From a virus, in the IMG/VR virus record IMGVR_UViG_3300028177_000003, positions 25,530 through 89,529 of that record: a stretch of DNA of 64,000 nucleotides; one strand, written 5' to 3'. The first letter of the stretch is position 1, and every line of letters starts with the position of its first letter. Made by a program: the position numbers and the translations under genes. Below, one piece after another: positions 1 through 64,000 of this stretch. Under the pieces are notes generated by a model. That model did not search any database, was not told the origin of the DNA, and saw nothing but the letters and a program-made list of their open reading frames with translations.

Positions 1-937
1 CGGCGTTCAAGACTCGGACCCCTGGTGACAGCTGTTCCAGGACCTCCTTCAAGGCATCCGCGAACTCAGCGGACCCCTTGGAGGGGACGTTGATGATCGC
101 CTTTTGCTGTCCGTCGGCAACCCACCGTGTTGCGATCTCAACGAGGGATGAGCCCAGGTCCTTCGGCAACACGTTGCCCGACATCTCCTCGGTGGACTCT
201 GCAGTCGATGTCAGTATGTGGGACTCGACGCGAAGGTTGCGGGGAGCCCACCCAGAGTTCATGTGCTCAGCCAGAGTCCTCGTGTAGACCCTTGCGTAGT
301 TCAGATAGACCTGGGCCCCATCCGTGCGGTACGGGGTCGCCGTCAAGAGGATAGCTGTGCCCATCCTGTCCATCCAGGCCTTCAAGAAGACCGACAGCTC
401 GTTCAGGGGTCGCCCTTCCTTATCAAACATGAGGTGGTGCGCCTCGTCAATGACCAGGATCCGCTCACAAAGATCTTCCGGAAGGGCTTCAATGTCCCAC
501 GACGTCAGCTGGGAGTGCGTTGTGGGGAGGAAGGGGCGGGAGGAGGAGCCGGACAGGGCAGTATCGAAATGCCCTCGTTTATCCCCGGTCTCGCGGAGGT
601 CTTCCATGAACCAGGTGGGGTCGATGACGCAGCAAGAGTCCGAGGCGACCCCCGGCTCCATTGGGCGGAACACGTTCATCAGGTGGGTCGGGCGGAAGCC
701 CTCCTCGATTGCGATGAACGGGGTGGCGATGACGGCACCAGGGAAGTGGTGTCGCAGCTTTGCCAGGGTGTACTGAGTGGTGAGCGTTTTTCCCGAGCCC
801 GTGGGCATGGCCAGAACCACGAGATCTTGCCCGTCCATGATCTCGGAGATGCAGAACTTCGCTGCATCATCCTGGTAGTCTCGGAGAACCCGTGTCTCTA
901 CGTTCTCTACGTGTGGGCGAGGCTGAAGACTGACCAT
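1..937 (-). CDS. DEAD/DEAH-box superfamily 2 helicase, 3' part cut by window edge
   Basis: The reading frame starts at ATG 937 and stays open to base 1, so the C-terminus lies outside the window. A Walker A motif (MPTGSGKT) lies near residue 45 and a DEAH Walker B (VIDEAHHL) near residue 160. A LLTATP motif III follows. This order is that of superfamily 2 ATP-dependent DNA or RNA translocases such as ResIII-type helicases. It is the first gene after a P1-type promoter at 959-985. I infer a role in recombination, repair or replication. The substrate cannot be told from sequence. The long plus-strand frame over the same DNA is a shadow. Confidence 0.9.
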   Translation of the reverse strand, partial: MVSLQPRPHVENVETRVLRDYQDDAAKFCISEIMDGQDLVVLAMPTGSGKTLTTQYTLAKLRHHFPGAVIATPFIAIEEGFRPTHLMNVFRPMEPGVASDSCCVIDPTWFMEDLRETGDKRGHFDTALSGSSSRPFLPTTHSQLTSWDIEALPEDLCERILVIDEAHHLMFDKEGRPLNELSVFLKAWMDRMGTAILLTATPYRTDGAQVYLNYARVYTRTLAEHMNSGWAPRNLRVESHILTSTAESTEEMSGNVLPKDLGSSLVEIATRWVADGQQKAIINVPSKGSAEFADALKEVLEQLSPGVRVLNA

Positions 938-958
938 ATACGAGTCCCTCCACCCACA

Positions 959-985
959 TTACGCCTCGGGCTGTGGCGGGGAACC
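959..985 (-). promoter_or_regulatory. P1-type promoter of the helicase gene
   Basis: On the minus strand it reads GGTTCCC, 13 nt, GGCGTAA. The second box differs from the common GACGTAA by one base. It lies about 20 nt before the helicase start codon. Confidence 0.7.
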
Positions 986-1093
986 CTCCTGGTCGCAGAA
1001 GAGCGCGTGCTCACCCCCGGCAGGGGCTCGGGTCATCGGCCAGCTTGGCAGTGTAGCCTTCGGCAACACCTTCGGCTGATCCGAGGGTAGGGT

Positions 1094-1471
1094 CTAACCG
1101 AGCGGCTCGCCGGACTGCTGGGGCCCGTCGAGGGTCTCGAGGAAAGCCATCGCCTCCGCGATTACGTCGTCTGCCTCGGTGCCTTCTTCCGTGGTCTGCG
1201 CATAGGCCAGCTGGTAGAGTTCTCGGTTCCCTGCGTGGCGGATACTGATCACGTGCCGCCCCCGCTTGTCTGACAAAACAAGCGGCATCGCACCCGGACC
1301 TTCGGAAATAGAGACCCGTCCTTCCCCGAGAGTAGTCCACAGCAAGGGGGGCAGGCGAGGCCGGAATTGTATGTTCCACCTCAGGTGGCCTTTTCGAGTA
1401 GCCTCCAGCACGGCGACGGCCAGGGCATCCTGCTTCTCCAGAAGGGCGCGGGCTTGTGCGAGTGAACTCAT
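1094..1471 (-). CDS. Hypothetical protein, 125 aa
   Basis: Not recognised. The start ATG is preceded by GGAGCCGAA and overlaps the TGA of the gene at 1468-1728 as ATGA, so the two are translationally coupled. The protein begins with a short helix rich in Ala, Leu and Glu, has a basic, Pro-rich middle part and ends in an acidic helix with EEGTEADD. No membrane segment or metal-binding cluster is visible. It is the last gene of a run of small genes reading from about 2.8 kb. Confidence 0.7.
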   Translation of the reverse strand: MSSLAQARALLEKQDALAVAVLEATRKGHLRWNIQFRPRLPPLLWTTLGEGRVSISEGPGAMPLVLSDKRGRHVISIRHAGNRELYQLAYAQTTEEGTEADDVIAEAMAFLETLDGPQQSGEPLG

Positions 1472-1728
1472 TTCGGCTCCTGATCGGGGTAGACCTTCCG
1501 AACCACCCTGGACTCAGGTTCTGGCGGCGGGAGTGCGGGTGGCCTCTTGATCTTCCCCGCCTCGTAGAGGGCCTGCTCGCCCAGCACGTAGACCCCGAAG
1601 ACGGGAACCAGGCCCAGCATCATGAGACCCATCTGGGTAATGGCACTGCGGTCCTTCTTCAGGACCTGGGCGTAGAGGGCGGTGTGCATGACCACATACA
1701 CAACCAAGAAGAGCCACATGCTGCTCAT
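1468..1728 (-). CDS. Small membrane protein, 86 aa
   Basis: The N-terminal half has two hydrophobic segments, about residues 4-20 (start MSSMWLFLVVYVV) and 32-50 (MGLMMLGLVPVFGVYVLG), joined by a short basic loop. The C-terminal third is Pro-rich and charged. This predicts a small two-helix inner-membrane protein. The ribosome site GGAGCCGAA is identical to that of the next gene. A holin-like role is possible on topology alone, but it is 18 kb from the endolysin and the call is open. Confidence 0.7.
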   Translation of the reverse strand: MSSMWLFLVVYVVMHTALYAQVLKKDRSAITQMGLMMLGLVPVFGVYVLGEQALYEAGKIKRPPALPPPEPESRVVRKVYPDQEPK

Positions 1729-1737
1729 TTCGGCTCC

Positions 1738-2118
1738 TTAGAAGAATGCTTTCCAGCCCTGGTTGTTCGCCTTGAGGCCGAGCGGCTTGAGGGCCCTGGC
1801 GATCTCGGCGTAGAGCGCGTGCTCGTCGGGGCTGGCGTTCACCATACCGTGGCGGTCGTAGCAGACGAACACGTAGTCGACGACCGCGTCGTTCCACTCG
1901 GACTTGGAGATCTCCTCGTGGCGCATCCCGCAGAGGGAGATGTTGCTCGTCTTCCGCGACCAGTGGTCCTCGGGGTCGTAGTCCGGGTTGTCCCGCTTGA
2001 CCGTGACCTCGATGGTGTCGTGGTCCCCGCCAGGATACTCGCCGACCAGAAGCACGTGTCGCTCGTCGAGGGTTGCACGCAGGACCTCGACCACCTTGTT
2101 AGTTTCCCAGCGCATCAC
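1738..2118 (-). CDS. Hypothetical protein, 126 aa
   Basis: Not recognised. The start overlaps the stop of the gene at 2115-2498 by four bases. The sequence is mixed alpha/beta with many Asp, Glu and Tyr (for example DNPDYDPEDHW) and no membrane segment, which suggests a small soluble acidic protein. It ends nine bases before the start of the membrane protein gene at 1728. Confidence 0.65.
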   Translation of the reverse strand: MMRWETNKVVEVLRATLDERHVLLVGEYPGGDHDTIEVTVKRDNPDYDPEDHWSRKTSNISLCGMRHEEISKSEWNDAVVDYVFVCYDRHGMVNASPDEHALYAEIARALKPLGLKANNQGWKAFF

Positions 2119-2498
2119 TCATCCTCCGCGTGGGTCAGAACCTTGACGGCCTGCTCGCAGGTCTCGCGGGCACGCACCTTCTTCCGAGCGAGGGACTCCG
2201 CCATCTCGGGAGCACCCTCGGGAAGGTTCTCCCAGGCACCCTGGATGATATGCAGAGCAATCACCATCTTGGTGAGGTCGTGGAAGGTCAGGCCTGCTCG
2301 AAGCCGAGGACCCAAGACCGTTCCGGCCGAACCCAGGAAGGCGTCCTTCATCTGGCGGGACCAGGTCGAACCCATCTGGGCCGACATCCAGTCCTTCACG
2401 CAGGCAGGGGGGTCGTCGATGATGTGGCCCAGCTCGAACGCCGAAGCAACCAGCTCAGCCTCATGGGCGATCAGGGTGTAGCGGGTGATAGCGATCAT
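2115..2498 (-). CDS. Hypothetical protein, 127 aa, mostly helical
   Basis: Not recognised. It starts at ATG 2498, which overlaps the stop of the upstream gene. It is rich in Ala, Leu, Glu and Lys and predicted mostly helical. The segment MKDAFLGSAGTVLGPRL may hold a glycine-rich turn. It sits in the four-gene coupled run 2824-1468 driven from the P1 element at 2845. Confidence 0.65.
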   Translation of the reverse strand: MIAITRYTLIAHEAELVASAFELGHIIDDPPACVKDWMSAQMGSTWSRQMKDAFLGSAGTVLGPRLRAGLTFHDLTKMVIALHIIQGAWENLPEGAPEMAESLARKKVRARETCEQAVKVLTHAEDE

Positions 2499-2824
2499 CC
2501 GCTTTCCAAGGACGACTTCATCTCGTCCAGCAGGGGGATGGCGCGAGTCATGGCCGCCAGGACTTCCCGGGGGTCGGTGACCTCAGTGGAGTGGCCCGTG
2601 AACCGTTCGCTGCGCTTGAACACGCCCACCCGAGGCGATCGCATGGTCCCGTGCGGGGACACTTCCTTGCTGAAGCAGACCACGGTGTCGTTTCCGACCT
2701 CGAGGTTGTAGGGGAACTCCAGCGCCCCCTTGCGGGCCATGGAGTAGACGCGGGTGACGAGCACCGGCTCGGCAACCTCGGGGACCTCGACGGCTTCCAC
2801 GGGGAGGGCAGGATCGGCAGACAT
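2495..2824 (-). CDS. Hypothetical protein, 109 aa
   Basis: I choose ATG 2824 over the longer frame because GAAGGAG lies eight bases upstream and the P1 promoter at 2845-2871 lies just before it, inside the longer frame. The N-terminus is acidic and Val/Pro-rich, and the rest looks beta-rich. Not recognised. It is the first gene of the coupled run reading down to 1094. Confidence 0.7.
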   Translation of the reverse strand: MSADPALPVEAVEVPEVAEPVLVTRVYSMARKGALEFPYNLEVGNDTVVCFSKEVSPHGTMRSPRVGVFKRSERFTGHSTEVTDPREVLAAMTRAIPLLDEMKSSLESG

Positions 2825-2844
2825 GGTAGACTCCTTCGCTTCTC

Positions 2845-2871
2845 TTACGTCGGGAAGCCAGCCAGGGAAGC
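2845..2871 (-). promoter_or_regulatory. P1-type promoter
   Basis: Minus strand reads GCTTCCC, 13 nt, GACGTAA, then GAGAAGCGAAGGAG and the start codon of the gene at 2824. It abuts the stop codon of the Thg1-like gene. Confidence 0.75.
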
Positions 2872-3671
2872 TACTGGGCCACCTGGGGCTCTGCGCCTTC
2901 AAAGACCACGTCAGCTCGGTTCACCACCTGCATGAACGGGGGCATCGGGCAGACCTCGATGCTGGAACGAGTCACCACCAGGTCGGGGTTCCGACGTGCA
3001 TCGTGTCTCTCGGGAAGTCCCTCAAGTTCAGCCGGGGTCAGTGTCCGCTCAACCACGACCCTTCGCAAGAACGAACCACGCTTGAAGAAGGCAGGATAGT
3101 CGTTCCAGTTGACGCCGACTGCGTGCAGCATGTCCTGCATCTCGGAGCCAGTCTTCTTGTGCATCTGCTTGTGCGAGTAGTAGTGGCGGGTCGCCATAGA
3201 GATGGAGTTCTTGGTGGCGTCCAGCTCTCTCCATAGCAATGCGTTGACAGCCTCTTCACGGCTGGGCACTACCCAGGCCCGACTGTCGAAAACAGCCAGC
3301 TTGCCCGCCTTCTCCGGGATCGCCTGGAGGACGGCAGCGTTGAAGAACGCAGTCGCCTGGGAGGCAGTGATACTGACCAGCTTCTGCAGCTTCCCTCCGA
3401 GCCACGGTTCGGAGTTTGGGCCGTGCGGCGCCAGGACCAGAGTGATCTCATCGCTCTGGGTGTACCCGATGCACGCGCCAGTCTCCTTGACCAGGTGGCG
3501 TGTGGTCTCAACCATCAGGTCCGAGAGACGGGAATCGTAGGGACGCTCCAGCCCTCGCGTCCACTTGCTGAAGGTCTTGCCGTCCAGTCGGATGACAACA
3601 GGCAGTCCTGGCAAGGCGGTGCGCCCTGCTTCGGCCCTCTCGTACATCTTCATCCGGTCGCCGAGTTTCAT
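2871..3671 (-). CDS. Thg1-like tRNA(His) guanylyltransferase / 3'-5' polymerase
   Basis: The family adds nucleotides in the 3'-5' direction to tRNA 5' ends, either G-1 on tRNA(His) or during 5'-end repair. The 266-residue length fits. The first catalytic metal site is RLDGKTFSKWTRG (Asp30) and the second is YTQSDEITLVL (Asp74, Glu75). A central basic segment with SMATRHYYSHK follows. The start ATG has GGAGG six bases upstream. With the CCA-adding enzyme at 13984-15471 it gives this phage enzymes for both ends of tRNA. Whether it acts in tRNA(His) maturation or repair of damaged tRNAs cannot be decided here. Confidence 0.9.
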   Translation of the reverse strand: MKLGDRMKMYERAEAGRTALPGLPVVIRLDGKTFSKWTRGLERPYDSRLSDLMVETTRHLVKETGACIGYTQSDEITLVLAPHGPNSEPWLGGKLQKLVSITASQATAFFNAAVLQAIPEKAGKLAVFDSRAWVVPSREEAVNALLWRELDATKNSISMATRHYYSHKQMHKKTGSEMQDMLHAVGVNWNDYPAFFKRGSFLRRVVVERTLTPAELEGLPERHDARRNPDLVVTRSSIEVCPMPPFMQVVNRADVVFEGAEPQVAQ

Positions 3672-3710
3672 GCGGTTCCTCCAGTTTCAGAGTTACCGCT
3701 GCTCGGACTC

Positions 3711-3953
3711 CTACGACCTCTTGAAGATCGCCCCCAGGCTCCTCGGAGTCCTCATCGGCTTCGGAGTGACCGGACCCATGACGAGCATTTCGTTCATCGG
3801 CTCGCGGCGTCCGGTGATAGTCCCGGCGACCCGCACCTCGTAGCGAGGGTTCGTTTTCTTGTCCGTGTGGGCGCAGGTCCCAGCCTCCTCATTGCAGGTG
3901 GGGCAACGGAACGCCTCAGGGGGCAGCTTGGTCCGATTGATGAATTGACTCAT
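3711..3953 (-). CDS. Small protein with possible zinc site, 80 aa
   Basis: Residues about 16-30 hold a CPTCNEEAGTCAH cluster, that is CxxC then C and H, which could bind one zinc. The rest is basic (NPRYEVRVAGTITGRREP) and could contact nucleic acid. The start lies two bases from the end of the ATPase gene at 3955-4392, with GAGG inside that coding end as ribosome site. Family not recognised. Confidence 0.65.
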   Translation of the reverse strand: MSQFINRTKLPPEAFRCPTCNEEAGTCAHTDKKTNPRYEVRVAGTITGRREPMNEMLVMGPVTPKPMRTPRSLGAIFKRS

Positions 3954-3954
3954 T

Positions 3955-4392
3955 CTACAGGGCCTCGATCTCGGCCTCGGTGATCTCGCCTCGCGCTGCC
4001 TTCAACAGGAGGGCGCGCACCTCCTTTCGGGCCTGCTTGGTGGTGATCATATCGACCCAGCCGTCGCGGGACTGGAGCACGTGAGTGAACCCCACCAGGA
4101 TGCCGCTCACCACGGAGTACAGGGTCCCGTTCGGGTCCCTGGTCCGGGATGCAGGGTCATCCAGAGGTTCCAGGCTTTCGATACGACGAGGCTGTTGCCG
4201 TGTTCGAACGACGACCTCGCCGCAGTCCTGCGCTACTCCAGCGACCTTTTCGGCGGAGAGGAGCGCCGCGTTCAGATCCTCTCCAGTGGTGCCGATCTTA
4301 GCGTCGAACCCGGCATCCAGAAGAGCCTTGGCGACCAGAACCGCCACAGTGGTCTTACCCCCGCCCGCTTCCCCTTCTACAGTCACTCGCAC
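3955..4392 (-). CDS. P-loop NTPase, 145 aa
   Basis: I choose GTG 4392 because GGAGGT lies six bases upstream. The longer frame runs back through a non-coding hairpin. The protein opens at once with a Walker A motif (VTVEGEAGGGKTTVAV) followed by a helix, as in small AAA-like or nucleoside kinase-like proteins. A convincing Walker B is not seen. The C-terminal 40 residues are helical and basic (TTKQARKEVRALLLKAARG). The substrate is unknown. A plausible role is handling nucleotides or short DNA. Confidence 0.75.
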   Translation of the reverse strand: MRVTVEGEAGGGKTTVAVLVAKALLDAGFDAKIGTTGEDLNAALLSAEKVAGVAQDCGEVVVRTRQQPRRIESLEPLDDPASRTRDPNGTLYSVVSGILVGFTHVLQSRDGWVDMITTKQARKEVRALLLKAARGEITEAEIEAL

Positions 4393-4450
4393 AGAGCACC
4401 TCCGGGTTCTGTTACCCTTTAGTGAAACTCCTGGCCCTCGTGCGGGGGCG

Positions 4451-4483
4451 GCTCGTCGGGCCGCTGTGAACAACCCGACGAGC
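4451..4483. repeat. Perfect 10-bp inverted repeat with 13-nt loop
   Basis: GCTCGTCGGG and CCCGACGAGC flank a 13-nt loop in the gene-free stretch 4393-4570. There is no T run on either side. It could be a terminator for the minus-strand gene ending at 4571 or a protein-binding site. Confidence 0.55.
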
Positions 4484-4520
4484 CTAAAGTAACCACCCTC
4501 TCGTGACTGAGGAGGAACCT

Positions 4521-4649
4521 ATGCACCCCTATACCCGCCGCACAATCCGCGAAGCCGGAAATCCGCTGTCCTACTCGGTGAGCGTACCTCGGAAGATCTT
4601 CCGGAAGAGCGTCTTCTCCTTCTGGTTGAATTCCCAGTCGTTGGCATAG
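4521..4649 (+). CDS. Possible small plus-strand peptide, 42 aa
   Basis: An ATG at 4521 follows a very good ribosome site (GAGGAGGAACCT). The peptide begins MHPYTRRTIREAGN and is strongly basic. Its 3' half lies antisense to the end of the gene at 4571-4816. The ribosome site is the only real support, and the frame could be accidental. Confidence 0.3.
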   Translation: MHPYTRRTIREAGNPLSYSVSVPRKIFRKSVFSFWLNSQSLA

Positions 4650-4816
4650 TACACCGCTTCAACCGCCACCAGGTAGAAGTCCATCGTCCCCCAGTGGGTT
4701 CGCAGAGTGGTGTACGTCTGCTCGTCGGCGCGACCCGCTCGGACATCGTAGACTGCCAGCCCGATGTGGCTGGGGCATTCGGTAGACGGGGCGGGAACAA
4801 AACCGGGACGGGACAT
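4571..4816 (-). CDS. Hypothetical protein, 81 aa
   Basis: Starts at ATG 4816 after CCAGAGGTCTCT. The protein is aromatic-rich in its second half (FYLVAVEAVYYANDWEFNQK) and ends in a basic helix. It is not recognised. No membrane segment or cysteine cluster is visible. It is followed by the gene-free stretch with the 10-bp inverted repeat. Confidence 0.65.
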   Translation of the reverse strand: MSRPGFVPAPSTECPSHIGLAVYDVRAGRADEQTYTTLRTHWGTMDFYLVAVEAVYYANDWEFNQKEKTLFRKIFRGTLTE

Positions 4817-4857
4817 AGAGACCTCTGGTGAAGGCTACCGTACCCGACAAGCTGACC

Positions 4858-5346
4858 CTACCTCATCATCCGCACCACGCCGTTCCCGGGAGGGTGCATC
4901 TCAGTCCAGGCAGCGAATGCTTCGGCGTCCTCCCCTTCCAGGGCGATACCGAAGTACACCGTGCAGTCCTCGTTGTCCCGGGTGGTCTCTACGACCCGAC
5001 CGTCGGCCTGGGCCCAGGTGTGCTGGAACCAGCCCTGCCGCCACGGGTGGTATGCGTAGCCGATCACAATCGCTGACACACTGCCCTCTCTGAAGAGACG
5101 CGAGACATTCCAGTGGCACGCGCCGTCATTCCCCCAGAGGAACCTCAGACCGTCCGTGTGGAAGCACCGACCCGTCTCCAGGATCTCCCCCAGGTCTGGG
5201 TCGTTGTCGAACTGACCCCAGGGGTCGGTGACCCCCATCCCCGACTCAAGGTCCAGCAGACGGACCTTGAGGGTCCCCACCTGCGCGGGGCTGGGTCGGG
5301 ACATCTTTCCCCGCCAGTTGCTCCCCTCTCTATCTGCGGATGCCAT
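4858..5346 (-). CDS. Hypothetical protein, 162 aa
   Basis: I choose ATG 5346 because GGGAGG lies three to eight bases before it and the P1 promoter lies just upstream. The protein is soluble, aromatic-rich and acidic, with an extended beta-type middle (FREGSVSAIVIGYAYHP) and many Trp. Not recognised. It opens a short unit with the gene at 4571. Confidence 0.7.
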   Translation of the reverse strand: MASADREGSNWRGKMSRPSPAQVGTLKVRLLDLESGMGVTDPWGQFDNDPDLGEILETGRCFHTDGLRFLWGNDGACHWNVSRLFREGSVSAIVIGYAYHPWRQGWFQHTWAQADGRVVETTRDNEDCTVYFGIALEGEDAEAFAAWTEMHPPGNGVVRMMR

Positions 5347-5362
5347 TCTGCCTCCCACTGAG

Positions 5363-5389
5363 TTACGTCGGGGGAGGCGCCAGGGAAAC
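5363..5389 (-). promoter_or_regulatory. P1-type promoter
   Basis: Minus strand reads GTTTCCC, 13 nt, GACGTAA, 16 bases before the start codon at 5346. It fills the space between the MazG-like gene and the next unit. Confidence 0.75.
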
Positions 5390-5464
5390 CTTAGAACACC
5401 TCAGGGTCCAGGGACGCGGTAGCACTCTTCCGGCCCAGTCTTCGCCGAACTGCATAGACCCGTC

Positions 5465-5953
5465 TCAGGCCTCTGGGACACCTCCGGTCTCCCGGTTTGC
5501 GGTGAAATCCAGGCTCTCCATCCTCTGGATTCGAGACTCGACCACACTGGAGATGCTGGTGAAGCCGTAGATGGCGATGAGGTTCTCTGCAGAGCCCAGG
5601 ATGCTCGAGAGCGCTTCGGGCAGCGTGCCTCGGGACTCGGACCGAATCCCCTCGTGGGACTTGCCCACGCAGCGAGAGAGGCATCCAGCAGCCACGAACA
5701 GAGCACCCAGCGTCCGCTGGGACATGTCGGGGGCGGACTGGACCTTGATCCCTTCGGCCTCGGCGAACCCGCAGACCGCCAGGATGACGTCAGCCAACTC
5801 CTCGGCCATCTCGACTCGGTTGCCCTCGATAACGGCGAGTTGGACCTCGCTGCACTCCTCGACGACCTGGTGGGCGTTGCGCATGGGGGTCTGGCGGCCG
5901 AAGTTCTTCTGGCGCCAGGCGTGCACCCGCTTGCCGATCGCGTCGTAGTTCAT
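5465..5953 (-). CDS. MazG-like nucleotide pyrophosphohydrolase
   Basis: The family hydrolyses NTPs or (d)NTPs to monophosphates, and phage copies can also lower ppGpp or adjust nucleotide pools. Residues about 22-55 hold the hallmark helices HQVVEECSEVQLAVIEG and MAEELADVILAV, that is EExxE and ExxD metal ligands. Length 162 aa is larger than the minimal MazG fold because of a C-terminal helical extension. The ATG at 5953 has GGAGG nine bases upstream. An ATG at 5962 has no room for a ribosome site. Confidence 0.8.
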   Translation of the reverse strand: MNYDAIGKRVHAWRQKNFGRQTPMRNAHQVVEECSEVQLAVIEGNRVEMAEELADVILAVCGFAEAEGIKVQSAPDMSQRTLGALFVAAGCLSRCVGKSHEGIRSESRGTLPEALSSILGSAENLIAIYGFTSISSVVESRIQRMESLDFTANRETGGVPEA

Positions 5954-5958
5954 CTCAG

Positions 5959-6216
5959 TCATCCTCCGGGCCTGAGATGATACCCCCGACCCCTGTCGTG
6001 ACCGACTCGCCCTTCTCGGGGCAACCCTCCTTCTGGCACCTCCCCCTCCTTGTCGTGCATCCCATAGGCGATGAAGACTCCTTCGGGGTGGGGCTCGCCG
6101 AGGGTCGGTGATGCGCAGATGACTACAAACTCTGGAAGGAGCTTCTTCCCAGGGTAGGACCCCAGCCACATTCCGGGCCAGATCTGATGTGCGTCCAGAT
6201 TACTCGGGTGCTTCAC
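5959..6216 (-). CDS. Hypothetical protein, possibly split by a +1 frameshift
   Basis: As annotated the protein is 85 aa. Its N-terminal part (IWPGMWLGSYPG, then FVVICASP) resembles the start of small tyrosine-phosphatase-like folds, but no catalytic Cys-x5-Arg loop follows. From about residue 62 the frame becomes Gly/Arg-rich. The +1 frame from the same point reads a more protein-like CQKEGCPEKGESVTTG and ends GPEDD at a stop one base before ATG 5953 of the next gene. The shift would fall in a GGAGGGGGAGG run. Either a programmed shift or a one-base insertion is possible. Confidence 0.5.
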   Translation of the reverse strand: MKHPSNLDAHQIWPGMWLGSYPGKKLLPEFVVICASPTLGEPHPEGVFIAYGMHDKEGEVPEGGLPREGRVGHDRGRGYHLRPGG

Positions 6217-7000
6217 TGAAGTCTCCTGACTTGACTGCCTTGAGGAACCGGTTCTGGCGTCGCTCCCGTTCCAGGACCTTCTCCATACGCTCGATTCGGG
6301 AATCGGAGTCTGCGATAATCTCGTTGAGCGTCTCGGTCGGAGGGAGCTTCAGGGGCGGCGGGGGAGGCTTGGCAACCGGCTCAGGCAGGGGAGCACCGTG
6401 CAGCCACAGGTCCCAGGCTTCCTTGCTCGACAGGTAGTGCCAGGTTCGGCAGCGAGACCCGGGAATCCGAATCTTGTCTCCCACGGACTCACCTCGGTAA
6501 ACCCGTGGGAGCTTCTCCAGCATCAACCCGGAGAGGGTGGTGGAGACCTGGTTGTGGGCTTCGCCCAGGGCTTCGGCCAGCCAGCGGGCGTCCCGAGGCT
6601 CAGTGAGGGCGGCGATCTTCGCCGCTACTCGGTTCCGAAGGTCGGCGGGGGTCGTCCGAGTCGGAGCAGCGAACATTGCCTCCACGGGGGAGGACTTCCT
6701 CTGGAAGGGGTCGTTCTCGGCGATGGCCACTACCCAGCGTCCGCCTCGGTGGTTCTGAGGGAGGTCGGCGGGAAAGTTCGGTGGCGGGTCCACTTCCCGA
6801 TACCAGGCGGGGGTCTGGGTAGTCCCCTTCCCGATTGCGGAGTTTACAGATTCCCGGTTGATGCCTGTTCTCAATGCGGCCAGGCGCACATTGACAGGCC
6901 CGTTCTCCTTGATCCACTTCCAGAGCTTGGCTCTCTGTGAGTTGGGGTCTGGGTTCGAAGGAGCCTGTCGTCCAGGGCCTGTACGGATTCTGCTGGTCAT
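6200..7000 (-). CDS. Putative DNA-binding protein, 266 aa
   Basis: The start ATG 7000 has AGGAGG eight bases upstream. After a basic, Pro-rich tail the segment LWKWIKENGPVNVRLAALR with GINRESVNSAI reads like a helix-turn-helix of the winged type. A second similar segment near residue 140 (DARWLAEALGEAHNQVSTTL) could be another. A run of prolines (PPPPPLKLPPTE) links to a C-terminal coiled-coil helix with EKVLERERRQNRFLKAV. I infer a phage transcription or DNA-organising factor, from pattern only. Confidence 0.6.
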   Translation of the reverse strand: MTSRIRTGPGRQAPSNPDPNSQRAKLWKWIKENGPVNVRLAALRTGINRESVNSAIGKGTTQTPAWYREVDPPPNFPADLPQNHRGGRWVVAIAENDPFQRKSSPVEAMFAAPTRTTPADLRNRVAAKIAALTEPRDARWLAEALGEAHNQVSTTLSGLMLEKLPRVYRGESVGDKIRIPGSRCRTWHYLSSKEAWDLWLHGAPLPEPVAKPPPPPLKLPPTETLNEIIADSDSRIERMEKVLERERRQNRFLKAVKSGDFSEAPE

Positions 7001-7050
7001 GCGGAGACCTCCTGGCGAGGGCTTACCTATCTCATACTCACCTCGGCCCT

Positions 7051-7623
7051 CTACCGAAGCCGCTGCCCTCGGCGGAGCCACACGTCCAGCATCACCTCTT
7101 GGTAAGAGATGCCCTTTTCCGGCATGTCTTCAATGCCGGTGCGGGACCCCTCGCGAGTGCCGGCGATATTGCGGACCCACTGGGTATCTGTAGATGCCTC
7201 GCAGCCCACCAGCAACCATGCCTTCCCGTGGTTCCAGGGCTGTTCCCACAGAGGGGTCCCGGACCAGCAGTGAAAGCAGCCTCCCCACAAGGTGCCCTTG
7301 CCCTCGCAGAAGAGGCAGGTCGGGTTCGCCTTGTTGGTGACCTTCCCGACCGAAAACTTCACCCCACCGTTGTGCTCGGGTGCTCGGTAGCGTCCGGCTA
7401 CCTTGACAAAGAGAGGCTGACCTACAGGCTCATAGTCCGCGAAGGTCTGCAGCTCTCGGTGCTTGGACCCCCGGCAGATCACCAGAATGTCTGTGCCTTC
7501 TACCGTCTCCCGACCCACAGTGATCCGAGACCCCAGGCCCGACTGCCGGGAGTACACTGGGTCCGCTGCCCTGGAGAAGGGCAGGTCGGGCCAGTATCGA
7601 AATCCGGTCGGAGGGAGTAGCAT
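7051..7623 (-). CDS. Hypothetical protein with CxxC cluster, 190 aa
   Basis: Near residue 102 the sequence CLFCEGKGTLWGGCFHCW holds two CxxC pairs, a likely zinc knuckle of the DnaJ/rubredoxin kind. The surrounding sequence is beta-rich. The start ATG 7623 follows AGAAGG. Between this gene and the next upstream one lie about 70 bases with no gene. Function unknown. Confidence 0.65.
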   Translation of the reverse strand: MLLPPTGFRYWPDLPFSRAADPVYSRQSGLGSRITVGRETVEGTDILVICRGSKHRELQTFADYEPVGQPLFVKVAGRYRAPEHNGGVKFSVGKVTNKANPTCLFCEGKGTLWGGCFHCWSGTPLWEQPWNHGKAWLLVGCEASTDTQWVRNIAGTREGSRTGIEDMPEKGISYQEVMLDVWLRRGQRLR

Positions 7624-7694
7624 ACAACCTTCTACCCGTAGTGCTCAGGCGGTGGTTTCACTATCGTTGCACACACGCGTGGGAAGCGGTCCAG

Positions 7695-8084
7695 CTAATC
7701 GGACACTTTCCGGGCGTCGTTCGCTTGCTTGACCCTCGGGTCCTCAGGACCCAGCCCTCGGCACCACTTTGAGTCGGAAGGAGCCCAGGCTACACGGGCG
7801 GTGCTGCGCTTCCCCTTCTTGAGGGCGCGCTCAGCCTTTAGACACTCGCTCTGATTCGCATACGGGCCGAAGACGGCGCGCATCAGCCACGGGCGATGCG
7901 TCGAGGTGTAGCGTCCCCCACCCTTGATCTCCCCATTGTGCTGTCTCAGGCGGCGGAGAGGGTCCGTGGTCGCACCGACGTAGTGGAACCCCGGTAGGGG
8001 GTTCCCCCGCTTCCCGGTTCGGACTTCGAGGCTCTGGATGACGTAGACCCACCACTCATTCTTGGTCGGGCTCTCAGTCGTCAA
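7695..8084 (-). CDS. GIY-YIG family nuclease
   Basis: The family cleaves DNA using a Tyr/Arg/Glu site. Here the first strand is WWVYVIQS and the second FHYVGATTDPLRRLRQHNG, matching GIY...YVG-x10-RLxxH of UvrC, SLX1 and homing-type enzymes. A conserved-looking ALKKGKRS helix follows. I choose TTG 8084 because CGGGAG lies six bases upstream. A TTG at 8117 is possible but overlaps the previous gene by 44 bases. As a free-standing 129-residue domain it could act in repair, host DNA breakdown or homing. Confidence 0.8.
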   Translation of the reverse strand: MTTESPTKNEWWVYVIQSLEVRTGKRGNPLPGFHYVGATTDPLRRLRQHNGEIKGGGRYTSTHRPWLMRAVFGPYANQSECLKAERALKKGKRSTARVAWAPSDSKWCRGLGPEDPRVKQANDARKVSD

Positions 8085-8457
8085 CGAGCACTCCCGATAC
8101 TCGTGCTGAGATGTCAAAGCTCGTAGAGGATGACCACACGCTCGCCTTGACTATAGCCAGCGCCGGGATCTTGACGGGAGGACTGAAGGCGATGGGCAAC
8201 GCACTGGACATCAACACCATCGAGTCGACGAAGTTGTAGGCCCCGGCGAAGAGTGTTCCCCCGACCGTCTCTACCTCGTAGATCCCGTTTTCGGAGGCTG
8301 GTGTCTGGGCCTTGACCAAGACGCGGTTGCCCGCTGCCAGGCTGATGCCGTCTACTGTGGAGGGGGCTCCGCCTGCAAGCGTGGCAACGTCTGCCAGGGT
8401 GGCAACCCGACACGGGTTCTTGTAGGCAAGACTGAGCTGCTCCCCACTGACGGGCAT
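8074..8457 (-). CDS. Short tail-fibre-like protein, 127 aa
   Basis: Residues 18-65 (VATLADVATLAGG, then STVDGISLAAGNRVLVKAQ and ENGIYEV) match the repeated N-terminal module found in many phage tail fibre and appendage proteins. Here it stands almost alone, without the long shaft or tip. The remaining 60 residues are hydrophobic and Ser-rich. It could be a small adhesin subunit or the remnant of a longer fibre gene. The two flanking genes are not structural. Confidence 0.65.
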   Translation of the reverse strand: MPVSGEQLSLAYKNPCRVATLADVATLAGGAPSTVDGISLAAGNRVLVKAQTPASENGIYEVETVGGTLFAGAYNFVDSMVLMSSALPIAFSPPVKIPALAIVKASVWSSSTSFDISARVSGVLVDD

Positions 8458-8480
8458 CTGAACTCCAAAACCTGCGAGGA

Positions 8481-8508
8481 GTGTTCAGCTGTATAGGGTG
8501 TTCAGCTG
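8481..8508. repeat. Direct repeat GTGTTCAGCTG, two copies 17 bp apart
   Basis: GTGTTCAGCTG occurs at 8481-8491 and 8498-8508 with GTATAG between. It overlaps the stop codon of the sigma-like gene and precedes the fibre-like gene. Two helical turns would not be reached by a 17-bp period, so a binding-site role is uncertain. Confidence 0.4.
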
Positions 8509-9413
8509 CCCTCGGTGTCTGCCCAGTCGGCGGCCACCCTTCGGATTACCCTCGCGATGCTTGACACTGCGGAAACAGAACACCCAGCCAAGGCTGCCGT
8601 CTCCTTGAAGTTGTGTCCCTCGGAGATGTATCCCACACAGGCCTCCACATCCGTCGGGTTGTGGCCCTCAGACTGGGCCTCCCGGATAATGCGGGGGATC
8701 AGAGTCCTCTGGGCCGCTCTGAGCTCTGCTGCTCCTTCTTGCCGAGGCTCGCAGGTCACCAGGTCCGCTTCGGCTACGTCCAGGATTTCCCCGTCGTGAG
8801 TGCGTACACCGAAGCTCTCGTTCCGAGAGAGTCTGGAGTAGCGGCGACGGTAGTTGGAGAGGATGCAGCCCGCGACCATGTGGATGTAGTGTCCGAAGGA
8901 ACTCTTGCGGGGGTCGAAGGGACACTTCCCACTGTTGCGGATCAGGAGCCCCTTGCAAAGCTCCTGGAACACGTCCTCGGGATCGTACCCCATTCGAAAG
9001 ACCCGAGCGCAGAAGCCTGCGAAGAAGATCTTCCGAACCTCCATGTACCTCCGATCGAGATCAATGCCCAGGGGCACATGGACAGTGAGAACGTCTGGGA
9101 TCACCGGGGGTGCAGCCCGCTTGGTGATGGTCACTTGATTCTTCGGGTCGGACCGGAAGAGGGTCAGTGTGTCCAGAGCTGGGTATTGCACCCGACGATA
9201 GCGTCCCTGGCGGAAGTACCGGTCGAACGTGAGATGGGGGTCGTAAGCAGTAGGCAGTGCGTCTGGGTCCCTATTCACCAGAGCGATGATCGCCCGCTTC
9301 GCATTGGGGTACTTCCGAGTCCCCTGCGGCCAGTCTACCAGAACCCCCGCAGGGACCCTGGTGACACGGTGGCCGCCGTGTTCTGTTCGCGCGAAAAGGG
9401 TTGCCTGCTGCAT
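8502..9413 (-). CDS. Divergent sigma factor-like protein
   Basis: The 303-residue protein has an N-terminal part of about 110 residues that I do not recognise. Then come two segments with the spacing of sigma-70 family regions. Residues 143-195 look like region 2 (GYDPEDVFQELCKGLL, then FGHYIHMVAGCILSNYRRR), which binds the -10 element. Residues 255-293 look like the region 4 helix-turn-helix (FKETAALAGCSVSAVSSIARVI), which binds the -35 element. It resembles ECF-type factors in lacking clear region 1 and 3 motifs. I infer that it redirects RNA polymerase to phage promoters, the P1 elements being the obvious candidates. Confidence 0.7.
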   Translation of the reverse strand: MQQATLFARTEHGGHRVTRVPAGVLVDWPQGTRKYPNAKRAIIALVNRDPDALPTAYDPHLTFDRYFRQGRYRRVQYPALDTLTLFRSDPKNQVTITKRAAPPVIPDVLTVHVPLGIDLDRRYMEVRKIFFAGFCARVFRMGYDPEDVFQELCKGLLIRNSGKCPFDPRKSSFGHYIHMVAGCILSNYRRRYSRLSRNESFGVRTHDGEILDVAEADLVTCEPRQEGAAELRAAQRTLIPRIIREAQSEGHNPTDVEACVGYISEGHNFKETAALAGCSVSAVSSIARVIRRVAADWADTEGS

Positions 9414-9458
9414 CCTAAAGACCCCTTGATTTGGTACTTGAGGGAAAAGTAACTTGCA

Positions 9459-9478
9459 AGAGGGCGTGCGCGCCCTCT
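9459..9478 (-). terminator. Stem-loop terminator after the SLOG gene
   Basis: AGAGGGCG and CGCCCTCT form a perfect 8-bp stem with a 4-nt loop, 11 bases beyond the stop of the minus-strand gene ending at 9489. Only short T runs follow, so termination strength is uncertain. Confidence 0.55.
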
Positions 9479-9488
9479 AAACTTGGTT

Positions 9489-9965
9489 TTACCGCGTAGG
9501 TTGGAGCTCAAGGTAGCGATTTCGTACCTCGGAGTCGGAAAGACCCACGCCGAAGATGTCCTTGCTCTCGAGTTTTTGGGCCCGCCGTGCAATGTTCATT
9601 GTCATGTAGGTGCCAGACCGCTCCTGGCCTGTCCAGAAAGACGCCATGGTGTCGGAAAGTTCAACCATGCGTGTATTGCGGGCACGGTAGCTGGACCCAG
9701 CGGGCATGCGCTGCACCTCATGTGCTGTATCGGCGACGCTGGGGTCCGTAGCCTTCAGGTTTCCCGGAAACACCACCGTGCGGCGTACTTCCGGGAAATG
9801 ATCCGCGAACCAGTGGTGCACATACGCATCCACGCCGACGCAAGCGCCCGTGACTATGCCTGTAGGCTTGTGTCGCTCTACCAGGGTCGCCAGATCTCCG
9901 TCGATGCGGTCGCGGCTGGTCGCCGGCAAAGCTCGACTGGTTCCGGTGAACCCCAGTACTGCCAC
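9489..9965 (-). CDS. SLOG/DUF2493-like Rossmann protein
   Basis: The start VAVLGFTGTSR, the GACVGVDAYVHHW segment and YRARNTRMVELSDTMASFW follow the order of SLOG-superfamily proteins (DprA, TIGR00725 and DUF2493-like), which bind nucleotide-derived ligands or nucleic acid. I choose GTG 9965 because CGGAG lies seven bases upstream, while the ATG at 9980 has no ribosome site. A P1-like element ends at 9984. The protein could sense or process a nucleotide signal during infection. No partner effector gene is adjacent. Confidence 0.7.
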   Translation of the reverse strand: MAVLGFTGTSRALPATSRDRIDGDLATLVERHKPTGIVTGACVGVDAYVHHWFADHFPEVRRTVVFPGNLKATDPSVADTAHEVQRMPAGSSYRARNTRMVELSDTMASFWTGQERSGTYMTMNIARRAQKLESKDIFGVGLSDSEVRNRYLELQPTR

Positions 9966-9983
9966 TGCACTCTCCGTCATGGC

Positions 9984-10010
9984 TTACGTCTGGAGAATGC
10001 TCCCCGAACC
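9984..10010 (-). promoter_or_regulatory. P1-like promoter with variant first box
   Basis: Minus strand reads GGTTCGG, 13 nt, GACGTAA. The second box is perfect, and the first departs from GGTTCCC at two positions. It lies just before the SLOG gene. Confidence 0.5.
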
Positions 10011-10044
10011 CCCTTGGACCAAACTTTTCTGCGAGCCCCGGTTC

Positions 10045-10317
10045 TCAGCCTTGAGAATGGGGGGCGTCGGCGCGGATCTTCTCGGCCAGGTCGGCGAATC
10101 CTGCGGCCTCCCAGTGCTCCGCGCAGTAGCAGCCCAGGGTAGCCCCGAGCTTCATCTGGACACCGGCCAGTCCTACCGGACGAGCGATGAGACGTTCGAC
10201 CCCAGGCTGGGTGCACCGGGCATCTGGGTCGCGGGGATCTCTCCCGGCGTGACACTGGTGGACACCTTCCCCGGTGTAGCCGCAGCGGCAGGGAGAATGA
10301 GGGGAGCAAAGGCTCAC
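10045..10317 (-). CDS. Cys/His-rich small protein, 90 aa
   Basis: The N-terminus is crowded with potential metal ligands (CSPHSPCRCGYTGEGVHQCH) and another pair lies at CYCAEHW. This predicts one or two zinc sites. The GTG start overlaps the TGA of the RecA-like gene as GTGA, so it is coupled to it. No family recognised. Confidence 0.65.
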   Translation of the reverse strand: MSLCSPHSPCRCGYTGEGVHQCHAGRDPRDPDARCTQPGVERLIARPVGLAGVQMKLGATLGCYCAEHWEAAGFADLAEKIRADAPHSQG

Positions 10318-10883
10318 AGTGAAACCCCCGGAATGGTGAAGTCGCCGGAGAGACCGCTCAGGCCGGTCTGGTCCTTCGTGAAACGGTATCCGAAGCCCTC
10401 ACGCTCTCGAGTGAGTCTGATCACCCGATCGGCCAAGTAGTCAAAGACACGTTGACCCCTACCCAGGGCGACGATAGAAACGGAGGACATCGAGGCCCGA
10501 AGAGTGTTCAGGGTTCTCTCCCAGTCAGCACCAATGTGCTCTTCATGGGTGGTGCAGCGATGTATGTCGTCCAGAATCAGCAGCCCGAAGGGGTGTCGGT
10601 TCAAGAAGGAGAGCGCAACATCTCGGATCTGGTGTAACTGTGCTGACTGCACCAGAGCGAAGTTGCCGCCCGGTTTGATGCCCATGTGCCCCATTAGGTA
10701 TGCAGAGGCCACCCTTTCGGGGTCCACGTAGCACACTGGGAGGCCCGCCGACAAGGCGAGGCTGGCTGCCCGCAGGGCGAAGGAGGTCTTGCCCGAACCA
10801 GGGCTGCCCGTCACGTGTGTCAGGTGGCCGAACTGCAGGGTGCTTTGAACAAGTTCTTCCAGGGTGAGGGGAGGGATTGTCAC
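10314..10883 (-). CDS. RecA/RadB-like P-loop ATPase, 189 aa
   Basis: Walker A is VTGSPGSGKTSFALRAA near residue 24 and Walker B is LLILDDIHRC near residue 104. The core between them and the following strand SIVALGRGQ match RecA-fold ATPases of the RadA/RadB and DnaB class. At 189 residues it is only the core domain, without RecA N- or C-terminal extensions. I infer a recombination mediator or a DNA-dependent motor. It sits in a coupled run with the genes at 10880 and 10045. Confidence 0.8.
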   Translation of the reverse strand: MTIPPLTLEELVQSTLQFGHLTHVTGSPGSGKTSFALRAASLALSAGLPVCYVDPERVASAYLMGHMGIKPGGNFALVQSAQLHQIRDVALSFLNRHPFGLLILDDIHRCTTHEEHIGADWERTLNTLRASMSSVSIVALGRGQRVFDYLADRVIRLTREREGFGYRFTKDQTGLSGLSGDFTIPGVSL

Positions 10884-11458
10884 GCACTCTCCCAGCGGGA
10901 CCGCTCGAGCATCTTGCGGTTGTCGGTCCAGTCATCCAGGTATGAGTAGCACCACCCGTGCTCGCCCATCCGGTCAAGGGCATCTACAGCCTCGGGAATC
11001 TCCACGCCCATGTAGGCGACGCTGTCTGCCATCTGGCCGAAGGCAGCACAGTCAGCCCATTGCTGGGGAACCTTGCGGTCAGCCAGCGGTCCGTCCTCCT
11101 TCATGAGACGCCAGGTCAAGTCGACCACCTTCCCAGAGGGGGTCACGACCCAGGCATGGTGCACGGGAATGATGCGAGTTGCGAAACCCTCGAAGTAGCG
11201 AAGCTCGCCCCCGGAGATGGCCGCCAGTCGCTGGGCGTTGTAGAAGCACTCCTTCATCTCGAACTGGAGGCCCGACCCGACCCGGTCGACCGTTTCACAT
11301 TCCGCTTCGGAAAGAGACTCACCCGGCGCGGGGAACAGGGTCCCGTGCTCAAGCACCAGCTCATGCATGTTGAGCATGTCCGGGTGGCTTCCCATCCCGC
11401 TGATCATCCCCGAGACCTGCTCCAGGTAGCTCTTCAGGCCAGCTGCGGCGTCGCTCAT
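10880..11458 (-). CDS. Hypothetical protein, 192 aa
   Basis: ATG 11458 follows AAAGGGAGG at eight bases. The middle (ECFYNAQRLA, then PVHHAWVVTPSGKVVDLTWR) resembles the Cys...His...Asp order of transglutaminase-like or NlpC-like small domains, in which a Cys lies before an N-terminal helix and a His on a strand. The evidence is weak and enzyme activity is not asserted. It is coupled to the RecA-like gene by a four-base overlap. Confidence 0.65.
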   Translation of the reverse strand: MSDAAAGLKSYLEQVSGMISGMGSHPDMLNMHELVLEHGTLFPAPGESLSEAECETVDRVGSGLQFEMKECFYNAQRLAAISGGELRYFEGFATRIIPVHHAWVVTPSGKVVDLTWRLMKEDGPLADRKVPQQWADCAAFGQMADSVAYMGVEIPEAVDALDRMGEHGWCYSYLDDWTDNRKMLERSRWESA

Positions 11459-11478
11459 GATGTGGGTCCTCCCTTTGG

Positions 11479-11601
11479 TTACGTCTTGTTCAGGCGGAAG
11501 AGCTTCGAGAACTTGTGGTTCCGGCGCTCCTCGTGGAGGGGGAACGTCCAGTCCTCGAGGAGGCAAAGCGGGTGACCCAGGGCAGGGATGAGTAGTCTCA
11601 C
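11479..11601 (-). CDS. Small basic protein, 40 aa
   Basis: GTG 11601 overlaps the ligase stop as GTGA and has GGGAGGT five bases upstream. The product starts MRLLIPALGHPLCLL and ends in a basic helix (RRNHKFSKLFRLNKT). It is coupled to the ligase and could be a small regulator or a membrane-associated peptide. Its final codons ACG TAA mimic the second box of the P1 element. Confidence 0.6.
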   Translation of the reverse strand: MRLLIPALGHPLCLLEDWTFPLHEERRNHKFSKLFRLNKT

Positions 11602-13538
11602 GAGCGACCTCCCAGCCGGGTCCACATCTCGTCAACGGTGAGGATCTCAACGCCGAGGTCCAGCGCGTTCTTCACCTTGCCCGTCGTCTTGGCGGGCTTG
11701 CCGTTCACCAGGAGGGTGGTGTTCCGGCTGACACCGGAGGCGATGCGTCCGCCCTCGGCCACGATCTTCGCGGCCATGTCCGCGTCGCGGAAGTTGGTCA
11801 TGCAGACCGCCTGGCCGGTCATCGAGGAGCCAGTCGCGGCTACCTTGACGGGCTTGATGATCTGGACGCCCGAGGCCAGGATGTGGAGCATCAGGGGCTT
11901 GCGCTCCTCGAACCCGGCGCGGAAGGCAGCCGCCCGCCCGGCACCGAAGCCCGGCACCGAAGCCATCTCCGCCTCGGTGACCGAGGCCAGCTTGTTGAGG
12001 TCGTCGTAGCCCGCGTCCACCAGGAGGCTGACCATCTTGCGTCCGACCAGGTTGATGCCCAGCGAGCCGACGAAGAGGTCAACCGGCATGGTGCGGGAGT
12101 TGTTCAGCGAGGCGATGACGCGCTTGGCGTTGCCCCCGAACCGACGCCCGTCGATTTCGAAGTTCGCCAGCTCAGTCTCGTCGAGTCCGTACAGCCCCGC
12201 GATGTCCGAGATCACACCCGCTTCCACCAGGGCGCGGACCAGGGCCTCTCCGAGGTGGAGGATGTTCACCTTCTCGACCCAGCGGAGGATCATCCCGATG
12301 ACGCGAGCCCCGCAGTCGGGACCGTAGCACATCAAGTACTCACCCTCAGCCCCGGTGAGGCCCTTGCACATCTCCAGGGTGTAGCCGCAAGTGGGGCAGC
12401 TGGTCGGGGTGGTGAACGGGGTTCCGCCCGCCGAGGACAGCACGCTGGCCACGCGGGGGATCACGTCGTTCTGTCGCGCTGCCTCGATGAGGTCGCCGGG
12501 GTAGAGGTGGGGCACCCCGGCGTCCTGGGCCAGGCCCTCAACGTAGGCCACGTTGTAGAGGGAGGCGCGGGACACCATGGCTCCGGCCAGCTCAACCGGG
12601 TCGAACTCAGCCACGGGGGTGATGCGCCCGGAGTTGCCGACCTGCCACACGATGTTGCGCAGGGTGCTGGCCTTGGACTCGTGAGGGAACTTCACCGCGA
12701 CAGCGGCGCGAGGGCGCAAGCTGTGCGTCCCGTAGGACTCACGCTTGTCCGTGTCGTTGATCTCGACCACCCAGCCGTCGATGTCGTAGTCCAGCGCGGC
12801 ACGGTCGCCCTTGATGTAGGCTTCGCGGAGCGCGATAAGGGACTGCGCCGTGACCAGACGAGAGTTGGGGACTCGGAAGCCCTGGCTCACGAGGTCAGCC
12901 AGCTCACCCGCCCGGTCGCCGCAGGGGTGCTTCTCCAGGGTGAGGTTGTAGGCGATGACCGTGAGGTGCTTCGCCTTCTGCCAGTTGGACTGACGCTTCG
13001 CCGTGCCGCTGGCCGTGTTGCGGGTGTTCGACTCGCCGGGGAAGTGGGCCGCGAAGTCCGACTTGAGACACATGATCTCGGCGCGGACGTAGGCCATGCC
13101 GACCCAGGCGGTGCGCTGGGGCACTCCCTGCATCACCCGGACGTTGCGAGTGATGTCCTCGCCGACTTCGCCGTCGCCGCGAGTCTCAGCGCGCTCCAGG
13201 AGTCCGTCGTTGTAGGTGAGCAGCACCGAGATGCCGTCGAGCTTCTCGGTGGCGAGGAGCTGAACGATCCCGTAGGTGGCTGCCCACTTCAGAAAGGCGG
13301 CGTCGTCCTGCGCCTTGTCCAGCGATCCCATGGGGATGGGGTGCGCGACCTTTGCCCAGCCGGAATCAGCGGGAGCCCCGACCTTGGTCAGCGCGGGGTG
13401 AACCGGGTCCAGAGAACGGAGCTGGTCCTCAAGGGCGTCGTACTGGGCGTCCGACAGAATCGGCGCTCCGCCCCCGTAGTATGAGGCGCTGGCAGCGATG
13501 AGGCGCACGCCAAGCGCGTCGGCAGTCTGATTACTCAT
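11598..13538 (-). CDS. ligA: NAD+-dependent DNA ligase
   Basis: LigA seals nicks using NAD+ as AMP donor. The 646-residue protein has the full bacterial layout: adenylation domain with active-site Lys99 in TEKLDG and the downstream ETRGDGEVGED block, OB fold, a Cys4 zinc finger (CPTCGYTLEMC and CYGPDC) near residues 375-402, helix-hairpin-helix repeats (SVTEAEMASVPGFGAG) and a C-terminal BRCT domain (TGSSMTGQ, then NTTLLVNGK). A phage that carries NAD+ ligase instead of the T4-type ATP enzyme seals its own Okazaki nicks. It is expressed from the P1 element at 13562 and followed by a coupled 40-codon gene. Confidence 0.95.
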   Translation of the reverse strand: MSNQTADALGVRLIAASASYYGGGAPILSDAQYDALEDQLRSLDPVHPALTKVGAPADSGWAKVAHPIPMGSLDKAQDDAAFLKWAATYGIVQLLATEKLDGISVLLTYNDGLLERAETRGDGEVGEDITRNVRVMQGVPQRTAWVGMAYVRAEIMCLKSDFAAHFPGESNTRNTASGTAKRQSNWQKAKHLTVIAYNLTLEKHPCGDRAGELADLVSQGFRVPNSRLVTAQSLIALREAYIKGDRAALDYDIDGWVVEINDTDKRESYGTHSLRPRAAVAVKFPHESKASTLRNIVWQVGNSGRITPVAEFDPVELAGAMVSRASLYNVAYVEGLAQDAGVPHLYPGDLIEAARQNDVIPRVASVLSSAGGTPFTTPTSCPTCGYTLEMCKGLTGAEGEYLMCYGPDCGARVIGMILRWVEKVNILHLGEALVRALVEAGVISDIAGLYGLDETELANFEIDGRRFGGNAKRVIASLNNSRTMPVDLFVGSLGINLVGRKMVSLLVDAGYDDLNKLASVTEAEMASVPGFGAGRAAAFRAGFEERKPLMLHILASGVQIIKPVKVAATGSSMTGQAVCMTNFRDADMAAKIVAEGGRIASGVSRNTTLLVNGKPAKTTGKVKNALDLGVEILTVDEMWTRLGGRS

Positions 13539-13561
13539 GGGGTATCTCTCCTACACTTCGA

Positions 13562-13588
13562 TTACGTCGGCTGGGGCGCGGGGGAACC
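13562..13588 (-). promoter_or_regulatory. P1-type promoter of the ligase gene
   Basis: Minus strand reads GGTTCCC, 13 nt, GACGTAA. It is followed by TCGAAGTGTAGGAG and the ligase start codon. Confidence 0.8.
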
Positions 13589-13632
13589 CTCCAAAATCCG
13601 TATTCAAGGGCGCTCGGGTCCGTCCTCGGGGT

Positions 13633-13779
13633 TCAGTACTCCCACTCGTCATCGCTCTCGCCGCCGAGCCGCTGGGAATCCAGGAGGTCATCCCCCACAT
13701 CCGCCCGGTGAGCGGAGAGCTTGCGCAGGCGCTCCTGGAGGGGCTCCATATCCGCCAGGATTTCAGCTTCGGTCCTCAT
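13633..13779 (-). CDS. Small acidic protein, 48 aa
   Basis: ATG 13779 has GAGGAGAGG just upstream and overlaps the end of the next gene by 17 bases. The peptide is helical and acidic (MRTEAEILADMEPLQERL, ending ESDDEWEY). Function unknown. It is the last gene of the CCA-enzyme unit. Confidence 0.6.
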   Translation of the reverse strand: MRTEAEILADMEPLQERLRKLSAHRADVGDDLLDSQRLGGESDDEWEY

Positions 13780-13987
13780 AATCCTCTCCTCGCAAAAGAC
13801 GCTCGGCCTGGTTCTGGGTTAGGGTCTCCCGGAAAAGCTCCAGAAAGCGCTGGGAGTTCTCCCCCCAGATCTTCAATCCCAAGAAGAAGACAGACCCGTC
13901 CTTCTCGGCTTCCACGAGATACTGCTCCCCGGCCTTGAGTTGACCTATACGTTCTTCTGCAGTGGTGTTCCAGGCGAAAACCTTCAC
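13763..13987 (-). CDS. Hypothetical protein, 74 aa
   Basis: The start overlaps the stop of the CCA-adding enzyme by four bases. The product has an antiparallel-looking strand region (QYLVEAEKDGSVFFLGLKIW) and a C-terminal helix with charged residues. Not recognised. Tight coupling suggests expression with the tRNA enzyme. Confidence 0.65.
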   Translation of the reverse strand: MKVFAWNTTAEERIGQLKAGEQYLVEAEKDGSVFFLGLKIWGENSQRFLELFRETLTQNQAERLLRGEDYEDRS

Positions 13988-15471
13988 GCTTCCCCCACGG
14001 GAAGGACCTGGGCCAGGATCTGGTCCGCGTCCAGGGTATCGTCACTGAACTGAAGCTCAAGGGCTTCGGCCAGGATCTTCCCGAACAGGGGACCCGGCTT
14101 CAGGCCAGCCTTGATCAGGTCTCGGCCCTGGACCTTCGGCTGGACCGCCGAGTTGTCCGCGTCGAACTTCTCGGCCCAGTCGAAGATCCGGCTGGAGGAC
14201 TCGTGCTCCCAGTTGGGCGAACCCGAGGCCAGCGACCGGGAACCGTCGGGCACCGAAGCACACGAGTCACACTGGCACATCCGGCCGATGAGGCGAAGGT
14301 CGCCCCCGGCCAGCTCCATGCCTCGAGCCAGGCGGGCGTATCCGCCCTTGCCTGCGTTTCCGGCACGCAGCGACCAGGGTCGCATGTGCATACCGACGAT
14401 GCCTCGCACCAGGTTGATCAGCTTGGTGTTGTTCGTGAGTCGACGTAGGAACGTCTCCGACGGGTCCATGCCCGCCACGTCGTGCCCGTATGCCGTCCAG
14501 AGCATGTCCTCCGGCTGCTTGCCGTTCTCTTCCGCCAGCTTCTTGACCCGAGGGTCCTGCGCGGCGATCATCTCGGGCGTGATCGTCTTCTCCGGCTTGC
14601 CCATGTCGTGCAGAAACACGCCGAACGCGAAGGCCGTGCGCTGGTGTTCCGGGATCTCATCTCGGATTTCGGCCATGGCGTCGGCGGCCAGGCAGGCGTG
14701 CGTCCAGACGTTTCCCTCGGGGTGCCACTCGGGGTGCTGGTCCGTCTCCCGCAGAGCGTTCAGCTCGGGGAACATCTCGATGAGACCGGAGTCAACCAGG
14801 AAGTGCAGTCCCACCGAGGGACGCTCTGCCTTGAGGAGGAGCTTCTCAAACTCGGGGAGCAGACGCTCATGAGGCTCGAACGTCAGGGCCTCCCGCAGTC
14901 CCCGGATGAGGGTCATCGTCGCGGGGTCCACCGTCTTCGCCTTGCGAGCCAGCAGCTGCATTGCACGGAGAGCCCGCACAGGGTCCTGGGTGAACAGCTC
15001 AGCGTCCGTCGCACGGAGGATGCCCGCAGCGAGGTCAGCTTCACCGCCGAAGGGATCCTCCAGGGCTCCGGTGTCCAGGTTCACGGCCATTGCGTTGAGG
15101 GTGAAGTCCCGACGCCGTGCGGCTTCGGCCACGGTCATCGTGGGGTCCATCGCCGTCTGGAACTCGGGGTGGCTCGCACCGACATGGTTCGACGTACAGG
15201 GGACGTTGACGTCAACGTCGAACCCGTCGACCGTGATCTTGATGATCCCGAAGGACTTCCCGACCGTCTTGGGGTTGAGGTCCGCGAACAGCGTCTCCAG
15301 ACGAGAGTAGCCCAGACCGAAGACCTCGAGGTCCCAGTCCTTCGGCTCCCGACCCTGAATGAGGTCGATGACCGCGCCTCCGACCAGCATGGCCGTTCCG
15401 CCTGCGCCCTTGACGCGGCGAACGAGCTGGCGGACGGGTCCGGGGATGCGATGGATCTCGATGCTGGTCAT
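13984..15471 (-). CDS. cca: tRNA nucleotidyltransferase (CCA-adding enzyme), class II
   Basis: The enzyme adds or repairs the 3'-CCA of tRNA. The head domain shows AMLVGGAVIDLIQGREPKDW with the catalytic DWDLEV, and the RRDFTLNAMAVNLDTG block that follows is the hallmark of the class II family. After the neck and body helices comes an HD-type domain (FGVFLHDMGKPEKT) as in the bacterial long form with phosphohydrolase activity. The length of 495 aa is typical. With the Thg1-like enzyme, the tmRNA and the release factor it belongs to a translation-maintenance set. It reads from a P1 promoter at 15491. Confidence 0.93.
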   Translation of the reverse strand: MTSIEIHRIPGPVRQLVRRVKGAGGTAMLVGGAVIDLIQGREPKDWDLEVFGLGYSRLETLFADLNPKTVGKSFGIIKITVDGFDVDVNVPCTSNHVGASHPEFQTAMDPTMTVAEAARRRDFTLNAMAVNLDTGALEDPFGGEADLAAGILRATDAELFTQDPVRALRAMQLLARKAKTVDPATMTLIRGLREALTFEPHERLLPEFEKLLLKAERPSVGLHFLVDSGLIEMFPELNALRETDQHPEWHPEGNVWTHACLAADAMAEIRDEIPEHQRTAFAFGVFLHDMGKPEKTITPEMIAAQDPRVKKLAEENGKQPEDMLWTAYGHDVAGMDPSETFLRRLTNNTKLINLVRGIVGMHMRPWSLRAGNAGKGGYARLARGMELAGGDLRLIGRMCQCDSCASVPDGSRSLASGSPNWEHESSSRIFDWAEKFDADNSAVQPKVQGRDLIKAGLKPGPLFGKILAEALELQFSDDTLDADQILAQVLPVGEA

Positions 15472-15490
15472 GCTTTCCTCTCGGAGGGTC

Positions 15491-15517
15491 TTACGTCGCG
15501 GGCTGCGTGAGGGAACC
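15491..15517 (-). promoter_or_regulatory. P1-type promoter of the CCA-enzyme gene
   Basis: Minus strand reads GGTTCCC, 13 nt, GACGTAA, then GACCCTCCGAGAGGAAAGC and the start codon. Confidence 0.8.
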
Positions 15518-15585
15518 CGGTTCAGTCAAGGGGGATGACTTCGTCGCCGTGCCACGGACACCTCAAAGGCAAGGGCTCCCAGAAC

Positions 15586-15612
15586 TTACGTCCCGTCTTC
15601 ACCAGGGGAAGC
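15586..15612 (-). promoter_or_regulatory. P1-like element overlapping a gene end
   Basis: GCTTCCC, 13 nt, GACGTAA is perfect in spacing and box sequence but lies in the last codons of the 59-residue gene, whose ACG TAA forms the second box. It could be a tandem promoter for the CCA gene or a chance match. Confidence 0.4.
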
Positions 15613-15765
15613 CTCGGTCTTGAACACCAGGCGCACAGTCTGCTTCCGCCCCTTGTTGTTCACACGAACGACCATCTCGGCGTCCTCGGGAATCTTCATG
15701 CCGTCCAGGAGAAGACTCCGGCGGAGATGCTTCTCGATCTCCGCCCACTCAAGTACCACTTGCAT
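15586..15765 (-). CDS. Hypothetical protein, 59 aa
   Basis: ATG 15765 follows GGAGGTAGGGG and overlaps the end of the upstream gene by 17 bases. The product has a charged helix (VLEWAEIEKHLRRSLL) and a strand-rich basic second half. Not recognised. It ends the unit that begins near 17.3 kb. Confidence 0.6.
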   Translation of the reverse strand: MQVVLEWAEIEKHLRRSLLLDGMKIPEDAEMVVRVNNKGRKQTVRLVFKTEASPGEDGT

Positions 15766-16003
15766 CCCCTACCTCCAGCTTCAGCATCTGGGCGACCTCT
15801 CGGGCCAGGAGTTCACCTTCGTCGTAGTCCTGTTCCGGGAACAGGAAGTCTCGTCGAGTGGCCTGGGTTCCGTCCGGGTAGAACCGTCCGTGCTCGTCTA
15901 TGTTGGTCGGTTGCTCAACTCCCGGAGCGCCCCCGTGGGAGAGTCTCTGAACCTCCACGCATGCTGCAAGTAGCAACTGTCGTGCGATTCTGCTACTCGG
16001 CAT
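15749..16003 (-). CDS. Hypothetical protein, 84 aa
   Basis: ATG 16003 overlaps the end of the gene at 15993. After an N-terminal helix (RIARQLLLAACVEVQRL) the chain is polar with aromatic residues and ends in an acidic helix (DYDEGELLAREVAQML). Not recognised. Confidence 0.6.
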   Translation of the reverse strand: MPSSRIARQLLLAACVEVQRLSHGGAPGVEQPTNIDEHGRFYPDGTQATRRDFLFPEQDYDEGELLAREVAQMLKLEVGDASGT

Positions 16004-16469
16004 ACGGGTTCTCTTCGTCGAAGACCTTCAGCCACTCCTCCCACGCAGCCAGGACTTGTTCAGCAGACCAGGGTTCCACTGCCACGAGTTCCCAATCAAC
16101 TTCGTAGTCGTACTCGTCCCCGTAGCAGGTCGACATAAAGGTCATGTCAATCAGGAAGGGCTGTCCGGGAGCGATGCCCATCTGAAGGAACTCGGCTACC
16201 AGAGCCTCGGTGTCGTGCGAAGCCTTCCCGGTGAACATGTAGTTGAGCAGATCCTCGTTCACCCACTCCCACCACGGAGGGACAGGCCCGTCGCAGTCCA
16301 GGTGCAGGTGCAGCGAGTCCTCGAAGGCCTCAGGCACCATCCAGAAGCGTCCCGTGCCTCGTGTCCAGATAGCTCGCCCATCAGGGGAGGCCACTGGGTG
16401 AGAAGGCCACGGAGGGCTTTCGGGCCGAACAGGCTCCTCCATCTGGAAGATACCGCGCAGTGTGCTCAT
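15993..16469 (-). CDS. Hypothetical acidic protein, 158 aa
   Basis: I choose ATG 16469 because GGAGG lies seven bases upstream. It is rich in Trp, Glu, Asp and Pro (for example CDGPVPPWWEWVNEDLL), with no signal or membrane segment. The overall acidity and aromatic content recall small DNA-mimic or adaptor proteins, but no family is recognised. Confidence 0.65.
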   Translation of the reverse strand: MSTLRGIFQMEEPVRPESPPWPSHPVASPDGRAIWTRGTGRFWMVPEAFEDSLHLHLDCDGPVPPWWEWVNEDLLNYMFTGKASHDTEALVAEFLQMGIAPGQPFLIDMTFMSTCYGDEYDYEVDWELVAVEPWSAEQVLAAWEEWLKVFDEENPYAE

Positions 16470-16470
16470 G

Positions 16471-16716
16471 TCATTGCCTCCGAAGTTGCAGGGGGACGAC
16501 CCCTTGTCCGTAGTGACCCTTGTTCGGGGGCTCTCCGGCCAGGACCGCGTAGACCACGAGCATGTCGTCATGGCGGCGCTTGTACCACATCCCTCGGGTG
16601 ACGCGCTCCTCGTGGCGCCCACTCATCCCGGTGATCTCGGCTGCACCCGAGTTGAGAAGCTCACCGGTGCGCATGTCGTAGTAGGCGAGCCAACGCCGAT
16701 CTTCGGGCTCAGCCAT
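16471..16716 (-). CDS. Hypothetical protein, 81 aa
   Basis: Starts at ATG 16716, eight bases inside the end of the gene at 16709. The first part reads MAEPEDRRWLAYYDMRTGEL, and the middle is basic with RHEERVTRGMWYKRRHDDM. It is probably a soluble beta-rich protein. Not recognised. One base separates it from the next gene. Confidence 0.65.
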   Translation of the reverse strand: MAEPEDRRWLAYYDMRTGELLNSGAAEITGMSGRHEERVTRGMWYKRRHDDMLVVYAVLAGEPPNKGHYGQGVVPLQLRRQ

Positions 16717-17074
16717 GGTCCTTACCCTCGTGCAGTGCCAGGACAGCCTCGGTCCGGGCGTAGACCTCGTCGGGGTCCATCTCCCGGAGAAGCTCCTTCA
16801 TTCCGAACCGCATCGCCAGGTTCCGAATGAGCTGTGTCTTGGACGCACAGCTGACAGCGGGGTCGGGCAGAAGCGGGTGCTCGTAGTTGAGGACCTCCTC
16901 CCCGCCCTCGGATCGGCGGATCGCTCCCCGCAGTTCTCCTGGCGACAGAATGAACGGTCTTCCTCTCTCCGGGGTCGTGAGGATGAAGCTCAGGAGACGG
17001 GTCAGGGCGTTCTGCTTGTCCCCGGTGAGTCCGTCGCCCAGGACGATCTCGAGGTCGATAATGGGGTTGCTCAT
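16709..17074 (-). CDS. Hypothetical protein, 121 aa
   Basis: ATG 17074 lies three bases from the end of the gene at 17078. It has a hydrophobic-helical N-terminal half (NALTRLLSFILTTPERG) and a helical C-terminal half. No metal or ATP motif is visible. Not recognised. Confidence 0.65.
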   Translation of the reverse strand: MSNPIIDLEIVLGDGLTGDKQNALTRLLSFILTTPERGRPFILSPGELRGAIRRSEGGEEVLNYEHPLLPDPAVSCASKTQLIRNLAMRFGMKELLREMDPDEVYARTEAVLALHEGKDHG

Positions 17075-17077
17075 GAC

Positions 17078-17290
17078 CTACTCCAGCTTAATGAGGTTGA
17101 TGAGGCCGAGCTGCCCAGGCCCTCCCTGGCGGAATGACACCTCGTACTCGCGACACAGGGTCGTGAGGTAGCTGGCCAGAGCCTCCACGCTGCAGACCCA
17201 CTCCCCGTCTTTCTGCAGGCAGCCTGGAAAGGGTTGGGACTCGGGCTTCTGGCCGACGCGGTTTCGAATCTTGAAGAGGACAGGTGTCAT
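17078..17290 (-). CDS. Hypothetical protein, 70 aa
   Basis: ATG 17290 is preceded by GCAGGGAACC and the P1 element at 17317. Two cysteines (GCLQKDGEWVC) are separated by eight residues and one more lies in LCREYE. Not recognised. It is the promoter-proximal gene of the unit reading to 15586. Confidence 0.65.
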   Translation of the reverse strand: MTPVLFKIRNRVGQKPESQPFPGCLQKDGEWVCSVEALASYLTTLCREYEVSFRQGGPGQLGLINLIKLE

Positions 17291-17316
17291 GAGGTTCCCT
17301 GCGGGAGTCGCTTGTG

Positions 17317-17343
17317 TTACGTCCGGGATGGGTCGGGGAAACC
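17317..17343 (-). promoter_or_regulatory. P1-type promoter
   Basis: Minus strand reads GGTTTCC, 13 nt, GACGTAA, followed by a 26-base leader to ATG 17290. Confidence 0.75.
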
Positions 17344-17350
17344 CTGTGTG

Positions 17351-17908
17351 TCAGCGAGGCTCGTCATCGTCGTAGCACGACCCTTCATCGGAGTAGATGG
17401 TTGCCCCGTCCCGGGAGTAGTGCATGCCGAAGGTCCGGCCCCACATCCGGTCCACCGAGGAAGGACCGCGCCAGCCGCCAGGCCGCACGTTCGGGGCCCG
17501 CCCCCCACTGTAGACCTCGGTGTCGCCGTTCGGGTCTCGGGCGAACACGGCGTAGTTGTACACAGGGTAGCCGTTGGAGCGGTTCACGGAGCCGAGGATG
17601 CGCCAGCCCGTCCACGTGACTCCCGGCTCTACCTTGAGAAGCTCCACGAGCCAGGCAAGCACGTGCTCGTGCGAGGACGTGCGGAGGTATTCCTCCAGAC
17701 CCATGCGTTCGGGCAGGTGCTTCTTGTTGACAGCGCTGGAGTGCTCGTGGTCCCAGGACCAGACACGATCTGAGTCAGCCGAGTGCAGCTTCTCCTCGTC
17801 GGTGTACTCCAGGGGGAAGTTGCTCTGGGCGATGTACATGTAGTTGGCCTTGCCGAACGACCCCATGTTCCCGGGGCGGTAGGGCTCGGCGATCATCACG
17901 ATGGGCAT
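17351..17908 (-). CDS. Hypothetical protein, 185 aa
   Basis: ATG 17908 begins MPIVMIAEPYRPGNMG. The chain is rich in Tyr, Trp, Ser and Gly, with a beta-rich middle (VTWTGWRILGSVNRSNGYPV) and an acidic end (SCYDDDEPR). Not recognised. It follows the gene at 17912 after three bases and precedes the P1 element at 17317. Confidence 0.65.
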   Translation of the reverse strand: MPIVMIAEPYRPGNMGSFGKANYMYIAQSNFPLEYTDEEKLHSADSDRVWSWDHEHSSAVNKKHLPERMGLEEYLRTSSHEHVLAWLVELLKVEPGVTWTGWRILGSVNRSNGYPVYNYAVFARDPNGDTEVYSGGRAPNVRPGGWRGPSSVDRMWGRTFGMHYSRDGATIYSDEGSCYDDDEPR

Positions 17909-17911
17909 GAG

Positions 17912-18382
17912 CTACTCCTCCTCTTCGTTTACAAGGGCGGGCAGGGTGTCCTTGACCATGCGCCAGAAACTGGGGCACTCCTTGGCAACCCACCCTCGGA
18001 AGTACGCCGAGGTCACCAGGCCCTGCCAGAACAGGTCGTAGACCATACGCTCGGCGGTGCTTCCGACGACCTCGTGCTTGCACAGAGCCCCGCACATGAC
18101 GATGCTGAAGTACTCAGGGAAGTCGGTGCCCTTCCCGTACTTGAAGTTCACGGTGGGGCTTCGCGGCCCGTCGACTCGGACCCGAATGAAGTTCTCGTCC
18201 AGGAGGATCAGAGTGTCCTCGGCTCGCAGGTAGAAGCTGCCCCAGGTCAGGTGGGGGTCCGTGTTAGGGACAAGCTTCCACCGACGCTTCTCGAGGATGG
18301 ACCCTGAAATCGAGCCCGGAGTGTCAGGCTCCGTCTTGACCTCAAGATTCGTCAGCCAGTGCTCGCGGTGTATGTCGCTCAT
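17912..18382 (-). CDS. Hypothetical protein, 156 aa
   Basis: I choose ATG 18382 because GTAGGAG lies seven bases upstream and the P1 element lies just beyond. The chain has beta-type stretches (WGSFYLRAEDTLILLDENFI) and a helical C-terminal half ending in acidic residues (LVNEEEE). Not recognised. Confidence 0.65.
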   Translation of the reverse strand: MSDIHREHWLTNLEVKTEPDTPGSISGSILEKRRWKLVPNTDPHLTWGSFYLRAEDTLILLDENFIRVRVDGPRSPTVNFKYGKGTDFPEYFSIVMCGALCKHEVVGSTAERMVYDLFWQGLVTSAYFRGWVAKECPSFWRMVKDTLPALVNEEEE

Positions 18383-18403
18383 GGGGATTCTCCTACAGAA
18401 CAC

Positions 18404-18430
18404 TTACGTCGGTCCGGAGCCGAGGGAACC
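18404..18430 (-). promoter_or_regulatory. P1-type promoter
   Basis: Minus strand reads GGTTCCC, 13 nt, GACGTAA, 21 bases before ATG 18382. Confidence 0.8.
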
Positions 18431-18438
18431 CCCAGGGC

Positions 18439-18861
18439 TTAGTCCCTCTCCAGAAGAACGTCGACGGCCTCGCTGAGTCCGGGAAACAGGGGCTCGGGGA
18501 GGTCGCTCAAAGGGAACCACTCCCACTTCTCACACTTGTGGGGTTCCATGACCTTCGGAACACCCGCCCACTGGTAGTCGTGGGACACGTGGTAAAGGGT
18601 GACACCACGGGCTTCGATCTCGGGATGGTCCTCGGTCGTCCAGTGGAACTGCTGCGCCTTGTGGACTGTGAGGCCTGCTTCCTCGAGAGCCTCGCGCTGG
18701 CATGTCACCAGAGTGGACTGGTCAGGACGATCTATCCATCCGCCGGGGAAGGACCAGTGGCCCGCTCGGTGAGCCCCCTTCCGCTTCCCCAGGAGGATCT
18801 CGCGCTTCTCGTTCAGCACGATGAGGGCTACACCCACACCAACGTCGTTCGGTCTCGGCAT
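18439..18861 (-). CDS. Nudix hydrolase
   Basis: Nudix enzymes hydrolyse nucleoside diphosphates linked to X, including damaged dNTPs and caps. The Nudix helix is recognisable as GGWIDRPDQSTL then REALEEAGL, but the first acidic residue of the GX5EX7REUXEEXGU signature is displaced (Asp or Gln in its place). The flanking fold is intact: strand VALIVLNEKREILLGKRKG before it and an acidic WEWFPLSDLPE after it. The 140-residue length and layout are close to NUDT15/MutT-like sanitising enzymes. The start has GGAGG upstream. Divergent from the PLD gene. Confidence 0.85.
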   Translation of the reverse strand: MPRPNDVGVGVALIVLNEKREILLGKRKGAHRAGHWSFPGGWIDRPDQSTLVTCQREALEEAGLTVHKAQQFHWTTEDHPEIEARGVTLYHVSHDYQWAGVPKVMEPHKCEKWEWFPLSDLPEPLFPGLSEAVDVLLERD

Positions 18862-18940
18862 GGCAGCCTCCTGCAGGGATGTTACCTTCCTGCGGGTCTC
18901 CGAGCCTCTTCGGTAGGTTCCCTATGCCCGGGATCGAGTC

Positions 18941-19408
18941 ATGGGAAAACTCGTAAGTGCCTACTTCTCGCCGGATCGGGGTTGCGACGATGTCGTAATC
19001 GGGTTCATTGACCACTGCGATACTTTTCTGGACGTGGCGATCTATTCGCTGACGCACGACCCGATTGCGGACGCTTTCATCCGGGCGCACCAGCGCGGGT
19101 GCAAGGTTCGTGTCCTGATGGACAAGTCCCAGGCGGGGAACAGGTACGCTGACGACGAGAAGCTCGAGGCTGCCGGGATTGAAGTGCGCCGGGACCACCA
19201 GAAGGGGGTCATGCACAACAAGTTCCTCATCGGGCCCGCACGGAAGCGAGGCAAGGCAGTCCTCACGGGCTCGTACAACTTCACCAAGAACGCAACGTAC
19301 AGCAACACCGAGAACTTCGTGGTCCTCCGGTTGCAGTACATCGCGAATGAGTACCAGACTGAGTTCGACCGTCTCTGGGTGGCCGACGCCCCCCTGGAGA
19401 CCGACTGA
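18941..19408 (+). CDS. Phospholipase D-like nuclease (single HKD-type domain)
   Basis: A single-domain Nuc/PLD enzyme that would act as a dimer to cleave phosphodiesters, usually DNA. The 155-residue chain has FLDVAIYSLTHDPIADAFI, VRVLMDKSQ and the catalytic block VMHNKFLIG, an HxK in which Asn separates His and Lys, followed by AVLTGSYNFTKNA and ENFVVL. All are diagnostic of the Nuc subgroup. It opens the plus-strand island. GGTTCCC with 13 nt to GAGTCAT precedes it but lacks the second P1 box, so its promoter is unclear. Confidence 0.88.
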   Translation: MGKLVSAYFSPDRGCDDVVIGFIDHCDTFLDVAIYSLTHDPIADAFIRAHQRGCKVRVLMDKSQAGNRYADDEKLEAAGIEVRRDHQKGVMHNKFLIGPARKRGKAVLTGSYNFTKNATYSNTENFVVLRLQYIANEYQTEFDRLWVADAPLETD

Positions 19409-19447
19409 ACACGGTGCTGCTAACATCCCATCCGACAGGTGACTAAC

Positions 19448-20281
19448 ATGGCACGACCCACCATTCGCAAGGGCAGTAAGGGACAAGACGTCACCGACTG
19501 CCAGAACCTCCTTCTCAAGCACGGCCACGCCCTGGGCAAGTACGGGGCTGACGGCGACTTCGGCAGCAGCACGCACAATGCTGTCATGCAGTTCCAGGCC
19601 TCCCGGAACCTCAGTGCGGACGGCATCGTCGGCAAGAACACCTGGAAGCAACTCGAAGGCTCGTCCAACTCGAAGGCTCAGGACATCGGCGACGACGCTG
19701 GGGTCTCTTCTGCGAAGGAGAAGCTCGCAGCCAAGATCCCTGCAGGGATCGGCGAGCAGCGCACCAAGGCTCTGAAGCACGCAGTCTCCTTCCTGGGCGC
19801 GGACGAGATCCCGGACGGCTCCAACTGGGGTGCTGAGATTCAGCCCGTGGTCGAGGGCTACAACGAGTTCTGGGGTGTGAGCACCGCGCAGTACGGACGC
19901 ATGGCCTGGTGTGCGATGTTCTGCTCCACCTGCATCGCCGTGGGGAGCGGCGGGGGCACTCTGTCCAAGGACATGGACTGGACCAAGGCTCCTATGAAGA
20001 AGTTCTTCGGAGGCGCCAGCCAGTACGAAGACTGGGGCAAGAAGAACGGCATGTGGGTGGAAGAGACCCAGGCTGCTCCCGCAGGCTCCGTCTTCAGCAT
20101 GGCTCGCGGCGGGTCAAACTCCGACCCCGCGCAGACCGCGAAGGCCGGTCACGTCGGGATGGTCGTCTGCGACAACGGCAACGGGACGGTCACGACCATC
20201 GAGGGGAACGTCAGCAACGGCTGCCGCTCCTACACCCGCAAGAAGGCGGACCTCCACGGCTTCATCCAGTGGTGGAAGTAA
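19448..20281 (+). CDS. Endolysin: peptidoglycan-binding domain plus CHAP-like peptidase
   Basis: The 277-residue chain has an N-terminal PG_binding_1 domain, residues 4-65 (KGQDVTDCQNLLLKHGH and DGDFGSSTHNAVMQFQ, ADGIVGKNTW), which anchors to the cell wall. A linker leads to a CHAP/amidase-type domain with RMAWCAMFCS holding the likely nucleophile Cys and AGHVGMVVCDNG holding the catalytic His. It would cut peptide bonds of peptidoglycan at lysis. I choose ATG 19448 with ACAGG upstream. There is no signal peptide, so a holin is expected. The membrane protein at 39171 is one candidate. Confidence 0.9.
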   Translation: MARPTIRKGSKGQDVTDCQNLLLKHGHALGKYGADGDFGSSTHNAVMQFQASRNLSADGIVGKNTWKQLEGSSNSKAQDIGDDAGVSSAKEKLAAKIPAGIGEQRTKALKHAVSFLGADEIPDGSNWGAEIQPVVEGYNEFWGVSTAQYGRMAWCAMFCSTCIAVGSGGGTLSKDMDWTKAPMKKFFGGASQYEDWGKKNGMWVEETQAAPAGSVFSMARGGSNSDPAQTAKAGHVGMVVCDNGNGTVTTIEGNVSNGCRSYTRKKADLHGFIQWWK

Positions 20282-20287
20282 ATAGTC

Positions 20288-20437
20288 CTGCTATCCCACG
20301 GTAGAGCTACCTTCTACGGAGTCTCCCCGATGCCCAAGTCTCTCACTGCTTCAGATCGTTCCTCTCTCATCAAGCTGGCCCACTCCCTGGAGAAGGGGAG
20401 CGAGGAGAGGAAGGCGATCCTGGCTGGGCTCAAGAAG
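20288..20437 (+). repeat. Dispersed cassette, copy 1: leader plus 36 codons
   Basis: The 42-base leader and the first 36 codons of the gene at 20330 recur, nearly identical, at 63484-63633 on the other strand and in part at 20963-21096. All three share CTTCTACGGAGTCTCC before the start codon. Confidence 0.8.
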
Positions 20438-20716
20438 CTCGGAGGGGCCGGATCCTACCCTGAGTGGAATAGCGATCGGGAACGGTGGGACAAACGTGGG
20501 TGGAAGCTGGTCTGGGAATCGGAAGACCTTGCGTGGATGCAACGCGGGGTTTTGATCATCTACAACCAGATGGGTTGGAGTCCCCGAGTATGGGAATACC
20601 ACCAGCCGGTGTCTGGGAATGCCCAGGCTGTTAAGATTGTAGAGGACGCTCTTGAAAAGGCCCGGTGGAATACTGAAAAGTTGGATCCCTCGGAGTGGGA
20701 ACAAGTTCTGTTCTGA
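20330..20716 (+). CDS. Module-tagged protein 1, 128 aa
   Basis: Residues 1-36 (LTASDRSSLIKLAHSLEK, then GSEERKAILAGLKK) are shared with the genes at 20989 and 63445. The rest, about 90 residues rich in Trp and Glu, is unrelated to either. The module reads as two short helices joined by a KGS turn. The start has CGGAG seven to ten bases upstream. I infer a common targeting, packaging or docking tag carrying a different cargo in each gene. The cargo function is unknown. Confidence 0.75.
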   Translation: MPKSLTASDRSSLIKLAHSLEKGSEERKAILAGLKKLGGAGSYPEWNSDRERWDKRGWKLVWESEDLAWMQRGVLIIYNQMGWSPRVWEYHQPVSGNAQAVKIVEDALEKARWNTEKLDPSEWEQVLF

Positions 20717-20718
20717 GC

Positions 20719-20907
20719 TTACGGCTCCAACGAGCCCTCGGCAGCCGGGGGCTCCCAAGCGCCCCTGTAGGCTCCCTCGTCCAGGACGGCAGGCTTCGTC
20801 TTGCCGCACTTGTAGCAAGAGCTGGTGTAGTAGTTCCCCTGCACCTTCGTCTTGAGCTTCTTCTTGCCTCCGCAAGAGTAGCAGTCAGATTTGAAGATGT
20901 AGGTCAC
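20719..20907 (-). CDS. Zinc-ribbon protein, 62 aa
   Basis: Residues 9-36 contain CYSCGG and CYKCGK, a four-cysteine CxxC...CxxC zinc ribbon with a basic loop (KKKLKTKVQG). The C-terminus is Pro- and Glu-rich. The GTG start has GGAGGAGGC directly upstream and a P1 promoter beyond. This could be a small nucleic-acid or polymerase-binding factor. It converges on the module-tagged gene with a two-base gap. Confidence 0.75.
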   Translation of the reverse strand: MTYIFKSDCYSCGGKKKLKTKVQGNYYTSSCYKCGKTKPAVLDEGAYRGAWEPPAAEGSLEP

Positions 20908-20923
20908 GCCTCCTCCGTAGGTG

Positions 20924-20950
20924 TTACGTCCGAAGGTGGCGCGAGGAAGC
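20924..20950 (-). promoter_or_regulatory. P1-type promoter
   Basis: Minus strand reads GCTTCCT, 13 nt, GACGTAA, ahead of the zinc-ribbon gene and divergent from the module-tagged gene 2. Confidence 0.7.
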
Positions 20951-20962
20951 TACCTCCCCGGT

Positions 20963-21096
20963 AGGTCTGCCTTCTACGGAGTCTCCTCATGTCCAAGTCT
21001 CTCACTGCCTCAGATCGCTCTGCCCTCATCAAGCTGGCCCACTCCTTGGAGAAGGGCTCGGACGAGAGGAAGGCGATCCTGGCTGGCTTGAAGAAG
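20963..21096 (+). repeat. Dispersed cassette, copy 2: leader plus 36 codons
   Basis: The leader shares CTTCTACGGAGTCTCC and the 36 codons match copy 1 with few changes. The more distal leader differs from copies 1 and 3. Confidence 0.75.
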
Positions 21097-21381
21097 GCTT
21101 CGTTTGCAGCCACCCGACCCCCTACTTCCGAGGAGATGGAGGACCTTGGACCCAAGGCTCGCCGCGCTCTGGAAAGCTATCTGGGACGCAACTTCCGGAT
21201 CACGAACGATCCGCGAAACGCCGATCAGGTTGACTTCGTTGAGGACAACCCCAGGGCTCCCGGCTCCTTCAAGGAAGATGGGGTGGTGTGGACCTTCGGC
21301 AGCGACATGGATTCAGGTAAGAGCGCAGTCCAGGCTGAGTCCAAGGTCGGATACGGCACCTGGTACTTCCTGGAGCGGTAG
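20989..21381 (+). CDS. Module-tagged protein 2, 130 aa
   Basis: The N-terminal 36 residues differ from protein 1 at only a few positions (LTASDRSALIKLAHSLEK, GSDERKAILAGLKK). The remaining 94 residues are unrelated to protein 1. They are Pro- and Asp-rich with an acidic helix (SEEMEDLGPKARRALESY) and a beta-type end. The start has CGGAG upstream. It converges on the release factor gene with a one-base gap. Cargo function not recognised. Confidence 0.75.
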   Translation: MSKSLTASDRSALIKLAHSLEKGSDERKAILAGLKKASFAATRPPTSEEMEDLGPKARRALESYLGRNFRITNDPRNADQVDFVEDNPRAPGSFKEDGVVWTFGSDMDSGKSAVQAESKVGYGTWYFLER

Positions 21382-21382
21382 T

Positions 21383-22070
21383 CTACGCCCACAAAGCGTC
21401 TACACCGCCTCGCAGGTAGCTCTTCGCTGAGGTCTTCTTCCCGGTGACGTGGTCTACGACCTGACCCGCTTGTAGACGGATTGTGCGACGCTTGTCTGCA
21501 CGCTGTCCGCTACCCACCTGGCCCTTTCGCTTCTTGTTGTGGGCCTTGCTCCGTTTCTGAGCCTCGGCCTCCTGCAAACGGATGCGAAGTAGCGTAAGAG
21601 CCGACTCCCGGTTCTGGTTCTGGGAGCGCTCCGACTCGACGCGGATCATGATGCCGCTCGGTTTGTGTGTTAGCTGCACTGCCGAGTCGGTTGTGTTCCG
21701 GTGTTGCCCTCCCGCACCCGAGCCCCGACAGGTCTTCACCTCGAGGTCCTTCGAGTGAATACGCACCTCAGACTCCGCAGGCTCCTGCAACACAGCCACC
21801 GTGATAGTGGAGGTGTGAACACGACCGCGTTTCTCGGTAGGAGGCACCCGTTGCCAGCGGTGCCCTCCGGCTTCATGTCGAAATGCCCGCGCAGCGTCCT
21901 TGCCTGTAACCTTGAAGGCGAGGTAGCCGGGGCGGTCGTCTAAGACCTGGAGAGAGAAGTCAAAGGGACCCCCGAGCCTCGAACTTGCGGTACACGTTGA
22001 ACTGCTCGTAGACGAGCTGCTTTGCGTCCTGACCGCCTTCGGCGGCTCGGATTTCGACAATAGTGGTCAT
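21383..22070 (-). CDS. Release factor-like protein joined by a +1 frameshift
   Basis: Frame 1 runs from ATG 22070 for 36 codons to TGA 21962-21960 and encodes the start of release factor domain 2 (VEIRAAEGGQDAKQLV). The +1 frame runs from 21961 to 21383 and encodes the rest: AGGHRWQRVPPTEKRGRVHTS with an RF1-type PxT motif (PPT), then SGAGGQHRNTTDSAVQLTH with the GGQ peptidyl-tRNA hydrolysis loop, and a basic C-terminus. The joined product is about 228 aa and lacks the first domain of RF1/RF2, as PrfH-type proteins do. It should bind the ribosome and hydrolyse peptidyl-tRNA. Whether it reads a stop codon or rescues stalled or damaged ribosomes is open. Confidence 0.85.
21959..21973 (-). promoter_or_regulatory. 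RF2-type +1 programmed frameshift site
   Basis: The minus strand reads GGGGG TCC CTT TGA C in frame 1. This is the same arrangement as the bacterial prfB site: an internal purine-rich Shine-Dalgarno-like stretch, three bases, CTT, TGA, C. Confidence 0.85.
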
Positions 22071-22128
22071 TAGAGCACCTGTTGCTCGAGTTGCCGGGGC
22101 GAAGACTAAGGAGGGTGGCTGGACCCCT

Positions 22129-22311
22129 TTAGTTGTTTTCCTCTGAGTTCGGACCCCCAAGACGCAAAGCCCTGAAGAGAAGTTCCCAGAGCTCGGCTGG
22201 GATAGGTTCCCCTCGGGCAACGCGGCCCAGGACGTAGATCAGAGTCTCTCTACCAGCAGGGAGGTTGAGATTCCTCTTCTCAACCCAGTCTGCCACAGAA
22301 GAAGCCTGCAT
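22129..22311 (-). CDS. Hypothetical protein, 60 aa
   Basis: ATG 22311 has CGGAGG upstream. The product is helical (WVEKRNLNLPAGRETLIY) with Leu-rich second half and could fold as a small helix-turn-helix, for example SVADWVEKRN. It lies just upstream of the release factor gene and may be transcribed from the sigma-70-like promoter at 22329. Not recognised. Confidence 0.6.
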   Translation of the reverse strand: MQASSVADWVEKRNLNLPAGRETLIYVLGRVARGEPIPAELWELLFRALRLGGPNSEENN

Positions 22312-22328
22312 GCGGCACCTCCGCCCCT

Positions 22329-22357
22329 ATGATAAGGCGGAAACCCTACAGAGTAAA
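22329..22357 (-). promoter_or_regulatory. Sigma-70-like promoter
   Basis: Minus strand reads TTTACT, 17 nt, TATCAT, four of six and five of six matches to host consensus, 18 bases before ATG 22311. This would drive the 60-residue gene and the release factor. Confidence 0.5.
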
Positions 22358-22404
22358 CTCTTCCCCGACTTTTATTTCGGGCGGGCTTTTCCGACCGCGA
22401 CTAT

Positions 22405-22421
22405 CGGGAGTATTACTCCCG
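22405..22421 (-). terminator. Stem-loop overlapping the stop of the H1-like gene
   Basis: CGGGAGT and ACTCCCG form a 7-bp stem with a 3-nt loop. The TAA stop of the minus-strand gene lies inside it. No T run follows. Confidence 0.45.
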
Positions 22422-22613
22422 GTCAGCTTCAGCAGCCTTCCGCTCAGTGATGACCTGGGCGCGAAGTGTCTTCAACGCCTCCTGCGCAGCGGTTGCCGCC
22501 TTCCGAACACGGGTGCCCGGAGCCCCAACCTTGCCCTTGTCGCACTTCTCTGCGTCGGCGCGAGCCTCGGTGAGCTGGGCGATGATGGAGTCCAGGGATT
22601 CTGAGATTGACAT
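22413..22613 (-). CDS. Histone H1/Hc1-like basic protein, 66 aa
   Basis: After an acidic N-terminal helix the chain reads KGKVGAPGTRVRKAATAAQE and KTLRAQVITERK. This spacing of GxxxGxRxRKA with following Lys/Arg helix is that of small H1-like nucleoid proteins found in some bacteria and large viruses. I infer a small DNA-condensing or nucleoid protein acting on phage or host DNA. The short length and Ala/Lys/Arg composition limit certainty. Confidence 0.55.
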   Translation of the reverse strand: MSISESLDSIIAQLTEARADAEKCDKGKVGAPGTRVRKAATAAQEALKTLRAQVITERKAAEADRE

Positions 22614-22620
22614 GGGTTCC

Positions 22621-22911
22621 TCATGATTCGCCCGCTGAATCGCGGGCCGCGATGTGTTTGATGGCTTCGGCTATCTGGTCTTGGGTTTCAAGAAGCTCCC
22701 GAAGCCCCATAGAACGAATACCCGAGAAGACCCTTTCGCTAAACACCAGGACGAAAGTTTTGCTGTCCCCGGTGAACTCGCCGAGAGAGTTCACTACTGC
22801 CCGAATGTCGCTATCGCGGGCCGAGTCCTTGACAGTGATAACCATCAGGTCTCCCTGAACCAGCCGCTGCTTGAGAGTGTCTACTATGATAGACGGATTC
22901 CGGTCTGGCAT
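22621..22911 (-). CDS. Hypothetical protein, 96 aa
   Basis: Starts at ATG 22911, which lies 28 bases inside the 3' end of the Tat-signal gene. The fold looks alpha/beta with strands LMVITVKD and TFVLVFSE and a C-terminal helix. No catalytic motif is seen. Not recognised. Confidence 0.65.
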   Translation of the reverse strand: MPDRNPSIIVDTLKQRLVQGDLMVITVKDSARDSDIRAVVNSLGEFTGDSKTFVLVFSERVFSGIRSMGLRELLETQDQIAEAIKHIAARDSAGES

Positions 22912-23660
22912 GAACGGGCCTTCTTGAATGCGTGACGCAGCGCCTTCCGGTCTCGGTAGTCCGAGATCATGCCTGCGGCCAGAAGTTCCTCCTGCATGAG
23001 CATGAGGTACTTGAACGAGACGCCGTCTGGGGCTTCAACTGGGATGTCACCCCTGGCCGACACCGCTGTGTCGCGATTGGTGATGTCGTCGGGCGCTGCC
23101 GCGAACTGGGTGATCTGGGTCTCCAGGTAGAAGCCCTTCTCGGGATGCGGAAAGGCCATCACTGGGCAGTCCACGTGTGTAACCATAGCCAGCGACTGCT
23201 GGGAGAGATGCCTGGAGAACTCAGCCAGGTCTGCGTTGATGGTGTCCTGGAGTTCCCCTGCAGCCATGTAGAAGGCGATGTGCGGATCCTCTCCTGGGGC
23301 TACCGGGCAGTTCACCTGGTAGGTGTATGCCTGTCCTGTAGGGCACCAGGTGTCGTCGGGAGGGGGAGCACTCACCACTACCTCGTCCCGTCTAAGGTAG
23401 GGGGCTGGACGCCGACCCCTTCGAGGGTTGCGCAAGTGAAGGACAGAGACCGTGTCCCCACTAACCCTTGATGCCTCCACCTTGCTTAGAAAGCTGGCGC
23501 GACCCTGACTCGCCAGTCGAGCCCCCGTGCCCGGAGCGAACACGTAGTGCTCGGGGCCGAAGAGACTCACGTCTGAAGTGAACAACCCGGAAGGGTTCAC
23601 CGCAGCGACCGCTCCCCCGATGCCCAGTAGCTGAAGAAAGCCTCTTCGGGTGGTGTCCAT
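22884..23660 (-). CDS. Protein with Tat-like signal, 258 aa
   Basis: ATG 23660 has GGAAGGAG five to ten bases upstream. The N-terminus MDTTRRGFLQLLGIGGAVAA carries the twin-arginine motif (S/T-R-R-x-F-L) followed by a hydrophobic stretch, a Tat export signal or a mimic of one. The mature part has a Cys pair (DTWCPTGQ and NCPVAP) and an aromatic-rich helical end. Function not recognised. A folded exported protein could act on the envelope. In a virion protein the same sequence might be a cleaved propeptide. Confidence 0.65.
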   Translation of the reverse strand: MDTTRRGFLQLLGIGGAVAAVNPSGLFTSDVSLFGPEHYVFAPGTGARLASQGRASFLSKVEASRVSGDTVSVLHLRNPRRGRRPAPYLRRDEVVVSAPPPDDTWCPTGQAYTYQVNCPVAPGEDPHIAFYMAAGELQDTINADLAEFSRHLSQQSLAMVTHVDCPVMAFPHPEKGFYLETQITQFAAAPDDITNRDTAVSARGDIPVEAPDGVSFKYLMLMQEELLAAGMISDYRDRKALRHAFKKARSCQTGIRLS

Positions 23661-23684
23661 TTTCTCTCCTTCCACCACTCTACC

Positions 23685-23900
23685 CTACCGGGCGGGGTTC
23701 GGGTCCTTCCGGATGTCTGCGGCGTAGCGGAGACACGCCTTTCCGAGCTTCTCCAGCTCGGCGGCGGTCATGCAGTTGTCCTTCCCTCGGACGGTCAACA
23801 GTGCAGTGCGGGGATACTCGTCGCTCTGGGAACGGGAACACAATGTCAGCATGAGACTGCCTTCCCCCTCCGCGAAGTCAATCGACAGGTTCTTCGCCAT
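23685..23900 (-). CDS. Hypothetical protein, 71 aa
   Basis: I choose ATG 23900 (MAKNLSIDFAEGEG) with GGAGAAGG upstream. It overlaps the end of the gene at 23878 by 23 bases. It has a short beta region (GSLMLTLCSRS) and a C-terminal helix. Not recognised. Confidence 0.6.
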   Translation of the reverse strand: MAKNLSIDFAEGEGSLMLTLCSRSQSDEYPRTALLTVRGKDNCMTAAELEKLGKACLRYAADIRKDPNPAR

Positions 23901-24741
23901 CGGCCTTCTCCCCGTGGTTGTGCAGGTCGTCCTCGACACGCACCAGGTTGTCCATGTGGGCCAGCCGTGCCAGGTCGTTGGCCAGGGCGCGCACGTGCAA
24001 GATCATGTGCTGCATCTCATGGTAGGTCTCGGGAGGTCGCAAGGACTTGTTGTCCTCGCCGCGACGCATCTTCTCCAGATCGCGTACAGCCAGGTTGAAG
24101 GCGAAGGTCTCCTTCCCCCAGAGAGCCTCCATGTACGCAACCTGCTCATCCTGGAACTCTTCCTCCGTCCGAATGCGGTGGGCGTCCAGGGACACGATCT
24201 TGTTGCTTGCGTCGGGCAACGGGGCGTCCGGTACGCCCCCCTTGTGCATCTTCTCGTAGAGATCGGGGAGAAGGATGGACACTGCAGTGAGAAGCGAGGA
24301 CTGAGCTTCAGCCAGTCTTCCCAGGTCCACGGCCACGGGGGCCCCGAAGGGCTCGCTGCCTTCGGTGTCCGGGATGTCGTCGGACGGGGTGTCGTAGCGT
24401 CGGCTCCACATCTCAGTGAGGGCGCAAAACGCTCGGGTCAGGTTCTCCCGCAGTCGGGTGTTGCTGTCCGCATCCCGGGCTGTATGTAGAGCGGAGGCCA
24501 GAGCACATCCTTGCCGATGTCCTACATCATCCTTGGTGTCCTCGTGCACATTGAGTTCAAGGTATCCCGAGAACTTGTCCCCTACCGCCACGGTCTCAGG
24601 ACATTCCTTGAGCCCCTTGCATCGGGGGCAGGCAGGAAGGTGAGCCCCTGGGTCGGTGTCCGTGTCTTCCAGGTAGACCTCGGCGGACCCGCTCCACTCC
24701 AGACCTTCCAGCAGTTCAACAATAGAGGTAGCGTCCATCAT
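23878..24741 (-). CDS. Hypothetical protein with CxxC, 287 aa
   Basis: After an acidic N-terminus a CPRCKG pair with an ECPET following may form a zinc site with another Cys. The rest is helical and rich in Asp and Glu (for example IRTEEEFQDEQVAYMEALW), with a His-rich end (YHEMQHMILHV). ATG-ATG start with GAGG upstream. The start overlaps the stop of the gene at 24738. Not recognised. Confidence 0.65.
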   Translation of the reverse strand: MMDATSIVELLEGLEWSGSAEVYLEDTDTDPGAHLPACPRCKGLKECPETVAVGDKFSGYLELNVHEDTKDDVGHRQGCALASALHTARDADSNTRLRENLTRAFCALTEMWSRRYDTPSDDIPDTEGSEPFGAPVAVDLGRLAEAQSSLLTAVSILLPDLYEKMHKGGVPDAPLPDASNKIVSLDAHRIRTEEEFQDEQVAYMEALWGKETFAFNLAVRDLEKMRRGEDNKSLRPPETYHEMQHMILHVRALANDLARLAHMDNLVRVEDDLHNHGEKADGEEPVD

Positions 24742-25049
24742 AGGTTTCCTCGGAAGTCGTCCGGCAAAGGTGCTCGGGACAAGATGTCTCCGTCGCTGTT
24801 CGTAATCACGGCAACGTTGACCTTCGCCGCGTAAGCTCGGGAAGCGAACACATTCACTCCGTCCAGGATGGTCTCCCGAACGAAGATCAACTCAGGCAAG
24901 CCCGAGTATTCGCGGAGAGCCTCTTCAGTTGCGTCCAGCCCGTAGTGCTTCCTGCCCATGGAGTGAACCCCCTTGGTGGTGCGGTACAGCCAGAGACTAC
25001 CGTGCAGGCTCTGGTCAACGCCCTCTCCGAAGAAGTCGAGTGTGCTCAC
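24738..25049 (-). CDS. Hypothetical protein, 103 aa
   Basis: GTG 25049 overlaps the TGA of the gene at 25046. The chain mixes aromatic residues and Gly (LHGSLWLYRTTKGVHSMG) with a beta strand VNVAVITN. Not recognised. Confidence 0.62.
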   Translation of the reverse strand: MSTLDFFGEGVDQSLHGSLWLYRTTKGVHSMGRKHYGLDATEEALREYSGLPELIFVRETILDGVNVFASRAYAAKVNVAVITNSDGDILSRAPLPDDFRGNL

Positions 25050-25351
25050 TTCTTGCTGAAGACGAAGTACGCCTTGTAGGATTCGTTGTACCCAGGCTTG
25101 TCGTACTGGACCTTCCAGCCCAGCTCGCGGTAGAAGTCCTCCACGTCCATATAGTGAAGGGAGTAGACCGCCTCGCGAGAGATTCCCAGGGCAGCGGCGA
25201 CGCGGGAAACCGCTTCGTTCTGCACAACCCGGGAACTGGAACCGCTCCAGTTCTCCGCAATCATTGCGTTGAAGACCCCTATGACCTCATCAGGGAGGTT
25301 GAGAACCTTCTCGCGGACTACCGTGTAGGGGGTGATGCCTTTGACTGACAT
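25046..25351 (-). CDS. Possible small DNA-binding protein, 101 aa
   Basis: The central part (NEAVSRVAAALGISREAVYSL) resembles a helix-turn-helix, a helix with LGI at the turn and REAVYSL as recognition helix. The flanks are helical and the C-terminal part aromatic (YKAYFVFSKK). ATG 25351 has GGAGG upstream. I infer a small regulator, from pattern only. Confidence 0.6.
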   Translation of the reverse strand: MSVKGITPYTVVREKVLNLPDEVIGVFNAMIAENWSGSSSRVVQNEAVSRVAAALGISREAVYSLHYMDVEDFYRELGWKVQYDKPGYNESYKAYFVFSKK

Positions 25352-25395
25352 GGGAGCCTCCGAGAGGCTCTACCGCGACAGGCCTTCGCTGCCCC

Positions 25396-25977
25396 CTACT
25401 CCCCGTTGTTCTTGGTAGCCCTGGCTGCCTTCTGCGCTGTGTCCCGACGAGCGATCGCCTCCCCGGTTCGAACGATGCGCAGAGCCTCCTTGTCGTCGCT
25501 CTTCATCTTGGTGTTGCCCAGGTGTGTGAAGTCCCCTGTGTCCCGGTCAATCCATCTGGATGTGAGACCAATGGCCCCAGGCTTGAGCTCCTTCACCAGC
25601 TTCGGATCCATGGCTCGGATTGCGATGTGCCAGACCATGGAGAGGGATGTGCCTGCTCCTACAGCGAGAGGCTTCTGGTCGTACTCCGTAGACTGACGCT
25701 CCTTAAACAGGAGAATACCGGAGCCAGTCCGAAGTTCCAGATCGAAGTAGTGAACCGGCACCGGGATCGCAGGCCGATTGAATGTGATTTGAAGGGGGAT
25801 CGTGACGCGCAGGTCTCCGAAGGTGGCAAGGGGCTCGCGAATCACTCCCCAGCCAATGATGTGCACGTCCAGATCGCGGGCGGCGACCAGTCTCGACACT
25901 ACCTCCTGCTCGTCCTCTGACATCGGGGTGTAGCCCCCGCGAGGGTTGCCGCCGCCGAAACGATTCTTGTCTTTCAC
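25396..25977 (-). CDS. Hypothetical protein, 193 aa
   Basis: I choose GTG 25977 because it overlaps the stop of the cold-shock gene as GTGA and has CGGAG seven bases upstream. The protein starts with a Gly-rich segment (NRFGGGNPRGGY) and then is mostly strand-rich with a polar C-terminal helix. Not recognised. It could be a virion-associated protein. Confidence 0.62.
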   Translation of the reverse strand: MKDKNRFGGGNPRGGYTPMSEDEQEVVSRLVAARDLDVHIIGWGVIREPLATFGDLRVTIPLQITFNRPAIPVPVHYFDLELRTGSGILLFKERQSTEYDQKPLAVGAGTSLSMVWHIAIRAMDPKLVKELKPGAIGLTSRWIDRDTGDFTHLGNTKMKSDDKEALRIVRTGEAIARRDTAQKAARATKNNGE

Positions 25978-26408
25978 AGCCGACTCCGAAGAGGTCTGAC
26001 CCAGCACGCTCGGGCGCGGTTGCGGCCAGGTTTGTGTCCCGAATAGAACTTGATCTGCGCTCCCACGGAGGGCACCCAGGGTTCCAGAAGATCGCTTGCG
26101 TGGAAGAACAAGATCTGCTCTGATTCTGCCAGGTTGGCGAAGCCCCACCCCTTGTCTGGGTCAAAGGACTGCACCCTGCCTAATAGGAGGGAGGGACAGA
26201 CAGTCCGAGATACCCTTCGCGCTTGAGGAAGGTTCCCGCCGGACCTGGTGCCCAGACCCTCTACCTCTACCTCCTCCCCCAGAATGGGAGGAGGGCCCCC
26301 AGGGGTGAGGCGACAGAAGTCCCCCGCCTGGAAGTAGACCGATCTCCCCGAATGCACAGCAAACCCGTAGTGCTTCGCCTGCACATAGAGAGAGATTTCC
26401 CCCTTCAC
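25974..26408 (-). CDS. Tandem cold-shock-domain protein
   Basis: The second half ([19 protein letters not shown] then [13 protein letters not shown]) is a clear cold-shock domain, with RNP1-like KGWGFA and RNP2-like ILFFHAS. The first half ([20 protein letters not shown]) has the same layout in a weaker form. Cold-shock domains bind single-stranded RNA or DNA. Two in tandem in 144 residues would raise affinity and could act as an RNA chaperone or antiterminator. GTG start overlaps the previous stop. Confidence 0.8.
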
Positions 26409-26863
26409 TGCAAAAGGGCGATGCGGTCCGAGATCGCGTTCTTGGCGCCCTTGCGGTCCTTTCCGCTCGTGGAGCCTTCAGCGTACAGAAGCTCCTTGAG
26501 AAAGTTGTCGTACTCACCTGTGGCCAGGGCTGCGACCAGTTCGGCGTTCGTACCGTCCAAGACCTCCACGGGGATCGTCTTGGCCTTCTCCGCAACCTCA
26601 GGCTCCGGCTCAGGCTCGGGAGTGGGCTCCGGCTCAGGCTCGGGAGTGGGCTCCGGCTCGGGCTCGGGAGTGGGCTCGGGCTCCGGCTCGGGGGTGGGCT
26701 CAGGCTCAGGTTCGGGCTCGGGAGTGGGCTCGGGCTCCGCCAGTGCTGCGCGCAAGGCTGCGCGAGCTTCGATTTCAGCCAGTGCGGCAGCCTCCGCCTT
26801 GAGGCGGTCTCGCTTCTGGTGGAGGGCTGGACTGATGCGAACTACGCGCTTGCGGCTGGCCAT
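26405..26863 (-). CDS. Pro-Glu repeat protein, 152 aa
   Basis: The protein has a basic N-terminus ([20 protein letters not shown]), a helix rich in Ala and Glu, then about 45 residues of PEP/PTPEP repeats, and a C-terminal helical domain ([16 protein letters not shown]). The repeat makes a stiff extended acidic spacer of the kind seen in surface and scaffold proteins. Here it probably separates a nucleic-acid-binding or membrane-facing N-terminus from a C-terminal domain. Function unknown. Confidence 0.7.
26596..26742 (-). repeat. Tandem Pro-Glu coding repeats
   Basis: Repeats of 6-nt GGCTCN/GGCTCG units and an 18-nt group with GGAGTG interspersed encode (PE)n with PTPEP. In-frame length change would be easy here. 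Confidence 0.7.
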
Positions 26864-26890
26864 ATTGATTCTCCAGGTCTGTCGCCGGGA

Positions 26891-27220
26891 TTACACTCCC
26901 GAAGTGATGCTCTTGTTTTGGACGGCGTCAAAGAAAGCAGTGTCGTCGGAGACGAGCCTCGAAGCTCGGGGGTTCCGGGCCAGAAGGGTGTCCAGACGCT
27001 CCTGGCTGTCCGCGTCCAGGTCTGGGTACAACTTGTTGTAGTCGTATCGTGCCTGGCGGGAGTGACTCAACGCTTCCAGGATGAACTTGTCCTGCAAGAT
27101 GGCAGGGTTGTCCGGATCCTTCTGAGTGACTACTCGGCCGTCAGCCATCGTGACCGTAGTGTTCGCAACGCCCTTCAAGCCGTTATTTGACCCGAACTGC
27201 CAGTACCCGAACTCAGCCAC
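26891..27220 (-). CDS. Hypothetical protein, 109 aa
   Basis: ATG 27220 starts MAEFGYWQFG. The remainder is polar with a helical middle (DKFILEALSHSRQARYDYN). Not recognised. Intergenic sequence upstream has CTACC-type repeats. Confidence 0.62.
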   Translation of the reverse strand: MAEFGYWQFGSNNGLKGVANTTVTMADGRVVTQKDPDNPAILQDKFILEALSHSRQARYDYNKLYPDLDADSQERLDTLLARNPRASRLVSDDTAFFDAVQNKSITSGV

Positions 27221-27262
27221 AGAAGTATCCTCTGGTAGAGTCTACCCGGCTTCATAGCGGAG

Positions 27263-27697
27263 CTACCGGAGAGTGACCCCGAGACGCTCCATAATCCGGA
27301 GCTTCTGCCGCCCCAGGTCGGAGATGTCCACCCCCTGAGCCTGGGCAGTTTCACGCAGAGTGTCCAGGCTGGGAAGCCGCTTGGTAGGCTGCGTCGGGGT
27401 TGCGTCTGTGGGAGGGGTCTCACCGTAGCCGATGAGCAAACTCACGGTGCCGTCCAGACGGACAGTAACACAGGGAGTGCCCCTTCGGTTCTGCCCTCTC
27501 ATGAGGTGGTCGGCCGTGAGCTGGATCAGTGCGTTCGAACGCACTGCCTCGTTCGCCAGACGCAGAGCTTCCTGGGCCTGGGAAACCAGCAGGCCGACTG
27601 TGGTCAAACCCTCCCCTCCCTGCACAGGGAGGGACAAAACCGCCTGCTGAACCTCATCCGCGAGTTCTATCTCAACGGACTTCAGTTTTCTTGTCAC
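27263..27697 (-). CDS. Hypothetical protein, 144 aa
   Basis: ATG 27697 has CTGGAGG upstream. Mostly helical with a leading basic stretch (MTRKLKSVEIELADEV) and Leu/Ala-rich helices. A C-terminal helix-rich portion (DTLRETAQAQGVDISDLG) may pack as a coiled coil. Not recognised. Confidence 0.62.
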   Translation of the reverse strand: MTRKLKSVEIELADEVQQAVLSLPVQGGEGLTTVGLLVSQAQEALRLANEAVRSNALIQLTADHLMRGQNRRGTPCVTVRLDGTVSLLIGYGETPPTDATPTQPTKRLPSLDTLRETAQAQGVDISDLGRQKLRIMERLGVTLR

Positions 27698-27734
27698 GGG
27701 AACCTCCAGGAGTAGAAGTACCCGCGACTGATTT

Positions 27735-27747
27735 AGGGGGACCCCCT
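27735..27747. repeat. 13-bp palindrome AGGGGGACCCCCT
   Basis: A perfect inverted repeat with one central base in the gene-free stretch before the gene at 27697. It could be an operator or a stable hairpin in the leader. Confidence 0.4.
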
Positions 27748-27791
27748 TCAGAGCAAACTACCTGGCGTTTAGTGGTTCGCGAGGGGCGACT

Positions 27792-28862
27792 TTACGAATA
27801 CGAATAGTACAGGTTTACAACAGCCTGCCACTCGTAGGACCCTTCATCGTCCCACCGCACCAGGGCAACCACCTCTCCCATGCCCCCCGGCCAGTGACTG
27901 TCCCGGTACTTTCGCGAGAGGGCTTCCCCCTCAGCTTCGGCGCGGTTCTTGGACGCGTTCGGCGAGGTGAGACGAATGTCTGGGTTCCTGTGCCCCGGGA
28001 AGGGCAAATGGACCTGCCGATTGATTCCCTTCAGGACATCCCAGGAGGGCTTCGGGTACTGCTCCAGAGCCTGGAAGTTGGAGTTCAAATCCACCTTGAT
28101 GATCGGGAGCGAGCTCGCCTTCTTGTCCTCTTCCTCGGGGTCGCCTGGCAGGACCGAGCCGCCGTCGACGGGGAGGGTCGCTCGTGAAGCATCCGAAGAC
28201 AGGTTGTCGTCCTTGATCTCCCCCGGCGTCCAGACGGCCCTCTTCTCGGGAGTCGTGTGGCGCAAGCGATCCCGGTTCAACTGACGGGCCTTGAGCTTCA
28301 ACTCCTGCTCTGTGTCGGCCAGGATCGGCGCTCCCTGAGCATCGACCCCCACGAAGAAGAAGATGTTCCCCCTCTTGTCCTGCAGGGTGTCTCCCTGGTC
28401 CGCGATCGGCCGAGTGCGGGGACGAGCCTCGCCGAAGAAGACATCCACCAGCTGGTAGCCTTGCTGGCTGAGCATACGGGTAGAGCCCAGTTCTCTGGGC
28501 GCCCCCAGGCCCCCCTCCAGGTAGCGGACCGAAACACGCTCAGCAGCCTCTGCAGCCCAGCGGCCATACCCGCCACCCCAGCTGGTCTGCCTGGAGGGGT
28601 TTACGACCTTGTCGCCGTTCGGGGACCTCTTGGGAGGAGGCCGAGTTCCCTCGTCGTCCGTGCTGTATCCCCCCGGATTGGAGTGGGAGCGCGACACATA
28701 CTTGTCTGCGGCATTCTCCGAAGGGAACGGACCGTAGGTGGTGGCTTCGTCCCATTCCCCGTATTCGTCGGAGGCCAGGTCCACATACCACTTGCCGTTG
28801 CTGGCCTTCCAGTACTCACAGTATCTGGACCGGCTGGCAGACTTGTTCGTATCAAATGGCAT
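27792..28862 (-). CDS. Hypothetical protein, 356 aa
   Basis: ATG 28862 has CGAGGA upstream. The N-terminal third is rich in Tyr, Trp and Ser, followed by a basic Pro-rich stretch (RPPPKRSPNGDKVVNPS). Beyond it are mixed strands and a charged low-complexity portion (DDNLSSDASRATLP). The C-terminal part has MGEVVALVRWDDEGS. Not recognised. The disorder-prone composition fits a virion or scaffold-like protein. Confidence 0.65.
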   Translation of the reverse strand: MPFDTNKSASRSRYCEYWKASNGKWYVDLASDEYGEWDEATTYGPFPSENAADKYVSRSHSNPGGYSTDDEGTRPPPKRSPNGDKVVNPSRQTSWGGGYGRWAAEAAERVSVRYLEGGLGAPRELGSTRMLSQQGYQLVDVFFGEARPRTRPIADQGDTLQDKRGNIFFFVGVDAQGAPILADTEQELKLKARQLNRDRLRHTTPEKRAVWTPGEIKDDNLSSDASRATLPVDGGSVLPGDPEEEDKKASSLPIIKVDLNSNFQALEQYPKPSWDVLKGINRQVHLPFPGHRNPDIRLTSPNASKNRAEAEGEALSRKYRDSHWPGGMGEVVALVRWDDEGSYEWQAVVNLYYSYS

Positions 28863-28882
28863 CTGGTAGTCCTCGTTATCCC

Positions 28883-29473
28883 TCAGAAGGGGATAGCCAG
28901 ACCATTGCAGTGGTCCTCCAGCGCGCAGAAGTTACAGAGCCAGAGAAGGTTGCCTCCACTCCAGATTACCTCCTGGCCTCGCATGAAGCCTTGGCCGCAC
29001 AGAGTACAGCGATCCCAGGGGGCGTGGTGGAGGTTCGGTAGGATCAAGCCCGGAGGAGGGTCGAATAGGGGAGACGGAGGCAGCAAATCCTGGTCGGAGC
29101 CTACCCGCCGCCGAGTGCCTATGCGAGGGTCCATTTCGTAGAGGAAGGGGGCGGCGTAGCGGGGAATCTCGTACTCGAGATCTTTCATCAGCGAGGTCAG
29201 CACTACCTTCAGATCTGACCGGTAGAGCTCCAGGCAGTTCACTCTCCTCTGCACTGCGAACGTGTGTCCCTCATGTCGCTGTTCCTCTCGGCGGTGTTCC
29301 TCGAGATAGCCGCACACGTAGAACTCTACTGCGTCCGCGTGGGGCAGTCGGGAAACACTCATGCTGAACCTGAGTGGGATGCACCCCTCAGGTAGACTGC
29401 CCCACCAGCTTCTCTGGAGAGCCTTCAACATCTTGCCAGTGAACTCCGGCTTGGTCAAACCCTCCAGGTTCAT
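28883..29473 (-). CDS. Zinc-binding protein, 196 aa
   Basis: Near the C-terminus CTLCGQGF and CNFCALEDH form a CxxC...CxxC zinc site around residues 155-188. The N-terminal part is helical. ATG 29473 overlaps the stop of the exonuclease gene. Probably a small nucleic-acid- or protein-binding factor. Not recognised otherwise. Confidence 0.65.
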   Translation of the reverse strand: MNLEGLTKPEFTGKMLKALQRSWWGSLPEGCIPLRFSMSVSRLPHADAVEFYVCGYLEEHRREEQRHEGHTFAVQRRVNCLELYRSDLKVVLTSLMKDLEYEIPRYAAPFLYEMDPRIGTRRRVGSDQDLLPPSPLFDPPPGLILPNLHHAPWDRCTLCGQGFMRGQEVIWSGGNLLWLCNFCALEDHCNGLAIPF

Positions 29474-30045
29474 CTACGAACCCTGAATGCACCCAGGTAG
29501 ATCTTGAACCGGGTGAGCGCACTCGCCTGGTTCAACAGGTAGTACAGACGCATGGCGTCTTCGACGTCCCGCATCGCCGTGTGGCCTCCTTCGAGGGACC
29601 ATCCCAGATACTCTCTCACCGAGTCCAGCCCTACGCTGTCCAGACCCATAGGGTACAGGTGCTCATAGCAGAGGGTGATGGTGTCTATCTTGCGGTGGGG
29701 GATGCTGAGGGGGACACCTGCCCTCTTGAAGACTCCCTTGAGCATAGCCTCGTCGTACGAGACGTTGTGCCCTACCAGAATGCAACCCGCCAGGAACATC
29801 GCCAAGTCGCTGGCGATGTCTTTCAACAACGGTGCGTCGTCCCAGAGGGAAGGGTTGGCAGCGTAGCCGTTGACCTCAAGGGCTACGTCCTCTGCAACCT
29901 CCAGGTGTTCCGGCTTGATGCGAGTATGGTAGCGGTCCACCCCTCCGCCTGGGCGAACGCGGATGACAGCGATCTCGATGACTTCGTGGACAACGGGGTC
30001 CAGACCTGTCGTCTCAGTGTCAATAAAAGCCAGCGACTTACGCAA
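29470..30045 (-). CDS. DnaQ-like 3'-5' exonuclease
   Basis: DEDD exonuclease with AFIDTETTGLDPV (Exo I), LVGHNVSYDEAML (Exo II) and GGHTAMRDVEDAMRL (Exo III), giving the Asp, Glu, Asp, His and Asp metal ligands. The 191-residue length matches DnaQ/RNase T-type domains. TTG 30045 is the likely start because GGAGAACCCC precedes it. It is close in fold to a proofreading subunit, but family A polymerase here has its own exonuclease, so a separate role in repair or RNA/DNA processing is likely. Confidence 0.88.
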   Translation of the reverse strand: MRKSLAFIDTETTGLDPVVHEVIEIAVIRVRPGGGVDRYHTRIKPEHLEVAEDVALEVNGYAANPSLWDDAPLLKDIASDLAMFLAGCILVGHNVSYDEAMLKGVFKRAGVPLSIPHRKIDTITLCYEHLYPMGLDSVGLDSVREYLGWSLEGGHTAMRDVEDAMRLYYLLNQASALTRFKIYLGAFRVRR

Positions 30046-30067
30046 GGGGTTCTCCGGAGGGAAGCCC

Positions 30068-30850
30068 CTACCCCGAACGCATCCTCAAGCTGGGGTTGTA
30101 ACTGCTGTCTATGTCCACGTGGCCTCGGTTTGCATCCACTCGCACCCGACACCCGGGAGGATAGAGGGACAGAGCGTCCTCCACCAGGAGCAACAGGATC
30201 CCTTGCTCTTGCCCCACCACGGAGAGGTGAGAGAGGGCTCCTCCTCGAGCGGTGACTACGGCACGAGCTGAAGACGCAGGAATGTAGTAGTCTGCGCTGG
30301 CGTAGGGTATCACCGCAAGCTGGTCCAGTCGTAGTTCTTCGTCGGGCTCGGGGTGCACTACGGTCAGGTAGGGAGTGGCACCGCTCCCAGACAAGACCAG
30401 GGCTTCGAACTCGCACATCTTTTGCTGGACTCTGAACTTCATCCGATTAGCGGCGTGCGCCACTGCCTCGTCCAGGTAGTCTCTGCGCGGGTTCATCCCA
30501 GCCCCGAGCATCCAGTCGGTGTGGAACGGGTTGTCGCGGGAGACTTTCACCCCGGACTTGCTCAAGGGAACCCAGGCGGGGGCCAGATGGAGTGCATGTG
30601 TCTTAGCCAGACACCAGTGGATGAACGGCGCTGAGGGCACCCTGAAGCGATCCCGCTTCTTCCGCCCGCGTATGGGGTGGCGAGAGCAAGTCTCCGTCGT
30701 TTGCTTCAGGGAGAACCTGTGAGACCCGCAGTGGTCACCGCAGACACGGGGGACCCCCAGGTCGAACCACGCCCCGTCGAGCGGCGAAACTCTACTACGA
30801 CCGTCGTCCGGGGCAATGAGAAGGAACTCCTCCCTGCGCGGTCCAGGCAT
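30068..30850 (-). CDS. Protein with PEP-utiliser-type phosphohistidine swivel domain
   Basis: The C-terminal 65 residues (ARAVVTARGGALSHLSVVG, then GCRVRVDANRGHVDI) match the mobile phosphohistidine domain of PEP synthase, PPDK and rifampicin phosphotransferase, including the likely phospho-His in GALSH. The N-terminal 190 residues are Cys/His- and Arg-rich (for example CGDHCGSHRF) and not recognised. No ATP-grasp or PEP-binding partner domain is attached. It could carry phosphoryl groups for a partner, or be a processed part of a phosphotransfer system. ATG 30850 has CCGGAGAG upstream. Confidence 0.7.
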   Translation of the reverse strand: MPGPRREEFLLIAPDDGRSRVSPLDGAWFDLGVPRVCGDHCGSHRFSLKQTTETCSRHPIRGRKKRDRFRVPSAPFIHWCLAKTHALHLAPAWVPLSKSGVKVSRDNPFHTDWMLGAGMNPRRDYLDEAVAHAANRMKFRVQQKMCEFEALVLSGSGATPYLTVVHPEPDEELRLDQLAVIPYASADYYIPASSARAVVTARGGALSHLSVVGQEQGILLLLVEDALSLYPPGCRVRVDANRGHVDIDSSYNPSLRMRSG

Positions 30851-30886
30851 GTCTCTCCGGGTAGCTTCTCGAAGCTTAGAGGGTAA

Positions 30887-31930
30887 TCACCGAGGTCTTA
30901 GCGAGCCCAGATTGAGACCGACCAGGCCCGCCTTGATCTTGCGTGCGCTGGCTCCCAGGAAGCGTAGGTGGGTCTCACGGGTCAGGCGGAAGGGTCCGTC
31001 GGGAGCCTCGACCCAGTTGAGGTTCCGCTTGTTCCAGGAACCTGAATCCCCCACGTGGGTGACCATCCCCTCGGAGTTGAAGCGATACCACTGAGTCTCG
31101 CGGCGGCTCTGCGTCTGGGTGAGCCCGGTGCGGTTGTTCTTCAGGCCGTCCTTGTCCGTGGGCTTGGTCACCTTGAAGTACTCATAGCGAGAGTCCAGGC
31201 CCAGCTCCAGGGGACCTTCCGCGCCCGAGCAGTGGTAGAGGGACGCCATCGCTGCCAGGAGAGCCCAGGAGCCGGTCAGGGTCTCCGGCTCAGGGTTGAC
31301 CCACTCGCCGTCGCAGACATTCGCCTCCGGATCTCCGCCCCACATGTTCCCAGCGGGGCCCTCGATCTTGACCGAGTAGACCCGGACCGTCTCCGCCTTG
31401 GGCCACCAGAAGTACCGGGTGTTCTCGAACACCTTCCCCGAAGTCCCCATGTCCTCCCGTTCCCAGGTCCGTCCTGTGTCAATGCGGGGGAGACCCTCGT
31501 AGGTCATGCCGTTGTCACGCCAGCAGGAGTCGTGGCAGCCATCAGCGACCACGAAGCCAGGGGCATCCGTGCGGACTGCCTTCCCGCTACTCCGGCGCGT
31601 GTCCGGGATGTCCTTGTTGGTCAGGGACGCCGTCGGAACCCAGGGGGCACGAGGCTTGTTCCAGGAAGAGGAGTCGTCCAGCTTCGTGTGCGGCTCGGTT
31701 CCGGGAAGCACGATGCGCCAGCTGACGTAGTTGGAGGATGCACTGTACTGGGCCCAGTACCGGAAGGTATCCGGACACTCCTGGTCCTCGTCGTCCAGGG
31801 GGTCGCGGACGGCCTCCATGTCAAAGGTCAGCCAACGAGTGGCGGAACACGTCCCTCGGGGCATGACCTGCTTGACGGTCTCATCGACGAGACCCTGTAC
31901 GAGGTGGAGGACGAAGTCGGTGCGGGCCAT
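30887..31930 (-). CDS. Hypothetical protein, 347 aa
   Basis: I choose ATG 31930 because it lies at the stop of the gene at 31930-32184 and is followed by a plausible helix (VLHLVQGLVDETVKQV). The chain is rich in Trp, Asp, Pro and Gly with two similar segments (SSSWNKPRAPWV and GSWNKRNLNWVE). No cysteine cluster. Not recognised. Confidence 0.65.
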   Translation of the reverse strand: MARTDFVLHLVQGLVDETVKQVMPRGTCSATRWLTFDMEAVRDPLDDEDQECPDTFRYWAQYSASSNYVSWRIVLPGTEPHTKLDDSSSWNKPRAPWVPTASLTNKDIPDTRRSSGKAVRTDAPGFVVADGCHDSCWRDNGMTYEGLPRIDTGRTWEREDMGTSGKVFENTRYFWWPKAETVRVYSVKIEGPAGNMWGGDPEANVCDGEWVNPEPETLTGSWALLAAMASLYHCSGAEGPLELGLDSRYEYFKVTKPTDKDGLKNNRTGLTQTQSRRETQWYRFNSEGMVTHVGDSGSWNKRNLNWVEAPDGPFRLTRETHLRFLGASARKIKAGLVGLNLGSLRPR

Positions 31931-32184
31931 CAGAGAGTCTCCTGAACGGGGGTCTGGCTGTACTTCTCGGCCAAGTAGGCTTGAAAGCCGCCCTCTGCTA
32001 CGGTGACTCCGTGGCGCTCGGCGATCGCAACCGCGTCGGCGTGGGACAGCTTGTTCCAGTCGGCGAACGCTGTCGTGACCTGCTCCTTGGTCAACCCAGT
32101 CCACATTTGCAGCTTGTCGTAGAACCACTCCCCCTCAAAGAGCTGGGCGTCCTTCCAGACACGGATGAGGTGCTCTGCAGTCAT
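31930..32184 (-). CDS. Small helical protein, 84 aa
   Basis: ATG 32184 starts MTAEHLIRVWKDAQLFEG. The region GLTKEQVTTAFADWNKL with AIAERHGVTVAEGGF is helical and resembles a small winged or DNA-end-binding fold, but no family is recognised. It shares a unit with the SWIM protein. Confidence 0.6.
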   Translation of the reverse strand: MTAEHLIRVWKDAQLFEGEWFYDKLQMWTGLTKEQVTTAFADWNKLSHADAVAIAERHGVTVAEGGFQAYLAEKYSQTPVQETL

Positions 32185-32186
32185 GA

Positions 32187-32540
32187 TCAGGCTCCGTACT
32201 GGTAGACGATGGTGTCGGACCCGCACAGGGGGCACAGGGTCTCGTCGTGGTCGTCCGGGATGTGCACGTGGTGCATCCGGTCGTCCCACCCACAGCGGTC
32301 GTCCGGGCCCTGGTTGTCCGAGATGTCCGCCCGGTAGCAGGCCGCAGCGTGCTTGCAGGTGCCCGTCTTCTTCCAGGGCCAGCACGTGCAGGTGTAGTGG
32401 TACTCCATGACGCGGTCGGGGCTGTAGTTCCGCTCCCAGGTCACCGTGTAGGAGGACTTTCCGTCCGAGGAGGGGAACTCCCGGCTCCACTCTCGGGTCT
32501 GGGAACAGGCGCGGGCGGTGTGGATGGTCAGGTCAGGCAT
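32187..32540 (-). CDS. SWIM zinc-finger protein, 117 aa
   Basis: The motif YTCTCWPWKKTGTCKHAAAC has CxC then CxH, the SWIM zinc signature found in DNA and recombination factors. A second potential pair, CPLCGSD, is at the C-terminus. The ATG at 32540 overlaps the end of the small membrane protein gene. I infer a DNA- or protein-binding adaptor. Confidence 0.8.
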   Translation of the reverse strand: MPDLTIHTARACSQTREWSREFPSSDGKSSYTVTWERNYSPDRVMEYHYTCTCWPWKKTGTCKHAAACYRADISDNQGPDDRCGWDDRMHHVHIPDDHDETLCPLCGSDTIVYQYGA

Positions 32541-32679
32541 CAGTTCCACCCCAGGAGGGCTCGGTTGCCATTGCGACAACGAAACCCAGAGAGAGGATCA
32601 CGGTCATCGCCAGGAGCCAACCCGCACCGGCGGACCAGTCCACGGGGGCACTCATGAGGGTCTCGAGGTTCTGCAGCAT
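32533..32679 (-). CDS. Single-span membrane protein, 48 aa
   Basis: ATG 32679 has GTAGGAGG seven bases upstream. The chain holds one hydrophobic segment (WLLAMTVILSLGFVVAMA). Tight packing and the P1 promoter at 32700 support it. It could be a small membrane-effect protein. Confidence 0.65.
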   Translation of the reverse strand: MLQNLETLMSAPVDWSAGAGWLLAMTVILSLGFVVAMATEPSWGGTDA

Positions 32680-32699
32680 GTGGGCCTCCTACAGCTCAG

Positions 32700-32726
32700 T
32701 TACGTCCCTAAGAACATGAGGGAACC
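32700..32726 (-). promoter_or_regulatory. P1-type promoter
   Basis: Minus strand reads GGTTCCC, 13 nt, GACGTAA, 20 bases before ATG 32679. It drives the SWIM-protein unit away from the tmRNA. Confidence 0.8.
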
Positions 32727-32787
32727 CTCTACGGGGGTAGAAAGCCTATCGCCGAGGTACTCTTGTGTAGTTGGTCTTTCACATTAC

Positions 32788-33153
32788 GGGGTCGAAACGG
32801 TTTCGACAGGGCAGATAAGGTTTAGCAGGCGTGGCAAGGGATGGACCACCTTACGGTTCGGCAAACACAAACGCCAACAACAACAACGCTTTCCGGGCTG
32901 CGGCCTGAGAAAGCCCTGGGACTTCGTGAGCCCAGGTGACTGTTAGCAAGAGAGTGACTCACTCAGCTTCCAGTTGTATTTGACGAGTTCGGCAAGCTCT
33001 CGGGGTAGCACCTGACCGGGAGACGGAGCACACCAGGAGACGCTGCTCCAGGGGAAAGATCCTGGGACACGATGGTTCTGTGAATGGACCAAGGCTACGA
33101 AAGCTGCGACACTACGTTTGTTCTGGACGCGGGTTCGACTCCCGCCGACTCCA
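32788..33153 (+). ncRNA. ssrA: tmRNA (transfer-messenger RNA)
   Basis: The 5' end GGGGTCG pairs with CGACTCC near the 3' end to form the acceptor stem, followed by discriminator A. CCA is not encoded. The 3' part carries a T arm GCGGGTTCGACTCCCGC. The 5' region has the universal GGTCGAAACGG block. The tag frame starts at GCA 32861 and ends at TGA 32906-32908, encoding ANTNANNNNAFRAAA, which ends in AAA instead of the usual ALAA. The RNA would release stalled ribosomes and tag the nascent chain with SmpB, which I do not see in this window. It lies opposite to its neighbours and is followed by a terminator. Confidence 0.95.
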
Positions 33154-33168
33154 ATCTCATTAGCGAAG

Positions 33169-33200
33169 ACAGCCCCCACGGCTACCCCCGTGGGGGCTGT
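33169..33200 (+). terminator. Intrinsic-type terminator after the tmRNA
   Basis: A perfect 13-bp GC-rich stem (ACAGCCCCCACGG with CCGTGGGGGCTGT) and a 6-base loop lie 16 bases after the tmRNA. Only two T residues follow, so it may rely on the stem. Confidence 0.75.
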
Positions 33201-33228
33201 TCGCGTTCCGGAACGGTATCGTAGTGGG

Positions 33229-33414
33229 ATGCTTCTCTTCCTTCTCCTTACAGCCTTCGGCCCTCCTCCCGTTCCACAGTGTGTCCTGCTCTCCTGCGAG
33301 GAAGACACCTGCGTCATCGACACGCCAGAGGGCTACGCGCCGACGTGGCGGAGGCAGGGGTGGAAGGCAGGAGACCGCGTGCACTGCGTGGACGTAGGGA
33401 TCGAGCCCACCTGA
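33229..33414 (+). CDS. Small exported Cys-rich protein, 61 aa
   Basis: The N-terminus MLLFLLLTAFGPPPVPQC looks like a short signal peptide or lipoprotein signal with Cys at position 18. The rest has Cys23, Cys28 and a late Cys, enough for disulphides outside the cytoplasm. The start has weak TAGTGGG upstream. It lies just past the tmRNA terminator and is convergent with the minus-strand frame ending at 33415. It could be an outer-membrane spanin-type or exclusion protein. Family not recognised. Confidence 0.6.
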   Translation: MLLFLLLTAFGPPPVPQCVLLSCEEDTCVIDTPEGYAPTWRRQGWKAGDRVHCVDVGIEPT

Positions 33415-33601
33415 TCAGAGGTGGAAGGGCCTCTTGCCGAAGACCTTCTTGATCTCCTTGGGGCCCAGCGGACCCTTCTCCGTCGGGAGTGCGGGCAATC
33501 CAGGAGTTGTTGTTTCTCTTGACTTCGCCGAGGACCCCGGCGTCCCAGGTGACCTGCTTCCAGCCGTCCGCCCCAGCTGTTCGTGATACCTTGGTGTCCA
33601 T
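33415..33601 (-). CDS. Small protein, probably joined by a +1 frameshift
   Basis: From ATG 33601 frame 1 encodes VSRTAGADGWKQVTWDAG and NNNSWIARTPDG and then becomes Arg/Ser-rich to 33314, overlapping the plus-strand gene by 100 bases. The +1 frame from about 33480 encodes KGPLGPKEIKKVFGKRPFHL and stops at 33415, exactly at the end of the convergent gene. A joined product of about 62 residues is more compact and respects gene spacing. The shift would fall in GGAGAAGGG. I favour the joined reading, but sequencing error cannot be excluded. Confidence 0.5.
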
Positions 33602-33604
33602 CGT

Positions 33605-34600
33605 TCAATCCTCGTATTCCTGCATCGCTTGGATGAGGAGTCCTCTGGCCACAGTATTGAGAGGTTCCGCCGCCTGGCGAATCTCAGATACAGAAATGGG
33701 GAACCGCTTCCGCTTCCGCTCGAAGGTGTGCTCGAAAAAGGGGAGGAAGTTCTGAGCCAAGCTCGTGCCTCCAGCCACCACGAGGGGGATAGCCCGAGGG
33801 AGAGCGAACCGGTCCTTGATGAGAGCGAACTCACGGGCGGTCTGGTCGATGCAGTACTCGATCAGGCTCTTGTAGTACAGCACCAGAGCCTCCTGCTCTC
33901 GACCTTCCGGGTTCAAGAGGTCCAGACCCTGCTCCTTGAGAGAGCACATCCGAGAAGCAGTGGAACCCACGGCCTTCGCGGCACCCTGGTCAATCCAGTC
34001 GCCTCCGCGCCCCACGGAGAAGACCAGACCCTCGATTGCGTTCACGGCGAGGGCCACGTTGCACATTCCAGAGCCGAAGCTGACGGCCAGACCGGAGAAC
34101 TGCTCGGCAGCGGTCTCCGCGTAGATGATGGCCATGGCCTCGTTCGCCGGGGTCGCTGTGTACCCGCACTCCGTCACGATGCGCTCAAAGACTCCACGAT
34201 GGTACACCGTGTCCCGTTCGGAGTCCACGGGTGCTGCCGGGATGGAGAAGTAGCAGTGCTCTCCCTTGACGGCGGGCTTCCCCAACAGGTTCTGTACCAT
34301 GACACCGAGGATCTCCAGAGCGTCCATCTCGCCTGCGGCGATCAAACCCCCGCTCAGAGGACGCCGAGCTTCCCGCCCGAAGACGTTCGCCATCTCGAGA
34401 GCTGCGTCGCCGACGACAATGATGCCCTCCTCCCCGCGATCAATGAAGTTGACCCCAGAGAGCTTGAGCATCCGACGAGCTCCTGCGTCCAGGTCCAGGA
34501 AGGCGTCCCGAACCCGAGCCGTCTCCACCTGCCCGTCCCCCACTCGCTGAGCGCAGACGATGTTCATCGTCCCGATGTCGAGGCCTTTTCCCTTGTTCAT
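33605..34600 (-). CDS. Actin/Hsp70-fold ATPase (ParM/MreB-like)
   Basis: Three nucleotide-binding motifs are present: phosphate 1 LDIGTMNIV near the N-terminus, phosphate 2 AVSFGSGMCNVAL near residue 170, and adenosine LVVAGGTSLAQNF near residue 270. The order and the 331-residue length fit the actin-Hsp70 superfamily, closest in outline to MreB- or ParM-like filaments. Phage actins centre or partition DNA or organise replication. Linked upstream to a coiled-coil protein by an ATGA overlap, which could be the adaptor or binding partner. Confidence 0.82.
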   Translation of the reverse strand: MNKGKGLDIGTMNIVCAQRVGDGQVETARVRDAFLDLDAGARRMLKLSGVNFIDRGEEGIIVVGDAALEMANVFGREARRPLSGGLIAAGEMDALEILGVMVQNLLGKPAVKGEHCYFSIPAAPVDSERDTVYHRGVFERIVTECGYTATPANEAMAIIYAETAAEQFSGLAVSFGSGMCNVALAVNAIEGLVFSVGRGGDWIDQGAAKAVGSTASRMCSLKEQGLDLLNPEGREQEALVLYYKSLIEYCIDQTAREFALIKDRFALPRAIPLVVAGGTSLAQNFLPFFEHTFERKRKRFPISVSEIRQAAEPLNTVARGLLIQAMQEYED

Positions 34601-35250
34601 GACTTACCCTTCTTTTGGGCTTTGCGGAGTGCTGCCGAAGCGGCTGCCAAGCCGCCGTCTGAAGTAGACTCCGACTCCACCTTGATCTGAGGACTCTCCC
34701 CGTCGGCTTTGACAATACCCTCAGGGATGAAAACAGGCTCCTCCGGTCCGTCAATCCCAGAACGTGTCGGAACAAGCTCCCCTGAAGAGGCAGATGCAGC
34801 TCGGTGCACCAGCTGCTCAAGCCGTTGCTCAAGACGTTGTTCAAGTCCGGAGAGCAGGTCGGGCTCAGTTCGGGCCGGCACCTGGAACCCCTCCAGCATG
34901 AGAGCCGCTGTCTCCCGGGCCACCTGGCGGGCCAGAGCACTTGCATCCTTCGGGCTCATCCCCTGCTGTACGATCGGCCGAGGGACGGGGAGAGTAGGCA
35001 TCGCCTGGGGCGGGGCAGTACGAGGGGCTGGGGCGGGCTTGCGAGCCTTCTTCGGGGCCCGAACCCGGCTTCTTTCCACCCGACTACGCTCCTTTTCGAC
35101 CACCCGGACCATCCCCATACGCTGCAGCTGCTTGACGCAGCTGGAACCCTGGAACTGGTCTGAGGTAATCCACACGGGCGAGTCCCGACCGACCGTGATG
35201 CCCAGGTCGTCGATGCGCACTGTAGTGTGTGGGGTTTCTACCAGGTACAC
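34597..35250 (-). CDS. Coiled-coil, Pro-rich protein linked to actin-like gene, 217 aa
   Basis: The chain has an N-terminal beta-rich domain, a basic Pro/Ala-rich linker (KKARKPAPAPRTAPP), a coiled coil (LSGLEQRLEQRLEQLVHR) and an acidic C-terminal tail ending in a basic helix. GTG 35250 has CGGAGAG upstream. The ATGA overlap with the actin-like gene says they are translated together. It could be the DNA-binding or virion adaptor of the filament. No family recognised. Confidence 0.65.
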   Translation of the reverse strand: MYLVETPHTTVRIDDLGITVGRDSPVWITSDQFQGSSCVKQLQRMGMVRVVEKERSRVERSRVRAPKKARKPAPAPRTAPPQAMPTLPVPRPIVQQGMSPKDASALARQVARETAALMLEGFQVPARTEPDLLSGLEQRLEQRLEQLVHRAASASSGELVPTRSGIDGPEEPVFIPEGIVKADGESPQIKVESESTSDGGLAAASAALRKAQKKGKS

Positions 35251-35251
35251 T

Positions 35252-35842
35252 CTACTCTCCGAAGATGTCGTATTCGGAGAGCATACCTTCTATGACCTCC
35301 TGCGCGATGGACTCGATTGCCTTGTCCCGCCCCTTGCGGATCCCTCTCTCCAGGAACGTGTACTTCCTGAAACCTGGGTGGCGCCAGAGCTTGTGTCCCT
35401 GACTGGGGTCCGGGGTCATACGCACGATGACCTCCCCATTTGAGCGTACAATCCGCGCATAGGGAACCTTGTCTCGGGTCAGCCAGGTCATTTGGAAGGA
35501 CCGGGGCCTCTGCGGGGAGGAGTTGTCTACGAAGCCGGGAGTCTTAGGGTTGGTGACATGAGCCTCAGCTGAGGGCCAGTCAGAGAAGATCTCCAGGGTA
35601 GACTTCCCCCGGATCCGAACCTGGAAAGACTCGGCGAACCTCCGAGTGTTGGGAATAGGGATCGGCTCTCCGGGAGCCCGCAGCCCCGACGCCTTCGCCG
35701 TGTCCGTTCTGATCTCCTCCCGAATGGAATCTACGATGATGTTCCCGACTTTCAGGAGCTGTTCGGACGTCAGGACAACACGAACATTGGCAGCCTTCGA
35801 CAGAGGCTTGCCGTAGACTCCGCGAAGGCGGTCTTTAGCCAC
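35252..35842 (-). CDS. Tail-completion or neck protein, probable, 196 aa
   Basis: The C-terminal half (GHKLWRHPGFRKYTFLERG, with RKGRDKAIESIAQEV) has the pattern of HK97 gp10-like and tail completion proteins: a polar strand region followed by a helix carrying alternating charges near the C-terminus. The N-terminal region is strand-rich. It lies first in the structural block beside the actin-like pair. GTG start. Assignment by pattern only. Confidence 0.5.
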   Translation of the reverse strand: MAKDRLRGVYGKPLSKAANVRVVLTSEQLLKVGNIIVDSIREEIRTDTAKASGLRAPGEPIPIPNTRRFAESFQVRIRGKSTLEIFSDWPSAEAHVTNPKTPGFVDNSSPQRPRSFQMTWLTRDKVPYARIVRSNGEVIVRMTPDPSQGHKLWRHPGFRKYTFLERGIRKGRDKAIESIAQEVIEGMLSEYDIFGE

Positions 35843-36106
35843 CTACTTGAACACTGCCGAACCCACCATGGATGACAGGAACTCGTCGCGGTACGACGAG
35901 GCGTCCTTCTCGTATTCCCAGGAAACGACCCGTCCGGTTTTGTAGAGGATGCCGCTCGTGCCTGCGCCTCCCCCGCGCAAGCGAACTTCCTTCCAGGGGG
36001 TCCCGTCGAACCAGACCCCCTCGGCCACTACCTGTACAGAAAGGCTGATGCTCCCGGCCTGCTTGGACAAGCCTTCTTCCGTCAGGATTGCCTTGAGATT
36101 CTTCAT
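35843..36106 (-). CDS. Hypothetical protein, 87 aa
   Basis: ATG 36106 starts MKNLKAILTEEGLSKQ. The chain looks strand-rich (AGSISLSVQVVAEGVWFDG). It ends at the start of the tail-completion-like gene. Not recognised. The position suggests a small structural or connector protein. Confidence 0.6.
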   Translation of the reverse strand: MKNLKAILTEEGLSKQAGSISLSVQVVAEGVWFDGTPWKEVRLRGGGAGTSGILYKTGRVVSWEYEKDASSYRDEFLSSMVGSAVFK

Positions 36107-36109
36107 GTT

Positions 36110-38224
36110 CTACCTCCCACCTTTTCCACCGTATGTGGCGTTCTGGAACACGGGGGTGCGTCCCCGCTTCTCTCGAGCATCGGGGATGCCCTTCTTCTCG
36201 GACATCATGGGTCCAGCCTGGGGGTCCGTCCCGATGGGGTACGGAGCACTGTCCTCGCAAGGTGCGAGCTGGGGGCTCGTGTAACGAGTCTGCGGCCAGG
36301 GCAAACGCTCAAGGGCGGACATAGGCACACTGTACCGAATGTCGCCTGTGTCCAGATATCCGATCTGGAAGGTCTGCTGTAGGGTCCGTCCCCGGACCTG
36401 AGTTCGACGTACCGGACCGATTGAGTATCGCTCGCCGTTCTGCTTGACAATGAAGTCTCGCTGCGATGTCATCGGCGAGGGGCCGATCCAGACCTCGTAT
36501 GCGTGCTCCAGTCGTCGCCCGTTCGGGGTCTGGGTGACTCTACGGTCGGTGTCGTCAGGGCCCACGATGAGATTGTAGGGTCCCTCGTAGCCGCCGATCC
36601 AGCCTGTGCCGTAGCACATCAAACAGTTGTTCAAGGGCTGCTTGGAGTACGCCTCCAGCCGGGGGTCCCACACGCAATCGCACTTGTTGCCTGTCACCCT
36701 GCGAATAAACAGCTTGACCCGCTCCCCGCCCTGGTCCAGAATCCACTGGTTCCTCTTGATGGCCTCCCGCCACATGTAGTCGAGCTGCTCCGAGTCCATA
36801 GGAGACACAGGAGGACAGTATTCCAGCGGGGTCTCGGATAGCCCTGTGGGACTGGTGCCCGTGGTGTCTACAGCTACCGAGGCCACTCGGTAGAACACCT
36901 TGTGCCGGTTGTCGAGGGTGTTGTGTAGCTTCGCAGTGCGCTGGTAGAAGTAGCGGACCAGAACCTCGCTGGTCGCAGAGGGCGTGGGCGGGAGCTCAAA
37001 GGCTTCGGTGGCTGGGTTCCAGACCTGTTCCGTAGAGATGTCAATCTCCCCGGTCGGGCCGAACACTCCGGTCACCACTGCCCTCTCGCCCCCGATGTAG
37101 ACCTCCACATCAAAAGGTGAGTCGGCAGGGACCGCGTTCCCCTCTCTCTTCACAACAGTGGCGTGCTGCGTCTTGATGCGCCAGCCCTTGTTGTTCGGGG
37201 AGTCACTCTTGAAGACCCAGCCGGTGGACCAGGACACTACCTCAGCCGGGACCTCAACGATGTCAGTGCGATCCCTGTAGAACTGTGTTCCCACCGGGAC
37301 CCGGTTCACTCGGAAGTAGGGTCCCCTGTCCCCCGTGTCAGACCGGTAGATGTTGACCCCGAGAATGGTCCAGCGAGAGTTGTCTTGCCCGAGGGGACAG
37401 GGAGTGCCTGAGCCCCCCTGGGTCGCGGTGCGTGCGGGGAACAAGGTCGCCGAAGTGCTGGAGACTGTAATCCCGTTGCCTGTCGTTCCGGAGACAGCTG
37501 CCGAGATAAGGACGCATGTCCCTCCCCAGCTGGCAGTCACGTAGGAGAAGGGGTTGTCTGGATCGTTGATAGCCTCCGCCAGGGACACCCCCGCGTCGTT
37601 GATGTCGAAGTCTGATCCTCCGGGAGTGCGCCCCCCGTCAACCGCTGTCAGAGTGTACTGGCCGATGGTCAGGATCGTGAGGTCGGCTCCCCCAGAGAAG
37701 GTAGCCGCTGAGGCGATGATGACAGAAGAGGTAGACACCAGCGCGAAGCTGTTGCCCGCCACTCCAGCTTCATCGGCCAGTAGGGTAATGGATGTGCCCG
37801 CCGAGGTAGCTGAGGCGATCCCCCAGGCTCCCACGCTGCCGTTGTTGACGGCAGCGGCCAGCTTGGTCGCGACTACTGCGGGATCGGTGCTGGAACCGTC
37901 AAACTCGTCAGGGTCCGCAGTCTCTGAATCCACAGCTGTGAGAACAACGTCGTCGACTGTAATGGTCGAACCGACAGCCACGGGCGCGGACACGACGGTG
38001 AGAGTTGCAGTGGCTGCGGCGGCGATGGTCGGAGTGCCGTTGACAACTACTTCCACGACAGCCGTGGTCGACGTATCGACTACGGTGTAGTCGGGACCGG
38101 TATTGAGATCAGCCGGGTTGTCCCACCGAATGTCCGTGTCGGACAGGTGGAACGCGGACATCGCCGTGGCGTTTGCAGGGGGCCACGGGAACTGCCCTAC
38201 CAGAGTCTCGCAGTCAGTTGCCAA
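36110..38224 (-). CDS. Large structural protein with repeats and Cys cluster, 704 aa
   Basis: Residues 60-270 are built of short strand-rich units (TITVDDVVLTAVDSE, then SYVTASWGGTCVLISA) of the kind found in sheath, spike and baseplate proteins. The middle forms a further strand-rich part. Near residue 510 CDCVWDPRLEAY and CLMCYGTGW form a CxC...CxxC cluster that may bind iron or zinc. The C-terminus is polar. Composition (Thr, Val, Ser, Gly) and place next to baseplate genes point to a virion tail or baseplate protein. TTG start with GGAGGATGA upstream. Confidence 0.75.
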   Translation of the reverse strand: MATDCETLVGQFPWPPANATAMSAFHLSDTDIRWDNPADLNTGPDYTVVDTSTTAVVEVVVNGTPTIAAAATATLTVVSAPVAVGSTITVDDVVLTAVDSETADPDEFDGSSTDPAVVATKLAAAVNNGSVGAWGIASATSAGTSITLLADEAGVAGNSFALVSTSSVIIASAATFSGGADLTILTIGQYTLTAVDGGRTPGGSDFDINDAGVSLAEAINDPDNPFSYVTASWGGTCVLISAAVSGTTGNGITVSSTSATLFPARTATQGGSGTPCPLGQDNSRWTILGVNIYRSDTGDRGPYFRVNRVPVGTQFYRDRTDIVEVPAEVVSWSTGWVFKSDSPNNKGWRIKTQHATVVKREGNAVPADSPFDVEVYIGGERAVVTGVFGPTGEIDISTEQVWNPATEAFELPPTPSATSEVLVRYFYQRTAKLHNTLDNRHKVFYRVASVAVDTTGTSPTGLSETPLEYCPPVSPMDSEQLDYMWREAIKRNQWILDQGGERVKLFIRRVTGNKCDCVWDPRLEAYSKQPLNNCLMCYGTGWIGGYEGPYNLIVGPDDTDRRVTQTPNGRRLEHAYEVWIGPSPMTSQRDFIVKQNGERYSIGPVRRTQVRGRTLQQTFQIGYLDTGDIRYSVPMSALERLPWPQTRYTSPQLAPCEDSAPYPIGTDPQAGPMMSEKKGIPDAREKRGRTPVFQNATYGGKGGR

Positions 38225-38548
38225 TCATCCTCCGGGTGCGGGACCCAGCGCCACCCCTTCGGGGGTGAGCTCCCACGGCGTCCCTTCCGGAATGCCCAGG
38301 ACCTGGGACTCGCTGTTGAGAAGGGCTCTCGTCTGCCCCTCCATCTGCGCGATAGAACGCACCAACTGACTCTTCCGCACCTCGATCCGCCCGATCTCAT
38401 AGAGAGCCTGGTGGGTGCTTCCTCGCATGTCGTTGATCTGCTGGTTGACCTCGGGAGAGATCTGTCCGTAGACCAGACGGGAAGAGTCCACCCCGTTGCT
38501 CGGATTGGGTGTCGGAGGCTTGGGGTCAGTGATGGGTGTCGTAGGCAT
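38225..38548 (-). CDS. Small structural or chaperone-like protein, 107 aa
   Basis: I choose ATG 38548 with CGAGGAAC upstream. The N-terminus is Pro- and Asn-rich (MPTTPITDPKPPTPNPS), then a long polar helix (QQINDMRGSTHQALYEIGR) with heptad-like spacing and a Pro/Gly-rich tail. It could be a tail assembly chaperone or adaptor for the 704-residue protein. Not recognised. Confidence 0.6.
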   Translation of the reverse strand: MPTTPITDPKPPTPNPSNGVDSSRLVYGQISPEVNQQINDMRGSTHQALYEIGRIEVRKSQLVRSIAQMEGQTRALLNSESQVLGIPEGTPWELTPEGVALGPAPGG

Positions 38549-38587
38549 GAAGTTCCTCGGGTGGGGTCGCAACATCCTACCCTGGGG

Positions 38588-38601
38588 GTGTACGAGTACA
38601 C
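38588..38601. promoter_or_regulatory. Palindrome GTGTAC-GA-GTACAC in a divergent region
   Basis: Two perfect 6-bp arms with a 2-nt spacer lie between the gene at 38548 (minus) and the gene at 38638 (plus). It may be an operator for both. Confidence 0.4.
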
Positions 38602-38637
38602 TCAGACCGGTATAGGAGACCCACTGGAGAGTCGAAC

Positions 38638-38871
38638 ATGGAAAGAACAGCCCACGAGACCAAGTTCATCAACGAGTACACCCGCAAGTTGCTGGTGGAC
38701 TGGGCAAACGTCTGTCTCCAGAACGGGGAGCTCCCGGCCGACCAGTTCGACCCGGAGTCTGAGAACCCCTACGTGCAGCACGCCTTCAAGAAGGGCTGGA
38801 TCACCAAGCGGCTGCCTCGCAAGCTGACTTCTGGGGGCTGGGGCACCGCTGCGGCGTTCCTCAAGCGGTAG
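38638..38871 (+). CDS. Hypothetical small protein, 77 aa
   Basis: ATG 38638 has GGAGAG six bases upstream. Residues MERTAHETKFINEYTRKL open a helical chain with a central acidic patch and a basic Gly-rich C-terminus (RLPRKLTSGGWG). It is one of few plus-strand genes and ends exactly before the end of the next convergent gene. Not recognised. Confidence 0.65.
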   Translation: MERTAHETKFINEYTRKLLVDWANVCLQNGELPADQFDPESENPYVQHAFKKGWITKRLPRKLTSGGWGTAAAFLKR

Positions 38872-39174
38872 TTACCGGTGGAGGTAGCCTGTCAGGAACC
38901 ATTCATCCTGGCCCACTGCTCCGGTGTCCGACCAGTGGCTCCAGTCCAGCTCTGGGAACAACCGCTTCATACGAGCGAAGTCGGGGTCATTCTTGCTGGA
39001 GTTGCGATCGACCAGGGCCTCCCCGTCCTCGTACGAATCCTTCAGCTCGTTTGCCTCGTACTTGTAGTGAGGGCGGAGCGCCTTGTTGAGACGATAGGCC
39101 AGATCTTCGAAGTCGGGCTCGCCCCTGCGAGAGGCGGTCAGACCTTCATCGGCCAGGATACGACGAAGACTCAT
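38872..39174 (-). CDS. Hypothetical small protein, 100 aa
   Basis: ATG 39174 overlaps the stop of the membrane protein gene at 39171. The chain starts MSLRRILADEGLTASRRGEP and is mostly helical with Asp and Arg side chains. It ends one base after the convergent plus-strand gene. Not recognised. Confidence 0.62.
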   Translation of the reverse strand: MSLRRILADEGLTASRRGEPDFEDLAYRLNKALRPHYKYEANELKDSYEDGEALVDRNSSKNDPDFARMKRLFPELDWSHWSDTGAVGQDEWFLTGYLHR

Positions 39175-39548
39175 GGCTGGGTTACCTCTTCCTGAAGGTC
39201 GGTAGGGACCTCAAACGGAGCCTTTGAAGCCGGGGCGGCTGGGGTCGGCGTAGGTGCGCGCCCCGCCCCGCCTGTGGGGCCTCCGCTCAGGATCTGGGCG
39301 GTGCGTACGAACTTGTCCACGTATGCGATGCCAAGGATGGCACCCACCTCGAGGAAGGTGACGCAGATGGTGAGGGTGATCATCCACCACCAGTGCCAGG
39401 TGGACCCCTCGCCGATGCTGTCCTTCAGGATGAAGAGTCCGCACCCCAGGAGCGCCTTCGAAGAAAGCTCGGCGACCAGGTAGGCCATGAACTTCTTCGA
39501 CTGTAGAGGGCTGGTGTCCCGTATCTGAACTGGAGGGGTGTCTGACAT
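39171..39548 (-). CDS. Two-span membrane protein, holin candidate, 125 aa
   Basis: Two hydrophobic segments, about residues 22-42 (AYLVAELSSKALLGCGLFIL) and 53-77 (WWMITLTICVTFLEVGAIL), are joined by a short polar loop. A charged Pro/Thr/Ala-rich C-terminal tail follows. Two helices, a short loop and a polar tail are the layout of class II holins. I infer a possible holin to pair with the endolysin, though it is 19 kb away and transcribed from the other strand. Confidence 0.55.
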   Translation of the reverse strand: MSDTPPVQIRDTSPLQSKKFMAYLVAELSSKALLGCGLFILKDSIGEGSTWHWWWMITLTICVTFLEVGAILGIAYVDKFVRTAQILSGGPTGGAGRAPTPTPAAPASKAPFEVPTDLQEEVTQP

Positions 39549-39571
39549 GCCTTCCGGAAGAGATAGCGTTG

Positions 39572-42500
39572 CTAACGGTCCTCGTCGTACGTGAACAAGA
39601 AGCTCCCCCCGGTCACATACTGGGCTGCTCCCGGGTCCACGTTCTTAGCTGTCGTATCCGACCCAATCACATAGGTGGCCGAATACTCATAGCTGGTGGG
39701 CGCGGCTCCCACAGTCAGGGAAACCAGGATGTGGTTAGCTGTGAGCTCCTTGCGACGAGCGACGATCGCTGTGGAGGTCACATAGCCAGCAGCAGTCAGA
39801 GTGGCGTCGTCCGAGATGCCTACGATTGAACGCCCGTCCGAACCGATAATGTATGCCCGTCCCGGAGCCACGCCCAGGGCGGTCAACGACGCGGTCGCTG
39901 CCTGCAACGACATAGACACGTCATCCTGGAACACTGCACGGAAGCTCCCCACGGCCCCGCCCCCGTCTGTGGTAGCGTACAGCAGCCCGTTGTTCAACAG
40001 GTACACCGAAGCGTCGTTGGTGCTGAGGTCGGTAACCAGAGAGCTCTCCGAAGCGACATCAGTAGAGATGTCCTCCCGGACAATGGTGGATCCCAGAGCC
40101 GGAACCATCTTAGAGAGAGGCACCACCACATAGGAGACCCCTGTAGTCCCCTCAATCACGTGGACGATATCAGACTGCCGGACTGGGTCCCCCAGACGCA
40201 AGTTCGCGAAGAAGTTGGCGAGGTTCGTTCGCAGAGCGGTGTCCACAGTACTGCTTTCCCGACCCCGAATCAAGACAACCGTGGCCTCTACGTCCAGGGC
40301 GATGGGCAGGGCGTCCTTGGCGACTACGTCCGCTGTGGCGTGCTTGTTCAAGTTCACAGCGTCTTGCGTGAGAGACACGATGAGGTTGGTCGTGTACGTG
40401 ACGGTGAAGTTCTCGTCGTGCTCGTAGCTGATGAGCACCGTCGCCCCGCTGGCGATGTCCCCAGTCTCGGTTCGCACCACGGACAAGGCAGTGGTCTGAG
40501 TTCCCAGATTCACAGTGTAGTCGGGGTCGCCGCTGGAGTCGTCTGGCCCCTTGTAGGTGATAAGCCCAGTGGAGTCCTTCACGACCACCGTCAAGTAGTT
40601 GGCCCCCAGGTTGTCCAGGAACTCAGCATACTGACCCGTCAACACGTGGCTCTCATCTGTTACCGTGATGGCGTCGCCCGACGGAACCGCGCTTCCGTCA
40701 TCTGCAGTGTACGATGTGATCTGGAGGTAGTCCTGGGACAGGGTGCTCCGCCCGATGCCCAGAGGCGCGTCAGGGTGCACCAACAAGGTCGCTGTTGCCG
40801 CCAGCGTGCCACTTACTGTGCCGCTCACCGAGGAGATTGCAGTAGCGGGCTGACGCGGAAGAACGAAGTCGCTCCCCGCCCGACGACGGTAGGAGCCCAG
40901 CACTACGTCCGAAAGGTCTACTGAGGGCTGCGTCACTGTCGTAGAGAGCTGGATGGTGTCGTAGGTGAGGATGGTGACCCCGGTCAGGTCGAACACGTCT
41001 CCAGAGCTCGCATTGCGGAGCTCGTACCCAGCAGCTTCGTCATCCAGCATCTCTACGATGGGACTGCTGGAGGAGAGGGAAGTATCCAGGGCGCGGAAGA
41101 TGTAGTCCGAGGGGGTGCCTACAATCTCGAACTGGATGTTGTGTCCGATCTGGAAGGCGAATGCGAAGACATCTGTCACGGTGGCCAGGTTCGTACCTTG
41201 CACCCAGATGTCGACCTTCCCGCCCTTGTGCTCCCCTGCAGTATCCAGGTCCCTCTGCATCAGAGCATCCCCGGCGGACACTACGTTCGCCTTGACCACT
41301 CCGGGAACATCCGCTGCAGTTTGCAGGTAGCCTCGAGCTGTCCCTGAGTCTACCGAGGCCAGAGCGTTGCGAACTCGGACAGTAAGAGCCAGGTTAGACT
41401 CCAGGTTGTCCCCAGGCACCATGGCTGCCTGGTTGACTACAGAGACTGATCCGGTCAGGGAGGACACTACACTGCTGACCTGACCCACACCCAGGTTGCC
41501 TGCAGTGCCCACGGTCAAGGCCCGAACCGGAACCGTGACTTGGTAGCGACCGGTGACCGGGTCGTAGAACGAAGCCAGAGTGGCAAAGTCGATCGACGCG
41601 ACACGGGTGGTGGCGAACTGCACCCCGCCCCCGGCCACTGTCGTTCCCAGAGGCATCAGGATAGTGGCAGTCGGTCGGCGAGTGGTGAAGAATGTCACTT
41701 CCCCGACTGCAGCTGTTCCTGCCAGCCGTCGCTTCCCATAGTTGCTGGCGTAGGCTTCGAAGGCGGAGTCAATCAGAGCCTGGACATCCGAGGCCGACGT
41801 CAAGTAGAGGGCGGACTGGAGACCTTGCTTGTAGGGGCTCTGGGCGACCGGGATGGATGTTCCGGACCCGTTGGGGTCGTCAATCTGCAACAGCAGAGTC
41901 GGTGTCCGAGCCCTGTGGAAGAAGTCCAACACGAAACGAAGACGCTCCGCCTCAGAAGAGTAGGGGTCGATGATGGTGTCGCGCAGGATCGACCCCGCCT
42001 CCACCTTGACCTGGGGGTTCGAACGAAAGACTGCAGTGATGAACTGCTGCACAATGCTCTGTCTGGACACCGTGGGGAAGGCTGCCAGAGCTGTAGTGAC
42101 CGCTGTCGGGTGGCCCGAGACCTCTTCTGAGAAAGAGGACTCAAACTCCAGGTTCTGGGTCGTGTCATAGTAGACTGCGGCCACCACGTAGAACAGCGGG
42201 GTCTCTGACGGAAGCGCTGCAAACGAACCGACCTGCACCGTCGAGGGAGTGCTGGAAGACGTCGCCGAACGATTGTGTGAGAACGTGTAGAGCGTTGCGT
42301 TCCGCACCGTGGCGATTGTAACAACCACCCTGAGGTCCCGAGCCGTTTCCGGAATGGTGTAGGTCTGGTTGATGTCCGTCTGGAGTACAACCTCGTCCTC
42401 GTCCTCCTGGCGGCCGATGATCCGGTAGACCATCGGGTCTGCTACAGGGTCCCCCTCTGCGTCCACCTTGATGTCCGGCACCGCGTCCAGAGTGGCGAAG

Positions 42501-43036
42501 TTGGTCTCCTCCTGGACGGTAGTTCCCTCGTTGATTGTCTCCACGTTGATGCGGGTGTAGCCGCTGGCCCCACCGCCCTGGTAGGCTGATGCGTAGTAGT
42601 TCATCCCCTGGAAACCGGTGGTAGAGGAGGTCTCGGCTCGCACCACCACTGCTGTATCCTCCTGGGCGACGCTGATGTTCGTGGGTACTGCCCCCACCAC
42701 GCCCACATCGGAGCTCGAGACCAGCCTTACAGTGGCTGTAGTCTCGGGAGTAGTGGACCCCGAGGGAAGGATCGCCCGCACCTTGACAATGTTGTTGCCG
42801 GGCAGCAAGACGAGCCCGTTGGGTTCGCTCACTGAGTTGGGAACAGTCCAGGCCCCGTCGCCCCAGTCAAGCTGGCCTGTGTCAGAGGACCATCCGCTTC
42901 CGTTGATAGAGACCTGGGCATCCACCGCGTCGTCTGGCAGGGTGCCTCGAAGAAACTTGGTCTCAACCGTGGTGCTGTAGATCACCGTCTGGCGGAGAAC
43001 TCCGTCCGGACCATACACCAGGGGATTGGTTGCCAT
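39572..43036 (-). CDS. Baseplate J-like protein, 1154 aa
   Basis: The central part (EAGSILRDTIIDPYSSEAERL, residues about 360-430, then TVPVRALTVGTAGNLG and ARGYLQTAADVPGVVKANV) follows the baseplate_J/gp47 domain (T4 gp6 relative), which builds the wedge of contractile-tail baseplates. A longer N-terminal beta region and C-terminal beta domains extend it far beyond the usual 350-450 residues, so it probably combines wedge and extra domains. It is followed by the gp25-like wedge gene, the usual order. Chain is Thr/Val/Ser-rich like the 704-residue protein. Confidence 0.82.
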   Translation of the reverse strand: MATNPLVYGPDGVLRQTVIYSTTVETKFLRGTLPDDAVDAQVSINGSGWSSDTGQLDWGDGAWTVPNSVSEPNGLVLLPGNNIVKVRAILPSGSTTPETTATVRLVSSSDVGVVGAVPTNISVAQEDTAVVVRAETSSTTGFQGMNYYASAYQGGGASGYTRINVETINEGTTVQEETNFATLDAVPDIKVDAEGDPVADPMVYRIIGRQEDEDEVVLQTDINQTYTIPETARDLRVVVTIATVRNATLYTFSHNRSATSSSTPSTVQVGSFAALPSETPLFYVVAAVYYDTTQNLEFESSFSEEVSGHPTAVTTALAAFPTVSRQSIVQQFITAVFRSNPQVKVEAGSILRDTIIDPYSSEAERLRFVLDFFHRARTPTLLLQIDDPNGSGTSIPVAQSPYKQGLQSALYLTSASDVQALIDSAFEAYASNYGKRRLAGTAAVGEVTFFTTRRPTATILMPLGTTVAGGGVQFATTRVASIDFATLASFYDPVTGRYQVTVPVRALTVGTAGNLGVGQVSSVVSSLTGSVSVVNQAAMVPGDNLESNLALTVRVRNALASVDSGTARGYLQTAADVPGVVKANVVSAGDALMQRDLDTAGEHKGGKVDIWVQGTNLATVTDVFAFAFQIGHNIQFEIVGTPSDYIFRALDTSLSSSSPIVEMLDDEAAGYELRNASSGDVFDLTGVTILTYDTIQLSTTVTQPSVDLSDVVLGSYRRRAGSDFVLPRQPATAISSVSGTVSGTLAATATLLVHPDAPLGIGRSTLSQDYLQITSYTADDGSAVPSGDAITVTDESHVLTGQYAEFLDNLGANYLTVVVKDSTGLITYKGPDDSSGDPDYTVNLGTQTTALSVVRTETGDIASGATVLISYEHDENFTVTYTTNLIVSLTQDAVNLNKHATADVVAKDALPIALDVEATVVLIRGRESSTVDTALRTNLANFFANLRLGDPVRQSDIVHVIEGTTGVSYVVVPLSKMVPALGSTIVREDISTDVASESSLVTDLSTNDASVYLLNNGLLYATTDGGGAVGSFRAVFQDDVSMSLQAATASLTALGVAPGRAYIIGSDGRSIVGISDDATLTAAGYVTSTAIVARRKELTANHILVSLTVGAAPTSYEYSATYVIGSDTTAKNVDPGAAQYVTGGSFLFTYDEDR

Positions 43037-43044
43037 GGCCTACT

Positions 43045-44229
43045 CTACCCGTCCAGAAGGAGGCGGTCTTTCTGAGTGCGGGAGAGCCCTGCCCTTTCTA
43101 CACCCAGAGGTTGACCGTTGGATCCGGCCAGAGCAATAGTGCCCGGCACGGTGAACACCGTCGAGATCCGAACCGGCTGTCCGGAAGCGTTTCGCACCAC
43201 TACGTCCACGTAGAACAGAGTGGGGTCGTCAGCCGATGTTCGCACGTCCACGTTGTCCACTGAATAGAGTCGCTCGCGGTTGCGAACGGTCTGGTACTTG
43301 CTCTGAGACTGCTGCGTAGCCTGGACCTGTCGAAGGGCGTTCGTGACATCCTCCCGGATGAGAGACGCCGACGCACCCGCAATCTTACGACCGATGCGAG
43401 TGGTCATCTTCGACCCGTAGCGGGGGTGGTAGGGGTTGGACCCCTGCACGGTCAGGATAGCCTTGAGGCAAGCCTGGTAGAGCAAGTCCTCATTCTGGAC
43501 GGTGAACAACTTGCCCTCGGTATCGAACCGGTAATCGTTCTCCACATAGGTCCCCATGCATCGAGGACACCGTTCGGGCATGGCCGTGTAGGTCACCTTG
43601 AAGTTGGGGTTCCCCCGAAGAGGCGATGAAAACTGCGGATACCGAGCAGGCACCAGCACTACCCCATCGGTACGCACCGTGGGGTAGACATCCTGCCGGG
43701 CAACCAGGTCCCAGGGAGGGTAGACCTCAGCCCCTCGAGCACCCGTCTGAAGAAACCCCAGGGAAGTTGCTCCCAGCCCGGCTACCCGAATGAAGCTCTG
43801 GGTTCCCGCTACCTGCCGATCTACCAGCTTGAGAGACCCGTTCTCATCGCTTGCAACAACCAGGTCCCAAGCGGAGGCCACCAGTCGGATATCACGCTGG
43901 ACTTGTGCAAGGGGGACTCGCTCTCCGACGGTGAGTCTTACTGAGGCGGTCCCCTTACTTGTGGTGACGGTGAAGAGGTTTCCGTCAGGCCCCACGGTGC
44001 CCGTGCACCTTCTAATCTGGTAGGGGGCTGCAGACGAGGAGACCAGAGTGGCCGAGGAGTGCAAGCCCCCAGCAGGGATGTACTGTGAGTCGTTGGCCAG
44101 CACCAACACACTGCCCGCACCTGCTACCGGAGCGCGGGTGCGGATAGAACGCCGATCGGCCCCCAGGGTCACCGGCTCCTCTTGGACCATGTGGCTACAG
44201 GGCCACCCGGCTCGGATCTCAAGACTCAA
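43045..44229 (-). CDS. gp25-like baseplate wedge protein with N-terminal extension, 394 aa
   Basis: The C-terminal 160 residues (ENDYRFDTEGKLFTVQNEDL, then MTTRIGRKIAGASASLIRED and TNALRQVQATQQSQSKYQTV) follow the GPW/gp25 fold of T4 gp25, the minimal wedge module. A CPRCMG pair lies just before it. The N-terminal 230 residues form an extra beta-rich part and may be a LysM-like or domain-swap addition. TTG 44229 is favoured by GGAGGTGCC upstream. Place next to the J-like gene supports the baseplate call. Confidence 0.8.
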   Translation of the reverse strand: MSLEIRAGWPCSHMVQEEPVTLGADRRSIRTRAPVAGAGSVLVLANDSQYIPAGGLHSSATLVSSSAAPYQIRRCTGTVGPDGNLFTVTTSKGTASVRLTVGERVPLAQVQRDIRLVASAWDLVVASDENGSLKLVDRQVAGTQSFIRVAGLGATSLGFLQTGARGAEVYPPWDLVARQDVYPTVRTDGVVLVPARYPQFSSPLRGNPNFKVTYTAMPERCPRCMGTYVENDYRFDTEGKLFTVQNEDLLYQACLKAILTVQGSNPYHPRYGSKMTTRIGRKIAGASASLIREDVTNALRQVQATQQSQSKYQTVRNRERLYSVDNVDVRTSADDPTLFYVDVVVRNASGQPVRISTVFTVPGTIALAGSNGQPLGVERAGLSRTQKDRLLLDG

Positions 44230-44275
44230 GGCACCTCCTACCGTGGGGGTGCCTCATAGGCGAGCTACCGCAGGA

Positions 44276-44311
44276 CCTCCGCTTCAGGGGCTGAGTTTCC
44301 TGAAGCGGAGG
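44276..44311. terminator. 13-bp perfect inverted repeat, likely stem-loop terminator
   Basis: CCTCCGCTTCAGG and CCTGAAGCGGAGG flank a 10-nt loop between the rIIB stop and the wedge-gene start. In minus orientation it lies just beyond rIIB. There is no T tract. Confidence 0.6.
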
Positions 44312-44322
44312 GGGAGGCCGCG

Positions 44323-45432
44323 CTACTCGCCTCGGACCTTGAGGATAGTGGCAACCAGACCCACTTCCTGCCCCGCCTCGTTCTTCTGGAACTTCCGGAG
44401 CTTGCTGGCGCCGACGATCTTGAGCGTCTGGCTGGCGTACTTGCGGAGGTTGGCCATGTTCTGCTGGGCCAGACCCTGAGCGTCGAGGTCTCCGAAGGGA
44501 GACCAGGGGTCCGGAGCTGTGCCCTTCACGGTCCCACGCTGCGGGCCCAGCTTGTTGGCGAAGCCTGCAGCGGCGTCCTTGACGGACTTCCGGGGAGCGT
44601 TGGCGGACTTCGAAGTGGCCGGGCGCTCGGTACGTCCAGCCTCAGCGCGAGACGCCTTCACAGCCCCGTCCGCTGCGATGTCGTAGACGGTGTCGGGCAG
44701 GATCTCTCCGGCGTTGCCGATGACCTCGTACTCGTTCACCCGCATCTTCTGGTTGCTGGAGTCCACGGCAACCACGTCCTTGGGGTGCACACGGCAGACC
44801 ACGACACGGTGTCCCCGACTTCCGTAGCCCTGGTTGAAGCCCTGGGCGAAGCTCATGTTCCCCAGGTGGTAGCCGGTGTGGCAGGGGACGTGGTACTGGT
44901 CGGAAACCAGGTTGCGCGGCATCCAAGGCTTCTGCCCCGGCGTGTTGTCCACGTACTTGCCGTCGATGTCCGCGTGGAAGCTCTGGTACTTGCTATCCAC
45001 GCCCTTGTAGCAGATGATGTAGCCGTCAGTGTCGAGGCAGATGCCCTGCTGGTTGAGGAAGGGCCACAGCTGCTCGACCGAGTTGTAGCTCGGGTTCTCC
45101 ATGAGCATTTCCCAGAACTTCATGAGAACGGTCGGGTCGTCGCCCCGCGCCGCCATCTTGAGCATCCGGCTGTTCAGGTCCGCCGGAAGCTTCTGGTTCC
45201 GGAAGAACATGTGGTTGTCGCGGAAGGTGAAGTGCCCCTGGGCCCACTTTTCCAGTGCCAGCCCCTTCGAGAAGAGCGCCGGGAGATCTTCCCAACGCGC
45301 CGACAGGACAGCGTCCCGTGCCGGTTCGTAGTTCGGGTCCCCTGTCTTCACGGTGTAGGTCTCCCCTTGGAGGATGACCGTGACAGATTCGTTGGTGATT
45401 GTGTAGGGGGGAGTGCGAGGAGTGCGAGCCAT
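44323..45432 (-). CDS. rIIB: rIIB-like protein
   Basis: T4 rIIB is a membrane-associated protein that with rIIA counters RexAB exclusion in lambda lysogens and affects lysis timing. Here a 369-residue chain has the family core LMKFWEMLMENPSYNSVEQL, FLNQQGICLDTDGYIICYKG and VPCHTGYHLGNMSFAQGF, then VVVCRVHPKDVVAVDSSNQK, all in the T4 order. The C-terminal 110 residues are Lys/Ala-rich and extra. It follows rIIA, as in T4. ATG start follows AAGGGATAGACACC. Confidence 0.85.
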   Translation of the reverse strand: MARTPRTPPYTITNESVTVILQGETYTVKTGDPNYEPARDAVLSARWEDLPALFSKGLALEKWAQGHFTFRDNHMFFRNQKLPADLNSRMLKMAARGDDPTVLMKFWEMLMENPSYNSVEQLWPFLNQQGICLDTDGYIICYKGVDSKYQSFHADIDGKYVDNTPGQKPWMPRNLVSDQYHVPCHTGYHLGNMSFAQGFNQGYGSRGHRVVVCRVHPKDVVAVDSSNQKMRVNEYEVIGNAGEILPDTVYDIAADGAVKASRAEAGRTERPATSKSANAPRKSVKDAAAGFANKLGPQRGTVKGTAPDPWSPFGDLDAQGLAQQNMANLRKYASQTLKIVGASKLRKFQKNEAGQEVGLVATILKVRGE

Positions 45433-45437
45433 GGTGT

Positions 45438-47864
45438 CTATCCCTTCTCGATGAGATTGACGTACTGGACCCAGTGGTCCCGCTGCGTCTTGTCTCTGAA
45501 CAGCCCCATCCCGTAGGAGTTGTGCCCCAGAAGAGGGAATCGTTCAGTGATTCGCTGGAGTGCGACCTCGGGGCCAGTACCTCCTGCGAGGTTGATTACC
45601 GTACCCAGAATATCAAGAACCCCGCGCTTGGCGGCAACCTGCTGGGACAACTTATTCGCGTCCAGCCACCTGTTGTAGTACTGCACCAGGCTGTGGAGAC
45701 CGTGGAAGTGGGAGTTGAGAAACTCCCGAGTCTTCTTCGGGCTCGTCTTCGGGCTCTGCCAGCGGCAGTCAAGGGACACGTCCCCCCAGGCCATGGCCTG
45801 CCAGAGCGCCTGCACCTCGGGGCTCAGGTTGTATGCCTCCCGCAGGATCTTCTGTTCCCACTCCAGGTACGGAGTCCCCACGACATCCGCAGGGAGGGTC
45901 GGTTCGCCCTGAGTGGTCTTGATGCCGTAGATGGGGGGCATGTCCAGACCGAACAGTTCCTTGAGCACTCGGCGGGTGCGGTCGACCCGCCGATAGAAGA
46001 AGTCCCGGTCCGCCGTTGTGGGGATGAACCGACTCAGAATCACATACACGTCGTCCTGGTCGGGCACCCGCGTGGCGATCTCCCAGTTGTTGGACTTGAC
46101 CGCCCGCTCCGAATACGCTCCTGGAAGCAGCAGGAAGCAGCGCTGGTCGTACTTCTGTTCCTGGGCCATTTCCTGAGCCGAGCGCGGCTTCTGAACAGGG
46201 GCCGTGTAGGGCAGGGTGGACATCCGGAGAACGGGCACTCCGGTAAGGTTGGCCGCAGCCAGACGCTTGGCAAGCTCCTTCTCCGCCTTTTCGACCGTCG
46301 CTCCACTCTGGAGTGCGACCACCATGTCGTTCATCTCGACGTAGCCCCGCCAGGGCTGGGTGGTGTCCCGAACCAAGAGGCGCGTCTCTGCCGAAACCGG
46401 GACTCGCCGCGTGCCAGTGAGGTTGACCGTCTTGATAGTGCGACCCCAGGAGGTTTCCTGCTTCTGGAGTCGGAAGAACTCGGGGACATCCCGCTTCTGG
46501 GGCCGCTCTTCCTTCTTTGCAGCTGCTTCGTCGGAAGCGATGAGCTCGTTTGAGTAGAGGGGCACACCCTTCACCGCGTCCGACGCCCAGGGCTTGAACT
46601 GAGGGGTGAGGGGGATTGAAGTCCGCGTGTAAAAGTCCCGGACTCCGAGACGCCGCTCCCAGTCAGACTTCTTCGGGTCATTCACCACCTGCTTTAGCTC
46701 ATCACGGGCGTCCTCGAACAAAGCAATGAACCGGGCGACGAGAGCGTCCCTGGTACGCTGGGTGTACTCCAAGCCCTCCCGGCTGGCCACCACAGCCACT
46801 TCGCCGATACGGCAGTACAACCCGCCCTTCAGGGCCGTCAAGCCTTCGCTGACCCCTGCGTCCTCCAGAGCCTGTCGGACATGCACCACCTCCATGGGGT
46901 ATGGAACACACCCCATGACCACAACCCAGTCGTCCTCGTACCTGGAATTTCTGTCCCGGGTCATCAAGAACCCGTTGGCAGACTCCCACGAGGGCACTGG
47001 CGGCTTGAGATCAATGTTGATGTCGGGGAGAGGCTTGAAGTAGCGGTAGAGCTTGCGTGCCTCTTCGTGGAACTCCGGGATATCTCCCGGGTTCACTGGG
47101 ACCTTGACCTCAAGCCCAGTCTCGGCATCGGGAGCGTTCCGCTGCAACCACGCCTCAAACCGGGCAAGCCGGGAAGGGTGCTCCCCAGACAGCAAGACCA
47201 CCTTGTCCGTTTCCTCCGTCTCCTCGTCGTCTCCCATGTAGCCGTACAGGTCGCAGTACTCGTTGTCCACCAGCTCAGAAAGGTCCGCTGTGCTGCCCTC
47301 CGAAAGGAGGAAGTCCCGGATGTACTTCCCCAGGGACGACTCATGGAGTAGAATGAGATCTGCTTCGTCGTCCTCTACCAGAACGGCGTGGTACACTCGC
47401 CGAGTGCCCCCGTGCCAGCTGGTGATAGTGAAGGTGTCGTTGTATGCGTGCCCGCACTTTCCGCCAATGCCGAACGAGCCGACCTCTTCGTCGTCGTCCC
47501 GCTTGGTGCTCTCGCCCAGGACGACGAAGGTAGTGAACACAGAAGGGCCGAGCCGGTCGGATTCCTCCTGCGTCTCGTCGGGGTCGCCCATGCGCAAGCC
47601 CGGACCCCAGTCCCTGACGGTGAACGAGGACTCCAGCTCCGTCGGAAGGGACACCTTGATGGGGAGGTCGGGCTTCCCAGCGGCACGGTGGGCATCCCAC
47701 GCATTGGCCCCGTACTCACGTTCGACAGCGAGCACCTTCCACTTGTACAAGGTGTTCCGAAGGATCCGCATGATGTGACCCTGCGTTCGGGTGCCGATGC
47801 GGAATCGGGCCTTGCGCAGACCGCCCGAGAGCGTGAGGGTTCGGGTTTCGGATTGGGGCTTCAC
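45438..47864 (-). CDS. rIIA: rIIA-like GHKL ATPase
   Basis: The T4 rIIA-type protein has a GHKL ATPase head. Here REYGANAWDAHRAAGKPDLP (N box), SFTVRDWGPGLRM (G1 box, DxGxG) and SFGIGGKCGHAYND (G2) line up near residues 50-130. The remaining 650 residues are charged and helical, as in T4. I choose GTG 47864 because GTGGAG lies five bases before it and the stop of a short leader frame overlaps it as GTGA. A longer in-frame extension to 48083 would place Cys pairs before the core and is less likely. Next to rIIB, as in T4. Confidence 0.85.
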   Translation of the reverse strand: MKPQSETRTLTLSGGLRKARFRIGTRTQGHIMRILRNTLYKWKVLAVEREYGANAWDAHRAAGKPDLPIKVSLPTELESSFTVRDWGPGLRMGDPDETQEESDRLGPSVFTTFVVLGESTKRDDDEEVGSFGIGGKCGHAYNDTFTITSWHGGTRRVYHAVLVEDDEADLILLHESSLGKYIRDFLLSEGSTADLSELVDNEYCDLYGYMGDDEETEETDKVVLLSGEHPSRLARFEAWLQRNAPDAETGLEVKVPVNPGDIPEFHEEARKLYRYFKPLPDINIDLKPPVPSWESANGFLMTRDRNSRYEDDWVVVMGCVPYPMEVVHVRQALEDAGVSEGLTALKGGLYCRIGEVAVVASREGLEYTQRTRDALVARFIALFEDARDELKQVVNDPKKSDWERRLGVRDFYTRTSIPLTPQFKPWASDAVKGVPLYSNELIASDEAAAKKEERPQKRDVPEFFRLQKQETSWGRTIKTVNLTGTRRVPVSAETRLLVRDTTQPWRGYVEMNDMVVALQSGATVEKAEKELAKRLAAANLTGVPVLRMSTLPYTAPVQKPRSAQEMAQEQKYDQRCFLLLPGAYSERAVKSNNWEIATRVPDQDDVYVILSRFIPTTADRDFFYRRVDRTRRVLKELFGLDMPPIYGIKTTQGEPTLPADVVGTPYLEWEQKILREAYNLSPEVQALWQAMAWGDVSLDCRWQSPKTSPKKTREFLNSHFHGLHSLVQYYNRWLDANKLSQQVAAKRGVLDILGTVINLAGGTGPEVALQRITERFPLLGHNSYGMGLFRDKTQRDHWVQYVNLIEKG

Positions 47865-48170
47865 AGCTGCTCCACGGCGGGTCGGAAAGCCCAGGCAAGA
47901 GTAGAGTTCATGGTATTCATTACCGTGTAGAGGGGTTCCGAGCCCCGGTGCGGGGTTCGTTGCAAGAGGGTCAACGACCTGCGTCTTCTTGCAGGTTTCG
48001 CAGAAGGACGACCCACTGACGGGCCTCCTCTTCGGACATGTCGCTGACTCAGGCAAGCACCAGAGGCAATACGTGGATGCCACGGGCTTGCGACAGCATG
48101 TCTTGTAGGACGCGCTTCATGAGCGAGCCCCTGCCACCGACTTGCGATCCGAGATGCGGTCGTAGCTCAT
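47865..48170 (-). other. rIIA leader with a chain of very short reading frames
   Basis: Four mini-frames follow one another on the minus strand: 48170-48117 (17 aa, GGAGG upstream), 48120-48049 (23 aa, ATGA overlap), 48039-47971 (22 aa, MSEEEARQWVVLLRNL...) and a last one ending on the rIIA start as GTGA. They may be leader peptides that gate rIIA translation. Only the first has a good ribosome site, so I keep them as a leader, not as separate genes. Confidence 0.45.
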
Positions 48171-48191
48171 CCGGTTCCTCCTACGCAGGTG

Positions 48192-48218
48192 TTACGCCCT
48201 GTGCCGGAGGAGGGAAGC
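48192..48218 (-). promoter_or_regulatory. P1-type promoter of the rIIA unit
   Basis: Minus strand reads GCTTCCC, 13 nt, GGCGTAA. It is the only P1 copy found between 33 and 62 kb. Confidence 0.75.
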
Positions 48219-48241
48219 CTTCCCTACGTTCTTTCTATCCG

Positions 48242-49291
48242 CTAATCGCGGAACTGCTCCTTCAAGCCCAGCTTCTCAGCCAGGGCGAGGAACTCGTCGT
48301 TGTGAGGCTTGCCGCCGACTAAAGACACCCCGATGTGAATGCACTCGTGAAGCACGACCTGCTCGAGGTAGCCTTGCTTCTTGCCTGCTTCGGGAGAGAT
48401 GGAGACAATGGTGTACGGGCGTCGGTCAGTCGGGGGTTCGGTCAGACCGATGGTGCCGGGCTTCAGGCGCACGTTCGAAAACGCTGCCTGGATTGAGCTG
48501 GGTCGGTGAGCGCCGAGAGTCTCGCCAGTCAGTTCTACACGTGCGGCCAGAACTCGCTTCATGGTCTGGTCTACCATGGGCTGGAGCACCTTCACCGAAG
48601 CTCTCGCCCGAAGCTCGAGGTTTCGCAACGACTTCTCCCACGGGAGCCCCGTCGACTGCAAGAACGCTCCTGCTCGGTAAGCCCACGCAAAAGTCCGAGC
48701 CCAGTGGTTGGGGATGCGAGATGCCGTCTCCGCTACCTCGGGTCGCTCAGAATAGACCTGCACACCCAGGTTCCAGAAGTTGTCGTGCGGGATTACTCGG
48801 CAGTCTACTACAGTCTGGTCGCCCAGAGGCTCTGGCACCACGTACTGCACCCCGCCCCCGTATGTTCGGAACGCGGCAGAGAGCGTAGTAGAAGCAAGCT
48901 CGAAACAGAGGTTCTCAAACCCGTCGATCCTCTCGTGCCAGTAGGTGCGTGAGGAGTTCCAGTGGGTCAGACCTTCACGCACTGCAACCGAGGTAGCTGT
49001 CGGCGGTTGGATGTCCTCGAGGACACCCCGATCCACCATGAAGTCCTTCGGGGAGCCGTGGTACTTGCCCCCTTCCAGGACGACCTCGTAGCCTGCCACT
49101 TCCCCCAGTCTGAGCACCACCCCTGTGACCTGAACGAGTTTGCCCTGTAGAGCCTGCAGCTCGCCGCCCGCGACTGGGGAGACCTCCACCGAGCGCCCTA
49201 CAATGCTGTGGTCCTTGGTGAAGTCCTCTGAAATGTCGGCTTCCAGAGGAACATCCCGGTCCCCGATGCTCAGAGAGGTTGCTGTTTTCAT
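48242..49291 (-). CDS. HExxH metalloprotease-like protein, SprT-type
   Basis: Near the C-terminus QVVLHECIHIGVSLVG and KPHNDEFLALAEKLGL give a HExxH zinc site (His315, Glu316, His319) and a third histidine at about 330, the layout of SprT-like and related zinc peptidases. The N-terminal 300 residues are strand-rich with a central CFELA segment, and resemble no family I recognise. The SprT group repairs DNA-protein crosslinks and its phage relatives are uncharacterised. ATG 49291 overlaps the previous stop. Confidence 0.72.
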   Translation of the reverse strand: MKTATSLSIGDRDVPLEADISEDFTKDHSIVGRSVEVSPVAGGELQALQGKLVQVTGVVLRLGEVAGYEVVLEGGKYHGSPKDFMVDRGVLEDIQPPTATSVAVREGLTHWNSSRTYWHERIDGFENLCFELASTTLSAAFRTYGGGVQYVVPEPLGDQTVVDCRVIPHDNFWNLGVQVYSERPEVAETASRIPNHWARTFAWAYRAGAFLQSTGLPWEKSLRNLELRARASVKVLQPMVDQTMKRVLAARVELTGETLGAHRPSSIQAAFSNVRLKPGTIGLTEPPTDRRPYTIVSISPEAGKKQGYLEQVVLHECIHIGVSLVGGKPHNDEFLALAEKLGLKEQFRD

Positions 49292-49650
49292 CGTACACCG
49301 ATGAGGGTAAGGCGGGTGTCAACCAGCGCCCGAGCGAAGGCGCTCTCGTAGATGTACATGATTGGCTTCATGACCCGAATCCCGCCTTGGATAGAACCGT
49401 ATGCCGGAGAGAAGGAGATAATCTCCGCCGTCCGGTCTGGGTGGACCTCTACCTCCGCCAAGAACCACAGAGGCAGGGTGTCCCGAGAAACATCCGGGTT
49501 GAGATCCATACGCCCTCGAGCGCGGACAACCACAGGCTCGTCCCCCAGAACCACCAGTGAAGGCGCAGTCCAGAAGACCTCCACCACCATCCGAACAGGG
49601 ACTGTCCGAATCGTCTTTCGGCCCGCAGTGCGTGATAGGGGGAGAGACAT
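49288..49650 (-). CDS. Hypothetical protein, 120 aa
   Basis: ATG 49650 starts MSLPLSRTAGRKTIRTVPV. The chain is strand-rich (PSLVVLGDEPVVVRARGRM) with a C-terminal hydrophobic part (MKPIMYIYESAFARALV). It could be a small jelly-roll-like structural protein. Not recognised. Confidence 0.62.
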   Translation of the reverse strand: MSLPLSRTAGRKTIRTVPVRMVVEVFWTAPSLVVLGDEPVVVRARGRMDLNPDVSRDTLPLWFLAEVEVHPDRTAEIISFSPAYGSIQGGIRVMKPIMYIYESAFARALVDTRLTLIGVR

Positions 49651-49681
49651 TGACCCTATCGCAAGATAGCCCTCCTACCGA

Positions 49682-50002
49682 CTACTGCTTCTTCTTGGTG
49701 TGGGGGTCCCGGAACCCTCTGCTCTTCTGGATGTAGCGGACTGGAGACGCGCTGCGGGAGACTACCAGTCTGCCATTCCTCATGAGGTAGGGGCAGGTGC
49801 GGCACTTACTCATGTCCATCTCCAGAAGCCCGCACACCTGTTCCCAGACCCGCACCTTCTGGTAGATGTGGTTTGACTCGTTCTCACGAACGTCCTCTGC
49901 CGTCCCATGCACGACGATGTGAATAGGAGGCCAGTGTTGCGCGTTCTGGCAAGTGTAGACCTCCCCTTCCTCCTCCACGGGCTTGAAGTTGTGTCGACCC
50001 AC
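49682..50002 (-). CDS. Hypothetical protein with Cys pair, 106 aa
   Basis: GTG 50002 starts MGRHNFKPVEEEGEVYTC. The second half has CRTCPYLMRNGRL, a CxxC pair, plus a C upstream, so it may bind zinc. The C-terminal tail is basic. It ends next to the polymerase gene. Not recognised. Confidence 0.62.
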   Translation of the reverse strand: MGRHNFKPVEEEGEVYTCQNAQHWPPIHIVVHGTAEDVRENESNHIYQKVRVWEQVCGLLEMDMSKCRTCPYLMRNGRLVVSRSASPVRYIQKSRGFRDPHTKKKQ

Positions 50003-50004
50003 GA

Positions 50005-52815
50005 CTACAAGCCCCTGAAAGCGGCCAGTGTTCGAAACTCGCCCACCGCCACCTTGACTGCTCCGCCGAGAAGGTCGTTGCCGTGCTCGTCCTGAACCAC
50101 CAGGAGGTCGGTCCCCTTCCCTTTGCAGTACGCAATGACCTCGGCAAGGTGCTCGGCGTTGCCGGGGGTCAGAAGGTGAGTGGGCACCCGGTACACGAAC
50201 TTCTCTCCGTCCTTCTCCGCAGGGCGGATCTTCCGTTCGTAGGTCTCGGCGTGTACGGGTTCGATCCCTGCCTGCTCCCCCGTGAGCATCTTCGGCGGGG
50301 GTGTGTCAGACGGCTTGTCAGAGGTGACCGTCTCTGCAGGCAGGTTCGGCTGGGGTGTTAAGGGTGCGGGAACAGCCACACCGTTTTCCGCGACCGGGGT
50401 GCCCCCGCACTCCAGGTAGAGGCTGTAGTAGGTCGAGAACATCGCAGCGTACTCAGCCGTCCACGCGCCCCCACCCTTGTTGTGGGCCATCTCGGTGAGG
50501 TTGTTCTTCACCGTCCAGTCGGGGCCGAACTCAATGTCGACCTTGAGGGGGATCATCCAGCCCAGGTTCTTCACGGTGTCCACGCACATGATGTGCTCAA
50601 TCACCGGGATCGCCTCGCCCACGACGCTCTCGTGGATCTCGAAAACAAGCTCGTCGTGAATGGTGATGGTCATCATGACCAGGTCGGGAAGCCCCTGGCC
50701 TCTATCGATCCAGCCCCGCTTCTTGAACTCTCGGTACAGGAGACCCATGGCCAGCTTGATGATGTCCGCGCTGGAGCCCTGCACAGGGCCGTTGACCGAG
50801 TTGCGTTCCGCCTTGCTGCGGAACATGCCAAACTCGTGGTCGATGTCCGGGACGGGGTACTTCCGCCCAAACGCCGTCGACACATACTTCTGCTTCTTGG
50901 CCAGCTGGTGCTGTAGCTTCCACCACCGACCCAGAGTGCGGTACGTCTTGTCGAACTGGTTCTTGATCCGCCAGCCTTCTTCCTTGTCGCACCCAGTGGA
51001 CCGCTGGACCGCGTTGCCCGAGCCTCCGTAGCAGAGAAGGAAGTTGACGATCTTGCCGACCTGCCGCTTCTGCTTGTCAACGGAACCGTAGATCCCCAGG
51101 GCGGTGAGTGTGTGGAGATCGCCGATCTTGTCCGACCCGCAGTGCGGGCAGAACGGCGGGGGCAGAACCCCGCGCTCAAACTCGTGATCGCACCCTGAAC
51201 AGTGAAAGAACTCGGCCAGCCACTTCGGCTCGCCGGAGAGGTTGGTCGCGATGCGAAGCTCAACACCACTGTAGTCGATAGCGAACAGAACGTAGCCGGG
51301 CCGGGCCGAGATGCATTCGCGCTGACGCCGAGCGCACTCCGGCTTCGACTTGTCGTAGGTCGCCGTTGTGGACTGAACGTTCCAGTTCACCTGCCCGTGG
51401 AAGTCGTTCTTGTCCGAAGGGGTTGGGGTGGAAAACCGTCCGGTGTCCGTCTTGAGCCCGTTGAAGTTGGCCCAGACGCAACCGTCTGGAGCGCGCTCAG
51501 GGGAAGAGTCCTGGTAGATGTTGCACAGAGTCGTGCCCAGCGACTTCGAGATCTCCCGGAACCGCTTCACGTTCTTCATCCAGGGGAACTGGTCCCCCGC
51601 CTTCTCCACCACGGCATCAAGCACATCCTTGGAGGTCTTGACCTGGCCGGACTTCTCGGTAGGCACAAGGCCCCGCACACCGACCTCGCGCAACAGCATC
51701 CCCAGCTGCGCGGGCACCGTGATGTCGTACTCCGCGAGGAACGGCACCGTCTCGCGGACCTTGGGGTCCACCAGAGACGGCACTGACTTGGGAAGGGTGC
51801 TGAGCGCCTCGTGCTTGGTCGAGCGCTGAGCAACCTCCCGGACCTCCATGTACCCAGGCTCAATCACAGCCGGGTCGAAGATCTTCTCCATCTCGCGGAC
51901 CCAGCCGGGGCGCACGTCCCTACTGAGAGCCTTGCTCACATCGGTGTAGACGATGTTGATGCACTCCCACCACTCCTTCTGGCCCAGCTGGATCAACTCA
52001 ATCAGCTTCGCCCGGTCGATGTGGATCCGACACTGCTCCATCCACCGAGTCGCCGTGTTGGCGATCTTCTCAACCGTGTAGATGGTCCGCTGACTGTTGC
52101 CAAACTTGTCCTTGTTGACGACGACCGGGTGCAGCAACAGGAACAACGAGAGCGTGTTCATGGCGTCCGCTGCGGCGTACCAGACCACCGGCTCCCAGGT
52201 AGGATCCAGTAGAGAGAAGTCCTTGCGGATCTTCTTGCCCTTCTCCTTCAGAAAGAGGTCGGCCAGCTCAATCATCTCGCGGCCGAGGTCCTCCTTGGAG
52301 AGGTACTTCAGGCCCTTCTGACGCTGACGGCTATTTCTCAGGTAGGCAAGGATCCAGGTGTCCTCCCACGACTTCGGGTCGTCCCACTTGCCGGCTTCTC
52401 CGGCTGGCTCGTACTGCAGGAACTTCTGGTCGAACTTCGCATTGTGGAAGACCGCGATAGCCCCGCCCGCCTGGATCTTGTTGATCATCGCCACGGCGAG
52501 GCGCGGAGGGACGTTCGCTTCTGCCCCCTTCTCCTTGTGGCGCATCGGGACATAGTAGCCCCGGTCAACAGTGGGTGCCAGACACATCCCGACGATCTTG
52601 TCTACTGTCTCCAGGGTCCCCTGGTCCGTAGGGAATGCTCGCTGGTCAAGCCCGGATGTCTCCAGGTCCAGACCGTAGTGGCCTGCCGCGATGCACTCCT
52701 CGGCGATGCGGTCCAGCATCTCGGGGCCGGCAAGGATGAACTCCTTGCCCTTCATCCACACCTTTTGCTCTACGGTGGGTTTGGCGAGCTCGCTCAACTG
52801 GTCCAGAATGTCCAC
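50005..52815 (-). CDS. Family A DNA polymerase with proofreading and a zinc-ribbon insert
   Basis: The 936-residue protein has an N-terminal 3'-5' exonuclease (GLDLETSGLD, then AVFHNAKFDQKF and WYAAADAMNTL) and C-terminal polymerase motifs: A (AIDYSGVELRI, near residue 512), B (KRQVGKIVNFLLCYG, near 585, with R, K, F, Y at the canonical spacing) and C (ITIHDELVFEI, near 715). Between A and B a CSGCDHEFERG with PPFCPHCGSD forms a four-cysteine zinc ribbon not normal for Pol I. The C-terminal 120 residues past motif C are Pro-rich and extra. No 5'-3' nuclease domain. Replicative enzyme of the phage. Confidence 0.93.
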   Translation of the reverse strand: MDILDQLSELAKPTVEQKVWMKGKEFILAGPEMLDRIAEECIAAGHYGLDLETSGLDQRAFPTDQGTLETVDKIVGMCLAPTVDRGYYVPMRHKEKGAEANVPPRLAVAMINKIQAGGAIAVFHNAKFDQKFLQYEPAGEAGKWDDPKSWEDTWILAYLRNSRQRQKGLKYLSKEDLGREMIELADLFLKEKGKKIRKDFSLLDPTWEPVVWYAAADAMNTLSLFLLLHPVVVNKDKFGNSQRTIYTVEKIANTATRWMEQCRIHIDRAKLIELIQLGQKEWWECINIVYTDVSKALSRDVRPGWVREMEKIFDPAVIEPGYMEVREVAQRSTKHEALSTLPKSVPSLVDPKVRETVPFLAEYDITVPAQLGMLLREVGVRGLVPTEKSGQVKTSKDVLDAVVEKAGDQFPWMKNVKRFREISKSLGTTLCNIYQDSSPERAPDGCVWANFNGLKTDTGRFSTPTPSDKNDFHGQVNWNVQSTTATYDKSKPECARRQRECISARPGYVLFAIDYSGVELRIATNLSGEPKWLAEFFHCSGCDHEFERGVLPPPFCPHCGSDKIGDLHTLTALGIYGSVDKQKRQVGKIVNFLLCYGGSGNAVQRSTGCDKEEGWRIKNQFDKTYRTLGRWWKLQHQLAKKQKYVSTAFGRKYPVPDIDHEFGMFRSKAERNSVNGPVQGSSADIIKLAMGLLYREFKKRGWIDRGQGLPDLVMMTITIHDELVFEIHESVVGEAIPVIEHIMCVDTVKNLGWMIPLKVDIEFGPDWTVKNNLTEMAHNKGGGAWTAEYAAMFSTYYSLYLECGGTPVAENGVAVPAPLTPQPNLPAETVTSDKPSDTPPPKMLTGEQAGIEPVHAETYERKIRPAEKDGEKFVYRVPTHLLTPGNAEHLAEVIAYCKGKGTDLLVVQDEHGNDLLGGAVKVAVGEFRTLAAFRGL

Positions 52816-53142
52816 TTACGCCTCTACGAAGATCCAGCCCTCAAGCCTGAGGTGATCGTCAGCCCAGGCGATAGCTTCCTCGTCCGATCGCTTACCGGGC
52901 AAGAACAAGACCGGCTCCCCCTGGGGGATTTTCAGCTCCCAGCCGTTGGGGTCGCGTCCGGACTTCTTCACGTACACCAGGGACACAATGGGATGTTCAG
53001 TCAGAGAAAGAGAACGCAGGTACTGCCTGCGGATGCGGGTGCTCGGACCTACCGGCATGTCGTTCCGAACCCACGGGTCCAGTACGTGGCGTAGACGCTT
53101 TGCCAAGTCCACCAGGCCCTGGGCGTCCGGGTTGTCGCTCAT
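52816..53142 (-). CDS. Hypothetical protein, 108 aa
   Basis: I choose ATG 53142 (MSDNPDAQGLVDLAKRL) with AGGAGG upstream. The chain is mixed with a strand pair (PIVSLVYVKKSGRD) and a helical acidic C-terminus. It ends next to the polymerase start. Not recognised. Confidence 0.65.
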   Translation of the reverse strand: MSDNPDAQGLVDLAKRLRHVLDPWVRNDMPVGPSTRIRRQYLRSLSLTEHPIVSLVYVKKSGRDPNGWELKIPQGEPVLFLPGKRSDEEAIAWADDHLRLEGWIFVEA

Positions 53143-53167
53143 ACGTCCTCCTGAAAACAAGATACCC

Positions 53168-53767
53168 TCACCCTTCATCCTGAGGTGGGTGCAAGGCCTC
53201 CTTGGCTCGCTGTAGGACCTTATGTGAGAGGCGCACCACCGCCGCTGCCTCCCCGCCGTCTCGGTGCAAAGCGGCCACCCGGTCGTGGGCTTCCCAGAGC
53301 CCTGCGCACTTCTGAGGTGTCAGAGATCGTTCCCGGGTGAGGTTGTCGACGAACCGGGCCACTCGCTCCAGGGCCTGCTCAGGCAACTCCGTGCGATCCA
53401 GGGCCTGCTCTACCTCCTCGGCTACAGTGGCCGGTCTCTCGTCAGCTGTGGGGTCCCAGGGCAACGGCTCCAGGTTGTAGCGTTGCTCCAGAACCCGAAC
53501 CGCTTGCCAGAACTCAACCCCCTCCTTCTCCTGGACCAGGGCGACCGCGTCTCGAGATGATCCGCAAGCAAAGCAGAAGAACTGTCCCCCGTCAGGGTAC
53601 ACGCGGGCGCTGGGCTTGGTGTCGTTTCCGTCTCCATGCAGGTCGCAGGAGAACTGTTGCTCCCGGTCCTCGCCCCGGCTGTCGACCTGGTACCCGTAGT
53701 CCTCCAGAACCCGAATGAGAGGAATCTCAACGCGAATGCGTTCAGCAGCCTGTTGGGCTCGGCTCAC
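53168..53767 (-). CDS. DnaG-type primase zinc-binding (CHC2) domain protein
   Basis: The segment FSCDLHGDGNDTKPSARVYP with QFFCFACGSSRDAVALV gives the C..H...C..C zinc ligands of the CHC2 primase zinc domain, which recognises initiation sites and positions the primer start. The domain covers residues 38-95. The rest is a helical chain without the TOPRIM catalytic core. So the polymerising domain must be in another gene, which I do not find in the window, or be host DnaG. It sits among polymerase and helicase genes. Confidence 0.85.
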   Translation of the reverse strand: MSRAQQAAERIRVEIPLIRVLEDYGYQVDSRGEDREQQFSCDLHGDGNDTKPSARVYPDGGQFFCFACGSSRDAVALVQEKEGVEFWQAVRVLEQRYNLEPLPWDPTADERPATVAEEVEQALDRTELPEQALERVARFVDNLTRERSLTPQKCAGLWEAHDRVAALHRDGGEAAAVVRLSHKVLQRAKEALHPPQDEG

Positions 53768-54279
53768 TACACAACCTCCACACTGTCAATCAAAAGGGCC
53801 AGAGCGACCGTGCCCTTGTCCTGGTCCTCCAGGTGGTGGAAGACCCCGGCCTTCATCAGAACTCCGATGGTGTCTTCGCCGTGCTGGTCTCGTAGCTTAT
53901 TGGCGTGCAGGACTTGCGCCAGCGCTCCGAGGATCTCCTTGCGAGACATTCGGGGCAGGGTCATCTGAACCCAACGGTCCGAAGGCAAGTGTAGAGCCAG
54001 AGCCTCTGGGCGCACTTGCTTGATCCATTCAAGAGCTTCTTCCGAACCCGACCCGATGAACCCCCACCCGTATTCGCCTGGGGTCGAGCCCTGAACCACC
54101 TTGATCCGAGCCGGAAAAGGCCAGAAGGTATGTAGGGCTTCGCACTCCTGGATACTCTGGGCGAACACCTCGTTGAGATGCCGGTCCATCAACTGCGCGG
54201 CTGCGTTCAAGTTGTTGTGTAGTTGACCTACCCAGTGGGTTTGAAAGGCTTCGTCGAGGATCTGGTAGATAGGTGTCAT
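53767..54279 (-). CDS. Hypothetical replication-cluster protein, 170 aa
   Basis: ATG 54279 starts MTPIYQILDEAFQTHWVG. It lies between the helicase and primase-domain genes and overlaps the latter by one base. The chain is helical with a strand region (RPEALALHLPSDRWVQMTL). No metal-binding or ATP motif. The place suggests a replication-accessory role. Not recognised. Confidence 0.65.
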   Translation of the reverse strand: MTPIYQILDEAFQTHWVGQLHNNLNAAAQLMDRHLNEVFAQSIQECEALHTFWPFPARIKVVQGSTPGEYGWGFIGSGSEEALEWIKQVRPEALALHLPSDRWVQMTLPRMSRKEILGALAQVLHANKLRDQHGEDTIGVLMKAGVFHHLEDQDKGTVALALLIDSVEVV

Positions 54280-54294
54280 GATTCCTGTTACCGC

Positions 54295-55803
54295 TTACAG
54301 ACCCAGATCGATATCCTCGCCCGTCTTCTTCGCAGCTCCAGGCGTGATATCGTGGGTGGTGAAGAGACGACGACAAGGCCACAAGACCCCAGCGAAGAAG
54401 TCCTTGAACTTCTTGTGGTCTCGCGCCTTCAAACACTGGAACTTGACCAGGTTTGATTCCTCCAGTTCGGTGTCGACGTACGAGGCTGTAACAATGTCGG
54501 AGGACCGCTCCGCTTCGTTGGCATAGGACAGGTGCGTGAGGTTGTACTTGCCCCCGTTCTTCTCTGCGGCCTTGAAGCCCTCTCGACTGATCTGGAACAG
54601 GGCCACAATCGCGATGCCCATGCCTCGGTTGAAGCTCATCGCAATCCGCTTCAGATCGCGAAGCACTTCGTTCAACCGCTCGGTGGTTGAGTTGTGGCGG
54701 TTCCGAGAAGCCATTAGCCCCGCGTGGTCGATGGTGATCATCCGGATGGCGGGGTCCTTCGAGTAGAGCAACTCCGCCCTGGAGCGCATGTCGTTGCTGT
54801 TGAAGTCCGACTTGTCCGGGTCAGCAACCTCAATGTGAATGTGCCCGTACTTGTTCTCTGGGTCGTTGAAGTCCGGGATGACGTGGTCGAAGTAGAAGGT
54901 CTTCTCGGGCCGACCTGGTGTGTAGGAGCCGTCCTCCTGAAGATCAAGCTCCCCGTCGCGAATCCGTTCGTAGTACAGGCACTTCTTGATGCCGAACTTC
55001 TTCCGCAGCGCGTTGAACTTCGGGTGCGATGAGTGGATCGCGTACAGGATTCGACGAACCTGGGCGTAGGGCATCTCCAGGGAGAACAAGATGGAGGAGT
55101 GTCTGTAGTAGACGGACTGGTTGTAGTGCCAGTTGATGGCCAGGGTTGACTTCAACCCTCCTGTGAATGCTGCGTGGGTCCACAGCTCAGCCCGCTTCGC
55201 TCCCTTCAAGGCGATGTCAATCTGCTGGATGCCGGACAGCTGGCCCATTCCGGCGAGGGGGTCAGCCTCGACCCTCTCGTATTCCCGCTTCACCGAGTCC
55301 CCGTCTGTGGTCACATCTCCTGAGAGACGGACCCCCGAAGTCGGCATGACCACGTCAGCTGCCCGGTCCACCACATACCGAATAGCGGCGATGGGGCCCC
55401 GAAGGTGGATCTCCTTGCGGCCCTCGGTAACTGTGACGCCCGTGGTCGCAATCTTGCCTGCCTCTCGGAAGATCTCGCTGGTGAGACGCAGGCGGCGGTC
55501 TTCCAACCGGGCTTCCAGCAACTTGAGAAAGTCGCCCTGGGTCCGGCTCCGTTCAAGAACCAGCGAGTCGAGCCGGTCCACCACGGACAGCTGCCCCACT
55601 GCCTCAAAATGCTGCCTCAGAGTGGAGGAGTCCGGAACGTGGTGGTACTGGACAATGAAGTCCTGAACCCAGGTCCAGAGAACCTCGTCCTCCGGGATAC
55701 TGAAGCCCAGCCCAGATTCTCGAAGAGCCTGGGCGTTCCGGAGAAACAGTCCTGCGTCGTCCGCCGGTTCCGCCTTGAAGGTGGAGCGCAGTAGCGTTTT
55801 CAC
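54295..55803 (-). CDS. DnaB-like replicative helicase
   Basis: The 502-residue protein has an N-terminal helical domain and a RecA-type core. The Walker A region is THAAFTGGLKSTLAINW, which departs from GxxxxGKS by having GGLKS. Walker B is MITIDHAGLM, a HLS-type motif follows as HNSTTERLNEVLR, and IVALFQISREG matches motif H3 (FxQx). DnaB-like enzymes unwind DNA at the fork. GTG 55803 is the likely start. Overlap with the next gene shows it shares a unit with a possible loader. Confidence 0.85.
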   Translation of the reverse strand: MKTLLRSTFKAEPADDAGLFLRNAQALRESGLGFSIPEDEVLWTWVQDFIVQYHHVPDSSTLRQHFEAVGQLSVVDRLDSLVLERSRTQGDFLKLLEARLEDRRLRLTSEIFREAGKIATTGVTVTEGRKEIHLRGPIAAIRYVVDRAADVVMPTSGVRLSGDVTTDGDSVKREYERVEADPLAGMGQLSGIQQIDIALKGAKRAELWTHAAFTGGLKSTLAINWHYNQSVYYRHSSILFSLEMPYAQVRRILYAIHSSHPKFNALRKKFGIKKCLYYERIRDGELDLQEDGSYTPGRPEKTFYFDHVIPDFNDPENKYGHIHIEVADPDKSDFNSNDMRSRAELLYSKDPAIRMITIDHAGLMASRNRHNSTTERLNEVLRDLKRIAMSFNRGMGIAIVALFQISREGFKAAEKNGGKYNLTHLSYANEAERSSDIVTASYVDTELEESNLVKFQCLKARDHKKFKDFFAGVLWPCRRLFTTHDITPGAAKKTGEDIDLGL

Positions 55804-56543
55804 GAGCCACCCCGCAAGGTCTTACGTCCGCCAGGTCTGGTGCGGCCCTTGCCGTTCCCCTTGCCGTTCCCGCCCTTGCCCCCGTTTGAGGGCTTCTTTT
55901 GAGCTGCACCCTGAGACAGATCCCGGAGACGTTCCCACGGCTTCAGGATACGGGACACTGTGTCAGACCAGAAGAGGTGCTCCATGCCCAGCGGGTGGTG
56001 GGGCTCGTCCCAGACCCATGTGGGCTTGTCCTCGTGGTAGCGGATGTTGAGGGCTTCCGCCAGGACCTCTGGGGAGGCTACGTTGCGAGCCACCTTGACG
56101 CCCATCCGGATAATGATTAGGTCGGGAGGCACCACCAGATCTGGAATGGTGAGGTAGCGCGTAGAGACCAGATGTGCGTCGGCGTCGATGATGTCATCAC
56201 CCTTCAAGGCGACCGTTGCCAGCCACGCGGTCACCAGTTCTGCGTCGGACACTACTCGGAAAGACCAGCTGGCGGGCTGGCGAATCGCGATGTGTCGAAG
56301 ATGGGCGAGAAACTCGTCCCCTGCTGTGATCCACAAGCTGGAGTCCTGCCGGTCTACCAGCGGGGAACTCTTGACCACGGGGGCTGCGGAGAGACCCTTT
56401 AGACCCTTCTCCACGTTCGCGAGGATGTCCCCCTTGATGGCACACGAGCACCGGCTGAAGGTCGGGGGGTGCGGCTCTTCGTACTCAGCCTCCACGCCGC
56501 CCGTTCCTCCGCACAGAGGGCAGTTGGGGTCTGGTGCGCTCAC
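55800..56543 (-). CDS. Helicase-adjacent protein with Cys cluster, possible loader
   Basis: I choose GTG 56543, which overlaps the TGA of the small membrane protein gene as GTGA and has GGAAGG eight bases upstream. The N-terminus has CPLCGGTGG and CSCAIKGD, a likely zinc site, as in DnaC-like loaders. The middle is alpha/beta (ELVTAWLATVALKGDDIIDA, then DLIIIRMGV) but lacks a Walker A motif. The C-terminal tail is Gly/Lys-rich (KGGNGKGNGKGRTRPGG). Place next to DnaB suggests a loader with a decayed ATP site, by inference. Confidence 0.6.
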   Translation of the reverse strand: MSAPDPNCPLCGGTGGVEAEYEEPHPPTFSRCSCAIKGDILANVEKGLKGLSAAPVVKSSPLVDRQDSSLWITAGDEFLAHLRHIAIRQPASWSFRVVSDAELVTAWLATVALKGDDIIDADAHLVSTRYLTIPDLVVPPDLIIIRMGVKVARNVASPEVLAEALNIRYHEDKPTWVWDEPHHPLGMEHLFWSDTVSRILKPWERLRDLSQGAAQKKPSNGGKGGNGKGNGKGRTRPGGRKTLRGGS

Positions 56544-56704
56544 TGAAGTGCCTTCCGAATGCGCCTGCGCTCCAGATTCATTCCCACCACCGTCCAGATT
56601 AGAGCCGTCCCAGCGTAGGTGAGGAACTTCCCCGTCCACCACATCCAGGGTTCTCCGTCGAACCCCTGGGGGATTGCGTTGTAGACGTCCAGCACCATTT
56701 CCAT
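56540..56704 (-). CDS. Small membrane protein, 54 aa
   Basis: The product reads MEMVLDVYNAIPQGFDG and has one hydrophobic segment (FLTYAGTALIWTVVGM) with a basic C-terminus (RRRIRKAL). ATG 56704 has GAGGTAGGG upstream. It overlaps the GTG of the next gene. One transmembrane helix with a positive inside end. Confidence 0.65.
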   Translation of the reverse strand: MEMVLDVYNAIPQGFDGEPWMWWTGKFLTYAGTALIWTVVGMNLERRRIRKALQ

Positions 56705-56728
56705 TGCCCTACCTCTCGCTCTTCAGAG

Positions 56729-57586
56729 CTACCTGTTCCCGGGTAGTCCGGGACCCGGTGCCAGACCTTGAATATGTGCTGTCCGCTTCTTGACGCCCCT
56801 CACCTGAGCGTCGTAACCTGCATGGTACTCGAAGTCGGACATCTTGATAAGACACTTCGGCACGTACTGTCCCCGCTCCTTTGACTCCGGCTCGTGGGGG
56901 TAGCCCAGCGGGTTACACACGCAGACGGCGTCCTTGAGGTAGGTCCACATCCGATCGTGCGTGTGCCCGAACACCCACAGGGGTGGCTGCGCCTCTTCGA
57001 TCAACCGCGTCATGTCGTGGCAGAAGAAGTGGTTCATCGCACCCTCCCTGCGAAAGCGCGGTGCGATGAAAGTGGAGGAAGGCAAGTGGTGCGTAACCAC
57101 GATGTCCGCTTCCCCCGCCTGGGCCTTGAGCATCTCCACGCAGAGAGTGTTCTGCTCGTACACCCAGGGCTCAAAGTCGCGGATCATCCTGTAGTCGTTC
57201 AAGCTGCGTCGGCCCAGAGCCAGCGTGCGGATCTCGGGCTCTGGGAACCAGAGGGTGCCCCCACAAAACTTGAGGCCTGCCACAACCACAGTCTCGTTGT
57301 TGAGCCAGTGAAGGTTCTTGTTCTTGACACAGATGTCCCAGAGCTCTCCGTGGACCTGGGCTGGGGACCGCCCGTAGTACTCATGGTTCCCGGTGACGTA
57401 CACCACCTCTGGGTACTTGCCGCAGAATGCGCTGAGTACCTCCCCCATACGGGAGAGTGTGCAGATGTCTCCTGCCAGGATGAGTACGTCGACGCCCTCA
57501 GGGTCAAGGGCTTCGATCCAGGCGAGGTCCTTGCCTGGGGGAAGGAACTCCAGGTGGAGGTCCGACAGAAGTTGTACCGCAGCCAT
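56729..57586 (-). CDS. Calcineurin-like metallophosphoesterase
   Basis: Canonical metal-binding motifs are present in order: LLSDLHLEF (D-x-H), LILAGDI (GDxx), YVTGNHEYY (GNHE), THHLP (H) and FGHTHD (GHxH). The 285-residue chain is full length. Family members cleave phosphodiesters and phosphomonoesters, including cyclic nucleotides, RNA and protein phosphates. Neighbours are replication genes. A nucleotide-signal or cAMP-type target cannot be excluded. Confidence 0.9.
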   Translation of the reverse strand: MAAVQLLSDLHLEFLPPGKDLAWIEALDPEGVDVLILAGDICTLSRMGEVLSAFCGKYPEVVYVTGNHEYYGRSPAQVHGELWDICVKNKNLHWLNNETVVVAGLKFCGGTLWFPEPEIRTLALGRRSLNDYRMIRDFEPWVYEQNTLCVEMLKAQAGEADIVVTHHLPSSTFIAPRFRREGAMNHFFCHDMTRLIEEAQPPLWVFGHTHDRMWTYLKDAVCVCNPLGYPHEPESKERGQYVPKCLIKMSDFEYHAGYDAQVRGVKKRTAHIQGLAPGPGLPGNR

Positions 57587-57619
57587 TTCGTTCTTCTCTA
57601 CAGTCAGGGACGTTGGGGC

Positions 57620-58018
57620 TCAGCCTGGAGTCCGCTCCATCGCTGCCAGAAAAGCGGCGAGGACAGCTTCGCGATCCACCGCAGCCACGTAGGGCGAACC
57701 GTCCGGGGCGATGCCGGTCTCTACCTCAGCGGTGTCCATCATAGCCGAGATTGCCTCGTCCATCGCCTCGTTGAAGTCCGCCGTGGCTCCGCCTTCGTGG
57801 GCGCGGAGGGTCGCGTAGCCCTTGGGGATGTAGTGCTGGAACCCTGAGAGGTCCGCGCAGTCCAGGGTGGCTCCACAGGTGCTCTGGTAGACAGGGTTCA
57901 CTTGCATATTCCCAGAGGCCAACTCGAACATGGTCTGGGAGACGAAGTTGGCGTCGTCCTGGTCCATCTCGAAGAACTGCTGGGCGCCCGACTTGAAGGT
58001 CGCCTGGTACACTGGCAT
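57620..58018 (-). CDS. Hypothetical protein, 132 aa
   Basis: I choose ATG 58018 (MPVYQATFKSGAQQFFEM) with GAGGAGG upstream. The chain is mixed with a Cys-rich middle (QSTCGATLDCADLSG) and a helical acidic C-terminus (DEAISAMMDTAEVETG). Not recognised. Confidence 0.65.
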   Translation of the reverse strand: MPVYQATFKSGAQQFFEMDQDDANFVSQTMFELASGNMQVNPVYQSTCGATLDCADLSGFQHYIPKGYATLRAHEGGATADFNEAMDEAISAMMDTAEVETGIAPDGSPYVAAVDREAVLAAFLAAMERTPG

Positions 58019-58019
58019 C

Positions 58020-58400
58020 TTAGTCCTCCTCGGTCTGCTTGAGGGCGGTGTCTGCAGTGTCGAAGGCGTACATGTAGTCACCGTCCTCGCTGTCTTTGAT
58101 CTGGTTCAGCGCTCGGCGAAAGATCTTCTCGCGGTAGATGAGCTCCGCCCTCTCAGCGAGCAGTCTCTCCACAGCCTCAGGCGCGGCGTTCATCAAAGCG
58201 AAGGCGGGTCTGGTGATGTCCTCCAGAACAACCCTTCCGACTTCGGGGGCCTCCACTGAGTTGGACTCGTGCGCCGCCTGGATAAGGGCTCGAAGAGCCG
58301 CCACCTCAGCTTCGGACAGAGGGCCTGATTTCTGCCCCTCCGCCGCCAGCGGCAATGCTGCCCCTGGTTCCGCATCAGCGTCTTTGATCTTCCTCAGCAT
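58020..58400 (-). CDS. Hypothetical helical protein, 126 aa
   Basis: ATG 58400 starts MLRKIKDADAEPGAALPL. Mostly helical with an Ala/Glu-rich middle (EAEVAALRALIQAAHESN) and a basic/acidic C-terminal half. It overlaps the next gene by seven bases. Not recognised. Confidence 0.62.
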   Translation of the reverse strand: MLRKIKDADAEPGAALPLAAEGQKSGPLSEAEVAALRALIQAAHESNSVEAPEVGRVVLEDITRPAFALMNAAPEAVERLLAERAELIYREKIFRRALNQIKDSEDGDYMYAFDTADTALKQTEED

Positions 58401-58591
58401 ACTGGCCTCGTTCCGGGAGTGTTGACGTCGCGCCTTTGCTCTTCGCGGAGCCGCTTTTCAGACCACCCCACGCCCTCGAGGTCCAGGACCACGTGGCGCA
58501 AGTCCCTGAGAGCTCCCAGGACGCCCGCTGCCTCTTCCGCAGTGAGAGTCTTGAGTCGCTTGGTGAATTCGAGGATCTCAGCATTGTCCAT
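58394..58591 (-). CDS. Small helical protein, 65 aa
   Basis: I choose ATG 58591 (MDNAEILEFTKRLKTL). Two helices joined by a Gly turn (LTAEEAAGVLGALRDLRHVV) and a basic end. The pattern resembles small DNA- or protein-binding three-helix proteins. Not recognised. Confidence 0.6.
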   Translation of the reverse strand: MDNAEILEFTKRLKTLTAEEAAGVLGALRDLRHVVLDLEGVGWSEKRLREEQRRDVNTPGTRPVC

Positions 58592-58592
58592 T

Positions 58593-58958
58593 TCAGGAGC
58601 TCCAGTGTCGTTCAAGAGCGGCAAAACCGCTGGTAAGCTCACGCTTCGCTGCGGGGTTGGCCGTCTGGGCGTGAAGCACTACTCTGGGCAGACCACTTTC
58701 GTGCACCAGCATCTCGAACCAGGTGAAGGCGTGTCGACCCTCGAGACCCTCTTCCGTGTCCCCCAGATCGTTGTCGAAAAAGAGGGCGGTGAGCTCCTTC
58801 TCGGGGTCGGACACCGTGTTGGTCACGGCATCCTGGAACTCGTGGTAGGTCTTCACCCAGACGACGGAATCGGCCTGGGGCGCGTAGAGCCTTACAACCT
58901 CCCGGAAATATCCCGATGTTGGGTCTCGCAAGTCATCGAGCCACACAGCAATCCGCAT
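58593..58958 (-). CDS. Cyclic-phosphate processing receiver-like protein
   Basis: The order IAVWLDDLRDP, ALFFDNDLGDTEEG and LPRVVLHAQTANPAAK matches the receiver-like fold (cREC) that has two Asp clusters and a HxxxNP segment in place of a phosphoacceptor Asp. Such domains are linked by genome context to processing of cyclic phosphate ends. The 121-residue protein is a stand-alone domain. No ligase or kinase partner is adjacent. If the call is right it could help repair cleaved RNA. Confidence 0.62.
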   Translation of the reverse strand: MRIAVWLDDLRDPTSGYFREVVRLYAPQADSVVWVKTYHEFQDAVTNTVSDPEKELTALFFDNDLGDTEEGLEGRHAFTWFEMLVHESGLPRVVLHAQTANPAAKRELTSGFAALERHWSS

Positions 58959-59004
58959 GTCCGATGTTACCCTGCAGGGAAGGTCGGGGCCCCCTCAGTG
59001 TTGC

Positions 59005-60756
59005 TCATAGCTCGAAGTCTACTGTCCGAAGCTCGTCCTTCACAAGAGGGGTGTCCCGGGGGGCCGGGATCTTGATGTCAAGGGGGTTGTGCCGAGCGAC
59101 GGCAGGCGAGGTCTTGGTCTTCGCAGGCGAGGTCTTCTTGGCGGGAGCCTTCCGAGTCTTCTTTGCGATGAACTTGCCAGGCATCGTCTTGCGGGCGTCG
59201 GCGACCATCGCATCGAAGAGGTCCTTGGTCGGGGACCCCGCCGCGTAGATCACGTCCTCGCCCTTCTCCCCCTTGATACGCTCTCCGAGAACCTTCTCCA
59301 GTAGCTTCCGCTTTCGCTGGTAGACGGCCTGAACCTTCTCGTCGATCGTGTCGCGGCAGATGAGGTGGATGGCGTAGACCCGGTCGTGGTCGGAACCGAT
59401 ACGGATCATCCGACCGAGGATCTGGAGGTAGTCTCCGGCGGACCAGGGAGTGTCGTAGAAGACCAGCGCCTTCGCTGCCTGGAGGTTGATGGCATCGCCG
59501 CCCGCCATCGTGATAAAGATCACCTTGACGGGGTTGTTCGGGTCCTGGAATGCGTTCATCGCCGCCCGGCGCTGCTGCTCGTTCTCGTCGCCGGTGACCC
59601 GAGCGCACTTGACCTTGAGCTTCTCCAGCACGGGAACAGCAAAGTCCACCATAGCTCGGAACCGGGTGAACACAATCACCTTCTCGCCGTCCAGATCGCC
59701 GTCGTTGGTGACCAAATCGATGAGCGCGTTCAGCTTCTCAGACTCGTAGTCCGGAAACTCGATCAGAGCAGGGTGGTTGACGATCTCCTGGCAGTAGATC
59801 AAAGCTGTGAGATGGGAGACTTCCCTGTCCTCTCCGTCGCCGTGCTCCAGGAGTCCAGACAGGGCCTCCTGGTACTTCTCGTGCTGGAACTTCGTGAGAC
59901 CAACGGTGACATCCCGGGTCACCAGGACAGGGAGGTCCTTTGCCACGGCGTGCTTAGGACGACCCAGGTAGAACGGGTCAATCTCCTCTCGGAACCGCTC
60001 GATGTCGGCGTCCCGGTAGCCCACAATGACAGGCACCTTGCGGTTCCGGCCGATGTTCTGCATCTGGACCATGCAGTAGTTGTTCATGAAGGTGTTCGGC
60101 GTCACCCGGAACAGATCCGGGACGACTACCCTGTAGACACCGTAGCCCTCCATAAGGTTGTTCTTGATGAGGGTGGCTGTCAGCCCCCAGCACCGCTGAG
60201 CCTTCGCGCTGAAGAACTTGCAGATCTTGTGGACCCGAGTCGACGGGTTCTTGAAGACCGTAGCCTCGTCGCAGATGAGGATGTAGTCTTCCCAGTGCTG
60301 GAGCGTCTTGAAGTCGTTGCAAGCAGAGCTGTAGCCCTGGATAAGGACCGTGGGGCCGGTGCTCTCCTCCCACTGCTTCTGAAGAGCCAGCCTTTGCTTG
60401 GGGTCTCCTACGCAGAGGATGATGTTGGCGCCCTGGGTGAACCTCTTGAACTCGTCCGCCCACTGAGGGACCGAACTCTTCTTGGTTAGAACCACCGCCT
60501 TCGCCTCGGGGTCCTTGCGCCAGATCATGCAGAGGGCCGCGATGGTCTCCACCGTCTTGCCCAGGCCAGTGTCATCCCCGACGATGAACCTGTTCATCGC
60601 GAGCAGGTGCACGACCATCTGGCGCTGGTACATGCGCAGGTCCAGCGGGATCTCTGTCCCGTCCCGCTTTGCGATTGTGTCCCGCAGGTTCGGGGCTGGG
60701 GGGAGGACGATGTCCTCCTTCACCCGCACGATCTTCAGCTTTTCATGGATGCTCAA
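59005..60756 (-). CDS. SNF2-type superfamily 2 helicase
   Basis: Motifs in order are: I GDDTGLGKTVET, Ia VVLTKKSSVPQW, II LICDEAT, III GLTATLI, then IV-VI in the C-terminal half (VIVFTRFRAMVDF, VIFITMAGGDAINLQAA, DTPWSAGDYLQILGRMIRIG). This is the Swi2/Snf2 family layout of phage UvsW and host HepA-like proteins. UvsW-like enzymes remodel replication forks and R-loops. The C-terminal tail is Lys/Ala/Pro-rich and may bind DNA. TTG 60756 is the likely start. Confidence 0.9.
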   Translation of the reverse strand: MSIHEKLKIVRVKEDIVLPPAPNLRDTIAKRDGTEIPLDLRMYQRQMVVHLLAMNRFIVGDDTGLGKTVETIAALCMIWRKDPEAKAVVLTKKSSVPQWADEFKRFTQGANIILCVGDPKQRLALQKQWEESTGPTVLIQGYSSACNDFKTLQHWEDYILICDEATVFKNPSTRVHKICKFFSAKAQRCWGLTATLIKNNLMEGYGVYRVVVPDLFRVTPNTFMNNYCMVQMQNIGRNRKVPVIVGYRDADIERFREEIDPFYLGRPKHAVAKDLPVLVTRDVTVGLTKFQHEKYQEALSGLLEHGDGEDREVSHLTALIYCQEIVNHPALIEFPDYESEKLNALIDLVTNDGDLDGEKVIVFTRFRAMVDFAVPVLEKLKVKCARVTGDENEQQRRAAMNAFQDPNNPVKVIFITMAGGDAINLQAAKALVFYDTPWSAGDYLQILGRMIRIGSDHDRVYAIHLICRDTIDEKVQAVYQRKRKLLEKVLGERIKGEKGEDVIYAAGSPTKDLFDAMVADARKTMPGKFIAKKTRKAPAKKTSPAKTKTSPAVARHNPLDIKIPAPRDTPLVKDELRTVDFEL

Positions 60757-60806
60757 ACCGTGCCACCTCTGGGGCGCTTACCGTGTTGCTGCCCCCATAC
60801 GCCCCT

Positions 60807-61460
60807 CTACTGAGTAACCCAGTCTATGAACAGCGGGAACACCTTCTCACTCGCAGGGGAGAACCCGACCGAATCCATCTTCCAGCCGCGCTCCAGGTCC
60901 CCCTTGAACATCTGCTCCGCCTCTCGCAGTGAACAGGGCTCCTTGTAGACCGTGTCGCAAAGAGGCATGATCTCAGCAGCCCTGGCGGCAGCGACCTGAA
61001 CGTAGGTCTTCCACATGCTGAGCGCGATGTCTTTCTTGAAGAGCGCCGCGTAGCTCTTCAGAGCCTTCAAGGTCGCCTCTTCCGTGTCCGGCTGGGCGCC
61101 GACCGATCCTCCGGGTACATCTTGTACCGCGAGCGGATAGTACTGAGACACTACCCGAGCCATCTTCAAGAGCTCCACTTCCTCCTTGCTGAGTCCGCGA
61201 GGCCACCGTGAGGGGGACTGCATCAGCAAGACGTACATGAGCCACTTGCGATCAGTCAGGGGAGGCATGAGGCCGAACACCTTGCCTCGCACCGCCTTGT
61301 CGATAAGACGACTCCAGGGTCTTGCGGCCCTGGCCCAGGCATCCTGGATGTCCGCAGCACCTTCCTGCACCACAGTGAAGATGCAATCCCCGTAGCGAGC
61401 GCAAGCCAAAGCGTGATCACTCTGGCTATCGAACCAATCGGAGTCCAGGGGGTGGCTCAT
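60807..61460 (-). CDS. Hypothetical protein, 217 aa
   Basis: ATG 61460 overlaps the stop of the gene at 61457. Helical, with aromatic residues (DWFDSQSDHALACARYGD) and a stretch (KKDIALSMWKTYVQVAAARA) that may form a long helix. The C-terminal end (KVFPLFIDWVTQ) is hydrophobic. Not recognised. Confidence 0.65.
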   Translation of the reverse strand: MSHPLDSDWFDSQSDHALACARYGDCIFTVVQEGAADIQDAWARAARPWSRLIDKAVRGKVFGLMPPLTDRKWLMYVLLMQSPSRWPRGLSKEEVELLKMARVVSQYYPLAVQDVPGGSVGAQPDTEEATLKALKSYAALFKKDIALSMWKTYVQVAAARAAEIMPLCDTVYKEPCSLREAEQMFKGDLERGWKMDSVGFSPASEKVFPLFIDWVTQ

Positions 61461-62272
61461 TGCTCATGTCCTCCAAAGAGTAGGATCAACCGGCCAGGCC
61501 CGTCTACAGACACGGCGAGTCCGGTGTGTGTCCGAGAGGCTTGCACCTTCCCCGAACAGAAGGGCTCCACGTTGTACGCAGAACTCTTCATAGTGAAGTA
61601 GCCTGTCTGAGGCCCTGCTGCTGCGCGCTGGGGAAGTGTCTTCATCTGCGCCAGAGCTCCCACGAGCTCCTGCGAAGAAACTCCACCCAGGCCCAGGGCT
61701 CTAAGAGAAGAAAGCGTGCGCTCACCCAAGAGGCCGTCTACGGGCCCGCAGTGGATGCCCAGACGGTGCAGATGCATCTGAATGGTGCGCTCCGTCAACC
61801 GGGGGCCTGCCCAGAGACCCGCAGCGCACTGAGCCGCCGCGCACATAGAGGGCCATGCAAGCTCGCCTCTGCCCTCTCCTTGTAGGAAGTCCCCCACGAC
61901 CGCCCAGGGGCCCAGGAAGTGGAACACGTTGTCCAGAGCGCCCTGCACAGGGTAGCGAGACCACGGTAGGAACCCGAGGGGGATAACCAGACTCCACAGC
62001 AGCGCGAGCTCCTGCTCCTTGCTTACAGGATCGCCTTTGACTTCGAGACCCAGGTAGATCTCACGTCCGGTCGGTCGCATAGAGAAGTCCGCCGAGAGGC
62101 CAAGGGGTCCGGGGTCCTCTTCTACGCCCTTCCAGGTAGCCTGAGCGTGCTTCACTCCCCGGTACTTGATGCGCACGTTGCCGAGCTCAGCCCCCGCTCT
62201 TTCGAGGAGGCGCAAGGCTTCTGCGGTGTCTGGGGTGACGACCGTCGAGCGGTATGCAACAAGCTGGGACAC
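61457..62272 (-). CDS. Hypothetical protein with peptidoglycan-binding-like segment, 271 aa
   Basis: Residues about 165-200 (RTIQMHLHRLGIHCGPVDG with GERTLSSLRALGL) follow the PG_binding_1 pattern also seen in the endolysin, that is Q-xx-L-xx-LG-x6-DG-xxG-xxT-xx-x. The N-terminal region is strand-rich. The final residues are Gly-rich. No catalytic lysin motif is seen. It could be a virion peptidoglycan-binding or tail-associated protein. GTG 62272 start. Confidence 0.62.
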   Translation of the reverse strand: MSQLVAYRSTVVTPDTAEALRLLERAGAELGNVRIKYRGVKHAQATWKGVEEDPGPLGLSADFSMRPTGREIYLGLEVKGDPVSKEQELALLWSLVIPLGFLPWSRYPVQGALDNVFHFLGPWAVVGDFLQGEGRGELAWPSMCAAAQCAAGLWAGPRLTERTIQMHLHRLGIHCGPVDGLLGERTLSSLRALGLGGVSSQELVGALAQMKTLPQRAAAGPQTGYFTMKSSAYNVEPFCSGKVQASRTHTGLAVSVDGPGRLILLFGGHEQ

Positions 62273-62317
62273 GGGTGACTCCGAACGTGTGGGCGCATAG
62301 GCACAATACCGTCTCGG

Positions 62318-62344
62318 GGTTCCCCGAGCCAGACATAGACGTAA
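62318..62344 (+). promoter_or_regulatory. P1-type promoter on the plus strand
   Basis: GGTTCCC, 13 nt, GACGTAA on the plus strand, 20 bases before ATG 62365, with GAGGAGG between. Confidence 0.8.
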
Positions 62345-62364
62345 TGCTTGAGGAGGACTATACC

Positions 62365-62688
62365 ATGAAGGCAGAAGAAATCCTGGGGGTGAACAACATG
62401 CTTCAGGCGGCTGAAGGCTCGCTCCAGCGACCGAACTGGACTCGCCGGGACGGTCAGTGGAACTGGGACGACGACCTCGCGGATGAGGAGACCTTTGTTC
62501 AGGTCCGACATGGCTACCGACTCAAGAGGAGCGGGTGGCAGCAACCCTACGCTCGGTTCCTCACGGTCAAGGGCAAAGTCACCGAGGGCATCCCCGACAT
62601 CCACGCGGCCACCGTCTGGGACTGCATGATCGCCGCCGAACTCTGGCTCAAGGAACAGGGCGTCCGCGTGCCTGTCTTGGAGGACTGA
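62365..62688 (+). CDS. Hypothetical protein, 107 aa
   Basis: ATG 62365 has GAGGAGG nine to fifteen bases upstream. The product starts MKAEEILGVNNMLQAAEG and has Trp-rich polar segments (NWTRRDGQWNWDDDL). It is mixed alpha/beta with a C-terminal helix (CMIAAELWLKEQG). Not recognised. A P1 promoter drives it. Confidence 0.68.
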   Translation: MKAEEILGVNNMLQAAEGSLQRPNWTRRDGQWNWDDDLADEETFVQVRHGYRLKRSGWQQPYARFLTVKGKVTEGIPDIHAATVWDCMIAAELWLKEQGVRVPVLED

Positions 62689-62736
62689 CATGTCCCTGAA
62701 GACCGTAGACCTGACATGTCCCTGAAGACCGTAGAC
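62685..62736 (+). repeat. Tandem 26-bp duplication over a start codon
   Basis: The 26-base unit beginning CTGACATGTCCCTGAAG occurs twice back to back. The first copy carries an ATG at 62690 with the GGAGG ribosome site but shifts the frame to a 11-codon peptide, and the second copy carries the start of the next gene. Confidence 0.85.
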
Positions 62737-63222
62737 CTGCGGGGTCTCTCCCGTGACTCCGACCGCATCCGGACGGAAGTCAAGTTCGATTCCTACTCCC
62801 ACAGTCGCCAGTTCGAAGACAGGCAGCCCTGGCTGGTGCTGGGGTCGACCAACCTGGACCGGACCGGACCCACGTGGACCCTGAAGTCCTACCTGGCCGA
62901 GGGCATCACCGACCAGGAGCACGACTCCGCCTTCTGCCTGCACCTGGGGCTGGTCGGCGTGGAGTTCAAGCACACCTGGTACGGCACGTCCTTCTGGACC
63001 GCCTGGATTTCCAGCGACATCAACAACTTCAAGGTCGCTCCGGCCAACTACCAGGAGATCCTGGACAAGTACGGCGAGCCCTGCGACCACTGCACAGGCG
63101 AGGACGCGCATCCCATGGTCCCCGGTGACCTGTGGACGCCGCCGGAGAACAAGAAGTTCTTCGAGTGGGCCCGTGGTGCCCAGGTCGAGATCACCATCGG
63201 ACCGACACACCCGGACGACTAA
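62716..63222 (+). CDS. Hypothetical protein, 168 aa
   Basis: The long frame starts at ATG 62716 in the second copy of the 26-bp duplication (MSLKTVDLRGLSRDSDRI). Polar mixed chain with a beta-rich middle (LVLGSTNLDRTGPTWTLKSY) and a CDHCTGEDAH segment that could bind zinc. The good ribosome site lies before the duplicate ATG at 62690, so translation may depend on coupling or on the longer path. It is convergent with the minus gene ending at 63219. Confidence 0.68.
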   Translation: MSLKTVDLRGLSRDSDRIRTEVKFDSYSHSRQFEDRQPWLVLGSTNLDRTGPTWTLKSYLAEGITDQEHDSAFCLHLGLVGVEFKHTWYGTSFWTAWISSDINNFKVAPANYQEILDKYGEPCDHCTGEDAHPMVPGDLWTPPENKKFFEWARGAQVEITIGPTHPDD

Positions 63223-63407
63223 TCTGACCGGCGGAGAGCGAAGTCCACGTCCTCCAGGGCTCCGACCAGCACGTCGAAGTAGTTGCTGACGCCGGTGCTT
63301 CGCCCGTCTGCGTCTTCCTTCAGCTTCCAGATGAATGCCTCATTGGGAGGCACCTCTGGAAACTCCCCCCGCTCCTCGTCCCAGTCCGGCGGAGTGAAGC
63401 GATCCAT
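63219..63407 (-). CDS. C-terminal partner of module-tagged protein 3, 62 aa from ATG
   Basis: From ATG 63407 the product starts MDRFTPPDWDEERGEFP. Upstream of that ATG the same frame remains open and helical (FSEQSRKFVEGLQEAMDRF) back into the tag gene at 63445-63591, one base out of frame with it. So this is probably the downstream part of the tag gene joined by a +1 shift. As a separate gene it has CCAGGAGGCC as ribosome site. Confidence 0.55.
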   Translation of the reverse strand: MDRFTPPDWDEERGEFPEVPPNEAFIWKLKEDADGRSTGVSNYFDVLVGALEDVDFALRRSD

Positions 63408-63444
63408 GGCCTCCTGGAGACCCTCTACGAACTTCCGGGACTGT

Positions 63445-63591
63445 TCAGAGAACCGATCCCAGTCCCTTCGGGGTGGGGCCAGCCTTCTTCAGGCCAGCCA
63501 GGATCGCCTTCCTCTCCTCTGAGCCCTTCTCCATGGAGTGGGCCAGCTTGATGAGGCTGGAGCGATCTGAGGCAGTGAGAGTCTTAGGCAT
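63445..63591 (-). CDS. Module-tagged protein 3, short frame of 48 aa
   Basis: ATG 63591 (MPKTLTASDRSSLIKLAH) repeats the 36-residue module of the genes at 20330 and 20989, then reads AGPTPKGLGSVL and stops. The +1 frame continues into the gene at 63219 as DWDRFSEQSRKFVEG. A join in the CCCACCCCGAAGGG stretch, or at the CTC TGA A stop, would give a product of about 123 residues. Otherwise a free 48-residue module is made. Confidence 0.6.
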   Translation of the reverse strand: MPKTLTASDRSSLIKLAHSMEKGSEERKAILAGLKKAGPTPKGLGSVL

Positions 63592-63633
63592 CGGGGAGAC
63601 TCCGTAGAAGGTAGAGCTATTGCGAGATAGCAG
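63484..63633 (-). repeat. Dispersed cassette, copy 3: leader plus 36 codons
   Basis: Nearly identical to copy 1 in both leader (CTGCTATC, CTACCTTCTACGGAG) and 36 codons, in inverted orientation 43 kb away. Confidence 0.8.
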
Positions 63634-63645
63634 AGCTACCGTAGG

Positions 63646-63843
63646 TCACGAGGGAGCATCCTCGGCGGAAGACTTTAGGCGCTCCTCCAGAATGGCATTG
63701 ATGGCTGCAGCAGCCGCTACCGATGCAAGTTCCTCATCCCCGTAGAGCGCGAGGTACTCGTCGTAGAATAGCGAAATCAGCTCCCCTAAAGAGGGGAGCT
63801 GGGGCGGTTCTTCCTCGGGGTCGTCTTCCCTACCGTCAGCCAC
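63646..63843 (-). CDS. Small acidic protein, 65 aa
   Basis: GTG 63843 starts MADGREDDPEEEPPQLPS. The middle (GELISLFYDEYLALYGDEEL) is helical and acidic, followed by an Ala-rich helix. No close ribosome site of the GGAGG type. Acidic helical composition recalls DNA-mimic or anti-restriction peptides, by composition only. Not recognised. Confidence 0.58.
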   Translation of the reverse strand: MADGREDDPEEEPPQLPSLGELISLFYDEYLALYGDEELASVAAAAAINAILEERLKSSAEDAPS

Positions 63844-63921
63844 TATGCAGAATACTCTTTGTAGAAGACAGAGCTACCGAGGGATAGTGGGGATACCGCG
63901 TCAAATAAACCGCAAGGAGAG

Positions 63922-63948
63922 GGTTCCCTGCATCCGCTTTCGACGTAA
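63922..63948 (+). promoter_or_regulatory. P1-type promoter on the plus strand
   Basis: GGTTCCC, 13 nt, GACGTAA on the plus strand, with a GAAGGGAGGTG ribosome site and ATG at 63973. Confidence 0.8.
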
Positions 63949-63972
63949 CTCTTTCGAAGGGAGGTGAGAGTC

Positions 63973-64000
63973 ATGGCCTGGAACGTGCCGGATGACTGGG
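63973..64000 (+). CDS. Start of a plus-strand gene cut by the window edge
   Basis: ATG 63973 has GGGAGGTGAGAGTC upstream and a P1 promoter before that. Only nine codons lie in the window (MAWNVPDDW). Function cannot be told. Confidence 0.65.

What the first reader, a model, noticed from the sequence alone, without database searches (positions are those of the whole stretch)
32788..33153. Phage tmRNA with an unusual tag ending in AAA
The tmRNA is complete by acceptor stem, T arm and tag frame. The tag ANTNANNNNAFRAAA is Asn-rich and ends AAA in place of the common ALAA that feeds ClpXP. A different end could redirect tagged proteins away from host proteases or change their stability. It is on the opposite strand from its neighbours and has its own terminator.
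Basis: partly seen in the sequence, partly recalled or inferred. Interest (0 to 1): 0.66.

Follow-up and report, generated by a model that had tools for sequence, protein, structure and literature searches.

The report
Ordinary tmRNA gene in jumbo phage
A large bacterial virus carries a complete copy of the bacterial RNA that frees stalled ribosomes; its degradation tag ends in a rare but naturally occurring way, so this is a new example of a known phage accessory gene rather than a new mechanism.

Summary
The tmRNA is real and complete at exactly 32788-33153 (+): ARAGORN finds it, Rfam RF00023 scores 91.7 bits, and 12.8 Mb of random sequence gives no hit. The contig is most likely a jumbo-phage fragment.

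Resumption is at GCC 32873, not GCA 32861, so the tag is ANNNNAFRAAA. GCC lies 13 nt after pseudoknot 1 and has the required A at -4.

The AAA end is rare in phages (1 of 80 distinct tags in a T-arm-based viral sample) but not a phage invention: Magnetococcia, some Myxococcota, some Clostridia and dozens of other viral contigs have it. Myxococcota also have ANNNNAF... tags. The tag keeps the terminal Ala-Ala that matters most to ClpXP, so redirection away from host proteases is unsupported.

The record encodes no SmpB and syntenic relatives lack the tmRNA, so it looks like an accessory ribosome-rescue gene working with host SmpB, AlaRS and proteases. The exact tag was not found in about 85,000 prokaryote genomes. 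A mild lead: tmRNA-bearing members of this phage family share AAA-type ends.

The parts
32788..33153 (+). tmRNA (ssrA) gene, one-piece, 366 nt
   Evidence: ARAGORN; Rfam RF00023 91.7 bits, E 2.3e-34; none in 200 random 64-kb sequences
32788..32794 (+). acceptor stem 5' strand GGGGUCG, with G3 paired to U (alanyl-tRNA synthetase identity)
   Evidence: sequence; pairs in the minimum-energy fold; G3:U identity rule is established knowledge
33129..33145 (+). T arm GCGGG-UUCGACU-CCCGC
   Evidence: fold; Rfam alignment; identical stretches in other viral tmRNAs
33146..33153 (+). acceptor stem 3' strand CGACUCC plus discriminator A; CCA not encoded (next bases ATC)
   Evidence: sequence
32836..32859 (+). 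pseudoknot 1: AAGG/CCUU (32836-32839 / 32849-32852) and GGACC/GGUUC (32843-32847 / 32855-32859)
   Evidence: read from the sequence; the second helix is replaced by CUCACC/GGUGAG in the closest phage tmRNA
32873..32908 (+). tag reading frame, resume codon GCC to stop TGA: ANNNNAFRAAA
   Evidence: ARAGORN; A at -4, 13 nt after PK1; GCC conserved in L443 and L075
32888..32914 (+). P5-type hairpin that includes the codons for AFRAAA and the stop
   Evidence: folds
33168..33201 (+). 14-bp hairpin after the tmRNA, terminator-like but without a U-tract
   Evidence: fold about -34 kcal/mol; not called by the terminator scan
33229..33414 (+). small secreted-type protein (61 aa, four conserved Cys) downstream on the same strand; homologue (38%) near the closest phage tmRNA. 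Association only.
   Evidence: tblastn to L443/L532 only, E 2e-9
13984..15471 (-). CCA-adding tRNA nucleotidyltransferase-like protein; 49% identical homologue near the closest phage tmRNA. Association only.
   Evidence: phrog_2244 E 3.7e-51, Pfam PolyA_pol, L532; functional link to this tmRNA is inference

Best explanation
A complete, probably functional one-piece tmRNA carried as an accessory translation gene by a jumbo phage. After charging with alanine by host AlaRS and binding host SmpB, it enters ribosomes stalled on broken mRNA. Translation resumes at GCC 32873, adding Ala-ANNNNAFRAAA, and the ribosome is released at the stop. The tagged protein most likely goes to host proteases as usual, because the tag still ends Ala-Ala-COO-. 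The likely benefit is supplementing host ribosome rescue during infection. The AAA end is one of the naturally occurring tag variants. Shown: gene, structure, frame, absence of SmpB in the record, absence of the tmRNA in a syntenic relative. Inferred: expression, charging, tagging, protease fate, benefit.
For: Full-length model match and intact acceptor and T arm. Correct spacing and A at -4 for GCC. Replacement of both strands of the second PK1 helix, with the same linker and resume codon, in another phage's tmRNA, L443. AAA-ended tags native in bacteria and present in dozens of other viral contigs. Phage tmRNAs are a known class: 402 of 18,146 phage genomes (PMC9004378) and huge phages (PMC7162821). 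No SmpB in the own record or in the 27 viral records searched. Conserved flanks without a tmRNA in L009.
Against: No expression data. No promoter match upstream. CCA is not encoded. The record is an 89.5-kb fragment, so the full phage gene set, including any SmpB, is unseen. The Leu-to-Ala change could lower ClpXP affinity, and the host's proteases are unknown.
Confidence: 0.8

Rival explanations
1. The AAA tag is an adaptation: phage-tagged proteins are degraded more slowly or by another route than host-tagged ones, which spares partial phage proteins or unloads host ClpXP.
For: AAA is rare among viral tags sampled by T-arm (1 of 80 distinct). The two tmRNA-bearing family members found without tag selection, the window and L075 (ANDNGTVITALKAAA), both end [KR]AAA. 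Full-length baseplate homologues (37-41%) occur in 4 of 23 AAA-tag records against 0 of 50 in the T-arm sample (Fisher p about 0.008), though most AAA records were chosen by tag.
Against: Terminal Ala-Ala is kept. AAA ends are native in bacteria. Only two members were sampled without tag bias, and hosts with AAA tags would explain the same pattern.
Confidence: 0.12
2. The AAA end reflects the donor or host lineage: the gene was taken from a bacterium whose tags look like this (Myxococcota-like). This is compatible with the best explanation and concerns origin.
For: Native Myxococcota tags ANNNNAFAIAA and ANNNNAFAARMAA share the first seven residues; ANNNNFFAAAAA, ANNNDSFALAAA and ANNNQHFAVAAA share both the Asn-rich start and the AAA end.
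Against: The tree leaves the window's tmRNA unplaced, next to L443 with weak support (68/71). DNA searches of 284 Myxococcota and 48 Magnetococcia genomes gave mostly short matches to the T arm and acceptor end.
Confidence: 0.4
3. The end is partly set by RNA structure: the codons for AFRAAA lie in the P5 hairpin, so base-pairing limits which residues can be encoded.
For: GCUUUC-C-GGGC-UGCG-GCCUG-A-GAAAGC folds as a strong hairpin over the tag end and stop; L443 has a comparable hairpin over its AAA codons.
Against: Tags ending LAA are the rule although P5 is general in tmRNAs; some folded tag regions (L508, L484) pair less there.
Confidence: 0.2
4. A passenger remnant from integration at a host tmRNA gene, without function.
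For: Phages often use tmRNA genes as integration sites, and fragments occur in prophages (PMC9004378).
Against: The gene is full length with intact structure and frame, not a 3' fragment, and the surroundings are jumbo-phage genes.
Confidence: 0.07

Closest known systems
One-piece bacterial tmRNA (ssrA), Rfam RF00023
   Same: Acceptor stem with G3:U, T arm, GGUUUCGAC motif, PK1, A at -4, alanine resume codon, tag with stop in the P5 hairpin
   Different: Carried by a phage; tag ends AAA instead of the common LAA; CCA not encoded; rest of the pseudoknot domain divergent
Phage-encoded tmRNAs (mycobacteriophage Bxz1 and others, Bacillus phage G, Melnitz-type phages, huge phages)
   Same: Complete tmRNA in a phage genome; no SmpB in the phage records searched here
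   Different: Different tag; sits alone between protein genes and not in a tRNA cluster; one-piece, unlike the Melnitz type
tmRNA of viral contig IMGVR_UViG_3300023210_000011 (L443/L532), tag ANNNNHFAPVAAAA
   Same: Closest core sequence found, same linker and resume codon, homologous second hairpin; same neighbours in part (small Cys protein, CCA-adding enzyme)
   Different: Encodes CCA; longer tag; its record has no detectable baseplate homologue
Native Myxococcota tmRNAs (tags ANNNNAFAIAA, ANNNNAFAARMAA, ANNNNFFAAAAA)
   Same: Asn-rich start, some end AAA
   Different: Core sequence not close enough to show descent

Membership tests
tmRNA (RF00023) | Full-length covariance-model match above gathering score | tested here: met
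   91.7 bits against 47, model 1-374
tmRNA (RF00023) | tRNA-like domain: 7-bp acceptor stem with G3:U, T arm | tested here: met
   Sequence and fold
tmRNA (RF00023) | Resume codon about 12 nt after PK1 with A at -4, open tag frame, stop | tested here: met
   GCC at 32873, 13-nt linker, A at -4
tmRNA (RF00023) | Pseudoknots PK1-PK4 | tested here: inconclusive
   PK1 supported by paired changes against L443; PK2-PK4 not resolved
tmRNA (RF00023) | Charged by AlaRS, binds SmpB, tags non-stop proteins | not testable with these tools
   No expression or biochemical data; no SmpB gene in the record
ClpXP-type ssrA degron | Terminal Ala-Ala with free carboxylate | tested here: met
   Tag ends ...AAA-stop
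ClpXP-type ssrA degron | Leu at the antepenultimate position (E. coli type) | tested here: not met
   Ala at that position; modest effect expected (PMC7652416)
ClpXP-type ssrA degron | Degradation of a tagged reporter by the host protease | not testable with these tools
   Host unknown

The most novel reading that the evidence does not exclude
tmRNA-bearing members of this jumbo-phage family use tags ending AAA (ANNNNAFRAAA, ANDNGTVITALKAAA, ANDNALAAAA, ANDNVEFTSFAAAA, ANDNAIRAAA) as a shared, selected feature that changes the fate of tagged proteins during infection; in at least one further phage the tmRNA is accompanied by the same small Cys-rich secreted protein and CCA-adding enzyme, as a translation-support set.
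Probability: 0.1. Interest if true: 0.55.

Novelty: new member of a known kind. Interest (0 to 1): 0.24.

Why it matters
It adds a well-supported example of a jumbo phage carrying a ribosome-rescue RNA with a rare tag end, and shows that such ends already exist in bacteria. If the AAA ends prove to be selected in this phage family, the tag would be a simple handle for asking whether phages tune the fate of rescued proteins.

Tried and rejected
Phage SmpB: none in the record nor in 27 viral records. Dependence of the CCA-less tmRNA on the phage CCA-adding enzyme: tempting, because the enzyme is missing from 20 of 21 relatives tested (one weak 37% match), but the phage with the closest tmRNA has both the enzyme and an encoded CCA, so not supported. 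Of 21 viral loci with a relative of the enzyme, 4 have a tmRNA within 10 kb, two of them near-copies; too few to conclude. Donor search by DNA in Magnetococcia and Myxococcota: no donor. Tree: position unresolved. DNA match to named phages: none. Exact tag in viral contigs and genome contigs: none. Weak 354-nt RF00023 matches in G054/G055 (21.6 bits) were not called tmRNA by ARAGORN. The CCA tally at the foot is not usable as a count, because ARAGORN's end points vary; only the sequences read one by one were used.

Full report
Observation. ARAGORN finds one RNA gene in the window, a one-piece tmRNA at 32788-33153 (+) with tag ANNNNAFRAAA. Rfam's tmRNA model matches over its full length with 91.7 bits. 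No tmRNA is predicted in 200 random 64-kb sequences of the same dinucleotide make-up. The fold recovers the 7-bp acceptor stem, the T arm, a long P2 helix and a P5 hairpin (energy z-score -1.97). The acceptor stem carries G3:U, the alanine identity pair (established knowledge). The 3' CCA is not encoded.

Reading frame. Pseudoknot 1 can be read as AAGG/CCUU plus GGACC/GGUUC, ending at 32859. GCA would then follow after 1 nt with U at position -4; GCC 32873 follows after 13 nt with A at -4. In E. coli the resume codon lies 12 nt after PK1 and position -4 (A86) is essential (PMC2481249). The well-formed one-piece tmRNAs listed also have A at -4. A second jumbo-phage tmRNA (L075) also has ACAAAC|GCC. 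The tag is therefore ANNNNAFRAAA.

Where it lies. The window is part of an 89.5-kb virus record. Neighbours include a volactin-like actin homologue, a baseplate wedge protein, a DnaQ-type exonuclease and an RIIA-like protein, a family A DNA polymerase and an NAD-dependent ligase. Relatives found by the volactin-like and baseplate proteins lie in contigs of up to 529 kb, so the record is most likely a jumbo-phage fragment. The tmRNA is on the strand opposite to its long neighbours. None of 28 volactin-bearing relatives has a tmRNA above the Rfam cut-off; among 32 baseplate-bearing relatives one does (G053, 529 kb). L009 shares gene order on both sides of the site, and holds other genes there but no tmRNA. 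The site looks like an accessory-gene slot. Because most records are fragments, absence elsewhere is weak evidence.

The AAA end. In 80 distinct tags of a viral sample picked by an exact T-arm sequence, 55 end LAA and 1 ends AAA (a few of the 80 are poor predictions). A scan for AAA ends found about three dozen further AAA-ended viral tmRNAs. A scan of about 85,000 species' genomes for one-piece tmRNAs whose AAA is preceded by K, R, Q, H, N or S found them in Magnetococcales, Myxococcales, Campylobacterota, Clostridia, Obscuribacter and Glomeribacter. All 13 Magnetococcia tags read end AAA. In Myxococcota, tags such as ANNNNFFAAAAA, ANNNDSFALAAA, ANNNNAFAIAA and ANNNNAFAARMAA resemble the phage tag. 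The exact tag was not found in bacterial genomes or other viral contigs. In E. coli the terminal Ala-Ala and carboxylate matter most to ClpX, and the antepenultimate Leu affects KM modestly (PMC7652416). Nothing here suggests escape from ClpXP.

Family pattern. Five AAA-ended tmRNAs (the window, G053, G409, G414, G416) sit in records with full-length homologues of the window's baseplate protein. In 50 records of the T-arm sample none has a full-length one, though G441 and G458 have partial matches. Three of the five were found through the AAA pattern itself, so only the window and G053 are free of that selection, and the window was itself flagged for its tag. The tree puts L075, L475 and L489 with other AAA-tagged viral tmRNAs (90/85), puts L484 beside Myxococcota (96/94), and leaves the window's tmRNA unplaced. 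Several origins are therefore more likely than one.

Partners. No SmpB gene is detected in the record or in 27 viral records, nearly all chosen for a tmRNA, so host SmpB is probably used. Huge phages with SmpB are reported elsewhere (PMC7162821). The phage with the closest tmRNA, L443/L532, also has a 49% identical CCA-adding enzyme and a homologue of the small Cys-rich protein encoded just downstream of the window's tmRNA. This shared set is unexplained. A need for CCA addition does not explain it, since L443's tmRNA encodes CCA.

Known or new. Phage tmRNAs were counted in 402 of 18,146 phage genomes (PMC9004378) and listed for mycobacteriophages and Bacillus phage G (PMC4131195). This is a new member of that kind with a rare, not unprecedented, tag end.

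Noticed in passing
window 13984-15471 (-): CCA-adding tRNA nucleotidyltransferase-like gene in a record without any tRNA gene; absent from 20 of 21 jumbo-phage relatives tested, one weak match.
   Followed up: partly
window 33229-33414 (+); L532 8908-9090: 61-aa secreted-type protein with four conserved Cys, shared only by the two phages with the closest tmRNAs among the sequences held.
   Followed up: partly
window 2871-3671 (-): tRNAHis guanylyltransferase (Thg1, Pfam E 2.6e-28), a 3'-5' polymerase; a 47% homologue lies in L543, which also has a CCA-enzyme relative.
   Followed up: no
window 33605-34600 (-): Volactin-family actin homologue (PF25216, E 1.8e-74), conserved at 57-79% in 28 viral contigs, several over 200 kb.
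   Followed up: partly
window 30068-30850 (-): PEP-utilising mobile domain protein (PF00391) in a phage, syntenic in L009.
   Followed up: no
L009 10990-13286 against window 30850-33605: Between two conserved blocks the relatives carry different genes, among them an HD/RelA-like protein in L009 (by eye): an accessory-gene slot.
   Followed up: partly
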